In this document: positions 1-64,000 of the stretch, in pieces
How positions within the stretch are numbered: position 1 is the first letter of the stretch
Layout: every line of letters begins with the position of its first letter
NCBI GenBank assembly: GCA_000827205.1
Contig: KN832565.1
Span: 436,000-499,999, forward strand
Source of the DNA: Plicaturopsis crispa FD-325 SS-3
Lineage: Eukaryota > Basidiomycota > Agaricomycetes > Amylocorticiales > Amylocorticiaceae
Direction of reading: 5' to 3'
DNA: 64,000 nt
Notes under the pieces: model-generated
Databases searched by the model: none
What the model saw: only the letters and a program-made list of their open reading frames with translations
What the model was told of the DNA's origin: nothing
Program-made: the position numbers and the translations under genes

Positions 1-965
1 CGCGGTCCATGTCGGACGGCTCGACAAAATACAATTATCCTAGCATAGTCGGTGACATGGGCAACGGCAGCGGCATGCTGCTCGCGAACCGCCCGCCGAT
101 GTCTACGCTGCCGTCGAGCTCGAGCATGATCATGAGCGTGGCTGAGCACGCGCGCTCACTCTCGTCCCCGAGCGCGCACTCGCTTAACCTGCCCTACACC
201 GCGCAGCCGCACCCAGGCTCGCCGCCCCCGAGCATAATGCGCTCTGTCAGCCCAGCCATGTCGGTGCAGCCTAGCACGAATGTCCCTTTCTCTGCGATGC
301 AGAGCAACGAGTGGGATGCAAGGACAACTGACGTGGTCTCTCCAATGGGTGTCGTCACTCCCACCGGCATGCTAACGCCCACTGGCATGATCTCTCCCAC
401 TGGCATGTATTCTTCAAGCGGCGACGAGCCCACTCAAGCTCTTTCGGACGATACTATCTCACCGGTGTCCCCTCCGCGCGCGCGCCTCAACCCCCCTGCG
501 TACTCGCGGCATGCCGACAGTCCCCCCGAGACGGTCGCGGGCGCCTCCGTGCCCTTCGCAGCGCCCGAAATACCCGAAGGCGGGATCGTGCCGTACGACG
601 TGCGCTCGACCGGCCACGCGCGAGGGGGGCAGACGGAGAAGGGCTCCTCCGACACGTCGTTCTCGAACACATCGTACTCGAACACGTCGTACTCGACGTT
701 CCACGCGAGCGCGGGCGACAGGAACACCAGCGTGGGCAGCGTGGACCAGATGAACGGTCTGCTCGGGAACCTCGGGCTGGGGTCGGATGCGGGCGAGTCG
801 ACGTACGATGGGGCCTCGGAGGGCGGGGAGACGTACCCGTCGAGCGTGCTCGGCGGGATGAGCAGCCGCTTGGGGCCGTCTACGCCGAGAAAGAGCGCCA
901 TGGGACGGGACATGAAGTTGGCCACTCCCATGGAGGACCATCGGGAGGATGATCCCGATGTCTAG
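1..965 (+). CDS. 3' end of a Ser/Pro-rich protein (partial)
   Basis: The frame is open from the window edge to a TAG at 963-965, so this is the last coding stretch of a gene that begins upstream; the ATG at 9 is probably internal. The visible 320 or so residues are disordered: rich in Ser, Pro, Gly and Thr, with no membrane segment or known domain. Around residues 115-133 there is a small tandem repeat of the form (T/S)PTGM(L/I), and the C-terminus is acidic. Many SP/TP sites suggest a phosphorylated cytoplasmic tail or linker, but that is inference. I do not recognise the family; the defining domain must lie to the left of the window. Confidence 0.6.
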   Translation, partial: RSMSDGSTKYNYPSIVGDMGNGSGMLLANRPPMSTLPSSSSMIMSVAEHARSLSSPSAHSLNLPYTAQPHPGSPPPSIMRSVSPAMSVQPSTNVPFSAMQSNEWDARTTDVVSPMGVVTPTGMLTPTGMISPTGMYSSSGDEPTQALSDDTISPVSPPRARLNPPAYSRHADSPPETVAGASVPFAAPEIPEGGIVPYDVRSTGHARGGQTEKGSSDTSFSNTSYSNTSYSTFHASAGDRNTSVGSVDQMNGLLGNLGLGSDAGESTYDGASEGGETYPSSVLGGMSSRLGPSTPRKSAMGRDMKLATPMEDHREDDPDV

Positions 966-2499
966 GCGCGGGATGGCTAGAGACATCTGTGAGCGCAACT
1001 TACGGTCAGCGCTTTACGGACAGGTGGTATTTATGACGGAAGATGTTTCCTTGTTTCTACTTATGGGTTTGGTGTATTGCTATCTGAGTATCTCTGTTTC
1101 ATTAGTGTCCATTACTTACTTTCCTTGACTATATTACACTGTCAGAAAATTCGCGGCGAATAAAATCTCAGTATAGACTCACATCGTCTCCGTGCAATAG
1201 CGACTTCGTTTAATGACCGCATGCGCGCTACGAGTGATCGTATAACGCCAGTAAGATTTCCGAAGAGATCCAGACAAACGATTCACGAGAGTACTCGAGA
1301 GGGGAGAGTGGATATCGGTGGCGAAGATCAAATGTGGCTTGTAGTGTCTTGTGCGTGCCAAGGTCGTGTCCGACTCTTCTGGCTCCAACCTCTGTAAGAT
1401 TTCCGAGCGGTAGGTAGCTGAAGAAAGCGGAGCTCTGGCGCTTAGCAAGTGCAGAAAGGAGGTACGAATCTTGGCAATCACCTTCACAACGAGTTTGCAC
1501 ACGGTGGGCTCCATAGTTCGAGTCGCGTCGAAATAACGAAGTCTTTCGAGCAGGCAGCCGACGACATGCGAACGCCACAAGCGTACTCGCGTTCGACTCG
1601 CGTACTTCACGGTCCCGCATGCACGCAAATACATATGTAATGCAGTATCCCAGGTTACCGTGGCATTTGCGCGTGGAGGAGACCTGGCAGTCAGACGCAT
1701 GCTCGCGGCGTGGTACCAAACGTCGGCTGGTCGAGGGCATTGGCTATAGCGGAGGGTGATCTCGATGACAGGTACGACTGAAACCACTTGGCTGAATAGA
1801 GCAGAATGAATCAAACTATGTGCTCATTGCTTACTGTGGGGTAAGCAGATGTGGATCACGATCTTCTGACGATAATTTGCTAGACCGCCGCCGGGAAACA
1901 AATGCCAAGACCGATCAATGGCCTCCCAAGGTTGAGCGTGTTGGACAAGTCTATCTGAGGGTTGGATAGAGTGTGGTGTAGATATATTGGATAGAGCAGT
2001 CTGGATGGAATACTCCAACCAAGAGCAGGATATCGAAAGGGGAGCTCCGGAAGTCTTTGCGCGCGACGTGGTACTACGCGTGGTCGCACCGGCCGCCCAA
2101 GTACTTAGTAGCGCTGCGGCTTAGCACTTGGACCGTTGGACGACGAGAGCAGGCTGGACGAGCCAAAGCCCAGTTTCTGGAGCCTCGAGTCGGATATCCC
2201 CGGAATCGCCTAAAGGCGCATGGACAGAGGTGACACCTCATGCCATGTGGGCATAGCATATACCCATTAGCATTAGAAAACTAGTGCGACTGCCATGGCA
2301 TTGCGGCGTCGCCTAGGCGTCATAGCAAAAGGACCTGACTGTGGCCAACGGGTTGCATCGTGGAGGACCATAGTCGGAGGACTCGAATGGATTCGAAAGA
2401 CAAAACAACGAACTTGAAATTTCGCGAGTCACGACGTCTTACTGATGTTTCAAACTCAGATGCAACTCAGATGTAAAGAAAGCTTTCGAAGTTTACAAA
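966..2499. other. Gene-poor stretch, no supported gene
   Basis: About 1.5 kb after the first gene. Minus-strand open frames at 1179-1814 overlap one another in two frames and show no domain, splice pattern or composition that would mark a gene. Positions 2450-2463 carry the module TCAAACTCAGATG, which recurs at 56247-56260, next to repeat copy A. Confidence 0.5.
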
Positions 2500-2647
2500 A
2501 AAGACTACAACAGATAGTCTCGGATCCATCCCCTCTGTGGCGGTCGGAGCTCGGAAGTCGGAGTCAAAAAACCTGTAAGGTTCACTCGCAAGCTCCTGCC
2601 ACAGAGGGTCTGGTGCATCCAGTATAGGCAGGGGGTAGCTAGGTCTT
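2500..2647 (-). repeat. Structured interspersed repeat, copy A
   Basis: When reverse-complemented, this aligns over about 150 bases with 3650-3803 (copy B), at roughly three quarters identity by eye. It folds on itself: the arm at 2531-2541 (CCCTCTGTGGC) pairs perfectly with 2598-2608, an inner arm at 2546-2551 (GGAGCT) pairs with 2591-2596, and a second hairpin pairs 2502-2507 (AGACTA) with 2515-2520. The unpaired middle, which contains GACTCCGACTTCCG on the minus strand, is the best conserved part. It is not a tRNA, and no coding potential is evident. It could be a fold-back MITE, a SINE-like element or an RNA-coding repeat. Confidence 0.65.
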
Positions 2648-3649
2648 GGCCTGGTCTTGGCTGCGCAAACTCGCGCACGACGTGCTCACCCTCTGCTTCG
2701 TTCCTCACCGTCTACGATCGCTCTGTATCTCAGTCTAGCTCTTTTGTGTCTTATGCTGCTGTGTGATATGCGAAACTCTCGCTTTTTTGACTTGACTGCT
2801 GCAGTTCTGAAGTAGGAGCCGCCGTCGCATGTCTGGCATGTTGCCAATCCCGAGGGCGATCTTGCGCCAAATCGCATTTTCCATTCAACCGATACTATCG
2901 AGGATGCTAATCACTACAGACGGGAAACAAGTGGTGTGTTACAATACCTGGCTTCTACTGTAAACGAGCATGCTAACCTGCGTCACCTCTCAGTTTACTC
3001 GTAACCTGCTGCGACCTGCTGCGACCAACGCTTCACACCATCACCCTGTACGCGCAGGATCCTTCTGTCGCCCGCCCATGCTGCTGTCCACGACAGCAGA
3101 ATAAACACGACACATGTCGCCGCCTAGGCCCGCGATGATACGGTGCCCATTCCCGCCGCCTCTCGACGCTGGCTCTCCCCCAGTGCAGTGACTCTTCGGC
3201 CTCGCGCCGTCATATCGTCAGCCACCCCGCTCGAGTACTTTTGGAACTCGCGCGTTGCATTTGGCAGTGCGTAGGGCATTCCTGACATCTTTCGACGCGA
3301 CGTTCTTGGTCTATCTGGTGCTGGCGATACGGCGCACAGTTAACCAGGGATTGGTTTGTGTTTTACGGGGTGGAGTCTCGGTCTAGTAGATCGAAGCAGT
3401 CACAGAGGACGATGCGCGCCAGCCGTGAGTTGGAGAGGATGTCGCGGGTGCGCAGTACACAGGGCCACGGTGTGCACAGTACATAGGCCACCCGTGCAAG
3501 TAATCTTGTTTTTGGTCTCTGTTTCTCTGCAGTAATATGAATCTCTACAATGCCATTTCTAGTCTTATGCTTGTCTGCAGAATGGGATATACGTGAGGTA
3601 CCATATGTTCACGTTGACGAAACGCAGAAGACATCGTGTTTGCGGTGGG
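2648..3649. other. 1 kb spacer between the two inverted repeat copies
   Basis: No supported gene. It holds a short direct repeat near 3003-3027 (ACCTGCTGCG twice in a row) and the 22-base imperfect tandem pair listed separately. Being flanked by oppositely oriented copies, it could be the interior of a larger element with long terminal inverted repeats, but it has no transposase-like frame. Confidence 0.4.
3448..3493. repeat. Imperfect tandem duplication of a 22-base unit
   Basis: GTGCGCAGTACACAGGGCCA.. at 3448-3469 is repeated as GTGCACAGTACATAGGCCAC.. at 3472-3493, with two bases between the units and only a few mismatches. No function can be assigned. Confidence 0.6.
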
Positions 3650-3803
3650 CAGACCTAGCTACCCCTTTCCTATACGAGATGCACCAGATCCTAGAGAGGC
3701 GAGCCCGCGAGTAAACCTTACACGATTTTTGACTCCGACTTCCGGGCTCCGACGCCTCTCAGGATCTGGAACCGAGATTATACAACAGATAACATCAGAC
3801 TAC
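3650..3803 (+). repeat. Structured interspersed repeat, copy B
   Basis: Inverted relative to copy A. The equivalent stem here pairs 3686-3692 (AGATCCT) with 3761-3767, then 3694-3700 (GAGAGGC) with 3754-3760, then after the same four-base bulge 3701-3706 (GAGCCC) with 3744-3749. The stem bases differ from those of copy A on both arms, yet pairing is kept. The loop ACCTTACA..TTTTTGACTCCGACTTCCG is nearly unchanged. Confidence 0.65.
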
Positions 3804-3819
3804 AAATCGTTTGTAGTCT
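3797..3819. repeat. Perfect 10-bp hairpin at the end of repeat copy B
   Basis: AGACTACAAA, a TCG loop, then TTTGTAGTCT: ten perfect base pairs with a three-base loop. It starts with the same AGACTA that opens the end hairpin of copy A. Confidence 0.7.
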
Positions 3820-4484
3820 ATTGAAGCGGCGTTCGAATTTTGAGGGTCAGCGAATGTCGTTTCTCGCCATCACGACAACACCGAGATGCTGTCCACTTAC
3901 TGTAAACGCTCATCTCGGTCGATTATCTCTTGCGTCTTCATATCTCACAGCCCGTTGTGCCCGAATAGCATGGAAACTTTCAGAGAAAAATGGAATACTA
4001 TTACTGCTCTGCGCGCATCCTGATTCCATATCCTATGATGCAAAAACGCTTCGGATAGCGAGCTGGTAGAACCGTGACCGTCACCATGTGCTATCAAAAA
4101 CCTTGCACATGGAACGCACCGACTTCGCCAGTCAGCGGTCAGCCACCATCCGTTCGACCTGAGTATAGTCTCCGTACCAACCAGCGAGCAACGGTAGCCG
4201 GTGCACGATCGTGCACGATCCGGAACTTTCTGTTGGCATATGGATCGCCTCTTTATCTTTGCGGGCGTGCTAGTTTTCGTGCTTCGGACCAATGCTGCCA
4301 TCATTCCGGGTGTGTCCCTATCACCCACTTTGGTCTCGTCCTCACCACGTTTGGAGCTAAGTTTTGGAGTTCCTGTGCATCCACATGCAGATACTATATA
4401 GCTTGTCCCGTCGAAGATTTGTCGCTGTTCAGGTATACTCGACGTTGCTCGCTCTGAACGTTGCCCGCGCACACTCCGGTGACC
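3820..4484. other. Upstream region of the oligopeptide transporter
   Basis: No gene is supported; the minus-strand frame at 3945-4580 overlaps the transporter's first exon and looks like chance. The region contains the 16-bp palindrome at 4201-4216. Confidence 0.45.
4201..4216. promoter_or_regulatory. 16-bp perfect palindrome upstream of the transporter
   Basis: GTGCACGATCGTGCAC reads the same on both strands and is also a one-and-a-half-fold direct repeat of GTGCACGATC. It sits about 270 bases before the transporter ATG, a plausible place for a dimeric regulator. The sequence is seen; a regulatory role is inference. Confidence 0.35.
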
Positions 4485-7400
4485 ATGCCGCACTACGAGA
4501 AACGGTCGAATCGTTTGTCTCGGGGCGCCGCCGTTCCCATATATACTGCTGAGGAAGGCAGATGGCATGTTGTTGACCATGCGAGCTCAAGCGTCCATAG
4601 GCCATGTGAGTCGTCGTTTTCGTCTTCTGCGTCTTTCTGGCTTGACATCGTCCCACCCCAGCGTTGGACGCCCCATCTGTCAGCACGACCGCACCACGGT
4701 CCCCCATGGCGACCCACTACGAGAAGCGGTCTAGTCGTGTATCCTACGAGATACCGCCGAACCGCACCTCACGAACGCCATCATATAACTACGAGGATGC
4801 ACGGTGGCAGGCTATAGAGAAGGGAAATAGGATATGTGAGTTTGCTCCCTATCTTGAAGCGCACGAGACTCATCATGATCTACAATAGCACAGGTGGTGG
4901 TAAGACAGCAGTCACAGCGGAAAATGCGCCTTATCTAACCTGCTTGTGCCTACAGGATGTAGTGGACGAATACGATGAATACGACCCGAATATCGATCTA
5001 GATACCAACTACGAACTAGGTACGTCCCATTAATTGGAGAAAATCTCAACTTCTCACACATGGATACAGAGGACGACTCCCCCTACCCTGAAGTTCGCTC
5101 GGCCGTGGCCAATGCAGACGATATCGACATGCCGTGTGGTACTTTTCGGGCATGGTTCTTGGGAATTATCTGGGCAGTCCTCATACCTGGCCTCAACCAA
5201 TTCTTCTTCTTTCGATATCCTGCTGTTTCTATTGGTCCCGTGCGTTTCTTTTCTTCTCTACTTAGTCAATTACTTACTCCAAGGGGCCACAGCTGGTAGC
5301 ACAACTCGTTTCTTTTCCCGTCGGTCAGCTATGGGCGCGCTTCCTACCTCGCACCAGCTTCCTCGGATTTTCAATCAACCCCGGTCCGTTTACGATCAAG
5401 GAGCACGTCCTCATCACGATCATGGCAGGTGTCGGAGCTGGCTCTGCATACGCTGTATGTATATTTCTTCTATTTGAATCCGCATTGCCTAAACTCGCCC
5501 CCGCAGACCGATATTATCGCCGTGCAGCGAGTGTATTACGACCAGACATACAGCTTTGCATACCAGTGGATGCTGGTCATGTCGACCCAGCTGATCGGGT
5601 TCTCGATCGGCGGTGTCGCACGGCGTTTCCTCGTTGCGCCACCGAGTATGATCTGGCCAGCAAACCTTGTCTACTGCACTCTCTTCAACACGTTACACTC
5701 CCAGGAATACGCCGGTATTGGTGGCAGAGGTGGCATGAGCCGTCAGCGGTTCTTTGCTTATTCATTCATCGGCGCCTTGGTCTGGTATTTCCTGCCAGGA
5801 TATCTCTTCACCGCGCTTTCAACATTCACATGGGTTTGCTGGATTCGACCGAATGACGTTGTGAGTGATCAAGCTCACCCTGTGTTGTGTTTCCGTACTA
5901 ATGTCCGCGTTACAGAAATTAAACCAGCTATTTGGATACAACAGCGGCCTTGGAATGTCCATGATTACTTTCGACTGGAGTCAGATTGCATATATTGGCA
6001 GCCCGTACGTATCATGCCATTTAAATGCATCTATGTTACTGACGATTCATGATCACGACATAGGCTTTCCACCCCGTGGTGGGCAGAGGCTAACATTGCA
6101 ATTGGCTTCGTGATATTCTTTTGTAAGATTGCCAGGTCTACGGTTCAACGTCACATACTAACGGTATCGCTTACCAGGGATTCTCGCACCCATTCTCTAT
6201 GTAACTACTACGCATATCGTTCTTCGCGCTGGTAACTGACTAACCGTTTCCTATAGTATTGCAACGTCTGGCACTCGCAATATATGCCCATATTGTCTCG
6301 CGGATCTTTCGACAATACTGGCGCTTCCTACAAGGTTCACCGCATTCTCACACCAGACTCGACTCTCGATCTGGACAAGTACAAGGCGTACAGTCCGCTC
6401 TTTATCAGCACAACATTTGCAGTATCGTACGGGTACGTCACTCTCATGCTCTAGTACCATTCCCTGCACCTAACAGCCCTGTCTGGATAGCTTGTCGTTC
6501 GCTTCGATAACCGCAACACTTGTGCACGCATTCCTTTATTTCCGAAAACAAATCTGTCGCCAGGCCACACGCTCGCTCGACGAGCAGCCGGACATCCACG
6601 CACGGCTCATGTCCAGATACCGCCAAGTGCCCGATTGGTGGTACATGGTTGTGTTTGGTGCGTATATGTTGCTTTTATCGTCATCAAATAGGTCTGTTAA
6701 CATGCCCCTCATAGCCATCATGTTTGCCTTTGGCGTCGTCAGCATCGAAGTATGGCCCACGCAGATGCCGGTGTGGGCATTCGTGCTTGCATTGGTCATC
6801 TCGTTCGTATATGTGCTGCCCATCGGCATGATCCAGGCCATTACGAACCAGCAGATTGGACTGAACGTCGTGACCGAGCTCGTCATTGGCTACATTCTTC
6901 CCGGCAGACCTATTGCTCTCATGCTGTTCAAGACATGGGGTTTCATTGTAAGCCTTTCATTCCGGTGTTCTGTTGACGTATCAGCTGATCAAATCCCTGG
7001 AAAAAGACCATGTCGCAGGCGCTGCAGTTCACGTCCGATTTCAAGCTTGGGCATTACATGAAAATTCCACCCCGAACCATGTTTGCGTGTCAGGTCGTTG
7101 CTACCGTCATCGCCGGCACCGTCCAACTCGGTGTACAAGCGTGGATGTTTACAAATATCCGTATGTGCTGTACTTGAAATTTTAGGGAAACTCGCGCTGA
7201 TGCAGTGACTGTAGCGGCCATGTGCGATCCCCGACAACCTGATGGCTTTACCTGCCCCGGAACGGAGGTGTTTTATGTCGCCAGCGTCATATGGGGAGTA
7301 ATCGGGCCTGCACTTCAATTCTCCAAAGGCCAGGTGTATTAGTGAGTTTATGGTTTTAAGCTGTCCATACAACATATACTGACCAACAATTTTCCAGTGG

Positions 7401-8060
7401 TGTGTGCTTTGTGTCTAGATTAATTTGCATTACTGATGCTAATGTGCGCCAGTTCTTGTGTATTTCTTCCTGTTCGGAGCTCTCCTTCCCATCATTCCTT
7501 GGGCTATCAGCAAGAAGTACCCTCACAGTTGCATCAAATACTTGAAGTGCGTCTATGTTTTATGTCCTCAACGTTGTTATTTTAATGTCATTTCCAGCAT
7601 TCCTATTCTGCTTGGTGGAACCGGATATATCCCCCCGGCCAACGCATCAGTACGAATCACTCTCATAGACTACCTCGTCACATTCTAATGCTTATTCCCT
7701 TCTGCAGAACTATGTTCCATGGGCGATCGTTGGCTTCATCTTCCAATATGTCATTCGCCGCCGCCACTTTGCTTGGTGGACGAAGTTCAACTACTGCTTG
7801 TCCGCGGCATTAGATTCGAGTGTCGCGATCGGAGCGGTGCTCATCTTCTTCTGCCTGCAGTTCCCCCGGAACGGGACTATCGGACAGGACACCATCCAAA
7901 GCTGGTGGGGGAATACCGTGTACCAGAACACAGCGGACTACCAGTCGCTGCCGCTGAAAACTGTGGCGGAGGGGTCGTATTTCGGGTACGTCTGCTTCAC
8001 ACAATGTCGCAAATTCCATAGGCTGATTACGGCTTATCCTGTAGTCCTGGATCATGGTAG
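4485..8060 (+). CDS. Oligopeptide transporter (OPT family)
   Basis: Proton-coupled plasma-membrane importer of small peptides, of the yeast OPT1/fission yeast Isp4 type. The diagnostic NPGPF motif follows exon joining near 5370-5385 (GFSINPGPFTIKEHVLI). Many hydrophobic segments follow, and the C-terminus is FGPGSW, typical of the family; it comes from a split exon (donor near 7986, acceptor just before 8045). About fifteen exons. The N-terminus is odd: 4485-4605 and 4662-4835 encode similar starts (HYEKRS.R.S then an acidic residue before RW). Both end in the same phase and can be read in series through a 56-bp intron, or the second ATG (near 4706) could serve as an alternative start. The next acceptor is probably the AG at 4961-4962. 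Family assignment is very secure; the N-terminal model is moderately so. Confidence 0.9.
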
Positions 8061-8230
8061 TATGTACTATGGAATGTATCTTATGCTCGGGATGCGTCCG
8101 TGTTGTTACCGTGTTGTGTGTATCTTTAGTAATTAATGACACTTATAGATTTACAAGTCACTTCGTTCATGGTTGGCAGCTGCCAATCATCAATGTCTTT
8201 CGACAGCGCCTCTGCGAACTGTAAGCGAGC

Positions 8231-9231
8231 TCAGGCTACACCGTCCGCCATCTTTCCGAGGAGTCTTTCCCGCAGTTGAATCAACTCCATCTGCTCATTG
8301 CGAGCGTTTAGCAATTTCAGTTTTGCTAAGCCCAAGTTCTTGTTTGGCATAAAGTCTCCCCGTGAGCATGCTAAAAACGCACACAAATGAGCACACGCAC
8401 AGGAGGTAGCCCTTGGAACGCCTTGACCTTCGCGCGTTTGACTTTGAGCTCCTGCTCTTTCTGCCGTATCCGCGCCTGTTGCGCCATGAGATCGCTTATA
8501 GTCACTGTGGGCTCGTAGGGCATTGCATTCTATTTTCCAAGTGACAGTAAGTGATTCAAGGCCAGAGGCATCATGGATGAAAAGGATCGCAGACCTTGAG
8601 CGTCTCCAGTTCTCTTTGGTACTCTTTGGCCTTCTTAATCATGGCCTCTTTGCGGCGTTCGAGAGAAGACGCAGTTTCACCCGTTTCTTGGTCTGCTTGT
8701 AAGACATCGGTCCATCTGTAAAGCGTAAGTGAGCGAGTCTCATTGACTTGATACTGTCACCATTCTAGTGCCACAGCTCACTTTGTGATGAGTTGCTCTT
8801 CATGCCGGACAGATGCAAGATGGTCACTCAAGCGGTGCTCAGCGTATTTCAGGTGATTTAGCGACCGTTTGACTGCCAACTCGTCAGAGGAGAGGCGTGT
8901 AATAGCTGAGGAATAACTAGGATATTGGTCTGGATGAGTGGTGCACGGTCAGGCGGCCTGATTCTCGTGTTACGCACGTCAAAAACGATAGCTCGTCCAG
9001 GCCAAGGACGTCCGCGACGCGAATCAAGATCCGCAGACGTTCCTCGTTGTCGGAGGACACGCCAGGAAGGCACGAGGATATGTGAGTGGCATTCTGAGCA
9101 TGCCCGCCATTGAGACACTTTAGACCATCTGCAGCTACAAAAGTGAGTCAGTACATACTTAGTATATGCTTGATTCTGCGCGTCAAGTTCATACCTTTGG
9201 TTTCGTACGCGCCTACTAATATGCTGGGCAT
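8231..9231 (-). CDS. Coiled-coil protein, possibly HAUS1-like (augmin subunit)
   Basis: About six exons on the minus strand give a protein of roughly 240 residues starting MPSILVGAYETK and ending LLGKMADGVA. The first 65 residues look globular. The rest is a nearly continuous coiled coil rich in Glu, Lys, Arg and Leu (for example RRKEAMIKKAKEYQREL and QQARIRQKEQELKVKRAKV). The order of elements, a long coil, a break containing a Pro (QGLPPNQELGLAKLKLLNAR) and a last short coil, resembles the C-terminal half of human HAUS1 by memory. If right, it would act in microtubule branching within the spindle. The similarity is weak and other kinetochore or spindle coiled-coil proteins remain possible. 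Its 3' end converges on the transporter gene. Confidence 0.5.
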
Positions 9232-9357
9232 TATTCGAATCAGCGTCTTACTGAGGTAGAGGTTGTAAGTAAGTAAGTTCGAATTTGAAGACCGGACACG
9301 CGTCGGCGCGCGAAATGTTTACGACGCGTCTCTTGTCTTCTTACTACCACTACTATC

Positions 9358-9776
9358 ATGAAAGTCAACGTCAAGCACTGGCACGCTGTCGCGCATTGGC
9401 GCTGGGACACCGGGACAGATGCAGCAGACGAGGAGGGCGATGTTTGTGGCATATGTCGCGTGCCTTACGAAGGCTGCTGTCCGGCGTGCAAAATCCCTGG
9501 AGACGATTGCCCACTTAGTTGCGTCCCTTCGTTTACCTCTCTGTTACGCGTCTAACCCCTCTGGGTTTGCAGTTTGGGGAGAGTGTACCCATGTCTTCCA
9601 CATGCACTGTCTCATCAAGTGGATTGGCACCGCGGCATCGAAGCAGCAGTGTCCAATGGATCGCCGTCCTTGGGGTACGCGTCCCTTCTATTACTTCCAC
9701 TATCTATTGCTCATTAACCTGGTTATCTGAAGTAACGGCGGAACGGAAAGTTGGTCAGAGTCAGCCGGCGTCTTGA
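9358..9776 (+). CDS. APC11: APC11, RING-H2 subunit of the anaphase-promoting complex
   Basis: Catalytic RING subunit that, with the cullin-like APC2, recruits the E2 and drives ubiquitination of cyclins and securin. Three exons (9358-9517, 9573-9674, 9733-9776) give about 101 residues. The start MKVNVKHWHAVAHWRWD matches the APC11 N-terminal strand that inserts in the cullin. Zinc ligands follow: CGICR, CCPACKIPGDDCPL, WGECTHVFHMHCLIKW and CPMDRRPW. The last ligand is Asp where human and budding yeast APC11 have Cys; Asp at this site is normal in the sister protein RBX1. Length fits the family plus a short C-terminal tail. The identification is very secure. Confidence 0.93.
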
Positions 9777-10247
9777 CCCTTCTGGCGCACTCCCGAATCA
9801 CCCATTCTTTCCGCTCAGCATTTGTATCGCTACCCCCGCATTCGCATGTTCCTCTGACTCTGTACTTATGATGAAATCCACACTCGCGGAGGCGTGTGAT
9901 GATCTGCCGCGTCTGCCAGGTCCGTTCAGGCTTTAGCTACCCCTCGATCCCCGGAAATTTCGGGTGCAGCCAACCGCGCTTGCCGACACGCTGATTACGA
10001 GTTGACTTACCGATGAGAACAACTACTACGTTCTCATGTCCCGCTACGTCGTAGGACAGTGTGAATTTGAACATTGAACATGAGAGAAACAGGCAGATGT
10101 GGAAAGACGACGCGCTTGGCCAGGCATCGTACCTTTCCCAGGCACCACCAAGTCACATCTCTGCTTCAATCTGTCGCACGTCGAGCGTCAAGCTCAAGCA
10201 GCACTTTCGCTGGCGTTTGTAGGATCTAGTCGTGTTACGCCTCTGCC
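9777..10247. other. Spacer between APC11 and the RGP1 homologue
   Basis: About 470 bases; nothing beyond presumed APC11 3' untranslated sequence and a promoter was seen. Confidence 0.4.
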
Positions 10248-13129
10248 ATGTCTGCACCCAACGAGTCCGATGAGCAGCACGACGCTGGCGTGCGTGTCGT
10301 CGTGACACCCGCACAGTCCTCGTATTTCGCAGGCGAACCGTTCTCTGTCACCGTCACCTTCACGAACACGCGCTCGCCGGAGACGCTGAATGCACGGCCG
10401 TCGCATTCGCACAAACGTGCAGCGCACTCGATCAGCTCGGCGCCGCTCGCACGACCGCCAACTTCACCTGGGACACCGCGCACGGCCGTCCCGACGTTCA
10501 AGAACCCCCGCAGCGATGCTGACGACAGGCCAGTCAGGAAGGGGCTGGTCGGGACGGGCAGGCGCGCTGACGAGGTGCCGCAGATGCTCGAGCAGAGCAG
10601 AAAGAGGCTGCTGGCCAGGTCCCTGTCGCTCGACATTGCGCCGCACGAAGTGGAAAGCCAGCTGTCGCCGAAGGGTGAGTGCTTGCGACTTTGCATGTGT
10701 ACGAACGAGATTCACAATTGAAGTGCAGTGTCCGCTGCACCTGGCCAACCGTCTCCGCTGGCGCGGTCCCCGTCCCAGCCGATCCCGTCAAGCCACCCGC
10801 ACGCACGGAAACAGTCTGTGCTGGATGGGCAGCTCCAGCTGCACGACATGTCGCAGTCCGGCCCACCCTCGCCACACCCCTCTAGCGCCTCCACGTCCGC
10901 CTTTTCGCTGTCGCTCGATCCGATCGCCGAGAGCGCACAGACTACGCCTAAAGCCGACACCCACGCGTACCCTCCCCGCCCACCCCCGCGGCGGCCCTCG
11001 CAGCTCGGTCTCGGCCACGGCCCGCCCCCACACCTCCTGCACCCCCCGCCCCGCTCTGCGACGTTCACCCCGCCCAACACCGAGCTCATCCTGTACTCGT
11101 ACGCGCAGCTCGCGGGGTCCCTATCGCTCGTCCCGCTGCCGGGTGCGACCGCGACCCCCGACCAGATGCGCACGCTGCACGGCGTGCGCGCGGCTCTCGT
11201 GAAGCGCCGCGTCGTGGGCGGCGGCAGCATGGACATCGGCTCGTCGCTGCAGGCCCCTCCGCGGCGGCGCTCTCACGGGCGCGCCGCGTCGTTTTCTACT
11301 GGCATCATGTCCCTCCTGTCGCCCTCGCCATCCGTGTCTGCCCAGTTCCCCCAGTCGCAATCCTGGTCCCCCACGCATCGCCCGCGGATACACTCCGTCG
11401 CGGGTTTTGCGGCGCAGGCGGGGGGCGATGCAGAGGATGAAGTCGATCCAGAGGCGCCGCTCCCGACGTTCGAGACGCAGCCCGCGATGCTCGCTGTCGA
11501 TCTGTCGCTTGGCCCGGGGGAATCGCGAAGTTGTGCGTCCCCAATATTCTCGGGACAAAAAGTACGGTCTAATGCTCGTGTTTACAGATACATACACTGT
11601 ACCGCTACCAGCAGTCCTTCCTCCGACATTCAAAGGTCGGTCACTCCGCTTTGCTTACGAGCTTATTATCGGCACCTGCCGTGCTGGTCAGTCGCCCCAC
11701 CCTGGGGCCACTGGGCCGAACAGCACCAGCCGCGTTATGAAGGTTCCGATACGCGTATATAATAATGTTGTCGGTGAGTCGCATCTGGTGTCGCAGTTGT
11801 CAGACGCTCACACCCGCACTGTAATTTAGTTGGCAAGCAGCCAACGCCTTACGATCTCTTATGGCCCGTAGCAAAACGGAAAATGCCTACTCCTGATGGG
11901 GCGGTAGTGACAGAGAATGTCGGCAAGAAATCGAAAGATACAGCCCGTACGTGGTCACCTATCTTTTCTCATGGCTATGCGCCCTGATCCGGCGGTTCTT
12001 CTAGGGCCACTTCCGTCAAGCACAGATGACTTTGACCGCCTCCAAGAATATGCACACCGTCTTCTCGAGGCATTTCCTGAACCGCACGCAACAGGTGTGC
12101 GGATGAAACTGCCTGCTGAAGCAATGTCCCCCCTGCGGGGTGATCTCGAACGGGAGCGCGAACGAGAGGAGGAGGGGGCGCTGACCGGGTGCAGGGAAGC
12201 CGTCGAGATCCTTACCAGGAACCCGAAGAAAGGTGAGTTTCTCATTAATGTCGTCCACACGTTCTAAACCATGTGCGTTGTAAAGCCTCCTATGATGTTA
12301 ATAAGGATGGTGTAAAGGTTGCGGTGTTGACCTTTACAAAGTCGGCGTATAGACTGGGAGAGACCGTCCTAGGTGTTGTCGAGCTCAACGACCGAACAAG
12401 CCGTGCACGAGTATTAAAAGTGAGTGCGCACTGTAGTTTTTCTGAGTCCGTTATCTGATTGTCCTTGGACAGCTGTCTGCAATACTCGAGTCGCATGAAA
12501 GCTTGCCCTCATCGATATCCTCGTCCAGCAACTCCAAGCACCTGCGGCGCACGCACGCTGAACACCATTCCTCATTCGTTCTATCGACGTTGCGCACAAC
12601 ATTCGCGCTAGACATCCCATCGGATGCGAGCCCCGCCTTCCAGGTCAACGTCGGCCGACCGCCCAGCGGCGGGCTCGAGTGGAAAGTGCGCTTGTGTCTG
12701 CTCGTGGCGGTCGCCGCAGAGTCGTCGCTTACCGGCACTGAGGGGGTGCGTCTCAAACACCTTGTGCGGGACGGCCCGCGCGGCGAGTGGGGGTCGTCGT
12801 GGAAAGCCACAGACGGGCTCACGGTCTTGGAGCGCCCTGACCCGGCAGCGCATCTAAAGCCATCGCAGGCTGTCGCGCCGCAGGGCGGCGCGCGCTCATG
12901 GGCATCGTTCTTCACCGCGTCGTTCTTGGGCGCAGCGGAGGTCGGCTATCACGACGGCGACGACATTGAAGACGAAGAAGAAGCGCCGTACGACGACGGT
13001 GTGGACTACGGTGGGGGCGAAGAAGGGTGGCGCAATGTGAAGGTGGAGACGGTTGAGTGCGAGGTGCCGATCAAGGTGTGGCCGGGAAACACGGCTTTCA
13101 AAGCTATGGACGTGGTCTTCGACGTATGA
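10248..13129 (+). CDS. RGP1: RGP1 homologue, partner of the RIC1 Rab GEF
   Basis: In yeast and animals Rgp1 with Ric1 activates the Golgi Rab Ypt6/Rab6 and supports endosome-to-Golgi recycling. The N-terminus VRVVVTPAQSSYFAGEPF followed by SVTVTFTNTRSPET is the arrestin-like first strand set of the family. A long Pro/Ser-rich insert (about 10680-11500) follows. Then comes SYTYTVPLPAVLPPTFKG and RSLRFAYELIIGTC, joined across an intron at about 11533-11587, with IRVYNNVV after it. The end CEVPIKVWPGNTAFKAMDV is the typical Rgp1 C-terminus. At least seven exons with 50-90 bp introns. The disordered insert makes it longer than the yeast protein; such inserts are common in basidiomycetes. Confidence 0.85.
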
Positions 13130-14257
13130 GGAACGCGCGATGTTCCCCTGGCATCCTCGCAAGCAATCGTTCGCAGCGGATCCTCTCTGCGCCACTACCT
13201 GGCCCCGGGGCTTGCCTACGTGGGGCCGCAGCCTGCGCCGGCTCGAGATGGCATCCTTCGCTGTGCGAATGGAGGACGGCTGATCGTTAAACCCCACCCA
13301 CGAGACTTACGAATCGCGACGACGGCACCCACGCATACGTATATGGGCTTGGGTGGTGACTCTGAATGACCCCCCATGCCCCCGTCAAACAGCTGAACGG
13401 GTATTAGCGAATACATCAACGATGCCCTTCGAACAATGAATTCTGCGGGATGGATACCCTCTCCGAGCACACGAGGTTCCCTCGCATTCATTTGGGGTCA
13501 CTTGATGCAGATTGACGGAGCAGACATGACGTGTGTCCGCTGGGTTTGATGCCTTCATTTTACAGGGTTTGCGGCGCAGCTTGTACTAGACCGTGAATAT
13601 CCTGCTGTTGCCCCCTCTTTTAGATTTGCGCTCTGTTGGACAATACGATCTCGTGTGCGTATACCTGGTGTAGTTGTGCAATTTGTTTTATTTTACCTGA
13701 GAACGAAGGACGCAAACGACGAGGATGATCCGTTTTGTACCCCGCAAGGAACAGCGCCATGTGATGAGGGGAAACTGAAAGCGGCAAGGAAAAAGCGTCA
13801 CCTGTCCAAGTCCAGCGCTCCCAGGCAGGATTTCTGCTTTTCTACCGCAGGCTCTTGCTTTCGCTCGTTGTGCTCGTAGACTGTGTTCCGTCCTACTTTA
13901 CTCTTCCCACATCTCAGTTTATTCTAGACATTGCTGCCACCTTATTTCTCTGGAAAACTAGATAGATTCCGCCGCCTACCGTTCCCCGCATTGCTTCTAA
14001 CCGACCCTTGCGAACTATCCGAGTTACCGCCTCGCTCAGACGACTTTTCTACGACAACTTCACGAGCACTACTTATAGCTTGCGTCACGGCTCTTCAGCT
14101 TTCCGGTACGTTCGCTTCCATGTCTACGCGTGTGCAGGTCCCGGACTGAGTCTAGGCGCACCCGCAGACGAGTACTTCTGTTCACACCAATTCAGCAACG
14201 GTGGCGAGTGTGGAAATTTACGAACAACTTCTCGGTCTAGGTGCGGCATCCGGTGGA
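13130..14257. other. Spacer and 5' leader of the PSP1-domain gene
   Basis: Over 1.1 kb without a convincing gene. The right end is pyrimidine-rich (about 13850-14100). A likely 5'-leader intron runs from the GTACGT near 14104 to the CAG near 14195, followed by a leader exon that has GTG but no ATG until 14258. Confidence 0.45.
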
Positions 14258-16558
14258 ATGCAGCATTCAAACGGACATCAGCAGCAGGTCTCAGACGACG
14301 ACGCTGATCGCAGGAACCGATTCCTCAACCCCACAAGCCAAGATCGAGAGCGCGCAGCCAGTCAGCCGCCGCGCAATAACAGCGGGCAGGGCTTCATGTC
14401 TTCTCCAAACCAACAACACCACGTCCCAGCCAGCTTTGGTGCCGGGGGCGGAACGTCCCCATGGTCGACCCAACGCGCCAACTCTGGGCTAAATCCCAAT
14501 GCTCGTCCGGTCGGGAAAGCGCTTCCAACTCGGAGCTCGTCTTTCTCGTCTAGCCCGCAGAACTCTTTCTATTCCGCGATGAGGGACTCGCGTGCATTCG
14601 CGTCAACCTTTGAGGATGACGAGTCCGAGGCCATGTCCGACACGTACGATGAGCGATATCTCCCGCCTTTAATGCAACGTGGCCGTACCTATGCTGCGGA
14701 CCTCACTCGCAGCCGCTCTCAATCGCTTGCTACGACGCGTCCCGGCGCGATTGGAAGTCCCTTCCAGCAGCACCCAGGCGAAAGTTGGAATGAGTCTTCA
14801 CTTTCTTCCAACCCGTTGAACATCCCCGGAGGGCGTTACGGAGACATCAAACCTCCAGGAGGCAGCCGATATAACTCGCTCAGCGGCGTGTCACCATCCC
14901 AGCTCCAGCGCGCCAGCTCGTCTGGCGGTCCTGTCTCCATCGGCAACAACGGGTACTCTAACCGACAAAGTGTCGACATATCAAATATGAGTCCATTCGT
15001 ACGTGATGTGGGCCAGATCCTGCTCGATGATGGGTCGGCATTCAGGGAGCTGTGGGCCGGAATGCACCCACCGCGGGATGAAAACGGCGGTGGAGGGAGT
15101 GGGACTACTAGTAGGCGGCACAGCGTCAGCGTTGTGCAGCCTCGCAGGGGTACTGTAGTAGGCTTCAATGCCCCAGGGAGCGACGCGCCGGACGAACCGA
15201 GCCGTCCTTTCCAGAGCTCGGGATTCGGAAGGAGCGGATTAATGCTCTCGGACGATGACCTTGCCAGCGACCTCGGCCTCCTCAATATAAGCCCAGACGG
15301 TCCTGGGCCCTCATCTTCGTCGCATCCACAGAGCCAACCGTCATCCCTCCCGATCTACGGCGGCGCATCATCGCGCAGCCCTCCGACAACTGACCGTTCG
15401 TCACCGTATCAGTCGCTGAATCTCACTGTGCCAGGGTCCCTGAGCACGCGCCAGCAGAGTTATGGCACTCCGAGCGATAGCGGGCTCTCCAGCGGCGGCA
15501 GCCCCACCCGTGGCCAGTTCGACCAAGATGGCTACGCAGGTGGCCAGCATCAGCAGCAGTCATTGACCGCCCGTTTTATTCCCGGACAAGGGATACAATA
15601 CCTAACGCAGCAGGAGGCCAATATCCAGAACAGAGCATCTTTCAATCGTGCCCCATCCTACGCTAACAACGCATTGTCTTCACCCATTTCTCCGAACGGC
15701 ACGCGCCCTATACACCAGCAAGGCTTCTACCCTCAGCAGCAGCGGCCGCGACTATCTTCAGACGCTACCGCTACCCCCGCGCTGACCGATCTGGGGCGGG
15801 GCGTACCCCTGCATTCGGTACCAGCGTCTTGGCCGCTTTTCATCGTCGAGTTCAAAGCCGGGCGGACGGATTTGTTCTACCTGACGGATCTGTCCCTCGA
15901 CGTGCGTGTCGGCGATCTGGTCATCGTCGAAGCCGACCGAGGCAAAGACCTCGGCAAAGTCGTAAACGACAGCATTACGCTGGCGGAGGTGGAAGAGTTC
16001 CAGAAGCAGCAGCAGGCGAGGGTGGGATTCGGTGACGGACAGCCTATGAGTCCGGGAGGTGCAGCACCGCCGTCGGGCGGCAAAAAGGAGATCAACCCGA
16101 AGATGATTTATGGGAAAGCCCAGGGGCAGGACACGCAGTAAGCAAGCAATGCTCAGCGCTCAGCATTTTTTATCACCGCTCAATTTGGTCGTGATATCCC
16201 AGGCTTCTCGCCACCAAGATCCAGGATGAGGTCAAGGCCCTCCAGCTTTGCCAAAGTAAAGTGCGACAGAAGAAGTTGCCAATGGAAGTCATCGACGCAG
16301 AATACCAATGGTAATCATCATTGTCAAATGTTGGGGCAAGTCGCTGACTGCAGTTGAACAGGGATCGTCGCAAGCTGACATTCTACTTCGTCGCTGAGCG
16401 TCGGATCGACTTCAGAGAATTGGTCCGCGAGCTTTTCAGGTAACATTCTTGTCGCTTCATTTGCTGCGCTAGTACTCACCTCGCGGTATTTCCTCAGACT
16501 ATACAAAACCAGGATATGGATGGCGTCTCTTCAAGGCCCTGGTGGACACGACCAATGA
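14258..16558 (+). CDS. PSP1 C-terminal-domain protein
   Basis: Yeast Psp1 is a high-copy suppressor of DNA polymerase alpha mutations, and its C-terminal domain is widespread in fungi; its biochemical role is poorly known. The first two thirds here are disordered, rich in Ser, Pro, Gln and Gly. The domain begins near 15835 (WPLFIVEFKAGRTDLFYL) and continues as LDVRVGDLVIVEADRGKDLG. It then crosses an intron (16140-16211) to LLATKIQDEVKALQLCQSKV and two further exons ending LYKTRIWMASL. The open frame runs back to a GTG at 14201; because eukaryotic starts are almost always ATG, I place the start at the first ATG, 14258. The TAA seen just after DTQ lies within the first intron. Four exons. Confidence 0.85.
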
Positions 16559-17262
16559 CTTGCCCCCTCCGATAACAAAAAAAATTGACTACTCAGTACC
16601 CGCGACACGACCCATCACGTTCTATCTAGTCCTTATAGATATGCAGCCCTTTATTTCGTCGCACATCTTTTCACTCCCTTTGCTTGCGTCAACTGTTGTT
16701 TTCGGCATCTCTTGTACTACATCTGCCCATGAATCTGGACTGGCCCCCGGTACCGTTCCTGCCTTCTTATTATCTGCAAGACCACTCTTTGTACCATTAG
16801 TATTTATGTACTGTCGCATCTCAGCGCTGTCTCTACTCAAATCTTTTGCATTTCTTCTGGTTTTTTCTTCTTCCGTTCCGTCGCCGTCTGGTGCACACCC
16901 CCTTGCCTCTAGAGCACATTTTGCGAGAGACACAAGGGACTTCTACACTTGACATCAATGTATTCTTACTACTGTAAATCGTCAAAAATAAACAGTGCTC
17001 CTCATGATCAAGCCTCAAGTTTCAACGTTTAACGATTTCACGTTCTTGAGATGGTCTTTTTTGGGAATTGGAAATGAAGACCGTCCTTCATATAACCCAG
17101 CGTGTATGTAGTACCCATGTGAGATATCGATATGCAATGCAACAGAAATGCGAACGTGCTCCCTAAAATCCCACAATCCCAGAAGTCCCGAACAATGTGA
17201 CGAAGGCAATCCATATCCACTCCATAGCCATTCAAGAAAAAGCAGACCCTCTCCGACCCATA
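16559..17262. other. Convergent 3' spacer
   Basis: Seven hundred bases between convergent genes (PSP1 protein on +, zinc finger on -). AT- and pyrimidine-rich, fits two 3' untranslated regions; no gene seen. Confidence 0.4.
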
Positions 17263-18745
17263 TCAAAACAACACCAGCCTCCCCATAACGAACCCGCCAC
17301 TTCCCCTGCCCTCAAAGCCTCCAAAATCGCGCCCCCCGAACCCTACTCCGAAACCGTGTCCAAATCCGGGGCCAGGCAACCGTCCTTTCCACGATGCCGG
17401 GTGGTAAGGGGTGGGGCTGACGTCTTCGTCCCACGAATTCCGCTCCTCGTCGAATGAGATTGACGTAGTGGACGAGGAGGGGGAAACGGGTCCCAGCGGG
17501 ATCGGCGTAGCCTTGGTGAATTCGGGTGGGAACAGATCGAACCCGATTAACGAGGGCGGAACCCATTGCGACGGAGACGGGGCACGGCGCCGGCGCTTGG
17601 GACCGGCTGGCTTGATCACTCTCTCCTCATCTTGCGATTGCGATTGGGAGGACTCGGAGGAGAGTGACGTGCGGGTACGTTTACGCTTGCCTTTGACTGC
17701 ACGGGCCTGGGCTGACGCGGAGGAAGAGGTGATTGTCGTAGGTAGAGACAACGGAGACACGGGTTGAGCAATGTCGGTGAGAGGCGTCTGTCCTCCAGGT
17801 CCATCTACTCCAACATTCGTGGACTGAGCGTTGCTCGCATGCATGCCACATTTTTTGCTATGTCGGTTCAAATTAGAAGCGACACCGAATCGTCTGCCAC
17901 ATCGCCCGCAAACGTGCGCTGTCGCGTTATGTTAATAAGAAGGACCTATCATATGTATGAACTTCGCGTACCTTTTTCACCGGTATGAACAAGCAGGTGC
18001 TAAGAATTCGAAAATGAAGGTCAGGTAAATTAGCGGGAGATGACGAGATGCCGTAGCACAAACCTTTCGCAATGTGCTGGGCCTATCAAAGCTTTTATGG
18101 CACATCCAACAGCCGTGCTTTTTCTCCCGCACGCGCGGACCGGTGGTAACGGGCCCAGGTGGGGTGTGCGGGGCGTCGCTCGTTTCCTCGGGGGCGTTTT
18201 GCGTACCAACAGGAGACGCTTCAGTCGCAGGCGACGACCCCGGTGAGGTGCGGAGCAACACGGTCATGGATGAGGACGATGCTGATGCTATGGGGGCCTT
18301 CAAAGTATGCTAAGCTTTTATATTTCTACGTGACAGCAAATATGTCAGATAAGCAACTTACGTCCGGAATGTTGATATTCTGTGCAGGTATCCACTGTTG
18401 CGCACCTCGCGCTCGGCTGTAATTGGAGGTAGGATAGAATTCAGAAGTGGAGCTTCCGGCCATCTGATGAGCGGCGGCGGGGGCATCGATGCCAGGGATA
18501 GGACAGGTCAGGGTGGATGGACCAGCGGGAGATGCGGATGAAATTGTATATGGGTAGTGCGCGTGCTCACGATGCGGAGTGTAGGGATAGACCTCTGGGG
18601 AAGAGAAGTCTCCCGAATCGGTATCGATGTCGAAAGCAGGCGCACCGTTACCGCGTTGTGGCCTCCGACGCTGCTGCCGCTGAGACTGACCTTCACCGAA
18701 CCGGTAGGGATCGCTTGCAGCGTGCTGGTAGGGGTCGTAAGCCAT
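17263..18745 (-). CDS. Two-finger C2H2-type transcription factor
   Basis: Nuclear DNA-binding protein by domain content. The start is the ATG at 18743-18745 (MAYDPYQHAASDPYRFGEG); a Ser/Pro/Tyr-rich region follows. The finger block lies on three small exons. Finger 1 is CWMCHKSFDRPSTLRKHLLVH with the linker TGEKAHV. Finger 2 is CGRCGRRFGVASNLNRHSKKC, whose fourth ligand is Cys, so C2HC. After the fingers come a Lys/Arg-rich patch (KGKRKRTRT and PKRRRR) that could be a nuclear localisation signal, an acidic-aromatic stretch, and a Gly/Phe-rich C-terminus. The paired-finger layout is common in basidiomycete regulators. Target genes cannot be inferred from the sequence. An upstream non-coding exon is possible. 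Confidence 0.8.
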
Positions 18746-19918
18746 CAGGGTGGCGTCTGAGGCTGCGATGGATGGATCGGTGAGCAACGTTGACGATGTG
18801 CCTCCGCTCCTATATAGTCTGATATAAAGGTGTTCCAGGCCATGCTCATGACAAGATGTAAATGGAGAACCGCACCGAAAACCCAGTACCGTCAAAAAGC
18901 AGCGGTGTGCGTTCCTATACCTTACGCAACTCACCGGTGGGGTTTGGGGGCCCTATGTCCGGCAAGACGGCATAAATCTAGCTGTCAGAGTTAATCTTGA
19001 TCCCCTCTGCAGGCTCTAAACGGCGACAGCAAGCCCTACAATCAAGAGATGAGGGATGGAGAAAGGTAAAGGGACGACGAACGCAAACCACGATACTTAC
19101 ACGCCTTTACACACCTGTGCGAGGACCTTGAATCAGACTCTACCGCGATGGTTCCATCCTTCCGCGAACTTTGGAAGTTTATAGCAGCTGCGCCGCGGCT
19201 ATGCACATGAGATCCCATTCATTCACACACCAGTGCTTCGTACGCATGTTCCTTGAGAAGGAGATGAGATCACGGATAAGCACCAGGCGCCCGTGCACAC
19301 GAGTTGTCGCGACTCTCATTGTTTCAGCTTCGATATGACTTCGGCTCCAAGAAATATGACAGTGGTGCCCGATTGCTATTAAGCGGAGACGGGCCTCGAG
19401 GTCAAAATTGACAAGCCTGAGAAGTAGTGCACGCGGAAGCGTTGTCAGCCTTTTGCAAGTTTATAACTGCAGGAATATTACGCACATTTTATTCTCCCGC
19501 GGATAGGGAAGAGATTTGGCCGCGACAACGTTCCACTGCCTTCCCCACACCTCCCCGAGCTCTATCGACAGGCGAAGCATGACCTTCTTGAGCGAAGCCT
19601 GCAACGTGCAAAGCGTGCAGTGGCGCTGGCCTAGATCAGGATCGTCGGTCGGGAGGACACGGCGAAGGCGAGTTGCATTTGAGTCGATGGAGGATAGGGA
19701 AGCCAAAAACGACAAGGATGGCTAGTAACATGCTCATCGATTTGCCTTAACTCGAGGGGTGGAAAATTCCGAGAGCGGGGAAGACGACGGTAACTCAGCC
19801 ATACATTGATAGCCGTGCTCCATAATCCAAGATATTTCGTACCTTTGCCACATACATATCGACTATATATCGCAGAGAGAATTCAGAACATAATCCACAA
19901 TACTTCTCGTGGCCATCG
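18746..19918. other. Spacer with a weak minus-strand frame
   Basis: About 1.2 kb. A frame on the minus strand at 19461-19715 (84 residues, MSFLASLSSIDSNATRLRRV..) has fair codon composition but no recognisable domain or flanking exons. It may be chance or an unrecognised small gene. The rest is presumably the promoter of the zinc-finger gene. Confidence 0.35.
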
Positions 19919-22900
19919 TCATTTCGTGAACTTGTTGAACAGTTTGCTTCCCGCTATAAAAGTGGAACGATAAGTCTCGATCCTAGCTCGTCGAAAGCAA
20001 ACCTACATTCTGCGAGAGCCTCGACCCGTTTCCGGGTATCTTGGCCCGTAACTCTGTCGACAGCATTGAGGGCAAAGCCTAGCGGACCTGAACCCAGCAA
20101 GGATGGCGGACCGGCTGAATGGCCTGCAACAAACGGGGCGCTGGCTGAAGCGGGCGGCGGGGGCCGCGGCCGATAACTGCCTTGACCGCCTGGGGGCGGC
20201 GACAGACTTCCTTCTGGACCTGGTTGACTTGTTGAGCCTACATCCATCAAATGAATGAGTGAAAATGCTCACGAGGTGGGATCGGAGGCGGAGAATGGCT
20301 GTATTGATTATGGACATATTGATTTGAGTGCGGAGGATGCGAAAGGCCTCTGTATGGTTGATACGGCAAAGGTTGCTGCTGGGCCCCACCAAAATGACTA
20401 TCCTGCGAAGGGTAACTTCCAGACTGGACCCATTGAGGCTGCTGCTGAGGTGGCGGTTCGGTGGGGAAGTTGTGCTGCGGGCGTTGTGCATGGCTCTGTG
20501 ATCCGCTAAATGACGACGACTGCTGGGGTTTCGGTGGTATCGGACTGGGTGGAGCGTACGTCGGGCGATATCCAGGGGAACCGCCAGGACTCCCTACTGA
20601 GGATTGACGTATAACCTGCGGCGTTAGACTGGACGAAGATGAGGGTACGTTCCATTCGGGCGGCGGCCATTGTGACTGTGATCCAGACGCAGAGCTAGTA
20701 GCCACGGATGGTTGCGAGATGTAATGCTTACTAAAATCCTGCGTGATGGAGGAAACGGTCGCAGAAGATGATCGCGATGGTACGGGGGGCGGAGATGGTG
20801 GCGCAGGCACCTGAATATGTGCACCGGTAGCAACTGGCGGGCGTGAACTCGTATCCACCACAGGCGGCCTTGGACTCGACTCTGCGGGACGAGTAGCTGC
20901 CGGGACTTCAGGTGCACCAACCTCGAGGGAATATGGCGGCGGCGGCAGTTCATCTCGGTCATCTCTTTGTGCACTTAGCCATTCTTGATACGACTGTCCC
21001 TGTCCTCCACCGAATCCAGAGGCAGAGCCACTAACTCCCGCCATATGGTGATTCTCTTCCTCGTACTTGGGACGCGACGACCAGAAATCTTTTAATTCCT
21101 TTACCGGAAACGTTTCGTGAATCATGCGCTCCCCGCGAAGGACCTCAGCGGCGTAGCCCGTTATACGCATATACCTACACGGTGTGATGTAAGCGCGCCG
21201 CTCACAGATCAGACAGGGGAGTCACCCACCAGTCAGGCGGAAGATCGTGTCCGTCTTCATCCAGCGCCATGAAACGAACGTTGTCAAGTATCGGCAAAGA
21301 ACTTTTGTGTGAGACGACAGGCAGATACGCCGTTCCCTCATCATACCTACCCCGCCGTAGGTCAACTCAAGGTCCTCGAGATAAGAGAATCAACTTACTC
21401 GTCCCACATGGCACCATAAATGGTACGGACGCCGAGGCGCCGGGCATTATATATTTGTTTCCACAGGAAACGACCTCCGTTCCGCTTGATATCGTTGAAG
21501 CCCCATTGTCCTTGCGAGGTGTTGTATCCCTAATAATATATATTCAGCATGGCTACTGCAACAACTAACGATATGAAAACTCACGGAACCACCGGGAAGA
21601 ACAACGGGAATATAATCAATATGCTTGTGGCCCCCCTCCTCGTTACGCCGCTGGATAAGCTCAATATCACCCTTAATCTTCTCCTCAGCAAACCGGTCCG
21701 CATCCTCCTCGTTTCCGTACCTCCCAATTGTCCATGGTGAGAGCGCGTCAAACTCATTGAGCCATATGTCGAGGAACTCTGGGTTTGGATCCGCATCACT
21801 TGTGGACGTCCGCCAGTGTGCAGGCACTCCGGCCATAAGATAAACACCGCCTGGCGTAACATTGCGAATGAAATTGGTGATTGCACGTACGGACTCCGGA
21901 GTGTGATTGCGATCAGCAAAGCCAAATCCTGCGGAAAGATGCTCAGTGGCGAGCGGATACAGGAGAGGAGGACGCACCCCAGATTACCACGACAGGCTTG
22001 CCTTTCTCGCGAAGATAGTTGGGCGAATCGAGGACGGCCTTTTCGCGTATGAGATGGACCCAGTCCTGCTCGAAGACGGCCTGCATCCGATCTGGGGCGA
22101 CACCAGAGACATCATACCTATCTCCAATATAAGCACGAAGTCTGCATGCTTAGACTTTCCTTCCAGCCTGCGCACGTACATGATCGCAAACGCCCTTCCC
22201 TCCTTCTCGGCTGCATCGCGTACGTAGTCGCCAATCTCGTCTCTCTCGTTTCGAATGCCCTCGTTTCCCGCGGTCACATCGCACTGTCCCAGAAATCGTT
22301 GCAGAAATGCTCCATCCACACCGTGTGTAGCCATCCAGTGGAAGTGCCTGCGAGGTACACCGATGAGGGGGGGGCGCGAGAGGACGAGGAGGCGCGATTT
22401 TGGGTTTACCTTTGCACGGTTTTGGGGTTCCGTGACGAGAACACGAACGCTTGTTCTCCGCTTGGGTACTTGAGTCCCGGGACGGGGTATAGCTCGGACG
22501 GGGAGTATTCTACGGAGCATGCTAAGTAAGGCATGATGTCTAACGGTTAACGAACGCGTACCTGAAAAGTCTGGCCATAGATCGGTGTTGATTCGGCCGC
22601 CGTTCGGAATAGGTTCACTCAGCCAATGTAGCCAGCCGTGATGACCTTTCACAGTGGCAGAAGTTAGGTGCAATACAAGCAAGATAGCTAGATACTGTAT
22701 ACCTTCGTAGATAGGCGGCCCGTCTCCTGGGCATGTAAACCTGTGCGCGTCAATCCGAAGTCAAACCCGAGAGCATCTGTCGCAGTATCGGACTGGAAAG
22801 CCTACCATCCTTGATAGCCCACCATGAACTTGTCCTGGATGGTCGAAGTGTTGGCCCTGCTTCTCGGTCAGCTTCAGAATTGTGTGCACGTAAGATGAGA

Positions 22901-22995
22901 GCACACCTTTTGATCGTCTTGCCCCTCATGGTGGACGACATGATAGAGAGCACTACTGCGCAGACGAGTACGGTCCAGAAAGCCGTAACGTTCAA
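19919..22995 (-). CDS. Membrane-anchored glycoside-hydrolase-like protein (GH71/GH99-like fold, annotated xylosidase/arabinosidase)
   Basis: The protein starts MNVTAFWTVLVCAVVLSIMSS, a signal peptide or signal anchor. The enzyme part is pieced from many short exons and reads DKFMVGYQGWFTCPGDGPP, HHGWLHWLSEPIPNGGRI, HFHWMATHGVDGAFLQRF, YDVSGVAPDRM, WGFGFADRNHTPE, GGVYLMAGVPAHWRTS, DALSPWTIGRY, DYIPVVLPGGS and YGAMWDE, then the C-terminal block MRITGYAAEVLRGERMIHET. These motifs fit fungal proteins usually labelled xylosidase/arabinosidase; substrate is not proven for the family. The enzyme is followed in one exon by about 250 residues of Pro/Ser/Gln-rich sequence with a PPPPY motif (DELPPPPYSLEV) and a basic end (GSKLFNKFTK). 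That tail looks cytoplasmic rather than secreted. Confidence 0.8.
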
Positions 22996-23890
22996 GATTC
23001 CTCTACGAGTGTTAGAGTCGAGTATGAAATCACTATTGCGTCTTCGCTGCGCTGGGAGTCTCTGGGGAGTCTTTCAAGCACAATTACGAGGCTGCACGGT
23101 GGATTCCGAGCGGATTCTATACGAAATTCTGTTCGCTTGCGATCGCAAATCGGTGCACTGAAAGCGATCGCGTAGACCAATACTGGCCGCAGTGAGTCGC
23201 GTCTTGTGGCGTCCTGTGTAAGTTCCTTGTTCATAGGATACGGTCAACGGTCAGAGTGCGTAGTAGTTTAGAAACAGAAAAGAGGCTTGCATGCAAGCTA
23301 CGTACGAGATTCGAGGGAATCAAGAGGTGTTCAAGCTCAAGATGAGCGGCGTAAACAAGATACTTTGGTGGTGGACACCGGCGCCACCGTTGCATTTGAA
23401 TCATCGCCCGGGCTAACCCTAGCCTAGGAGTTGCCCTTTCCTCCGCTTTAATTTCCTCTACTACGTTTTCTCGACAACCGCAGGCTGCAGCTACTATCCT
23501 CTACGTCTCCCTTGTTCTGAACGTTGCACCGAGGTCTATGTGCCGTTTCTACTGTTGCTTTTGTGCGGGAACTCGTACTGTCGTGCAACCAGTCCCCGCG
23601 GAGGAAGTCACTTGCAATAATGTCTGGGCAATGTGATTTATCTTGCGCGCATCAACACTGCACAGGCTGCAGGCGAAGTCAGGCTGCTCTTGCTATAAGT
23701 ACCATGGTTCATCGATATCCTTGCTTGATTTCGCCCGTCAGGTTCAAGTCTTCACGTCCGGCATCGAACGTCAATCGCTGAACATCGATCGACAGTGGAC
23801 ACAGTCCGCGACTCCGAAATAGTTCGTACTATCCGCATTATACTGCCTTTATGCTCGCGCTTACTCGACCTTCAAGCAACGCTGCCACAC
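22996..23890. other. Divergent promoter region
   Basis: About 0.9 kb between the glycoside-hydrolase-like gene (-) and the F-box gene (+). No gene, repeat or RNA recognised. Confidence 0.4.
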
Positions 23891-25556
23891 ATGCACCCGT
23901 GCCTAGAGACTTTCGACATCCTCTTGCTGATCTGCACGTCCGTGCGCGATGATGAAGCTGGGTCTGGGACCGAGGGAACCCACCCGACCCTAGCGTCACT
24001 TGCACGCACATGCCGTGCATTCCACGAGGTGGCGTCGGACCTGCTCTGGGAAGAGCAGATGGGCGTGCAACCCCTGATCAAATGCATGCCCCCCGATCTT
24101 TGGCACGAGGAGCGGCTAGAATCAGGGGAGATCCAGCTGGTACGGACCGCGATCGCGATCCTCCGTCCTATCCGCTGACATTGGCGGTCTACGCACATAG
24201 ACACTTCGACGGCCGATGCAGCTGGCGGACTGGCAGAGTTGTCGGCGGTACAGGGACCGCGTCAAAGTCCTGAACCTGCCATGGAGAGAAATTCCCTACC
24301 CGCCCGGGATGTACGACGAGGACTCCGTAGAGTGGTACCACTTTCCCATCTCGCCCGAGCTCTCCCTGGCCATGCATGCATCCCTTCCAGAGGAGGGCAT
24401 TTTCCCCAACCTGCACACCTTGAAGCTGCCGTGGACCGAGCTTGTCCAGTTCCTCTGCTCCCCAGCGCCTCATCTGCGTTCCTTAACCATCTGTGTCAAC
24501 CAGTACTTTCTGCCGATTGGCCCAGAGCTCAGGCTGCCGGCCATGCTTTCCTTCCCATCATACTGCCCGAACGTCAAAAATTTTGTGGTGGCTTTTGAAG
24601 GGCTTGGTGATTATCCGCGTAGTGCTGTCCCCGTCGACATGGCCTGTGAATGGGCCGGACTCACAAATCTCCTCCTCCTTCTCGCAAAATTCGACGATTT
24701 GCAAAAGCTGTCTCGTCGACTGCACAATGTGCGGCAGCTGGGTTTCTTTTGGGAGGACACTATTCCGGAGTCTCCGTCCAAGCCACGTTCTCTCCCGTTT
24801 TTGCATCTTCGCAATTTGAAGATGGCAATGATCATCAGGGAGCACGGTGGGTCAGTTGGCTACAACATACTCGATGCACTCGAAGTACCCGAGCTGGAAG
24901 TTCTCTCACTGTTCCTGTTACGGCGTCCGACATCCTCCGGATGGCTGTTGCCCTCGCTTTTCACGTCTCTGAGCAGCCTGAACCCCGCGTCCATGCGCAC
25001 CATCCACTTCGAGGAGCTCACTAGATCCCCGCACAACCCGCACAACAGCCTGCGCCGCGAGACCATGCAGCCACTCTTCTCCTGCCGGTATATCACGGTA
25101 TTCCGGTGGACCTGCACAGACGGTTTTGACCTGGATGACGGTGACCTAGGGGTGCTGGCTGCGTCGTGGCCGTCCTTGCGTTTGCTGGATCTCTCGGCCG
25201 GCATCGATTGGGCCACGCCGTCCCGGCTTACGCTGCACGGGCTTGTGAAGCTCGTGCAGCTGTGCCCCTGCCTGGAGAGCCTGGGCATTGTGATCGATGC
25301 GGCGGACGTCGTCTTAGCGGACTTTGCCGCATACACGACACCCAACACGGTGTTTGAAAACCTGAACGTCGGCAATTCGCCCATCACGGATGTGGAGGCG
25401 GTGGGTACTGTCCTGGCGCGTGTTATCCCGTGTGTTCACAATATCACGGCACGGAAGTCGTCAGGGTTGGGCACCGAGGCAGCCAGATTTATGTTGCGGT
25501 GGATGGAGGTGGGGCAGCTGATCAACCCATCGATGCTGCCTATCGAGAACTATTAG
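23891..25556 (+). CDS. F-box/LRR-type protein
   Basis: Two exons, 23891-24139 and 24201-25556, joined in frame (GEIQL-TLRRPMQLADWQSC). The N-terminus (PTLASLARTCRAFHEVASDLLWEE) is the second half of an F-box, which would bind Skp1 in an SCF ubiquitin ligase. The rest is a chain of irregular leucine-rich units (LHTLKLPWTELVQFL, LRSLTICVNQYF, LPFLHLRNLKMAM, LRLLDLSAGIDW, CLESLGIVIDAADVV) expected to form the substrate-binding solenoid. This family is greatly expanded in Agaricomycetes, often one gene per strain-specific target, so the substrate is unknown. Length (about 535 residues) is normal for it. Confidence 0.8.
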
Positions 25557-26318
25557 GCGAGTGACTGGCGACGACCAGGCTATGCATGCGCAGTCGGCGC
25601 GGGTGCTATGCTCAGGTATGCGCGCGTCGAGTCGTTACTTCGAATGGCACCCCTCGAGATGTATCCTCGGTGTATACTAATAGTAATACTTCTAACATCC
25701 GGCGACGTCGTAAATGCATCCGCAAAGTGTAGTATTTATTTATGTTACAGATTGAATGAATACCCTGTTCAAAGTTAACGCCCAGTGTTACGAGTTTTGT
25801 GAACCACTTTATCACTAAGTACATAGCTATACAAATGCATAAGTACATAGATCATCGTGTGGGCTGCCTAGGGGAGACTATACCAACGTAGTCCTCATTC
25901 ACAGTGCAAAAATTACCATCATAGTCATATGCTTGTCTCTCCGCGTTGGTACCGCGCCGGAATACACCTCGTCCTCCTCCTCCTCCCTTGCAAACAGTGC
26001 AATTTATGGTGCGTATGTGGATAGACACTCCGGATACCAGAACTGTTGTGTTTTGAAAATTTCCCCGACCTTTGGCCTTCAAGCATCCAGAGAGATCCAG
26101 AGTTTACCAGAGTTCCACTTCACGGCCTATACAGGCCTTTACCTGACCGCGTGATGGAAAAAAAGGTCAGTTGCTCTGCAGGCACATGTATCCCTATCGG
26201 CTCATCAAAAGTCCTGTGTTTCATTCCCATAATTACACCTCTGTCCCACAGCCCCGATGCCTCTTAGCTAGCGCTTACGAGGCGTATCTCCCTCGACACT
26301 TTGATCGCGACGCCAAGC
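25557..26318. other. Spacer before the GH16 gene
   Basis: About 760 bases, AT-richer than the neighbouring genes; no gene or structured RNA recognised. Confidence 0.4.
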
Positions 26319-27972
26319 ATGAAATTTGGACGGCTGTTAACACTCCTCGGTGCCGCGTGTCTTCACTCGACCCTTACGGACCATCGCGTCAGTGCTTACG
26401 ATCTTGTACGCGACTACTCCGGAGCCTCGTTTTTTGACCGATGGGCTTTCTACGGCAGTTGGGATAACTTGACCGATGGTGCGTTAGTTATACGTGCTAC
26501 CCCCTTAAAACACGAAATATCTAACGCGGAATACTCCAGGCGATGTAAACTTCCTTGACCACGACGACGCGACCTCGCAGCGATTGGCGTACACGAACGA
26601 TGCTGGGAACGCCATCATCAAAGTCGACAACACGAGCAATGTCGCGTTCAACAACAAACGAAATTCGGTGAGTATCGTCCCCGCGCCACTAATCATTTGT
26701 CTCACACGGGACGGCTTTCTTGTAGATACGTATAACGTCCAACGATTTCTACGATTTGGGCAGCTTGTGGATCATAGATGCGAATCACATCCCGTATGGC
26801 TGTGGGACGTGGCCCAGGTATGTCTGTGGCGTATCTTCGGAAACACGTCGCTGACCGTTCTCAGTATATGGTCCGCTGCACTTCAGACATGGCCGATAGG
26901 GGGCGAAATCGATATCATCGAGGCAATCAACTTGATGAGTAACAACCAAATGGCGCTACATACGACGCAGGGCTGCACGAAGACGACTCCGCCGAACCAG
27001 ACAGGAAGGTCCGGGCAAGGAGACTGCAGTCAAGGCTCCGGGTGCGTCGTCTCCGAGACCAAACCGAATAGCTGGGGAAGCGGGTTCGCCCAGGCTGGTG
27101 GTGGTGTATTGTGAGTTGCCACATTTCATTCATGCAGACGGCCGGCTAAGTGCGTTTGTCGTATGCAGTGCCGCGCAGTTCGATGTGGCAGGCATCTAGT
27201 GCGTCGTTTTCCTCGTCTATTTCTTACACCTCACTGAGTGTCATGTTTCGAATCACAGCATGTGGTTCTGGAGCGTGAGTCACTGGGTCGAAATGCAAGT
27301 CTCCGTTTTCTTTCTAAACTTGGGATTGAAAAATAGCGGCCTGACGTACCGGCCTCCATCAAAAACTCTACCTCAACGTCTGGAATTGACATCTCGGATT
27401 GGGGATCGCCTTCTGGCGCGTGGCCAACCTCGAGCTGCAACATCACCGAGTTCTTCACGGCACAGCAACTAGTGATCGATATAACCTTATGCGGTGTCTG
27501 GTGAGCTACCTTAAAGCGCGGTTTAGGAAGCTTGAAATGGGCCACAATACTCATGCATACTTTGTTCGTAGGGCGGGAGTCCCGGCATCCTATAATGCTA
27601 CGTGCGCTAACCACGGGTCGACAGGACAATGTGTGCGTGACCTAGCATATATTACAGTGTTCCCTATATTCAATGTTGTCACAGTATGCGGATACTGTAG
27701 TGGGCCCTGGGAGCCCGGCCATGGATAACGCATACTTCGAGCTGCCGTTCATTCGCGCGTACACTACCACGGCTGCGGCGCCTTCTTCTACGTCCACACC
27801 CACGTCCACATCAGGGGCGGCCACCAGCTCGCCTACGACTTCTGCGGGGACGCCCGCAGGCACATCGCTGTCCGATAACGGGAGCCAGACGTCTGCGGCG
27901 ACTCATCAATGGGGAGGGACGTATGCATGGCCCGTTCTTGCGTTCACTGTTGTGGGTGTTTTCTTTTACTGA
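26319..27972 (+). CDS. GH16 endo-beta-1,3(4)-glucanase, surface-anchored
   Basis: Hydrolyses beta-1,3/1,4- or 1,3/1,6-glucans at the cell surface. The start MKFGRLLTLLGAACLHSTL is a signal peptide. The family N-terminus YDLVRDYSGASFFDRWAFYG follows. The catalytic motif GGEIDIIEAIN (ExDxxE: nucleophile and acid/base Glu) lies near 26900-26930 after splicing; downstream come MALHTTQGC, WGSGFAQAGGGVFAAQFD, MWFWSRPDVPASI and CNITEFFTAQQLVIDITLCG. About nine exons. The C-terminus has a Ser/Thr-rich stretch (TSTPTSTSGAATSSP) and a last hydrophobic segment (YAWPVLAFTVVGVFFY), fitting a GPI signal or a membrane anchor. This suggests a role in the fungus's own wall remodelling as well as in feeding. 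Confidence 0.9.
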
Positions 27973-28393
27973 TTTTGGGATTTTGGGACTTTCGGTGCTT
28001 TTGGTGGACTACTTACTATGGTTTTCCCGGAGTATTCTTTTGCTTATTGAAGGACTACTATGTACTGTCGCGGACGGATGTATCTTCAATTTATAGCTCT
28101 TTCTTACTATATTGTTTTGCAAGCATTAGTAATTGCACCATTGCGCTCACGTTGACGTCGGTGTACTGCTTTCCGACGCGATAGATAGCCTACTATCCAC
28201 ATTCTTGCTCTTGGCCATCACCGTCGTATGCCACATCTACTACTGCAGCGCAAGATTCTGAGGACCATGTGTGCTTCCACGGTCCACCCAAGACGACAGC
28301 CTCGATTCGAAATATGTGCAAATAACTAATTACGTCATCTTTGCCCAGAGTCTTGTGGCACTTCCTCTGCTTTCGCTCAGCACCGCCGTAACA
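27973..28393. other. Spacer between GH16 and RSC1/2 genes
   Basis: About 420 T-rich bases, presumably the GH16 3' end and the next promoter; nothing else seen. Confidence 0.35.
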
Positions 28394-31325
28394 ATGATAA
28401 CTGCACAACAAAAAGCTGCCATCGAAGAGATTATCCACATTATCGTGTCTGTCAATGCCGCGCGCAACAAACGCCAACTTGCGGGGATGTTCATGGACTT
28501 GGTGTCGCGAAAAGATTGGCCGGAGTATTTCGAGGTGGGTGTCACCTTACGACGCGTTTCTTTATCCATTTCTGTAACGCGTTTGCTGTAGATCATTCCC
28601 GAGCCCCGGTGCTTGAATGACATCAAATCAAATGTCGAAAATGACAGGTACAAGGATCCTCTGGATGCATACACCGATTTGTCGCTCGTTTTTTGGAACG
28701 CACTCTTTTACAACGAGGAAGGCAGTGGGATATCGTTGGATGCAGAGACCTTGAAGGCAAGTCGTACTCGTCACCCTCATTCAGTACCGCCCGTCGAGCT
28801 CAATGGTTCTGCAGTCCGTACTAGAAGCGGAATGGAAGAAACGCCCCGTCCTACCAGCGCCTCATCGCACGTCTCCTCCACCCTCCTCCGCACAGAAAGT
28901 GCACTCAAAGAACACTGATAAACAATCAACGAAACCCTCCGTGGCGTCGACGTCGACGACGACCCCTGCCCGAACGCGTACAGCGACACCTGCCCGCACC
29001 ACAACTCCCGCACAACCACCACCGACTTTGCACGCTCCTACACCGCGTCCAGTGCAAGCTTTCACGCCCACTGCCATCGCACCAAGACCCCCTCCCCGTC
29101 AATCAACACCCGACATGGACGTCGACGTCGCTGGCATGTCGCCTGAGCCCGATGGTCAGGGCGAAGACGCGGGACCAAGTGTCGGCACTGCGCGTGACGA
29201 TGAAAGCGAAGAGATCGTACGACAACTAGAGAAAGGCCTGCCCAGATGGCAAGGCTATGGCGACGCAGGGTGGATGGAAGAAATTGATCCCGTTCGTCAG
29301 GTATTGCAACGAAGAACAGAATCCGCCACTGATACAGCTCTTGTAGGAACGCTTGGTAGACATAGTGCATACTATCAAGAGTTACAAAGACATCATGTAC
29401 GTTTCTCTGCCAATTTATCCTGGTGTCGCTAAATTTCTTCTAGTGGTAATCGTCAGGCCGTTTCTCTGGAAGCCATCCCCGAAGAATCCACGTTACCTAA
29501 TCTCTCGTACACGGTACGTATGACGTGTGGACCTGCGTATTGTCGCTGACGTACCCGTGGATAGACTCCTCTGTCCTTGAAAATAATCGAGGTAAAATCA
29601 CTTTCCCATGCTACATTTCTTCAAAGCACCAATCAGCACATTAGGGCAAAGTACGCGCCAAGAGCTATGCGTCGTGTAAAGAATTCGATTTGGACATGAT
29701 ACGGTTGTTTGAAAAGGCGCGTAGATGGCATGAGCCTTGCACTGAACCATACGGTCGCGTTCTACTTCTGCAGGTTGGGACACTTGTTCGACAAAAATGC
29801 ATATTATTAACGCCCCCCTCAGCGACTATATCAAGCGCTCACCTCCCTCTCTCCGCCTCCCGGCCCACCGTACTCGTCGAATACAAATTTCGCGTCCCTA
29901 CGTGCAGGACCTGGGACCGCCAAACCTCTCCACACGAACGACACGGAAGGTGTTCCGGGCGTGACGACCTTCCGTGTATCAAACAAGGACCGCACTTTCG
30001 TAGACGAGGTTGTCTATAAGGGCTGGAGCATCCGGCTGGCTGACTGGATCCACTTGAGCAACCCAGATGACCCAAGCAGACCCATCATTGCGCAAGTATT
30101 TAAGGTGTGGACATCGGACGCGCCGTGAGTAGGCTGTATCGTCCTTTTCGGCTAGACCTCGACTTATCTGCACCCTAAAGTCCCTCCAAGGGGCAACCCG
30201 GCGTCACAGCCTGTTGGTACCACAGACCAGAACAGGCAGGTTCATCGTATGCATCGTGCATTTCTTTATCTAATTATGGAAGTAGACGTATCACCCAGCC
30301 CATCGGCAATTTTGGGAGGGCGAGGTTTTCAAGACCAGTACGCACTCGCCGTTTACTTGAAGTGATCGGTAGCTAAACCGTGCACCAGGCCATTTTGCTG
30401 ACCATCCCCTCGAGGACCTCATTGAGAAGATCGCCTGCCAGTTCACCGCACGCCACATCCGCGGACGACCACGGCCCCCGTTTTGGTACCCCGGTTGGCC
30501 GCTCTACGTCTGCGACTCGCGATACAACGATCGCGAGCGTGTCTTTGTCAAGATTAAGAACTGGAACTCCTGCGTGCCCGAGGAAGTGCGCAAAAGCCAG
30601 GAGTTCATGCCCATCTATGAGTTCGAGCGCATGGTGTTCCCCCGACGATTCGGCAGCCCGTTTTTGACAGCGAAGAGTGGCAAGACGGCGCCCGTTAAGG
30701 GACCAGGGGGTATCGGGGATGCTATTGAGCGGCCCGAGGCTGAGAAAGGCGACGGCGGGACCGGCGGTCGCAAGAGGTCCAAGAGAACTGTCGGCGCCGG
30801 AGGCGACCACGCAGGGCCCAACAAGGGTCTGTATGTTGGACTGCCCGGAAACCCTGCATCGGGCTCGCAGCATGCGTACCAGCCCTCGCATCTATCGCAG
30901 CAGCCTCATCAGCAGCGTTTGACTACGGAAGACAGATCCGTCATCACTGCTGCAGGCGGGGCGGCCAGCCTCGGAGGCGCAGCATCAATAGAGAAGTTAC
31001 CAGCTGAGACAGGTACGATCTCAGTGCGTAGATGGGGCATCATGGCTGATATTCTTTTACAGCAAAACACTTTGACCGCGATCCAGTGACAAACGAGGTG
31101 TTGTGGTTCGCATCCGCACCGACGAATGCTCCGCGTCCTGCTGCTCCCAAGCACAGTCTGGCTTACCTGCACTTTCTCGCCACCAAGCGCAAGCGGCAGG
31201 TGGACGACTCTAGCATGGATGTTGATGACGATGAGTCCTCGCCTGCTCGGAAGAAGCTCCCTCGGACCTCTACAGAGTCACTTATCCGGGCGATCGATAA
31301 AGTCTTCGGGAGTGCAGCCGGCTAG
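28394..31325 (+). CDS. RSC1/RSC2-type bromodomain-BAH chromatin remodeller subunit
   Basis: Homologue of the yeast RSC complex subunits Rsc1/Rsc2 (polybromo-like in animals), which tether the ATP-dependent remodeller to acetylated nucleosomes. The first bromodomain is at the N-terminus (WPEYFE joined to IIPEPRCLNDI, DAYTDLSLVFWNALFYNEEG). A Pro/Thr-rich linker follows, then a second bromodomain (VSLEAIPEESTLPNLSY, YASCKEFDLDMIRLFEKARR). A BAH domain comes next (VDEVVYKGWSIRLADWIHLS, PIIAQVFKVWTSD, HRQFWEGEVFKTSHFADH, DLIEKIACQFTARHIRG, PGWPLYVCDSRYNDRERVFV). The C-terminal domain holds PRTSTESLIRAID. About ten exons. The start is the ATG at 28394; upstream frame extension is likely leader. 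Domain order matches the family exactly. Confidence 0.9.
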
Positions 31326-31789
31326 AGCTGTGGTTCATATCAACTTTGCTCGACGGTGTACCAAATACTGTACTTGTATCCATTCTTGTTAATTCTGTAT
31401 ACTCTTTCTCACGGCTGGTGAGCAGTCGTCATTCTGCTATATGTGTAATGCCCGCTGGTTGAATTTTCTAGGTGCGCTTTGTCTTAGCCATCAGGACATG
31501 CCATTTCCGCCAGACCTCCTACGCCAACGTTGCGCATTTGAGGTGCATCGCATGTCGGCCCGTCTGGTGCGATGCCTATTCGATGGCGTGTCATTCGTTC
31601 TCACACACAAGCAGCAGTAGCTGGGTGCCTATGTAATCTCATAGCCCTCAATCCGATCGGTCAGGAGGAGGGTAATGCGCTTCCTGGCATATGACCGAGG
31701 ATTCTCCTTATTAAACTAGGCGTGAGTTTCATAATAAAGCTAGCCGCCCTCCCTGCTTTTCCTGAGTGCTCTTCTTTATCATCGGCGAT
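31326..31789. other. Spacer before the DUF1479 gene
   Basis: About 460 bases; no feature recognised. Confidence 0.35.
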
Positions 31790-33728
31790 ATGGCTGACGA
31801 GACTAAAACACCCCTCCCTCCTCGGTTCGCAGAACTCAAGCAACAGATCGCGTCGACGTATCCTAATTTTGAGGAGAAAGTGACTCGCGCGTGGAATGAG
31901 ATTCTCGCTGAACTTGAGCAAGTAACGAAGAATATCGCACGCGCAGGACCCGACGTGCGTTGGTCTGATCTTCCTAGATACCAAGATCCTGATACGACCA
32001 GCGGATAGTCAGTGCCCCAAGTCAGTTTCGCGGACCTGTCGACCTTGTCGCAGGAAGAAATTGCAGCGATCAAGCGAAAGGGCTGCATAATAATCAGAGA
32101 TGTCGTCGACGATGCCCAGGCCTCGGGATGGAAAACCGAGCTCGAGAAATATGTGACAGCTAACAATGCTCCAGGTCTGCTTACTTTCGTTCTGATTTAA
32201 CCCGTCCTTATATTCATTGACCGCCTGTCAAGGCTTTCCGGAGGAGAACAAACAGTTCTACCAAGTCTAGTCAGTGCTGATCTTGTCTTTCGTCAGAGAT
32301 CGATTAACTAACGAATGTACTTATGATATGTAGTTGGAGCAAACCTCAGGTCCAAGCACGATCACATCCGAATGTGCTTCAGGTTTCCTCGTGGCTCAAC
32401 GGGTTGTATCACTACAAATCGAGTGACGCAGAATCTAAGAATGCAGGAGTAGACCTAGCTACACCGCTATCATATGCAGACCGTTTCCGTATACGCCACC
32501 CGAGCCCGGAAGACTGGGGGCGCTTTCCTCCACACGTTGACTGTAAGTGCCTGCTTGCCTTTTATACTGTGCGGCAACGTAGTCGAGGTTGAATCTGATG
32601 CGGGCATCTTTCAGGTGGTGCTATCGAGCGTTGGGAAGACCCTAATTTCCGCTCATGCTTCGAGGACATTCTCCGCGGGGACTGGCGCTCGCATGATCCG
32701 TACAAGCTCGAGGGCCGTCTCAGCGCGCGGACATCCATGTACGGACGGCCCAATCAGGCGAGCAATATGCTCTATTCATCTCACTTTCGTACATGCACTC
32801 AATGTAGACTTGCAGGCGAATGTGTTCAGGACGTTCCAGGGATGGCTATCTATGAGGTTTGTACTCACTCTCATGCTCTTTCGCATTTTATCTCGTTCTT
32901 TGGCCTGCTAAATAGGCCCTACCTGCAGCAATACTGGACCCACAGAAGGCACGCTGAAAGTATTCCCGTATGTTGGACTCTCCAACGCCTACTTGATCTT
33001 GCGCCCTTTCTTCCGGCCCGTCGCCTCCCCTAGCTCACCCGGTCTACTTGCTGCGAGTGATTGGGAGTATGGTGTGTACAGACTGTGTTGTATCTTCTTT
33101 ACGACTTATCTGATCTCTTGTTCGCCCGAACTTCATGATCAGACACCTCGTCGCCCGCCTTCCCTGGCATATTTCCTCAAGGGGACGGGTATGCAGGTCC
33201 GCGTCCGACTGTGGCAGAACATCCGCACCTGAAACTGGATACGACGATGGTATCCGTACCGCGAGTGAAGCCAGGAGACATGGTGAGAGTTCCTTTCTTT
33301 CGAAAGCGTCCAGGATTGACCAAGTGTGGATTTTGAAGGTATTCTGGCACTGTGTGAGTATACCTGGCTCCGTTTGTAAACGCATCTAAATCATGGAACT
33401 CGCAGGATGTAATCCACTCCGTCGAAGGTACTCATACTGGTCCAGAAGACTCCGCCGGTTCGTCCTCTCCTCTCACGTTCTTGTAATTTCACTGACTCCA
33501 GATTCCTCGTCACAAGTAATGTATATTGGCGCTGTGCCCTATACGCCCAAGAATGCGGCCTACATCGAGCGCCAGAAGGCAACGTTCCTCGCTGCACAAT
33601 CGCCGCCGGATTATCCACCGAGCACAGAGAGCGGGTTTATCGACGTCGGGACGCCTGAGGATATTTCTGGGTTGAGGTCTTTAGGCGGGAAGGCGATGGG
33701 TTTTGCTGCCCAGATACCAGTTGCTTGA
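31790..33728 (+). CDS. DUF1479 family protein (2-oxoglutarate/iron-oxygenase-like fold)
   Basis: Members include bacterial YbiU and many fungal proteins; the fold is of the cupin/2OG-Fe(II) oxygenase type, but no reaction is established. The start is MADETKTPLPPRFAELKQQI. An in-frame TAG near 32006 lies within a 54-bp intron (31955-32008), and removing it joins IARAGPD to SVPQVSFADLSTLSQEEIAA and KRKGCIIIRDVVDD. Downstream are WSKPQVQARSHPNVLQVSSW, HPSPEDWGRFPPHVD, a Trp-Glu motif, MAIYEV, MLDSPTPT-like blocks and a final exon MYIGAVPYTPKNAAYIERQK. At least nine exons. The metal-binding residues were not assigned with confidence. The tRNA-Lys gene begins 95 bases after the stop. Confidence 0.8.
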
Positions 33729-33823
33729 ACGAGGGAGTAAACGCCTGCACCTGTATACTACTGCCGCGACTGTACGACTAAGGCTCTTCCCGATGTGATG
33801 CTCCAAATCGTAGTGCTCTTCAA

Positions 33824-33939
33824 GCCCGGCTAGCTCAATCGGATAGAGCGTCAGACTCTTAACTGAGTACGGGTTCTCGGTCTCCTCGACTGATACACTT
33901 GCCATCTGAAGGCTGCGAGTTCGACCCTCGCGTTGGGCT
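33824..33939 (+). tRNA. tRNA-Lys(CUU) with a 42-nt intron
   Basis: Acceptor stem GCCCGGC (33824-33830) pairs with GTTGGGC (33932-33938), with T as discriminator as in yeast tRNA-Lys(CUU). The D arm is TAGCTCAATCGGATAGAGCG; the anticodon stem is TCAGA/TCTGA around the loop CTCTTAA with anticodon CTT. The T arm is GCGAG-TTCGACC-CTCGC. The intron (33862-33903) sits after position 37, the canonical site for nuclear tRNA introns. Mature length is 74 nt. Confidence 0.95.
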
Positions 33940-33951
33940 AATGGTTAAACA

Positions 33952-33956
33952 TTTTT
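33952..33956 (+). terminator. RNA polymerase III terminator of tRNA-Lys
   Basis: A run of five T, 12 bases after the tRNA 3' end. Confidence 0.75.
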
Positions 33957-34514
33957 GCCTGACATTGCCCCGGACGGTTTCAAATCCTGTGCACTTTGCA
34001 CCAATATTGGACGAATGAAAAAAAAACGTATTTCCTATTTGGGAACTCAACGCCTGCGATATTGCCACGCGACCGAAAAGGGGCATCGTCCAGCCAGTAT
34101 GAGGTTCTCGAATTGTATAGGCAGTAAAGGCCGCAAAATCTGAAAGTACATTGATACTTGCTAGCCATAGTAGTACATACGGACAACGCATCTAGAGGAC
34201 GTGGAAGTGTCCCGCTGGGTTTGAGTACAGGTTGTAGCGATGAATTTGTACAGCAGTCCAATCTAAGAGTACACCAAGTCAAGAAGATTCCGGGGTATCC
34301 TAGGCAAGCCCACCCGTACCGTGAGTAAAAGAAAGAGACCTAAAGGGTAGACGTAAGTCATAAATCGTAAATCGTGAATCGTAAATCGTCGAAGCCATGG
34401 CTACCGGTCCGCGTCCATTCACACACGGAGTCAATGGATCCCACCAGATGAGCGCTGGAGGACAGCTTGCAGTCCAATAGCTGTTCTGCCTGTGCGATCA
34501 GAGCCTACCCAACA
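33957..34514. other. Spacer between tRNA-Lys and PRODH
   Basis: About 560 bases with a short heptamer repeat (34362-34389) and otherwise nothing recognised. Confidence 0.4.
34362..34389. repeat. Heptanucleotide tandem repeat, four units
   Basis: Four head-to-tail copies of RAATCGT (AAATCGT, AAATCGT, GAATCGT, AAATCGT), in the 3' flank of the proline dehydrogenase gene. Confidence 0.8.
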
Positions 34515-37244
34515 TCATAGCCCTATCCACGCCCGCATCCGCCTCCGGATCTCCTGGCCTGCGCGTCTCCGCTCCGCAGGAGCACCGTTATCGTCCTCTG
34601 CAGCCGCGCCCCCGAAGAGGACGGACTTGTTCTCGATAGCACGCCGGGCGAGGTAGGGCATAACCTCTTCGAGAGCTCCGTAAGGAATGTATCTGTGTGA
34701 AGCAGTGTATGTTAGCAAAGAGCGAGGACGTTTATAGTCTGTGGCCGGCTATATAGCCAGGGCGGAGCCTTCCATAGCAGACGTGATACGCACTTAATCA
34801 CGAATGGCGCATCACACCGCGTCCTATTGACCAGCGATGCCGTCAGTGCATCACTCATTCCGTAGAGCTGGCCCATGCACACGCGCTCCGCCACGTTGTT
34901 CGGGATCCTGACGACAGTCGTGTCCGCTACACCGCTGCCGCTTTCCTTCGATGCCAGTCCAGCTGCGACCATCTCCTCCAGCACGTGCCGACAATTTGCC
35001 CAGTTGTGTGTGCCAAAAAGTACGCCGATCCCCACACCAGTTACGGCCTTGCTCGAGTCAATGCTGGTATCGGCGTAGGTTTGGTTGACAGTCGTCCCAC
35101 GCGCACGCCACACATCTTCCGCAACCGCCCACACAAGTAGCCGCAGACATGCGTGGTAGCATGCGTCAGTCTCCGCCTTTGTGAGCCACACTGGCGGGAG
35201 TGTGTCCGGTGAAATGCTTTGCGCGTGCGCGGTGTAGCTATCACTGGCATGGTTATCCGAAGAGGATGCGATGGAGGTATCAGAGGACGAGGACGAGGGG
35301 TGCGCAGCAATCTCATGTGGGTGGTACGCTCCGCGCACAAGCTTCACGCCCAGTGCATACCCGTTGGCCTGTGCATCTGCAAGACTATGAGCAAGGTGCA
35401 AAGGAGTGCTATACGGAGAGGGAGAGTATTTGAGCCTGGTGATAAGTAAAGATTGTGCAAAACACGTACCGCCGGAGATAAGCCTGGTATGTCGCGTACA
35501 CGAGTGGCTGGACGTGTCCTGCTGTTGTCCCGCTGTCCGCCTTCGCGTAGTCCGTGGCTATATCCGGTCTCGCACCTGAGGCATCGGAGGCACCGGTCGA
35601 GTGCGTAGAGAAACTCAGCCATTGCCCGATTTTCGAAATCACTGACACAGCTTCGGCTTTCGACGGCGACGAAAACGGAAGGGTAGCAGCCTTGGGGAGA
35701 GCGTTGAACTTTCGCATAAGGGAATGAGTGAGCGCATCGACGGCGGGCTGGTACCAGCTGCACAGGATGCCATCAGTCCATGCAAAATAAACATCATCAC
35801 TCCAGAGTCGATGCCATCGTCACAAAGGCGCTTCAGCCCGCGCTATGCCATAGCGCGCTGGTACGCGAAAAGCCATGAAGGCACCTAAGAAGATTTTTGG
35901 GATGGAAAAGAAGGAAGCAGACACTCACGTATACTCGGCGTCCACGATGATTCGTACCCCACGGCGCTCTGCTGTCTCACAGATGCGCACGAGATCTGCG
36001 TGCAGCGCGCGGAGGGCAATGATGTCAGCGGGTGTGAGTGGGGCGTCTACGCTGACATGCGTGAGCTGGTCAGCAGCTTCGAGCGTTGAGGCATCACCCC
36101 GAGCGCCAGTCGTGGGATAGAACACGTCTAAATCGTGAGCAGATGGTGTTCCCGGGAAGGGCACTTTGAGGCTACCCGATTCCAGTTCTCCGATCCCTCT
36201 GTGAAAGCCGATACTGCGTTCCCATGACTCCAATTGTGCAGACCCTGGATCAGTGAAGGTGCTACGCTCCAGCGTCCGCTGCTGCACAATCCAAGCGGAT
36301 AATCTGGCAAGTGAGGCCGCGGAGGGGAGGAGTGCGGTCTATACCATAGTCAGGGATTACGGTGCTGCAGGCCAAGTAGAGACACAGAGGTGCGCACCAT
36401 CTTAACAGCGACCCAAGTTCTCCTTCCCGTCCCACCGCCCTCCACTGATCCAGGCAATCCATCCTCAAAATCCCCTGCGACATCTATCGAGCGAATCATT
36501 TCCTCGACCGCGCGTTTGTACGCGGGCATCTGGCCCTCTCCGGACAGACTCGTCTCAGTGCCATCCTGCTCTTGGTGCACTCCGTCACCACCTGGGCGAT
36601 GTACATCGCTCGTCGAAACCCCCGGCACATCCTCGACGCCCCGCGGCTCGCCCACCTCAACGCTATACGCGAATAGCGCGCCCACGCCTTCTTGCCGCAT
36701 GCGTGCAAGTAAAGGTGTACACGCGGCAGCGGTTTCCCCGCCGACAAACTAAGGGGTAGGAGAATTGAGTAAGCGACGCGTGCACTTGTACGTGAATATG
36801 CACGCGTATAGGGGTGCAGGCCAGGAGACGCGGCAGAGCGCCGAGGCGAGAACGCGTAGACGTAAGCCCGCTCGCGTCGCACACGAATCAGACCCATCGC
36901 GCATGGAGACTACGCACCTGCTTGAAGAACGTCGCGCGTACGACTGCCCTCGTGAGCTCGCTGACGCCGGGCAGGGGCGAGGCGAGGAGGGCATCTAGGA
37001 TGCGCGGGGCAGCGTCGACAAGAGAGGGGAGCGATGTGAGGGTGTAGACCGCATATGTGCGCAGGAGGTCAGAGAGGGGTGGCTCGTGTAGAGGTGTGGG
37101 TGTCCGTGGGGTTGCAGGGGACGTGGCATCGGATGCAAGGTAAACCCCGGCGCCAGCGAGGGAGAGGCCGACTGCTAGCGGACGTGGGCGGAGACGCAGA
37201 CGGGGGAAACGACGAGGGCGCATGGGACTGGGTACAGATAGCAC
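34515..37244 (-). CDS. PUT1: Proline dehydrogenase (mitochondrial)
   Basis: FAD enzyme oxidising proline to pyrroline-5-carboxylate and feeding the respiratory chain, the first step of proline catabolism. The N-terminus is Arg/Pro-rich (MRPRRFPRLRLRPRPLAVG), fitting a mitochondrial presequence; ATGs at 37244 and 37223 are both possible. Family blocks in order: LLRTYAVYTLTSLPSLVD, FFKQ joined to FVGGETAAA, LARMRQEGVGALFAYSVEV, RGVRIIVDAEYT joined to SWYQPAVDAL, PLVYATYQAYLRR, GYALGVKLVRGAYHPHE, GVLFGTHNW, VRIPNNVAERVCMGQLYGMS and YIPYGALEEVMPYLARRA. The VKLVRGAY and QLYGM blocks are strong signatures. Ser-rich inserts make it longer than the yeast protein. About seven exons. Confidence 0.93.
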
Positions 37245-37624
37245 TGACTGCTAGTAGTAAGTAGTGAGATAAGTAGCAGCCGTGCAGACTTGATATAGGC
37301 GCTCCGCGTCGATAGGATCCGCCCGGTCCGAAGTTAGGGGCGAGAGGAAACAAACCTGGACATCCGACGACTGGCCGACGACAAGATGTCCCGCGGGCAG
37401 AGGCAGGGAGAAGGTCACGATGATTCTGTGAAAAAGGGTAAGGATCCGTGCGCGCGTGCACCGCGATACCAGGAATTGAAATGCCGGCGAGTACGTGGCG
37501 TCAGCTGCAGGGATATGACGTGAATTGGGAAATATCTACGAATACAATATAAACACGATAAGTAGCCTTTTCATAGTACAATGAATGAACGAAATACCAA
37601 TAGCAAATACAAAAACAAACCCCC
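37245..37624. other. Spacer between PRODH and P450 genes
   Basis: About 380 bases, promoter of the proline dehydrogenase gene and 3' end of the P450 gene; no other feature. Confidence 0.35.
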
Positions 37625-39614
37625 TCACTGCACGTACCGCCCGACGCGAAGATCCAGCCTCGCCCCAAGCTCGAACCGGTCCTCCAGAAACGGCCGCGTC
37701 AGTATAGCGTTGAACTTCTTGATGCTGTCCGCGGGCTTGAACACGAAATGCGGGACAAGCACGGACAAGAAGCACTTCATCTCGAGCACTGTAAATTTCC
37801 ACCCTGGGCATGCATGCGGGCCTAACGAGAACGTCATCAAGCCCGCCAAGCCAAGTCCCGGCGGCGCACTCCCCGCCATCCAGCGATCAGGACTACGCAT
37901 CAATCAGTACACGCGCACGGCAGACATACAACACCAGCACGCACTTGAACACCATCGCGTCCGGCCCCCAAATGTCGGCCGAGGTGTTGAGCCCCTCGAT
38001 CGGGATGTGCACGTACGAGCCGCGGCGGACAGGCACGGCGTGCACGAGCGTGCCGTCGCGCAGGAGGAGCGGGTGTGCGAGCGGGACGGCCGTGTCCTGC
38101 GTTGCGACGCGAATCGTGCCGTGCACGGGCGGCGCAAGGCGCAGCGCCTCGCGCACGACAGCATCGAGCAGCGGCAGCGCGTCGATGTGCGCGGCGAGGT
38201 GCGGAGAGTCAGAGTGCGTGGGCGTGGGTGGGGGCGTCAGGGGGCGTGGCGTAGGATGCGCAAAAAGCAGCTCGGCGCGGAGGCGCGTCTGGAGCTCGGG
38301 CTGGAGCGAGAGGTGGTGCAGCGTCCATACGAGGGCGAGCGCCGTCGAGTCGGAGCCCGCGAAAAGGAAAGTGTTGAGCTGGTCGAGCAGCTCGGTGTCG
38401 GAGAGGCGTTTGGACGGGTCGGACGAGAGGTTTGAATTAACTATGAAGGCGGTGAGAGTGGTCGACAAACATGGCAGGGTAGGGACGTACTGAGGAGGCT
38501 AAGGATATCCTTCTCCGTGATAGCCTCGGCGCTCGCCTTCTCCGCAAGAATCGCCTCCTTTTTGCTCTGGATGACTTTCTGTCCCTCTTCCCCGATGATC
38601 TTCAAGCTCGCCCGCGTGATGCGCGTCCCTTCGTCTGGCTGTGGCAACATGAATGAGTCTGGCATAAGCCAAGATGTGCGGACTCACGTATATCCAGTCG
38701 AGGATGGGAAAGTACAGTCTGAGGATGCCTAGGAACCCGGGGCCTTTGTCCTGGACGGTAAACATATCACGGTACGCGCGATACACGCGCTCGCGCTCGT
38801 TCTCCAACGCGCGAAACGCGTAGTCGAAACCTGCGAGACCTATCACATCGAATGTCGCACGCGAGAGCCAGTGTGCCACGTCGATCACCGTAGACTCGGC
38901 GTCGATTGCGTCTTGGCCTGCCTTTGGACTATTGGCATCGATAGTAATATCCCACCGCTCGAGAAGCTCCTCTGCTTTTTGCAGAAATATGGGCGACATG
39001 ACGTTGACGGCATTGGTCGAGAACGCGGGAGAGATGATTTTGCGCTGTCGTTTGTGTTCCTCGCCTTCCATCGCAAAGACGCCTGTGGAGATTCCGTTGA
39101 GTGGAAGTAGTCACCGGAACGAAAACTGCGTACCGCGTCCGAGTAACTTCGACAGGATGGAGCGCGTCTGCCACGGTTTTTCGAATACAGGGGAGTTGAG
39201 GATGTGCGAAACGGCGCACAGATCCAGCGACATAAGACGGTAGTCGTGCTGGAGTTTTTTTAGACGCGGTCTCTCGTCAATCAAGAAACGAACACACCCT
39301 GCCAAAACCATGGAACCTAAACGTCCTCCCGTACACTTTCGTATATTCAGCGTGCGTTTCAGGTGTTGTATTAGGACTGAATGCACGTTTAGTATACGAT
39401 ACGAGCGATTAAAAAACGCGACATACTCCATGACCTCTCGGAAATGATTCTGGAACGGGGACGCATCCGGACCTGGGAGCTTGCGGAGAGGGTCCGTTAG
39501 CGGTGCGACAAGAAGCATGTTCACCAGCCATACGCCGCCTCTGGCTAGTAGTAGCAGGGCGACGAATGCTGCAGCTTTGAGCGCGCCTAACGCGAAGACG
39601 GCTATTGATGTCAT
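37625..39614 (-). CDS. Cytochrome P450 monooxygenase
   Basis: Membrane-bound haem monooxygenase of the endoplasmic reticulum. N-terminal anchor (MTSIAVFALGALKAAAFVAL) followed by the proline-rich hinge RKLPGPDASPF. The oxygen-binding I-helix is FLFAGSDSTALALVWTLH. The K-helix ExxR is VVREALRLAPPVHGTIRVA, the PERF-region remnant is RWMAGSAPP, and the haem loop FSLGPHACPGWKF has the axial Cys. Six to eight exons. Agaricomycetes carry over a hundred P450s, many for aromatic or terpenoid turnover, so the substrate is open. It is head-to-head with the manganese peroxidase gene, 874 bases apart. Confidence 0.92.
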
Positions 39615-40488
39615 GACAGTGGTTGCTAAACCAGTTTTCTAGGTTATCCTGGCTCGAGGCTATTCCCAGCTATTCCATGGAGAATTGAGCGCGTTTTTGG
39701 ACGAAGAGGCAGTGAAACGGGGACGCCGTTCATGTGAACATGGAGGTCCATATTTGTTCAGGGTTGAAATTGCTTCCGGCCCGGCGTAAGTACTATGCCT
39801 TGTTTGGGGCGTCGTTTGTAGCTCTCGTTTGTAGTGGGCTCGTCGGCGATTGTCATCCAGTAAAGGTTTGAATAGGTTTGACCTGGCTTTGAGGTATGTA
39901 GTCGTTGTCGTCGCCGTCGAAGAGCAAGAACAAGAGCAGCAACCCCAAAAATGTTGCAAATCCAGGAAAATCCAGGGAAAATGTTAATGTCATCCTGCCG
40001 GCGCGGGCCCGTCGACACTTTCGACCGTCGTTTCCCTCTGACCACTTTCTTGGTTTACAAGATATCTCCTGTACGCTATTGCACTTCCTGGTTCTGAATA
40101 TTGGAACATTGTCTGCCGTGGATCGGGCTGTCAATAGTCGAAAGAATCGGGAGCCTCAAGCTCGGCAGTCAGCATGCAAATTTGCTCGACAACGAAGACC
40201 GACATAGCGCGCGCTCTGCTCTAACGTCGAGCATCGGATAATTTCTATGGAAAACTCTGCAGCTCCAAGGGCATGTACGGAGAGGCGCTGAAACCAGATA
40301 GCCGTAATAGCCTAGACGCTCATTAAAATCGGCGTCGGGCGTTTGAGCAATGCTTCTTGAAACGGGGACGCAAGACGTAACCGAAATTGACAGGGTTCGC
40401 GGCTCTGGATTTTTATACTTCAGTCTCCTTCCCTGTCGTTTTTCTTGTTCTCGAGTACTCCCCGTTCCCTAGTCGTTCATTACACAAC
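39615..40488. promoter_or_regulatory. Shared 5' region of the P450 and manganese peroxidase genes
   Basis: This 874-base interval separates two divergent genes. I looked for metal-response (TGCRCNC) motifs and found none convincing. The candidate TATA at 40414 serves the peroxidase side. Confidence 0.45.
40414..40420 (+). promoter_or_regulatory. Candidate TATA element of the peroxidase gene
   Basis: TATACTT lies 75 bases before the ATG, after a T-run, a usual distance for a strongly expressed secreted-enzyme gene. Placement only. Confidence 0.35.
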
Positions 40489-42082
<1,594 letters not shown>

Positions 42083-43074
42083 AGACAGGGACCGCTGTCC
42101 TTCGCTTCTTTTTGTTGTCGGGTTATACGTTGTTGTGCATATGCCAAGGGACTATGGAGCTACCGATTGCTTACGCACGAAACAAAAGTTGACATCGATA
42201 TCTTGTTGGGTCCCCGTCGCCGCATACAGTTACAAGATACTACTTACTTCCTAGACACTGTACGCACCTTGCTTGCCCTCTGTCGTCTACATTCTTTGCA
42301 CTTAGTCGAATAGTTTAATTGCTGTCGTCGTGACACCGTCAATGGCCAGTTTTAGCATACCCCGCTCTCAACAGCTCTCTCAACCTCGCAAGTGTTGAAA
42401 ATTAGTTATAGGAAAGTCAATTTGGCGTGCGCCACAAATTGAACAGCTCCTACAAACGAAACGCTCACCACTGCCTTTTGACTCGGATCCGCTCTGGACC
42501 AGAGTCCCGTGCGCACCCAGTCGACAGCTGTGATGAAACTTGGATCTTGTGTATAACCAGGCCATGCTAGCAAGACTGCGCTCAGTGCTCACCCAGTCTT
42601 GCCACTGGCATGCATGATGCTTCCGAGTCCTGGTCGTTTCTGAATACTTGAGTGGGTGTAGCTGCTGGTGGTATTGTAGCCTCGTCCCACAGCGCCATTC
42701 GTTTAAATGCACTACTAGGCAGCTAAGCCTGCAGCTTTGAAGCAGTGGCAGGAAGAGATCACAGTGGTCGGCGAGCCTGGGTGGTTTACTAGGCCGGCTC
42801 GGGACTCGGAATACAGTGTTTGGTTCCGGGCCCGGATCCAAACAACGCCTACGAGATTTCTGAGCACCATTCTGGGATTTCCCCCTGTCGTTCGTATTTC
42901 GTTTTGCGGCGTCCGCAAAATCGTCCCAGGGGCCGCAGTTCGCATCCAATCGCCCTCAAATTGCATTGCGTCGCTCGGGATGAGATGCACGCACAATTGT
43001 TGGCGCGGCACCTGCCACCACTTCCCATCAAATCTGAGCGTAAACATAGAATTGGTCCGTGCATCTTCCGCGCG
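42083..43074. other. Spacer between peroxidase and U2 genes
   Basis: About 1 kb. A minus-strand frame of 189 codons (42380-42949) has no domain and an unlikely composition (many Arg, Cys, His, Trp), so I reject it as a gene. Nothing else recognised. Confidence 0.4.
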
Positions 43075-43081
43075 TATAAAA
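43075..43081 (+). promoter_or_regulatory. TATA box of the U2 snRNA gene
   Basis: TATAAAA ends 28 bases before the proposed U2 5' end, matching the usual TATA spacing for polymerase II transcription of fungal U2. Confidence 0.65.
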
Positions 43082-43108
43082 CGTTTCCCTGGATCTTCCT
43101 GGACTCCT

Positions 43109-43373
43109 TACCACTCTGGCCTTTTGGCTTAGATCAAGTGTAGTATCTGTTCTTAATAGGTATGCGTTTTAAGCCAAGAGGCGGGCGTTCGAGCCCGTTT
43201 GAAGGAGTTCTTTGCTGACCGCCGTTTTCTTTGTTTTTGCAGTTTAACCACTATTATGGAGGCACCGCCTCCATTCTTGGTTATCTTATTTTTGCCGCCC
43301 TTGCTCCTTGTCCTCTGCTTGCACGACGAGGACGTGATGACCTTGCCGCTGCACTACTGGCTTGTGTCGTCGG
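43109..43373 (+). ncRNA. U2 spliceosomal RNA gene with an mRNA-type intron
   Basis: The 5' exon carries the near-invariant U2 5' half: GGCCTTTTGGCTTAGATCAA then GTGTAGTATCTGTTCTTA, including the branch-site-pairing GTAGTA. After AATAG at 43159 the U2 sequence breaks off at GTATGC and resumes at 43243 with TTTAA. Joining 43159 to 43243 restores CAG/TAG-TTTAA and stem-loop IIa (TAATAG 43154-43159 with CTATTA 43251-43256). Stem IIb follows (GGAGGC 43258-43263 with GCCTCC 43267-43272), then the Sm site ATTTTTG (43288-43294) and a stem III-like hairpin (GTCCTC/GAGGAC). A loop resembling that of stem IV (GCTGCACTAC) follows. The spliced length is about 180 nt, near the 186 nt of fission yeast U2. 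Ends are approximate. Confidence 0.85.
43160..43242 (+). other. Spliceosomal intron inside the U2 gene
   Basis: 83 nt, beginning GTATGC and ending TTTTTGCAG, with branch site GCTGAC (A at 43218, 24 nt from the 3' end), like the protein-gene introns around it. It holds a small hairpin (CGGGC-GTTCGA-GCCCG near 43182-43197) that may shorten the donor-to-branch distance. Confidence 0.8.
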
Positions 43374-43995
43374 GGGATTCCCTTTCTTTTCTTTGCGGCG
43401 CCGCTTACTCTCATCAGTCGATGTGGAGCAGATGTGCCGCAAATGAAGTATGGGTGCTCCATGGGTAATGGCTTAGGACTTCTCTTCACTAGGTGGTTCA
43501 GTTACGGAGAGCATTTGGGTATTTTTCGGGGGCACGATGATTCTAAGTCGTGGGCGATACAAAATGGAAGCACATCTAAATATTTTTCTCGAGATCTTTT
43601 CTACTGCTATGCAAGGAGGATTGATGCGCGTACTCTATGTTGGCTTTACAATGTACACACTGTGGTGCACAAGAAATGGATCAGTTTTTGTCCAGGATTC
43701 TATGGAACAAATTGTCCTGCCGCGATGTCCCATTCCATACAAGAGTGAGCAGTTTGAAGAGCATGGTGGATATGTACATACCGTGAGCCATCCACGTTCA
43801 GCTCATTCAAGACCAAGCTAGCACGCGATAGCCATGCTCGGGGTGTCTGGGACAATTCAAAACCATTGTCATTGTATGGAGAGGTATGATGAGTACAGGA
43901 GCACGGCGTAGGCCAGGTATGAGATATGCCGAGAGATGGTCCAAGATGACAGTAAATGAATCAGAAATAAATGCACGCCCTTCGCACTGAGGAGT
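43374..43995. other. Spacer between U2 and the GCNA-like gene
   Basis: About 620 bases. Several plus-strand frames (for example 43537-43821) read as partly hydrophobic peptides, but none joins to a family I know. No RNA gene recognised. Confidence 0.4.
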
Positions 43996-46087
43996 TCACA
44001 ACCCTCCAATCCGCACCCCACCGAATGTAGTCGCAAGCACCTCGACGTCGTCCTCATCCGAGTCGTCGATGGTGTGCAGAGCACCGCGCGTGCCAATGCC
44101 CCCTGTTTTAGACAGAGAGCGCGGCGAACCTACATGTGCCGCGCAATGAGAGCGATGAATTGCTATGCCAGAGCGTAGAAGACACACCTTGTGGAGTACC
44201 CGTGGCCAAACGGCTGTTCGCCTTGGTCTTGGGCGCCTTGGGACCCCCGAATAACGGAACAAGCCGTCCAACCTTGCATGCACCGCAAACTAGATTCCAC
44301 ACGGTGAGAACACGTGAAGTATGGCAGATGCAAGACACGTACCACACTCGTCCGGTCGTATCGACTTGCTGAATCGGCCGTATCTAAGAGGTGGTTAAGC
44401 CGAAGGTTGCATCCAAGACCATAACGATTCGCATACATCTTTGCGCATTGTCCGCATTCTGTGAATCGCCATGAGGACCATGTATACGACAAGAAAATGC
44501 ACCACTCACCCCACTCGTACGGATACGATATCTCGTAATTATGTTTCGTCTGTGGGCGTCATTCAGCCCGGAAGCTGCCGTGACAAAGTGAGAACATGTA
44601 CGCACCGATACTTCGATGTCAGGCCTCTTGCGCATCATCTTCGCACCCCTATGAGCCGCGAGCGAGCAATGACTTGAGCCAAGCAGAAAAATCATCAACA
44701 AATTGGACGGACCAGTCTTTAAAAATGCGCCCGTGTCCCTCCTTCGGCTCCCCATTAATGATCCAGCAGGCAAGATGGATCATCTCGTGGGCAAGCGTAT
44801 TGCGTATGCGCTCTGCACCGCCTTCAGTACTCCGACTGGACAAAAGATGAATCCAAACGCACCGTCGCAGTCTAGGATCTTGACCGCCAATTCGATCTCG
44901 GTCGTGTGCACGCCCTCGCGGTTGCGGTGCCACTTCGCTCTTCCAGCAGTAGTGAGCAGCCGCACATTCCACTTGAGCGCGGTGTTCGCAGGCAGGCCAT
45001 TGTTGAATACCGTGCGGTTCAATTCGGCGAACAGGGTCTGCGCGTAGATCTCGCGTCGCACTTGTTCGGCGGCAGCGGCTGTCTTCTTCATTACACGCGG
45101 GGGCTTGGAAGCGGACGCGGACGGAAGGCCTCCCAAGCCCGTCGCTGCTGAGGCGGTAGTCGTTGCCAGAGCGTCGCCGCGCTGCACCCTCTTCCGAGGC
45201 GTTTGGGGGATAATCGACGTAGAGGCAATGGGTAGCGAAGGCGTGGACACAGTTGCATCGCGAATGGGCTTGCGCGCGCTGCGTGGCTCATCCCTAGCGG
45301 ATATATCGTAAGTTCAAATGGCTTGGTATGGCCAAAATATACGTGCAATGTGAGTATAGAGCCATCATCCGCGTCCCATGGATCCTCCGTTTGGTCCACC
45401 GGCGCGGGGGCAGACGCGCTCGGGCCCTTATATGTGGGTCTGGGCGCAGGTTTGCGTGGGGAGCTACCTTCACTATCCGACGAAAGCTCGATGATTTCGC
45501 GGTCTGACTCGGAATCAGAGCTTTCGATAATACGGCGGGAGCGGGCTGTTACGCGGGGACGCGGCGTCGCGGTAGCCTTAGGCGGAGCGGTGGACCTAAT
45601 TGTCACGTACGATTCGTGAAGATATAATTCACTGTTTGGACATAGACGCACCTCGCCTTCGCGGCCGGAGTACGTGGCCAGGCGCCAGGTATATGCGCAT
45701 CCATGGACATATCAGCCCCTTCGCTACAAGTGCTCTGCCTTCAGAGAACGCGTCAAGAACATGTATCGACGTGCGTACCGTCCGTCCTCTTCGTCCGACG
45801 ATATCTCAATCACCTCCGCTTCATTCAGCATCACGGTTTCTCTGGTAGTAGTATACGATTGAAAGTCAGTGGGATCCAATGTGTTTCATACTTAGCTCGA
45901 CTCACCTCACGCGTTCCTCCTCGCTGTCCGGAACCACAGAGTTCATGCTCTCCTCGCGAAGGACCTGTTTGCCATGTTTCCGCATGGTGTTGCTTGTGAT
46001 CGGCGCGTTGAGGACAAGAGACGAGACTTTGTGGAGAGGCCTGGTGTGGCTCAAAGCGACGGTACCGGAAGGTGCCTTTGATGCCAT
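43996..46087 (-). CDS. GCNA/ACRC-like SprT-domain protease
   Basis: GCNA proteins are nuclear zinc proteases that clear DNA-protein crosslinks, with an acidic disordered N-terminus carrying SUMO-interacting motifs. Start MASKAPSGTVALSHTRPLHK. The acidic region has SUMO-interaction-like stretches (DREIIELSSDSE, SVVPDSEEE). The SprT domain spans QTLFAELNRTVFNNGLPANT to the active-site helix RNTLAHEMIHLACW (HExxH), then a third His in KEGHGRIFKDW. A zinc ribbon follows (ECGQCAKMY and VCGACKVGRLVPLFGG). The SprT-plus-ribbon order fits the GCNA/Wss1/Spartan superfamily; ribbon and acidic tail favour GCNA. About eight exons. The C-terminus is DVEVLATTFGGVRIGGL. Confidence 0.85.
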
Positions 46088-46842
46088 GACCGAGGTACTT
46101 ATACCGCACCTATACGTCAAGTAAAATGCCTGAGGGCCGTACGTAAGTAAAAGCCCAGCAAGTCCCTTGTCTCCAACGAGCTATAATGTAGTCAAGCAAG
46201 CAGCTCAAGAGCAGAAAGCATGCGCAATCTCAGAAGGTGTTGACTGGAGGTGAACGGAGAAAGGACGCGCCACAGGAAATGAACCGCGTCTGTGAGTCTG
46301 ACTCTCACGTTACCGCGTTGACGGCGCCTCAAAACTCCAAAAAGTTGCACTAAGCAAAGACCATAGATTGGACGGGGAATAACTACAGAAGGACAGACAA
46401 TAGTGCTGCGGCGAGGATACTATTAGACAGACAACCGAGTTAGGGGATGGAATCAATGAAAATAAGCTGTACAAATGAGGTTTCAATAAGAAGTGTTCGG
46501 AAAGGGTGACATGAAAGCAAGAGAAAAGCGACAGAACGGATGTTAAATGTATGATGCCGGGGCGGAATACAATTGCATGGTGGTATGATAAGGGTGTGTC
46601 GGATGATGGGTGGGTGGTGGGAAACATATATAGAACAGATGAGGCCGAGTCAGGTCGAAAGACAGAGATTTAAGATAGGTTTATAGAGGTATCGAGTCGG
46701 CGCAGGAACCGGGGAAGTAATATGTCGGGTGTTCGAGGATTTCATAGAGTAGAAGAATATGAAGACAGCCATAGAGTCGAGGCAGAAAAGAGCGGCGGAC
46801 ATGAGAGCATGGTCTGCATGTTGTAGTAGGCGTTCGACGCGT
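46088..46842. other. 3' region of the Pumilio gene and promoter of the GCNA-like gene
   Basis: About 750 bases; likely the long 3' untranslated region expected for a Pumilio gene plus a short promoter. Nothing else seen. Confidence 0.4.
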
Positions 46843-49800
46843 TTACATGCTGTAGCCAGCGAAGGAGGACCTCTGATATGGGTCGTTGATGGAGGAGGCG
46901 GCGAGACCATTGGCGAAAGGACCGACGTTGGCGAAGCCGCCACCAATACCGTTGGAAAAGCCACCGCCCGGGGCGTGCGAATGCGACGGAGAAATGCCCT
47001 GGTTGTGGCTCGAATTGCCCTGCAGTACGTAGCCGTCGATGCTCTGTGGCTGCATGCCGTGCATACCACCGCCAAGATGGGCCTGGCCGAAGGCCTGCTG
47101 CACCGAAGGGAGGGCGTACAAGCCATTTTGAGCGCCGTAGACGTCCGCGAGAGGGTTCGACGAGTGGAGGCCCGCTTGAGGCAAGTGGCGAGCAGCGGAA
47201 GCATGTCCAAGACCAAGAGCTTGACCGCCGATGGCCATGTTGACGAGCGCCTGCTGGTTCTGGTAGCCTCCGCCTCCGTTACCGAAGTGGTCCATCTGCT
47301 CGCGCTGGAGCTTGTTCTGGATACGCTTGCCGTAGGGTGTGTTCCGGATAAGGGGCAGTACCGGGCGGATGCCCTCGACGAGCAGTGCTCGCTGACCAGG
47401 TTCCGCGTAATCCAGAGCCGTCTGTGAATGTGTTAAGAGGGGCATGGTGGACAAGACAGAGCTACATACCTGGACACAGTAGTTCCCATAGGAGTCCCGA
47501 AGAAGCTTCTCGAGGCGAGTGCGGTTCAACAGCTCCTCAATGAGCATTTTGCGCGTGCTGTGCTCAGCGACTCGGATACACTGGAAATAATATATGAGCA
47601 ATGGAGATACAATCACGATAACAATAAAACCAACCTTTTCGATGACGTTAGAGCTAAACTTCTGTACAGACAGAGCGCAGACGTTGCCAGTGAACTGACG
47701 AATGACAGCGTCGCTGAAACGGTTGTCGTTCAAGTCCAAGATGTATTGGACCACCTATAGAACAGTCAGGTCCTGCCTTTAGCACGGTTAACAGTGACAC
47801 CCACGTAGTTGCCGTAAGGATCCTGCACCAAGGTCAGCGCATTGTAAGTGATCTCGTTTACGAGCTGAATGCGCTGATGGTCCGACGCATGGTCGATGCA
47901 GCGCTGCAATACGCAGCACCCGTGGCGATGGGTAGCCACTTCTACGCAGTTCGCAGCCACAGCATTGTAAATGAACTGTAGGCACAAAATAAGTCAGCAA
48001 GGCAAACACGAAATTACGCTATACTTACCTGGTTGTCTTCAGGCGCCAACTTGTTCAAGCACTTCTGAATGACATGATTGCCGTTCAAGTCCTTGATCAG
48101 CACGACAACATGCAGGCTGAGCGCGACAATGATAGAATGGATCTGAGCGTTGTATCTAAGATCAGCCTGCGGTCACTCCCGTAAGTGTGGAAGGGTGCGA
48201 TGATGCAGGAACAAGACTCGCCTGCCTCCGGGTCGACAGGAAGTCGATCATCTTCTGAACCGCGCGTGTGCCGTGCATGTTCAGGGAGATGTTGACGAGG
48301 TCCTGGGCGACGGACTCGCAAATGACATTGCGCTGCTCGTCGGTCGAGTACTCCAGCAATTTCTGGCACAAATAGTTGCCGAAGGGATCTATTTCGAAGG
48401 CGATTAGATAGCAGTCGCACAAGCGGAATCGGCGAGACGTACCGGTCATGAGGTCCGCCAAATGACCAAACGTTTCGCGGAAAATCATGTCCCGATGCTC
48501 AGGAATACCCTCCTCCAGCTTCTTCTGCAGGTAGCGACAACCATGCTGGTCCTTGCACAAGGCCGGGATCTCGCCCTGGAGGTCCTCAAGACGAGTGCCA
48601 GCGAAGCGGTTGACTAAAGATATGCAATGAGTCAATCTCCACGCAACGTAACTCAAAACGTTGGGCTCACATTCGCGATCAATGTCACCCCGCTTATGCT
48701 TGGGACCGTGCAACCCGTTCATTTTGCCGTCGGCGCTGCTGGGAACACGTCCCGGAATGCCCAGTCCGTATCTAGTGCCGTTGTGGTGATAAAGCGCCGT
48801 AGAACCACTAGTGCTCATTAGAATGACGGCAGACATCACAAAGAAAGGGAACTCCCGTACCGGTTGCTATCGATACCTCCGTTAAGGCCGTACACAGAAT
48901 CGCCGTACTGTTGCTAGTATGCGCATCAGTACCTATGCTATCATGTAGACAAAGTGACTGACCTGCAGAGAGTCGTCCATTCCGGCCTGGATAGAGCTGA
49001 ACGTGAGTCCATTGTCGTACTGGCCAGAGGGCAGTCTCGAGAGCGATGCCTGGAGGTCGCTGGCGTTGACCGCGCTGTCTCCCATCTGCGAAGCGAGACG
49101 TCCACTCAGTCCCTGAGCATCGGGGGTACGGGGAGTGCCCGTGCCCGGGGTACCGATGTAGTGCGAAGCGGTGCTGTTGCCAAGCCCTAGGGGGGTTGCT
49201 GGCACGGAACGGGTCAAGCCCTCCAAAGTGTTCGGAGGAGAGCTGCGACGCGACGACGGGAGGATGCTCGGGTGGAGTCCCTGCGGGTGTTGCTGCACGT
49301 GGGGTGATCCGGAGGCGGAGACGGTGGCAGCCATCTTGGTGCTGGCGAGGTCCCCAAGGGCGGACGAGAGCGTAAGAGTCGGGTTGGTGACTGTGCGTCG
49401 GTCCGCACGAAGACTGTCAGCGCCACGGGGGGCACCAGAGAACTGCGGCCACTCGGAAGACTTGTCGCGGGAGTCCCCCGTGCGTCCTGAGAAAGAGCTA
49501 CGGGGCGACGTCTGCGAGAGGTGGGCCAAATCAAGAGCAGCCGACGCGGCAGACATCTGCACAAAGGACTCATTAGACATGACATTGGGAGGGAAGCCGA
49601 TGCGACCCACCTTGCTGGAGTAGCCATTATGGTATTTGTCGTCATCAGACGTGGGGAGGTTGCGCATGGCATCTAACAATGGTTCAACGACGACATGACA
49701 ATCTAAACCAATGCAACTCACTGTGCATCTCCTTGTCCAATTGCTCGTCAAACATCATCACCGCATTGTAGGAGTTGTTCCCGTAATGCACACCGTCGTC

Positions 49801-50627
49801 ATCCCCATACCTTCCACCGCGTTGAAGAATGGACTGTGGGGCCCCTACAGGTGCGGGGGAGGCCCTGCTCGAAAGCTCTCCAGCCAGTTTGAGACCCTGC
49901 AGATGACCAGCGAGTTCTTCGTCTTGGCTGCTAGCGGACGTGCGGCGACTGGCAGGCATGCTCTTGGCACCGGCAGCACGCGAAAAGTTGGAGTTCCCGT
50001 TCCCGTTGGTGCTAAGCTCGGGTGAGTGACCGACGGACGGGGCGTACGTGACCGATTTCCGCTTGTCAGAGACGGCAGAGCCAACTGCCCTCGACAGGAC
50101 CTCGGCATCCACGGACGAGTGGGAGAGGCTGGAGCGAAGCCCGGACCCGCCATCACCGTTAAGGGAGGCGTTTACGCGGGGAGGAGTGGTGGGAGCCGAG
50201 GCAGCAAGGTGCTGCATCCCGGACGCCCCGTTGGGGGCATTAGGATCGTACGGGAGGGTGAGCAGCTCTTGTTGCTGCTGCTGCTCGAGCGCGCGCATCT
50301 GGTCCTCGAACATTTTGCGCTGAAGGGCTCGTTGGCGCTCGTGTTCTATGCGTTTGAGCTCGACGCGCTATGAGAAGAAATGATGTCAGAACTTGAACTG
50401 CACTCCCTGACTGCACGCAGCCCGGACGCGTCCGTCGTGTCCGACCCCAAATGAGCGTTCCACGCAGGGTACAAGACAGGCGGGACCAGACCCGAACTGC
50501 GCCACGAGGGTATGAAAAACGTGCTCACCGAGTCTGCAAGGTCCAGGAACGCGGGGGGACTCTGCTTCCTCTCGTCCGAGTGTCTATTATCGGTGGGTGA
50601 AATATGGTTTTCCAACATGGTATTCAT
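46843..50627 (-). CDS. Pumilio/PUF family RNA-binding protein
   Basis: PUF proteins bind UGUA-type sites in mRNA 3' ends and control decay, localisation or translation. Start MNTMLENHISPTDNRHSDER, an exon joined in frame to RVELKRIEHERQRALQRKM and a poly-Gln run. A long Ser/Pro/Gly-rich region follows, then eight PUF repeats spread over many exons. Landmarks: LCKDQHGCRYLQKKLEE (1), DPFGNYLCQKLLEYST (2), NMHGTRAVQKMIDFL (3), DLNGNHVIQKCLNKL (4), HRHGCCVLQRCIDHA (5), DPYGNYVVQYILDL (6), QKFSSNVIEKCIRVAE (7), DSYGNYCVQTALDYA (8). The repeat order and base-reading residues match the Puf3/PUM1 type. A Gly/His-rich tail ends SSFAGYSM. Very secure family call. Confidence 0.95.
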
Positions 50628-52299
50628 GGCGAACAAATAAGGCGATAACTTTTTTCTTCCGGGGACTGAATGGGTGAGACAGAAAACAGAATGACGGAAG
50701 CGAAAGCGAGAATAGAGAAGAGTGAGCCTAGTTGCACAAGGGTAATCCTGGAGGTATGTATCATCAATACGGCTCGAGTGCATGACAATGAAAAGACATA
50801 CCTGCAAAGCCGATTTTTGAGCCCGTCTAGAAAGGACTGGTGGTACAATGCGGCTGAATGGGCTGTAACGCGACGACGATGAGCTCCACGCTGCCCGCAA
50901 CGACGGCGACGGCGACGACGAGAGCGAACATACCTGATGTTTTTTAATTCTCCAGTTTTGCAAAGAGAAATGCGGAGAAGAGATACGGTTGCTGCAGGAT
51001 GGCGACGGTGAATATATGGGCCCTCGGTTGGACGCGTGGCAGGGAACTCTAAAAGAAACGGCGTTACCCTCTTTTTTTGATCTCCTCTTCAATAAATTCC
51101 TTGCGACGGCGTTTGCGTAACAGGCCCCTGATCATTTCCTCTTTCTTCACCACACTTCACCGTGAAGAGCACCGCCAATACGCCCGCAATATCTCTCTGT
51201 TTCAGCGCTGCCTTCTTTGTCCAGCCCGCAGGCGGCAAGGCAAAACTAAGGGCCAGACGCGTCGGGCACCGCCGCAACACACAACGCGTCGGTGTGGCCC
51301 TATGTAGCGGCGCTTGCGCATAATGGGAATGTTATCTTTCGAGTCTTCCCGCACAAAGGCGTGCCTTCTTACGGCCCTGCACCAGTGCATGTCAGGCGGC
51401 ACTCGCGCCTGCAGGAATTTCTCGTTTATGATAGTTGCCGCCCACGGTCAGCGCCCCCAGAGGCACCCGCAAAGTACGTATGTGCGCTTCCGCTGCATCC
51501 TGCCATATCGTGCACGCAATTTGAGGTAATTTAACGCAAAATGAGGCCGCCCAAGCGGCGGGCAGGGTCGCGGGACAGTGTCCAGGAAGTATTCGGGGCC
51601 TTCGCGAACAACGGAACCAAATGCGGACTGCCGCCACGCCTCTCGCGTCCGCCATACAGGCAAGGCTTCGATTGAGAGCTGCGTTTTCTTACTCCTGATC
51701 GTGGTTGCTATATTGCCAGGCGACGGACGTTCTGCCAGTGTCTTCTGGTACGGACGAAACCCTAAAGCAGCCAAATTGACAGGCGTAGTGAACAGGAATA
51801 TTGACAAGTGATCCCTGAATATCATCGGTTTACGCCGTACTATACAAGGACAAGGAAAAGCCTCAAGCAAGGCATATCTTTGTCTTCTTGGAGCGCTCAG
51901 CGCTGTGACAAGGAATAGCGAGTGAAACGAAGTCCCTTTGCAGGAAGTAGTCGGCAAACTTAGTCGCACTAACGGTGGTTGTACACCGACGCGACGTCGA
52001 TTCTCCCGGTCGAACACCAAAGAGCATCAACGCCGGCAGCCGACACCACGGAAAAGTGCCTACGGTACCTTGACGGTACAAGTTCAATTTGCGCCACCCT
52101 CGGACATGGTAAGGTGCCGGTACCGATGCTAAATGGGGTCTGACATGGGTACCCAAGAGCTGAGACAGACCCTGAAGGCTTGACGAGACGGTGTCGCTGT
52201 CTGGTCGCTGCTCACGCGCCCAGTGCGGGCGCTTAAGCAAGCGCTCAAGAGTAAAACATAATGCTATAAGTGAAATCCGGGGATACATATCGTACGCAA
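50628..52299. other. Pumilio 5' region
   Basis: 1.7 kb between the Pumilio start and the end of the UVRAG gene. Some or all may be a leader with introns; there is an alternating purine/pyrimidine-rich stretch near 50640-50720. The minus-strand frame at 51448-52020 looks random (Arg, Cys, Ser rich, no domain). Confidence 0.4.
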
Positions 52300-55200
52300 C
52301 TACCCAATGCTTGCACTAGTCGTGAGTGGAAGGGACGGCGGCAATGGCGACGACGTAGCCGACGATTTTTCTTCGTGCACCACGTCCTGACCAGGGGGGT
52401 CAACAGCATGCCCGTTCGTGTGCGCCGTTCCATTCTTGTCCTCAGTCCTCTCGCCGGCAGCACCCCGTATCGTGCGGCGGTCGTCCTCGTCCTCGTCGTC
52501 GGCCCCGGTCGCAGTCGCCTCGTCATGGGGCGGTGAGTCGCCGGGGGACGCGTCAGCGTCCTCGTGCGCGTCTTCCGCCAACGATTTAACGGTGGGCTGC
52601 GCAGACGCAGATGGGTAGCGGCCGCGTAGGAAGCCTGCGAGCGGTGAGAAGCCTAGGAACGAGATGCGCGAGGAGCTGCCGCTGCTCTCGCTCGGAGTCA
52701 ATGGGGCAGCAGTCGGGGTGGTGGAGCCGCTGGCCGGGGGGCTGTCACTCGCGGCGGCGTCGCCGTTGGGAGCGTCCCCAGAGGTGGTGTCGGATGAAGA
52801 GGGCGAGAGGTTTGGCGATTCTAAGCTAGCTATGGACGACGAGGAGAGCAACGATGCGGCGGAACGCGAGCGGGGTGGTCTAGTGCAGAGCAGTAATTTA
52901 GCATCAGAATATCGGAAATGACATGCCAAATAAGCTCACTCGAGGGGGGCACAGTCGCCGTCTGTCAGTGTCAGCAAGAGATTCTTGAGGTTTGGCAACG
53001 TATGTCGCATATCCAGTGCGCGCAGGTCACGATCCGCCATAAGCTACACACACGACAGTAAATCACCGTGGAGAAATTGGATAGAAGGAACGGGTCTTAC
53101 CAGCTCTATGTCCTTATTGAGAAGAAACACTCCGTACTCGAAGCGGTACGTGTCTACGCCTTTGGAGAAAAGAGGAAACCTACCAACATTACCCGGCGAT
53201 CGGTGAGTTCCTTGAGACTACTATCGATTGAAAGGACTCACATTCTAGGACCCACCATGGCAGATATCGCATCCCGTATCAGGCTTTTACTCCCGACACA
53301 AGTGACAGGATATACGAGCCCTTTCCCAAGGTACGCAGCAAGAAGCTGCACAACCTGCGCGACGTATCCGAGGGCGGTTGCGACAGCATCCTCGGTAACG
53401 TCTTTGTGCGCGGGGAGGGACAACGGTGGTGCGGGGTCAGAGGAGGAAAGGGGTATAGGTAATGGGACGGAAAGGATGGTATAGAGCAGATCCGGAGGAG
53501 ATAGCAGCTCGATAGGATATATTGAAGAAAGGGTCGTAAGGAGGGTGGTACGTGTCGGAGGGAAACGCAGTCGGAGGGAATGCAGGCGGTCTCTGTAACA
53601 TGGCCGGAAAGTGTTAACATCGGTAAACGGGATAAACGTGGCTAGATAACTCACCTTTCGTCGGAGATAGCATCCGCGAGCTCGGTCGCGTGCGCAAGGT
53701 CTTGCTGATGATGCTCTCTGGCAAGTTCAAGCATCTCGCGGCGACGGATCAATTGCTCTCTACGGTGCGCGATCTCACCTCTTACTGCAGATATCAGGTC
53801 ATCCCATGAGCACCACCTCGCATGGCATATTACGCAAAACCACATAACTCACACTTATCAGAGTCCTCGAGCACGCTGGCGCTCTCATTGGTTAGCTGGT
53901 CCACCCATGCCTGACGTTCGGAAACCTCGCGTCTCTTCGGTTATAATGTTAAAACCGTAACATACCGAGGAGATTGCAGGCTGAAACTTACCAGCGGGGC
54001 GGCTTCATCAGCTTCCAATATGTTTTCTATACCGCGCACGATATCTGATAATGACTGTTCAGTGTCGACTATATTCGACTGAACCGTCACCAATCTAAAA
54101 GCATCACAGATAGTGAGTATGCAGTCCATCCCACTCGCAATGTACGCACGTGAGGATATCTTGCCACCCGGCAGTCCGTACGCCTTCTCGGCGAGAGACC
54201 CGACGTTGAGCACCACTACCAGGTACAGAGAAATTAATCGTGTCTTTAGCCCATAACCGGGCCGCAGAATCAGGCAGGACCAGCGGACCGTTCGTTTTCA
54301 CTTTCCGAACGTCCGTTTCTGGATCAGAGTTGTACCCCGTACCGGCAGGCGAGGAGGAGCGCGAAGACGCAGCGTGAGCAGGGGGAAGGTAATAGAGTTG
54401 CCCGTTTGGCGACAGCGTGAATACAGGCGTATTGAATGGTAAGCGCGACGGGTGCGATGCTAGCTAGAAAATGCATGGGTTGGTGAGCTTGCAGGGTCTC
54501 AGCACCCAGCATATTCGTGGCTATCACTCACGTCCTCGGGAAGCGGAACTAGCTGGTCCAAATGTATGTTCCACTCGTCCAGTACCCGCCAGTCGTCCTC
54601 ATCTCCCAGATGAGCTTCTATTTGCTTCTCCTTCCCCTTCACCGACGGACTTGGTGGACCTTCCCAAGCCCGAGTCTTCCCCCATATCTCGACTCTGAGC
54701 TGGTCGCCACTCAAATCTGTCCATTCCGCAAAGTCATAACCAGCGCGTGCATCGACTGGGAAAGTAGGATTTGTTGACGGGCGGTGAATAGGCGATAGGT
54801 AGTTTGGTATTGAAGAGAGTGGGTTCTGAGTTGTTGGTCCCGGTGATTTTGACGGCCTCGATTGGAGAGGTGACGGCGCATGAGGTGCGGTTTTTGTGCG
54901 GGACGAGGACGGGAAATCGCCTTTAGTCGGTCGTATGGCCGAAACAGATGCTGATTTCGAATGAACGGGCATCTTGGCTGTAGAAGATTTTGTCGAAGCC
55001 GAGGATTCGCGTCGAGCGGATGGTATGGGCTGTTTCTCGGAGACATTAAGGGACGCCTTTGCACTCTTGCGCGATGTAGAGCTACTGGTTGAAGAGTTGA
55101 CCTTATGCTGTGCATTGGTCGGAAATTTGCTACGGGATGGAGGGGCGCTATTCGGTGGCGTAGCTGCGCGGGAGTGTGACAGTGGTGTCTCCACTGGTGG

Positions 55201-55929
55201 GGGTGTTTCGTCGGTAGGTGGCGAGACAGTAACGGAGATGAATGTCTCGACTAAACGGGAGCTTATGACCCTCTCCAGTCCTTTCTGCGAGTTATCCGGC
55301 ATCATAGTCGCGAACGACGCGTTTCCGGAAGCACTGGCTGGCACGGCTGCGGATGTGGTTGCAGTTCCCGATGATTTCGCGAGCTGGGAACTTACGGAGG
55401 ACGCTGTCGAAATCGTGCGCACGCGGTTCCCGGGACGAATAGTTGGCCCTCCCCCTGAACCACGTCTTATAGAGCTCGGAGTAGAACCCACTCCCGCACT
55501 TGCCGCATCCGAGAAGCTGACCCTTGAGGCCGTCCTCGGTCTAGCCTTGGGTTCCGGTGGACCTCTATCGTCTTTGGAAGGACTACCAGAATTTACGGAG
55601 GCCTTACGACCGCGTTTGCAACCCAGGGTGACGTCAAAATCGTCGGAAACGTGACCAGCGGAGGCGGCCAGCTGCGATGCCTCGGTAGGCTGAGCGAGGG
55701 CGGATGTGAAAGCGTCGCGCACGGGGAAGGGGGTAAGGTTTCGGATTTGTATGGACGTTATATGCCGTATACGACGCTGTGAAAGGGCAGATATATTCAC
55801 GTTATGGCACAAGCTGCATACAGACACGGAACTCAAACCTGAGAAAGCCCTTCTCCATCGTGTTCCCCGTCGGACGCAGTCGATCCATCGACCTGGTGGT
55901 CGTCCGACATACTGCAATTCGTGTTTCAC
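52300..55929 (-). CDS. UVRAG/Vps38-like subunit of the PI3-kinase class III complex
   Basis: With Vps34, Vps15 and Beclin 1/Atg6, UVRAG/Vps38 makes PI3P on endosomes and affects autophagy. Motifs: NYLSPIHRPSTNPTFPVDA, GYDFAEWTDLSGDQLRVEIW and LDEWNIHLDQLVPLPEDV (C2-like region), a coiled coil (REMLELAREHHQQDLAHATEL), then the BARA-like C-terminal region IYPIELLSPPDLLYTILSVP, VATALGYVAQVVQLLAAYLG, VYPVTCVGSKSLIRDAISAM, VDTYRFEYGVFLLNKDIELL and MADRDLRALDMRHTLPNL. An unusual 350-residue Ser/Pro-rich stretch precedes the C2-like part, and a disordered acidic tail follows. About nine exons. The exact N-terminus is uncertain: the frame opens at 55929, but no upstream exon could be fixed. Confidence 0.85.
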
Positions 55930-56493
55930 GTATAGGCCACGGCCACAATTTGTGTATTGAGAGGAAATGCCACAGAGTCGACCGATATGCTCAGGATGTG
56001 TTGCAAGAGGATAAGGAATGAGTGGACGATTGGGCAGGTTTCGAACGGGAGATTATTGAGAGTTTTCCTCAGCAGTGGTAGATAAAGCAGAATTATGTCC
56101 GAGCAGTGTTCACAGCGAGCGTTTCGTAGCCATGAGGTCCGAGTCCAGGAGCCGCGACGAAGAAGTCAAGTCAAGTGACATGAAGGGGAAAGTCAATGAC
56201 TGAAATAGAAAGGGTCAACAGTAAATCATTAGGATATTTCTAATGATTCAAACTCAGATGTAAGCCTTTGTGACTTTCAATACAAATTTGCTAATGAAGA
56301 CTACAGAAAATCTGATTCACATTCAAGCGCCGATTATAAGTCCCAATTCCGCGGCTGAGGGCTCTGAGCGCTTGAGCAAGCTCTGATTCAAACCTCGTGC
56401 GCAACGCAGACGCGACAAACATACCCGGCTTCCCAGGAAACATCAATACAGCAGGGAATTCGCGCCCACGAGAATACACGACACGCCGTTAAC
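55930..56493. other. Spacer with a hairpin and repeat module
   Basis: Contains a hairpin at 56224-56248 and the 13-base module shared with the region beside repeat copy A (2450-2463). Otherwise promoter of the next gene. Confidence 0.45.
56224..56248. repeat. 9-bp perfect hairpin next to a shared repeat module
   Basis: AATCATTAG, loop GATATTT, CTAATGATT: nine perfect pairs. It is followed directly by TCAAACTCAGATG(TAA), as also found at 2450-2463. Possibly the end of a small non-autonomous element. Confidence 0.5.
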
Positions 56494-58111
56494 ATGCCCC
56501 CGAGGCCGCGCCCACGCAAGATCTCTTCTGCTGTGGCTAAAGATGCGCCTGCTGCTTCCAAAACAAACGGCCAGGACTCTGCTGCTGCAAAAGACGCCCC
56601 GATGCCGCCACCTCCCGATCCCTTGCCGCCGCAGGGTATACTTGAGCCGGAAATGAATGCGCTATCTACTTGTTTGAAGGTGTGCCACGGTCGTATCTAT
56701 AACTGGACCGTTCTTATCCTCCTTCCTTCTTTGTAGAATGCCGTGGTAAAGACAGGACAGGTGTATGGATTCTACGCGGATACACGCAAGCTGTATGTCT
56801 CGGGCTGCTCGTCAAAGAATGCACAAGAAATGACTGTGTCATTTGTAGGGGAATTCAGAAATACGCGCCCAAGCCCCCACGCTCTCTAACGTCGTCTCTT
56901 GGCCGGGAGATAGAGAAATATGACCAGCTGTGTGACGCCATGGAATCACAGATGGTATGCGATCCACACTTTCGGCGACGTTGTTGGCTCACCAGGAAAG
57001 ATAGCTTCGAGCCATCGCTGTCCTCCAACGCGACCTACACCGCGAAGAGACACGGATTAAGGACGCGGAAGCGGCCTCAGTGGCGACCCGCACGCGCTCA
57101 AAGTCCCTGTCAGGCTCACCCAGTGCGAGCCGCATACCGCTCCCACCCGTTTCTGGCTCGTCGATGGGTCCCCCCTCCGACGCGCCACCCTCTTCAGACG
57201 CAGCCGATTCGAGCGGCCAGCCACTCGCACGCACACAAACGTCGCCGACACTGTCTGACAGCTCGTCGCGAGGGCGCCGGCCCTCGTCGATATCGCTATC
57301 GTCCCTAAATCGACCAGCATTCCCGCTGAAACTCGATCTCTCCTCTACCGCCCTACGCCTCACTGCCGATGAGGCGTCTATATACACGAACGGCATCGCC
57401 TCGCCCGTCACTCTCGCGCCGAAATCTGCGCGGCCTACCAACGACAACGAAATACCGGACCTGATGGCAGCCTTCTCGTCATCCAGTGATCCAGCCAACA
57501 GACCAGTCGATATCGATTTGACTCTGCCCGAAAACGACGACGCCGCCGTCATGGACATGGACGTCGACGCCGGGACCTCCGCCGAGAAGCCCATCGAGCT
57601 CGACCTGGAGGGTATGGAGATCGATATGGCATCTATATTCGGAGACACCGGGGGAGACTCCAGCTCGAACGACGGGAACGCAGGTCTGTTCTCCCCACCG
57701 CCGGAGGGCAAAGAAATTAAGGAGGAAAATATAAACATGGAAATCCTGGACGCGCTCTCGAATGCAGAGGGCGAGGAGGACCTGTTTGCGTCTCTCGAAC
57801 GACCAGCTTCGTCTGGAAACCCTCCTGAAACACAGCCTACCGAAGGAGCGAACAACGGTCCCTCCCCCGGTTCCATCTTGTCAAATTTTGCTGCAGAGAA
57901 TCCGCCACCCGAGAATACCGACGCTCCCGGCCAGTTTGACCTGGAGAATATTGACTTCTCGAGTTTCTCTGGTCTTTTTGCTGAAGGGCAAACCTCGGAC
58001 ATGAACTCGATGGATATGGATATGGAGAATCTGTTAAATATGAATGGTGAGAGTGGACAGGATTCTGCAGCTCCTTTGAATGCACCGGATGGAAAGGCCG
58101 ACGGCTCGTAG
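56494..58111 (+). CDS. Acidic disordered protein of unknown function
   Basis: Four exons (56494-56679, then exons starting near 56737, 56851 and 57002). The first 130 residues are the only likely structured part: ILEPEMNALSTCLKNAVV, TGQVYGFYADTRKLGIQKYA and a helix EIEKYDQLCDAMESQMLRAI ending in a short coil (LQRDLHREETRIKDAE). The rest is very acidic and Ser/Pro-rich with repeated MDMD, DLENIDFSSFSGLF and MENLLNMNG. These hydrophobic-in-acidic stretches resemble transcriptional activation domains. No DNA-binding domain is visible. A nuclear coactivator role is a guess from composition only. Confidence 0.75.
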
Positions 58112-58471
58112 GGATGTTGTGACTGGCAATATCAGGCGTCATACCGTATTTTCCTCTGTTTCTATTCAACATATCGACCTTCAGGCCTCAGGCTTTACCC
58201 TTCAGGCGGATCTTGTAAGTGTGTCTCGGTGTGGGTCTTCTAGCATCCGAACATAAGTGATTCGCGTATGAGTCCTGACGTCGGGGGAGGAGCCATCTTC
58301 AGTGGGCAATCTCAGCTCGCAGTGTTAACGGACGGTTCAGTGCAGAAGTCTTGTTGGGCATATCATAGCAACGCATACAAGCAACACAATGGCCGGCTTT
58401 TCATGATGTAGGTGGAGAGCAAAGGATAACCAAAGGATAACAACGAAATGCGGGATCGGAAGCGACGAGCT
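58112..58471. other. Convergent 3' spacer
   Basis: Some 360 bases between the acidic-protein gene (+) and S29 (-); probably 3' untranslated ends. Confidence 0.35.
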
Positions 58472-58820
58472 TCACCGGTTCTACAGGGAGAAAACAGTCA
58501 GTATCACTACATAGAGCAGGGGACATCACGACGCACCTTGACGAATCCGATGGCAGCCGACTTCTCACGGAAACATTGACGGCAGAGGTCGATACCGTAC
58601 TTGCGGATGAGACCAGCCTGGTGGGCGCAGAGGCGGCTGTAAACGAGGAACTGCCGTCAGTATTGCCATACCAAACAGCCACGACGCAGTAAATCCTCCT
58701 CTCCACTCCTCTCATCTTCAACCACCACCACCGCACCGCGAACAGGACATGCACTCACCACTGACGGCTGCCCTTGCCGTACTTTCGGGGGCGCGAGAAC
58801 CAAACAGCGTCGTGGGTCAT
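58472..58820 (-). CDS. RPS29: Ribosomal protein S29 (uS14), small subunit
   Basis: Structural zinc-ribbon protein of the 40S head, near the decoding centre. Three coding exons give 56 residues: [20 protein letters not shown] joined to [20 protein letters not shown] and [14 protein letters not shown] joined to NR. The C-x2-C pairs (CRLC and CRQC) are the zinc ligands. The length and sequence match S29 closely, and the last codons (KNR) are in an exon of their own. Upstream, a probable leader intron runs from GTGATAAAC (about 58902) to CTGCAG, as is common in ribosomal protein genes. Confidence 0.95.
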
Positions 58821-59211
58821 TTTGGGAGGATCTTGAGGAGTGCTGCAGTCAACAGTCGTAAGTCCAGAGATTTCAGAGACCAAAACGATGGCAGTTTATC
58901 ACCTTGCCCGAGGAGCTGGTTGTTGTCGATGTCGCCGCCAACGATGTCTGCGTGAATTCCACATATTGGCTTATGTAAACTGTACAGTACCAGAAACTGT
59001 GGTTTCCCACGATCATGACTGCGTCACGGACGTCGCGTCGCGCAACAGATCTGTTTTTCTCATCTTTCCTACATATTCCTATTCTCTGCGGACGTGAAAA
59101 TCATTTCTTGACACAACGAATCCACATAGAAAACGTGGCAAGCAAAGCATTTCGAAAACATGTATAGTGGATGTACATTAGTGAACGGGTATCACAGTCA
59201 AATCCATGTAC
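58821..59211. other. S29 leader and promoter
   Basis: Contains the probable S29 leader exon and intron (58843-58902) and promoter; nothing else seen. Confidence 0.4.
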
Positions 59212-61142
59212 TCAGGACCACTCCGCATGCCGGCCGTCTGCATCCCTGCTCACCAACGGTTTCATGACTTTGTTCCAATTGTCCTCCCACGAATTCCACG
59301 CCCACGCCACGCCTTCCCCGTCGCCCTCGTCCCCGCGCGTCATGAGGTGCTCATCAGAGGCCCGAGACGACGAGACGAGGGAGTCGCGGAGCACGGTTAG
59401 CGCAGGGGCGGACGGGAAGTCGCGCAGAAGGGATGCGAATTGACCGGCGAGCTGCTCGGCATCCTTGAAAATCAGCCCATTCACCCCGTCTTTGACAAGT
59501 TCGTCGAGGCTAAGACATGGTGAGCAGGGCAGCTAAAAGGGGCAGAAATAAAGCATACCATGCGAAGTCGAGCGCGCATACCGGGAGCCCACACCCGAAC
59601 ATGTCGACTATCTTCATCGGGAGGTCCAGCGCAGACGAGCTCGAGTGAAGACAAACCCCCAAGTCGGCCGTGCCTATACGACTATCAGCCTCCACGTTCG
59701 AACGCACGGGTGTCGCTCGGCTCACCTAAAAGCAGCGGATAGTCCTCCGCCTCGAGCCACAGGCTGATACACCTCACCCACTTCCACTTCTTCTGCAACT
59801 CCCTCACTGCACTCATGTACGTGTCTTTCAACGGTCCTTTCCCCGTTACCACCACCATCAATTTAGGTAGCCGCGCATCCGGCTTGGTAGCGCGCTCTTC
59901 ATACAGTGCTAGCGCCTCGAGGAGGATGCTGAAATCCTCGTCTGGTGTCCAGCTCGTGCTGCTTACCAGGAGCGCAGGCCGGTCGTCCCGGAAGGTCGGC
60001 ATCTCGAGGCGTGAGAAGGGGTCGGAGGGCGGTGGCTGGGCGGTGGAGTGCGTAGTTGTCGACGGGGTTACGGTGGTGAATGGTGTAGAATAGGGTACAC
60101 TATAGGAAGGGAGGAACGACGCCAGCTCTGGGATAGTGATCGATGGCCATAGCCGGACAAAGAGCTCGTGGAATTCCTCGGGCGTACAGCGATGGAAGTG
60201 CGCCGGAGGTCGGTCGTGGAGAACGGCTTTCAATCCTCTGGACGTTTGTGTTAGATAGCCGCAGAATACAGAGGAGATGGGGCGTCCGTACTTTAAATCC
60301 CATTCACGGACAAGATGGTCGCGCATAGCCTGAGTGACGAATAGGTGGGCATACGCCGTCCGGCCAAAATACGCCTCAAAGCTGATGTGGATTGTTAGCT
60401 TCGTCATTCAAATATTACCATCACTCTACGTACCGTTCCGCGATCCTTACAAACGGGTGCTTTTTGCCGAGCTTGAGCGCAAGGATACTATATCCCAGGT
60501 TGTGCCAATCGATGATAACTTTGGAGCCGAGAATCCTTCCGGTAAACCATACGAGTGCTAACGTAGGGATGCTAGGAGGATTCTTCGGTCAAAAATGAAC
60601 GCGTCTTTGAGGACGATGAAAGCAGGAAATGACGTAGCGAGACGAAACGCACCTGGACGAGGATGAACTCCGGGGGATGCTCAATACGGATGAGGAGCGC
60701 AGTGAGGACCGCGGCTACCTGGTGAATGATTTTGATGGGCGCAGTCACGACGAAAGGCGACTTGGCTAGCAAAGGCGGTGGCTCGGTGAGCTTGGAGAGG
60801 TATATCGTCCGGAAATTAGGAGTCTCTCGGAGCGAACGAATGAGTTTAGATCCTTAATGAAAAGTGAGATCTCGTCTGTACTTGTATGTAGATGAAGCAC
60901 GTACCTTTGTAGCCCACTAGATATGTCTTGTAGCCATTCTTCGCGAAACTTTGCGCATGGTACATCATGCGAGGACTGCGCCCGACGTCTCCTAAGACAA
61001 GGATGGCTACAGACCGCAGCACAGGGCCTTCACGCGGACCCTTCCTCCATCTCCCGACTAGAAACACGAAGAACAAAAACAGAAAGACATGCAGCCCAGT
61101 GAAGCCATAGGTCACGCTCGTCTTCGACTCGGAATCGGACAT
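59212..61142 (-). CDS. ALG1: ALG1, dolichyl-PP-chitobiose beta-1,4-mannosyltransferase
   Basis: Adds the first mannose to the lipid-linked oligosaccharide on the cytosolic face of the endoplasmic reticulum (GT33). N-terminal membrane anchor [18 protein letters not shown]. Family blocks: [170 protein letters not shown] and [12 protein letters not shown]. These are the glycosyltransferase-B fold and its nucleotide-sugar loop. About eight exons; length is as expected, with a Thr/Pro-rich insert near 60000-60090. Confidence 0.95.
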
Positions 61143-62722
61143 GCTGACGATTTGGTTGGCCGTCGCAGCGCCTGGCGTACTCTAGCGTACTATACAGCGT
61201 CCCAGAGGATTTCCTGTAGCGCAGTGTTTAGACGGTCTGTAGACGTTGATGAGGTTCGCCTGCAAGTGTATACACTGCGTACTATAGTTTCGTGACTTTC
61301 GTCATGAAAGGCCTGTGAAAGACGCCTTGACAATGAAATCTCCGATTTTGCCACGTGGCACCGTTCATCTGAATCTGCGCTGCCTTCCAAATTCTAATCC
61401 TCCTCTTGACTCTTGCCGTCCAATCTGAAGTCTTAGCTTTTGCATGTCTTCATCGTCCTTATTCACGATTTCTACATCAACGGGAATGTTCTCTCTGGGG
61501 CTATGCACTGCTTTCGATATGTCAGCGTTCTCGGAACTGGCAAACAAGTAGCACCCGGCCATGTTCAACGTGCTGTATGACACGGGGTCGTTCTGTTGCT
61601 TCCCACAAATCCGATGGAACAGGAGGATACATGGCTTGAGTATATATAGACGGTGCGTATGGTGTGCCATCTTGCTTAGGATATGTGCTCATAGCCATCG
61701 TCTATGTCAGCAGCCGCGCACATTTCACGTCTCCCTTCTTTTCCTTTATATACCGCGCAGTCGCGGTACGACCAATGGGCGATCCTGCATACGAGCCACG
61801 AGGGTATACAAAGCAACCATGTCAATTGGTGGATGACCTTGACGCCAATGCCGTCACCCATCGATATATTGCCAATGCGACATACCTTCTGAGCAGCCAC
61901 AAAGCGTACAACATCCGCCACTCCACCCATTCAGTCTCGCTCTGCGCTTCCTATCGTATTGCCTGGCCCCCCAAACACGTAACCCCATGTGTATGGATGG
62001 GCAATACTCACGCTCGTCGGATTGTTGTCCCTATTCAGCGCAGCCCAGCTTCCTCTTTCGCCTGCCGTTTTGTTCGTGGATTGGCCGCCGGCGAACATAT
62101 GTGCAATGACGACAGCCATGGCATGCCTAATATAATTCGCTGACCTCCACGGTCCTACCTTGCTGTGATCATGCGCTTATCACTGGCGTTCGTTCCCTTC
62201 AAGTTCGATCCAATTGCGCTGTGCAAGAATACAGGGCTGGCTGTCAGTCCTTGATATCATATATGGTTTGATGTTGGGTCTGACGTGCCGTTCTATTTTT
62301 TTTCAATCCCCAATTGCACGTCGTACCTGCGTCTTTTCTGCGATCTGCTACCAGGTCGACGGGAAGCGGAACATATGCCGCATGCGCCGTGCGGCACATA
62401 TGACTCTGCTGAGTGCGGTTTTTGCGCGACACACTAGAGGTTTTCTGTTTTGTACGTAGCTGTGTTTGCTAGGGTACAATCTGTATAAGAAACCCTCCCT
62501 TTTGCGAGTTACCGAGGACACTGAGGATTTATCTCGAATTTGAAGACCAGATATCGATTGCGGGGAAGGATGCAGGATGAAGATTACGTAACTTTGTGCC
62601 TGCGTGCGAAGATCCATCTCACGGGAGCCGGTGGCGTCGCCGTTGCAGGATGGGCCAGGACTCGAGCTCCTCTATAAAGTTCCCCGTCCCCGTCTTTAAG
62701 CCTGGGATTGCGGTTCAGTCTG
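61143..62722. other. Divergent region between ALG1 and the copper-fist gene
   Basis: 1.6 kb. A possible small minus-strand gene is listed separately (61365-61670); the rest shows no recognisable gene. Confidence 0.4.
61365..61670 (-). CDS. Possible last exon of an unrecognised small gene
   Basis: The stretch from about 61562 down to 61365 reads MAGCYLFASSENADISKAVH and onward to VNKDDEDMQKLRLQIGRQES and RGGLEFGRQRRFR, with balanced, protein-like composition unlike chance frames nearby. Upstream on the minus strand, 62012-62118 could encode MAVVIAHMFAGGQSTNKTAG and RGSWAALNRDNNPTS ending at a good donor (GTGAGTATT), but I could not build a clean path between them. No family recognised. ALG1 lies head-to-tail on its left. 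Confidence 0.25.
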   Translation of the reverse strand: MAHHTHRLYILKPCILLFHRICGKQQNDPVSYSTLNMAGCYLFASSENADISKAVHSPRENIPVDVEIVNKDDEDMQKLRLQIGRQESRGGLEFGRQRRFR

Positions 62723-64000
62723 ATGGTAAGAATCTTCGTTACACAAGGCTCTAGTCTTTTCTGACAGAGATATAGGTCTTTATAAACAGCCAGAAATTCG
62801 CCTGGTGAGTCTAGGCAACCTGTAAACCTTTCCAGTATTTGACATGGTCTCCGTGCTTTCAGCGAGTCGTGCATCAAGGGACACAGGTCCTCGTCTTGCC
62901 ATCACACGGACAGGCCGCTTTTTGAGATCAAGAAGAAGGGCCGCCCGGTCTCCCAGTGCGAGCGGTGCCGTGAGCTTAGGCAGCGGAAGCAGGTGCACTC
63001 GAAATGCTTGTGCAAAACTGCGGAGGGGAAGGAATTGTCGGACCCACCCGTAGCAGAGGGCTCGTCTGCAGGAAAGAAGAAATGTGCGTTGGACGTATGG
63101 ATTCTGTGTGGCCTCTGCTAACGTCGATATGGATGCACCAGCACGGCGATTGCTCCCTGTTACTCCTGCTTTGCCTAATGGGATCAAGGATTTTGCATCG
63201 ACCTCTGCGGTGTTTACCTCCAATGTAGACATTACTTCGCCGAATCCGAGGCAGCGAGGTACGTCTTCGAACCGGATACTATTATTTATGACAGTGCTCA
63301 CGGATATCGTAGTCGATTCTCTACTTAATCCATGTCATTGCAAGGATGTCTGGCGTTGCAAGTGCCGCAACGATGCCTCAGGAGTTGCTGCGCAGACAGG
63401 TCTAGCGACTCTCGCCCATGCAGCCGCACTATTTAGCACCAACGGCCTCGAAAATCCCTCACTCAAACCGACACACACGCCGGGTACAGGACTGTCCGTA
63501 TCGCGCGAAAATAAGCGTGTGAGCTCGCGTCCCAACTCACCCACCCCCAAGCGGCCGAAATCCGCTCATCCTATCGTGTCGCCTCCCCCACGGCATGACT
63601 TACCACCCATCCTCTTCGACACCCCCGGACTGTCGTCTGCCGCGCCACCCATGTTTCCGACGATGCCAAGCATGAGCAAAGTCACCTCGCTCGCCGGCTC
63701 GGGCTGCACCTGCGGCTTCCAATGCGCCTGCCCAGGGTGTGTCGAGCACCGTGGCTCGGACCACGTATCGCGAACCCACAGCGACTGCACCTCCGGCTGC
63801 GGCGACTGTGTAGACCGCTCCGGCGGCATCGCCCTCCCCTCCGCAGGTGCGCCCTCAAGTCTCGCGAGCACCACAACGACGAGCTTTCTCGACCGGTTCT
63901 TTGCGCGCGCCGCAGCGCTGCCGCCGCCACCGCGGAATCGCCGCCCCGACCCGATGGACGTCGCCGCGTGGCCGTGGCCGTACCCCGCGGACGCACCGGT
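62723..64000 (+). CDS. Copper-fist transcription factor (partial, cut by window end)
   Basis: Copper-sensing DNA-binding regulator of the Ace1/Mac1/Cuf1 type. The ATG at 62723-62725 forms an exon end by itself (ATG then GTAAGA); exon 2 at 62776 gives VFINSQKFAC, joined to ESCIKGHRSSSCHHTDRPLF and EIKKKGRPVSQCERCREL. This is the complete copper-fist: CxxC..C.H zinc site, KGHRSS and the minor-groove KKGRP. Downstream are PALPNGIKDFASTSA and two Cys-rich motifs: CHCKDVWRCKC and CTCGFQCACPGC, the latter with a further cluster (HSDCTSGCGDC). Such clusters bind Cu(I) in Mac1/Cuf1. The C-terminus is off the window. Confidence 0.93.

Follow-up and report, generated by a model that had tools for sequence, protein, structure and literature searches.

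A U2 snRNA gene with a putative mRNA-type intron in loop IIa and a complementarity between the intron and stem-loop I

The U2 gene and its genomic surroundings

In the 64-kb stretch of DNA investigated in this study (hereafter the window), a U2 snRNA gene was detected at positions 43108-43379 of the forward strand, where the Rfam U2 model (RF00004, gathering score 46 bits) matches over its full extent (model positions 1-192 of 192) with 92.3 bits and an E-value of 1.6e-18. We observed that the score over the full model, the branch-recognition sequence and the Sm site are all present, as belongs to a member of RF00004. This is the sole snRNA in the window at Rfam gathering thresholds, and the scan of the whole window at the same thresholds returned one U2 and one tRNA and nothing else. 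The alignment to the model is interrupted at a single place, where 90 nt stand against seven model positions of loop IIa. The features of the gene and of its insert are collected in Table 1, in which GTAGTA is listed under its usual role in U2, branch recognition. The alignment preserves stems III and IV, with four positions flagged as parts of non-standard pairs, and the remainder of the gene outside the insert looks intact. With the GT-AG limits, exons of 52 and 137 nt would be joined into a spliced U2 RNA of 189 nt.

Table 1. Coordinates of the U2 gene, the predicted intron and associated motifs in the window.
Feature	Position	Strand	Basis
TATA box candidate TATAAAA	43075-43081	+	sequence; first base 33 nt before the start of the U2 match
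U2 exon 1 (52 nt), containing stem-loop I, the branch-recognition sequence and the stem IIa 5' arm	43108-43159	+	RF00004 match, exon length
Part of stem-loop I able to pair with intron 43168-43182	43119-43133	+	inverted-repeat search, pairing
Branch-recognition sequence GTAGTA (presumed role)	43140-43145	+	position from sequence comparison
Stem IIa 5' arm TAATAG	43154-43159	+	sequence; adjoins the partner loop only once the insert is excised
Inferred mRNA-type intron, 83 nt, GT-AG	43160-43242	+	RF00004 insertion, splice signals, comparison with Pumilio introns
Intron stretch complementary to stem-loop I	43168-43182	+	inverted-repeat search, folding, shuffles
B-box-like CGTTCGAGCCC	43186-43196	+	resembles a Pol III B box; probably chance
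Candidate branch site GCTGAC, its A 24 nt before the end of the intron	43214-43219	+	sequence
U2 exon 2 (137 nt), containing the remainder of IIa, IIb, the Sm site and stems III and IV	43243-43379	+	RF00004 match
Stem IIa 3' arm CTATTA	43251-43256	+	sequence
Sm-type site ATTTTTG	43288-43294	+	sequence; aligned to the model's AUUUUU

An earlier, sequence-only reading of this DNA had proposed a U2 gene broken by an mRNA-type insert, and this proposal is borne out by the match to RF00004, the insertion in loop IIa and the splice signals presented below. The TATA box and the Sm site that it named were both located (Table 1), and the spliced length, which it had put near 180 nt, has to be corrected to 189 nt by the GT-AG limits. 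The motif TATAAAA was observed five times in the 64-kb window against 3.0 expected occurrences, so that taken alone it says little about a promoter; transcription of the U2 gene is probably by Pol II.

As far as the neighbouring genes are concerned, Pfam matches near the U2 gene comprised P450, peroxidase, SprT-like and PUF, each of the five submitted stretches giving a match. The stretch at 41161-41550 belongs to a peroxidase gene (47.3 bits with Pfam peroxidase), probably of the lignin-degrading type, and this gene, together with the short introns, would fit a lignin-degrading basidiomycete. On the minus strand, a Pumilio-family gene with PUF repeats extends over 46841-50367 and harbors at least 10 introns, including one at 48143-48221 with a GC-AG donor. 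The tRNA gene lies at 33824-33939 (Rfam, 48.8 bits) and was missed by the ARAGORN scan; by eye, it resembles a tRNA-Lys(CUU) whose anticodon is followed by an intron, and a T5 run lies behind the gene.

The insert in loop IIa and the stem rebuilt by its excision

The insert is situated in the loop of stem IIa, between Rfam consensus positions 52 and 53, and begins 14 nt past the branch-recognition sequence. It starts with the donor GTATGC and ends with TTTTTGCAG; between -20 and -4, 14 of the 17 positions are pyrimidines, and the 3' end is CAG. The GT-AG ends, the branch site and the pyrimidine tract of a U2-type intron were all found in the insert, and the 83-nt length, the donor, the branch A 24 nt from the end and the terminal sequence agree with what had been claimed from the letters. 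The insert thus resembles an ordinary mRNA-type (U2-type) spliceosomal intron, whose splicing is predicted. A survey of fungal U3 introns cites RCTRAY as the fungal branch motif, at 6-36 nt from the acceptor, uses GTRWGT for the donor, and gives U3 introns a mean length of 92 nt (PMC5832005). The insert, with its branch motif and branch distance, fits these values, and its donor differs from the consensus of the survey at the final base.

For local comparison, 10 introns were reconstructed from the neighbouring Pumilio-family gene, the exons of which, once joined, read through 990 codons to a single terminal stop. These introns measure 48-79 nt, nine of them being GT-AG and one GC-AG, and a branch-like [CT]T[AGC]A[CT] motif was present in 9 of the 10 within the range searched. 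The insert in the U2 gene, with its 83 nt, exceeds every one of them in length.

Other U2 sequences were sought with a 23-base U2 pattern, which gave no match in the viral contigs and four stretches (L001-L004) on three contigs in the GTDB genomes. In all four, U2 is uninterrupted at the insert site, with L001 being whole and L002-L004 being cut by a contig or locus end. L001 and L003 also harbor U1, and L001 harbors 5S rRNA and histone 3' elements; though filed as bacterial in GTDB, the four stretches are probably eukaryotic contamination, and they served as intronless controls only. When the two assemblies from which L001 and L003 come were searched for U2, only those same places were found; no U2 was found in 14 control genomes, and no fungal relative turned up in the two collections scanned (viral contigs and GTDB genomes). 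An 18-base pattern was also tried, and the eight viral stretches that it gave were rejected as chance matches, with no Rfam match at gathering thresholds and with surroundings unlike those of U2.

Once the exons are joined, the two arms of stem IIa form six standard pairs, and a comparison with the intronless U2 of L003 (TATCAG/CTGATA) shows both arms changed at two of these pairs. The rebuilding of six perfect pairs that the sequence-only reading had described is therefore upheld, and the covariation that it had drawn from a contrast with human U2 is supported at two pairs against L003, through which alone that contrast was checked. A nucleotide profile made from the three intronless U2 sequences of L001-L003 scored 41.5 bits against the spliced form and 30.6 bits against the form that keeps the insert, matching the first part only (profile positions 1-66 when spliced, 1-40 when intact). 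Primary-sequence identity was tried as a guide to the junction and did not single out the GT-AG excision: among the top eight placements of an 83-nt excision, two slides score 39 in consensus identity, and the GT-AG one scores 38, tied with others. The limits 43160-43242 are thus chosen by the GT-AG ends and the perfect stem IIa, not by identity. In the ViennaRNA prediction for the spliced RNA, stem IIa has a probability of at most 0.02, and a pairing of 43245-43250 with 43278-43283 is favoured. A comparable alternative pairing of loop IIa occurs in yeast U2.

Predicted splicing, the antisense segment and other readings of the locus

We consider it very probable, as judged from the sequence, that this is a working U2 gene, the primary transcript of which contains one ordinary U2-type intron (43160-43242) and is spliced. 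The existing spliceosome, mature U2 included, would excise the intron and leave a U2 RNA of about 189 nt. What can be read in the DNA is a U2 gene, an insert, its splice signals and a stem IIa that is restored and compensated, and we infer that this copy is transcribed, spliced and supplies functional U2. The points that count against this explanation are the last base of GTATGC, the length beyond that of the Pumilio introns, the low ViennaRNA probability of stem IIa, the non-unique junction and a buried donor, which emerged from the folding of the precursor.

This folding involves a complementarity between the intron and stem-loop I, which is a new observation here. The inverted-repeat search disclosed a 13-nt pair at 92% between the two, and in RNA the segments 43119-43133 and 43168-43182 can form an unbroken helix of 15 pairs, including two G-U pairs. 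When the precursor is folded, the pairs of this helix reach ensemble probabilities of 0.84-1.0, and the core of stem-loop I, which consists of three pairs, falls to a probability of 0.0, against 0.99-1.0 in the spliced RNA. The six donor bases of the predicted precursor are unpaired with probabilities of at most 0.09, so that the 5' splice site is buried, which would hinder splicing if this fold forms. The bases of the branch-recognition sequence are unpaired in the same prediction with probabilities of 0.43-0.60 for the first four, and of 0.11 and 0.03 for the last two.

As an addition to the explanation preferred above, the 5' half of the intron could act as an antisense lock, with unspliced U2 inactive and spliced U2 active; 43168-43182 would pair with stem-loop I, and the region around the branch-recognition site would fold onto the 5' splice site. 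We regard this addition as possible but doubtful. Besides the precursor fold, it is favoured by the hairpin 43119-43182 (64 nt), which folds at -27.7 kcal/mol, where its shuffles average -12.0 kcal/mol and none of 200 is as good, though its limits were picked to fit. Moreover, a helix of at least 15 pairs with exon 1 is rare, appearing in 6 of 2000 and 9 of 6000 dinucleotide shuffles of the intron body, and in none of the 6345 overlapping 83-mers of the window or the 74 intron-like stretches; the ten Pumilio introns reach 6-12 pairs with the 52 nt that precede each of them (intron 8 taken 4 nt short). However, other measures are only mildly unusual, since the duplex energy with exon 1 was equalled or bettered by 34 of 2000 shuffles and by 298 of the 6345 window 83-mers, and the minimum free energy of exon 1 plus intron was matched by 45 of 1000 intron-body shuffles and by 2 of 200 in a second shuffle test. 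The folding energy of the intron by itself is unremarkable, being matched by 65 of 200 shuffles, the branch-recognition sequence is bound just in part, and stem-loop I comes close to being complementary to itself, a property that makes chance matches more likely. Because the complementarity was spotted after the fact, the lock is kept here as a hypothesis, and the 15-pair helix may either serve to lock unspliced U2 or be due to chance. A fuller version, according to which the intron would be an antisense switch that takes the place of stem-loop I, binds part of the branch-recognition region, masks its own 5' splice site and keeps U2 inactive till it is spliced by existing U2 snRNPs, making the gene both self-dependent and regulated, is in our estimation unlikely.

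Readings that do away with the splicing of a working gene were weighed as well. The copy at 43108-43379 could be a silent extra copy or a pseudogene, with another U2 gene supplying the cell, and a parallel exists in the U3 survey, which reports eight fungal genomes with both intron-bearing and intronless U3 copies (PMC5832005). Against this, no decay is visible in a gene that displays a full-length match, the functional sites, an Sm site, a TATA motif and a compensated stem IIa, and we hold the silent copy to be quite improbable. Some U2 RNAs are enlarged, such as that of budding yeast, and the insert sits in a loop, where it might be an unspliced expansion segment of loop IIa retained in mature U2; with GT-AG limits, a branch site and a pyrimidine tract all present, and with its retention predicted to abolish stem-loop I, there is very little to be said for this view.

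The last reading concerns the polymerase. In fission yeast U6, a B box inside the intron drives Pol III transcription, and within the intron of the present gene GTTCGAGCCC at 43187-43196 resembles a B box (Table 1 gives a slightly longer form); by eye, an A-box-like stretch can also be seen in conserved U2 sequence. An intronic B box driving Pol III transcription of this U2 gene is nonetheless hardly credible and was set aside, because the pattern GTTCGANNCY stands at chance frequency in the window (4 observed against 4.7 expected), and the T5 runs of the gene, one in the intron and one in the Sm site, would probably terminate such transcripts; the tRNA gene at 33824-33939 is itself followed by T5.

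Relation to known intron-bearing small RNA genes

An mRNA-type intron in the U2 gene of Rhodotorula hasegawae was reported, by its title, in Takahashi et al. 1993 (Mol Cell Biol 13:5613, cited in PMC2586383). The gene described here shares with it an mRNA-type intron inside a fungal U2 gene, predicted from the sequence in our case. The intron of R. hasegawae is reportedly 60 bp long and lies directly downstream of the branch-recognition domain. The two introns would thus differ in length, with 83 nt here against 60 bp there. R. hasegawae is a red yeast, whereas the present DNA is probably that of a wood-decay-type fungus.

Introns in the U6 genes of fission yeast and other fungi lie near catalytic nucleotides, and reverse splicing has been proposed for them (PMC10484740). 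These are likewise spliceosomal introns in a gene for a spliceosomal RNA, the difference being that another snRNA is concerned here, in loop IIa of U2; for a reverse-splicing origin of the present insert, its position would be the sole point in favour. The U3 survey (PMC5832005) states that 138 of 310 fungal U3 genes are interrupted, 'broadly distributed across the Basidiomycota', and that U3 and U6 are the sole small structured RNAs known as often interrupted in fungi. The fungal U3 introns are ordinary ones that interrupt a small structured RNA, for the most part in its 5' half, as in the U2 gene here, and unlike U2 they are free of self-dependence, since U3 stands outside the spliceosome. 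The class is therefore not new, because the R. hasegawae intron has been in print since 1993 and U3 and U6 are often interrupted, and the present U2 gene, on its predicted intron, is a further case of a rare known type, the intron-bearing U2 genes. Among the matches listed in our literature search, which covered few subscription papers and so does not imply absence, there was no paper on U2 introns of polypores or other mushrooms, and U2 introns are unmentioned in passages of PMC3488318, PMC4133162, PMC4654512 and PMC8283771.

An intron in a U2 gene signifies that the spliceosome must splice an essential RNA of its own. With a second case, seemingly distant from R. hasegawae, it can be asked whether U2 introns are old in the Basidiomycota or were gained more than once, and whether their sites concentrate around catalytic RNA, which is what reverse splicing would lead one to expect. 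Should the antisense helix prove to be conserved, it would represent an unfamiliar way of silencing an immature snRNA.
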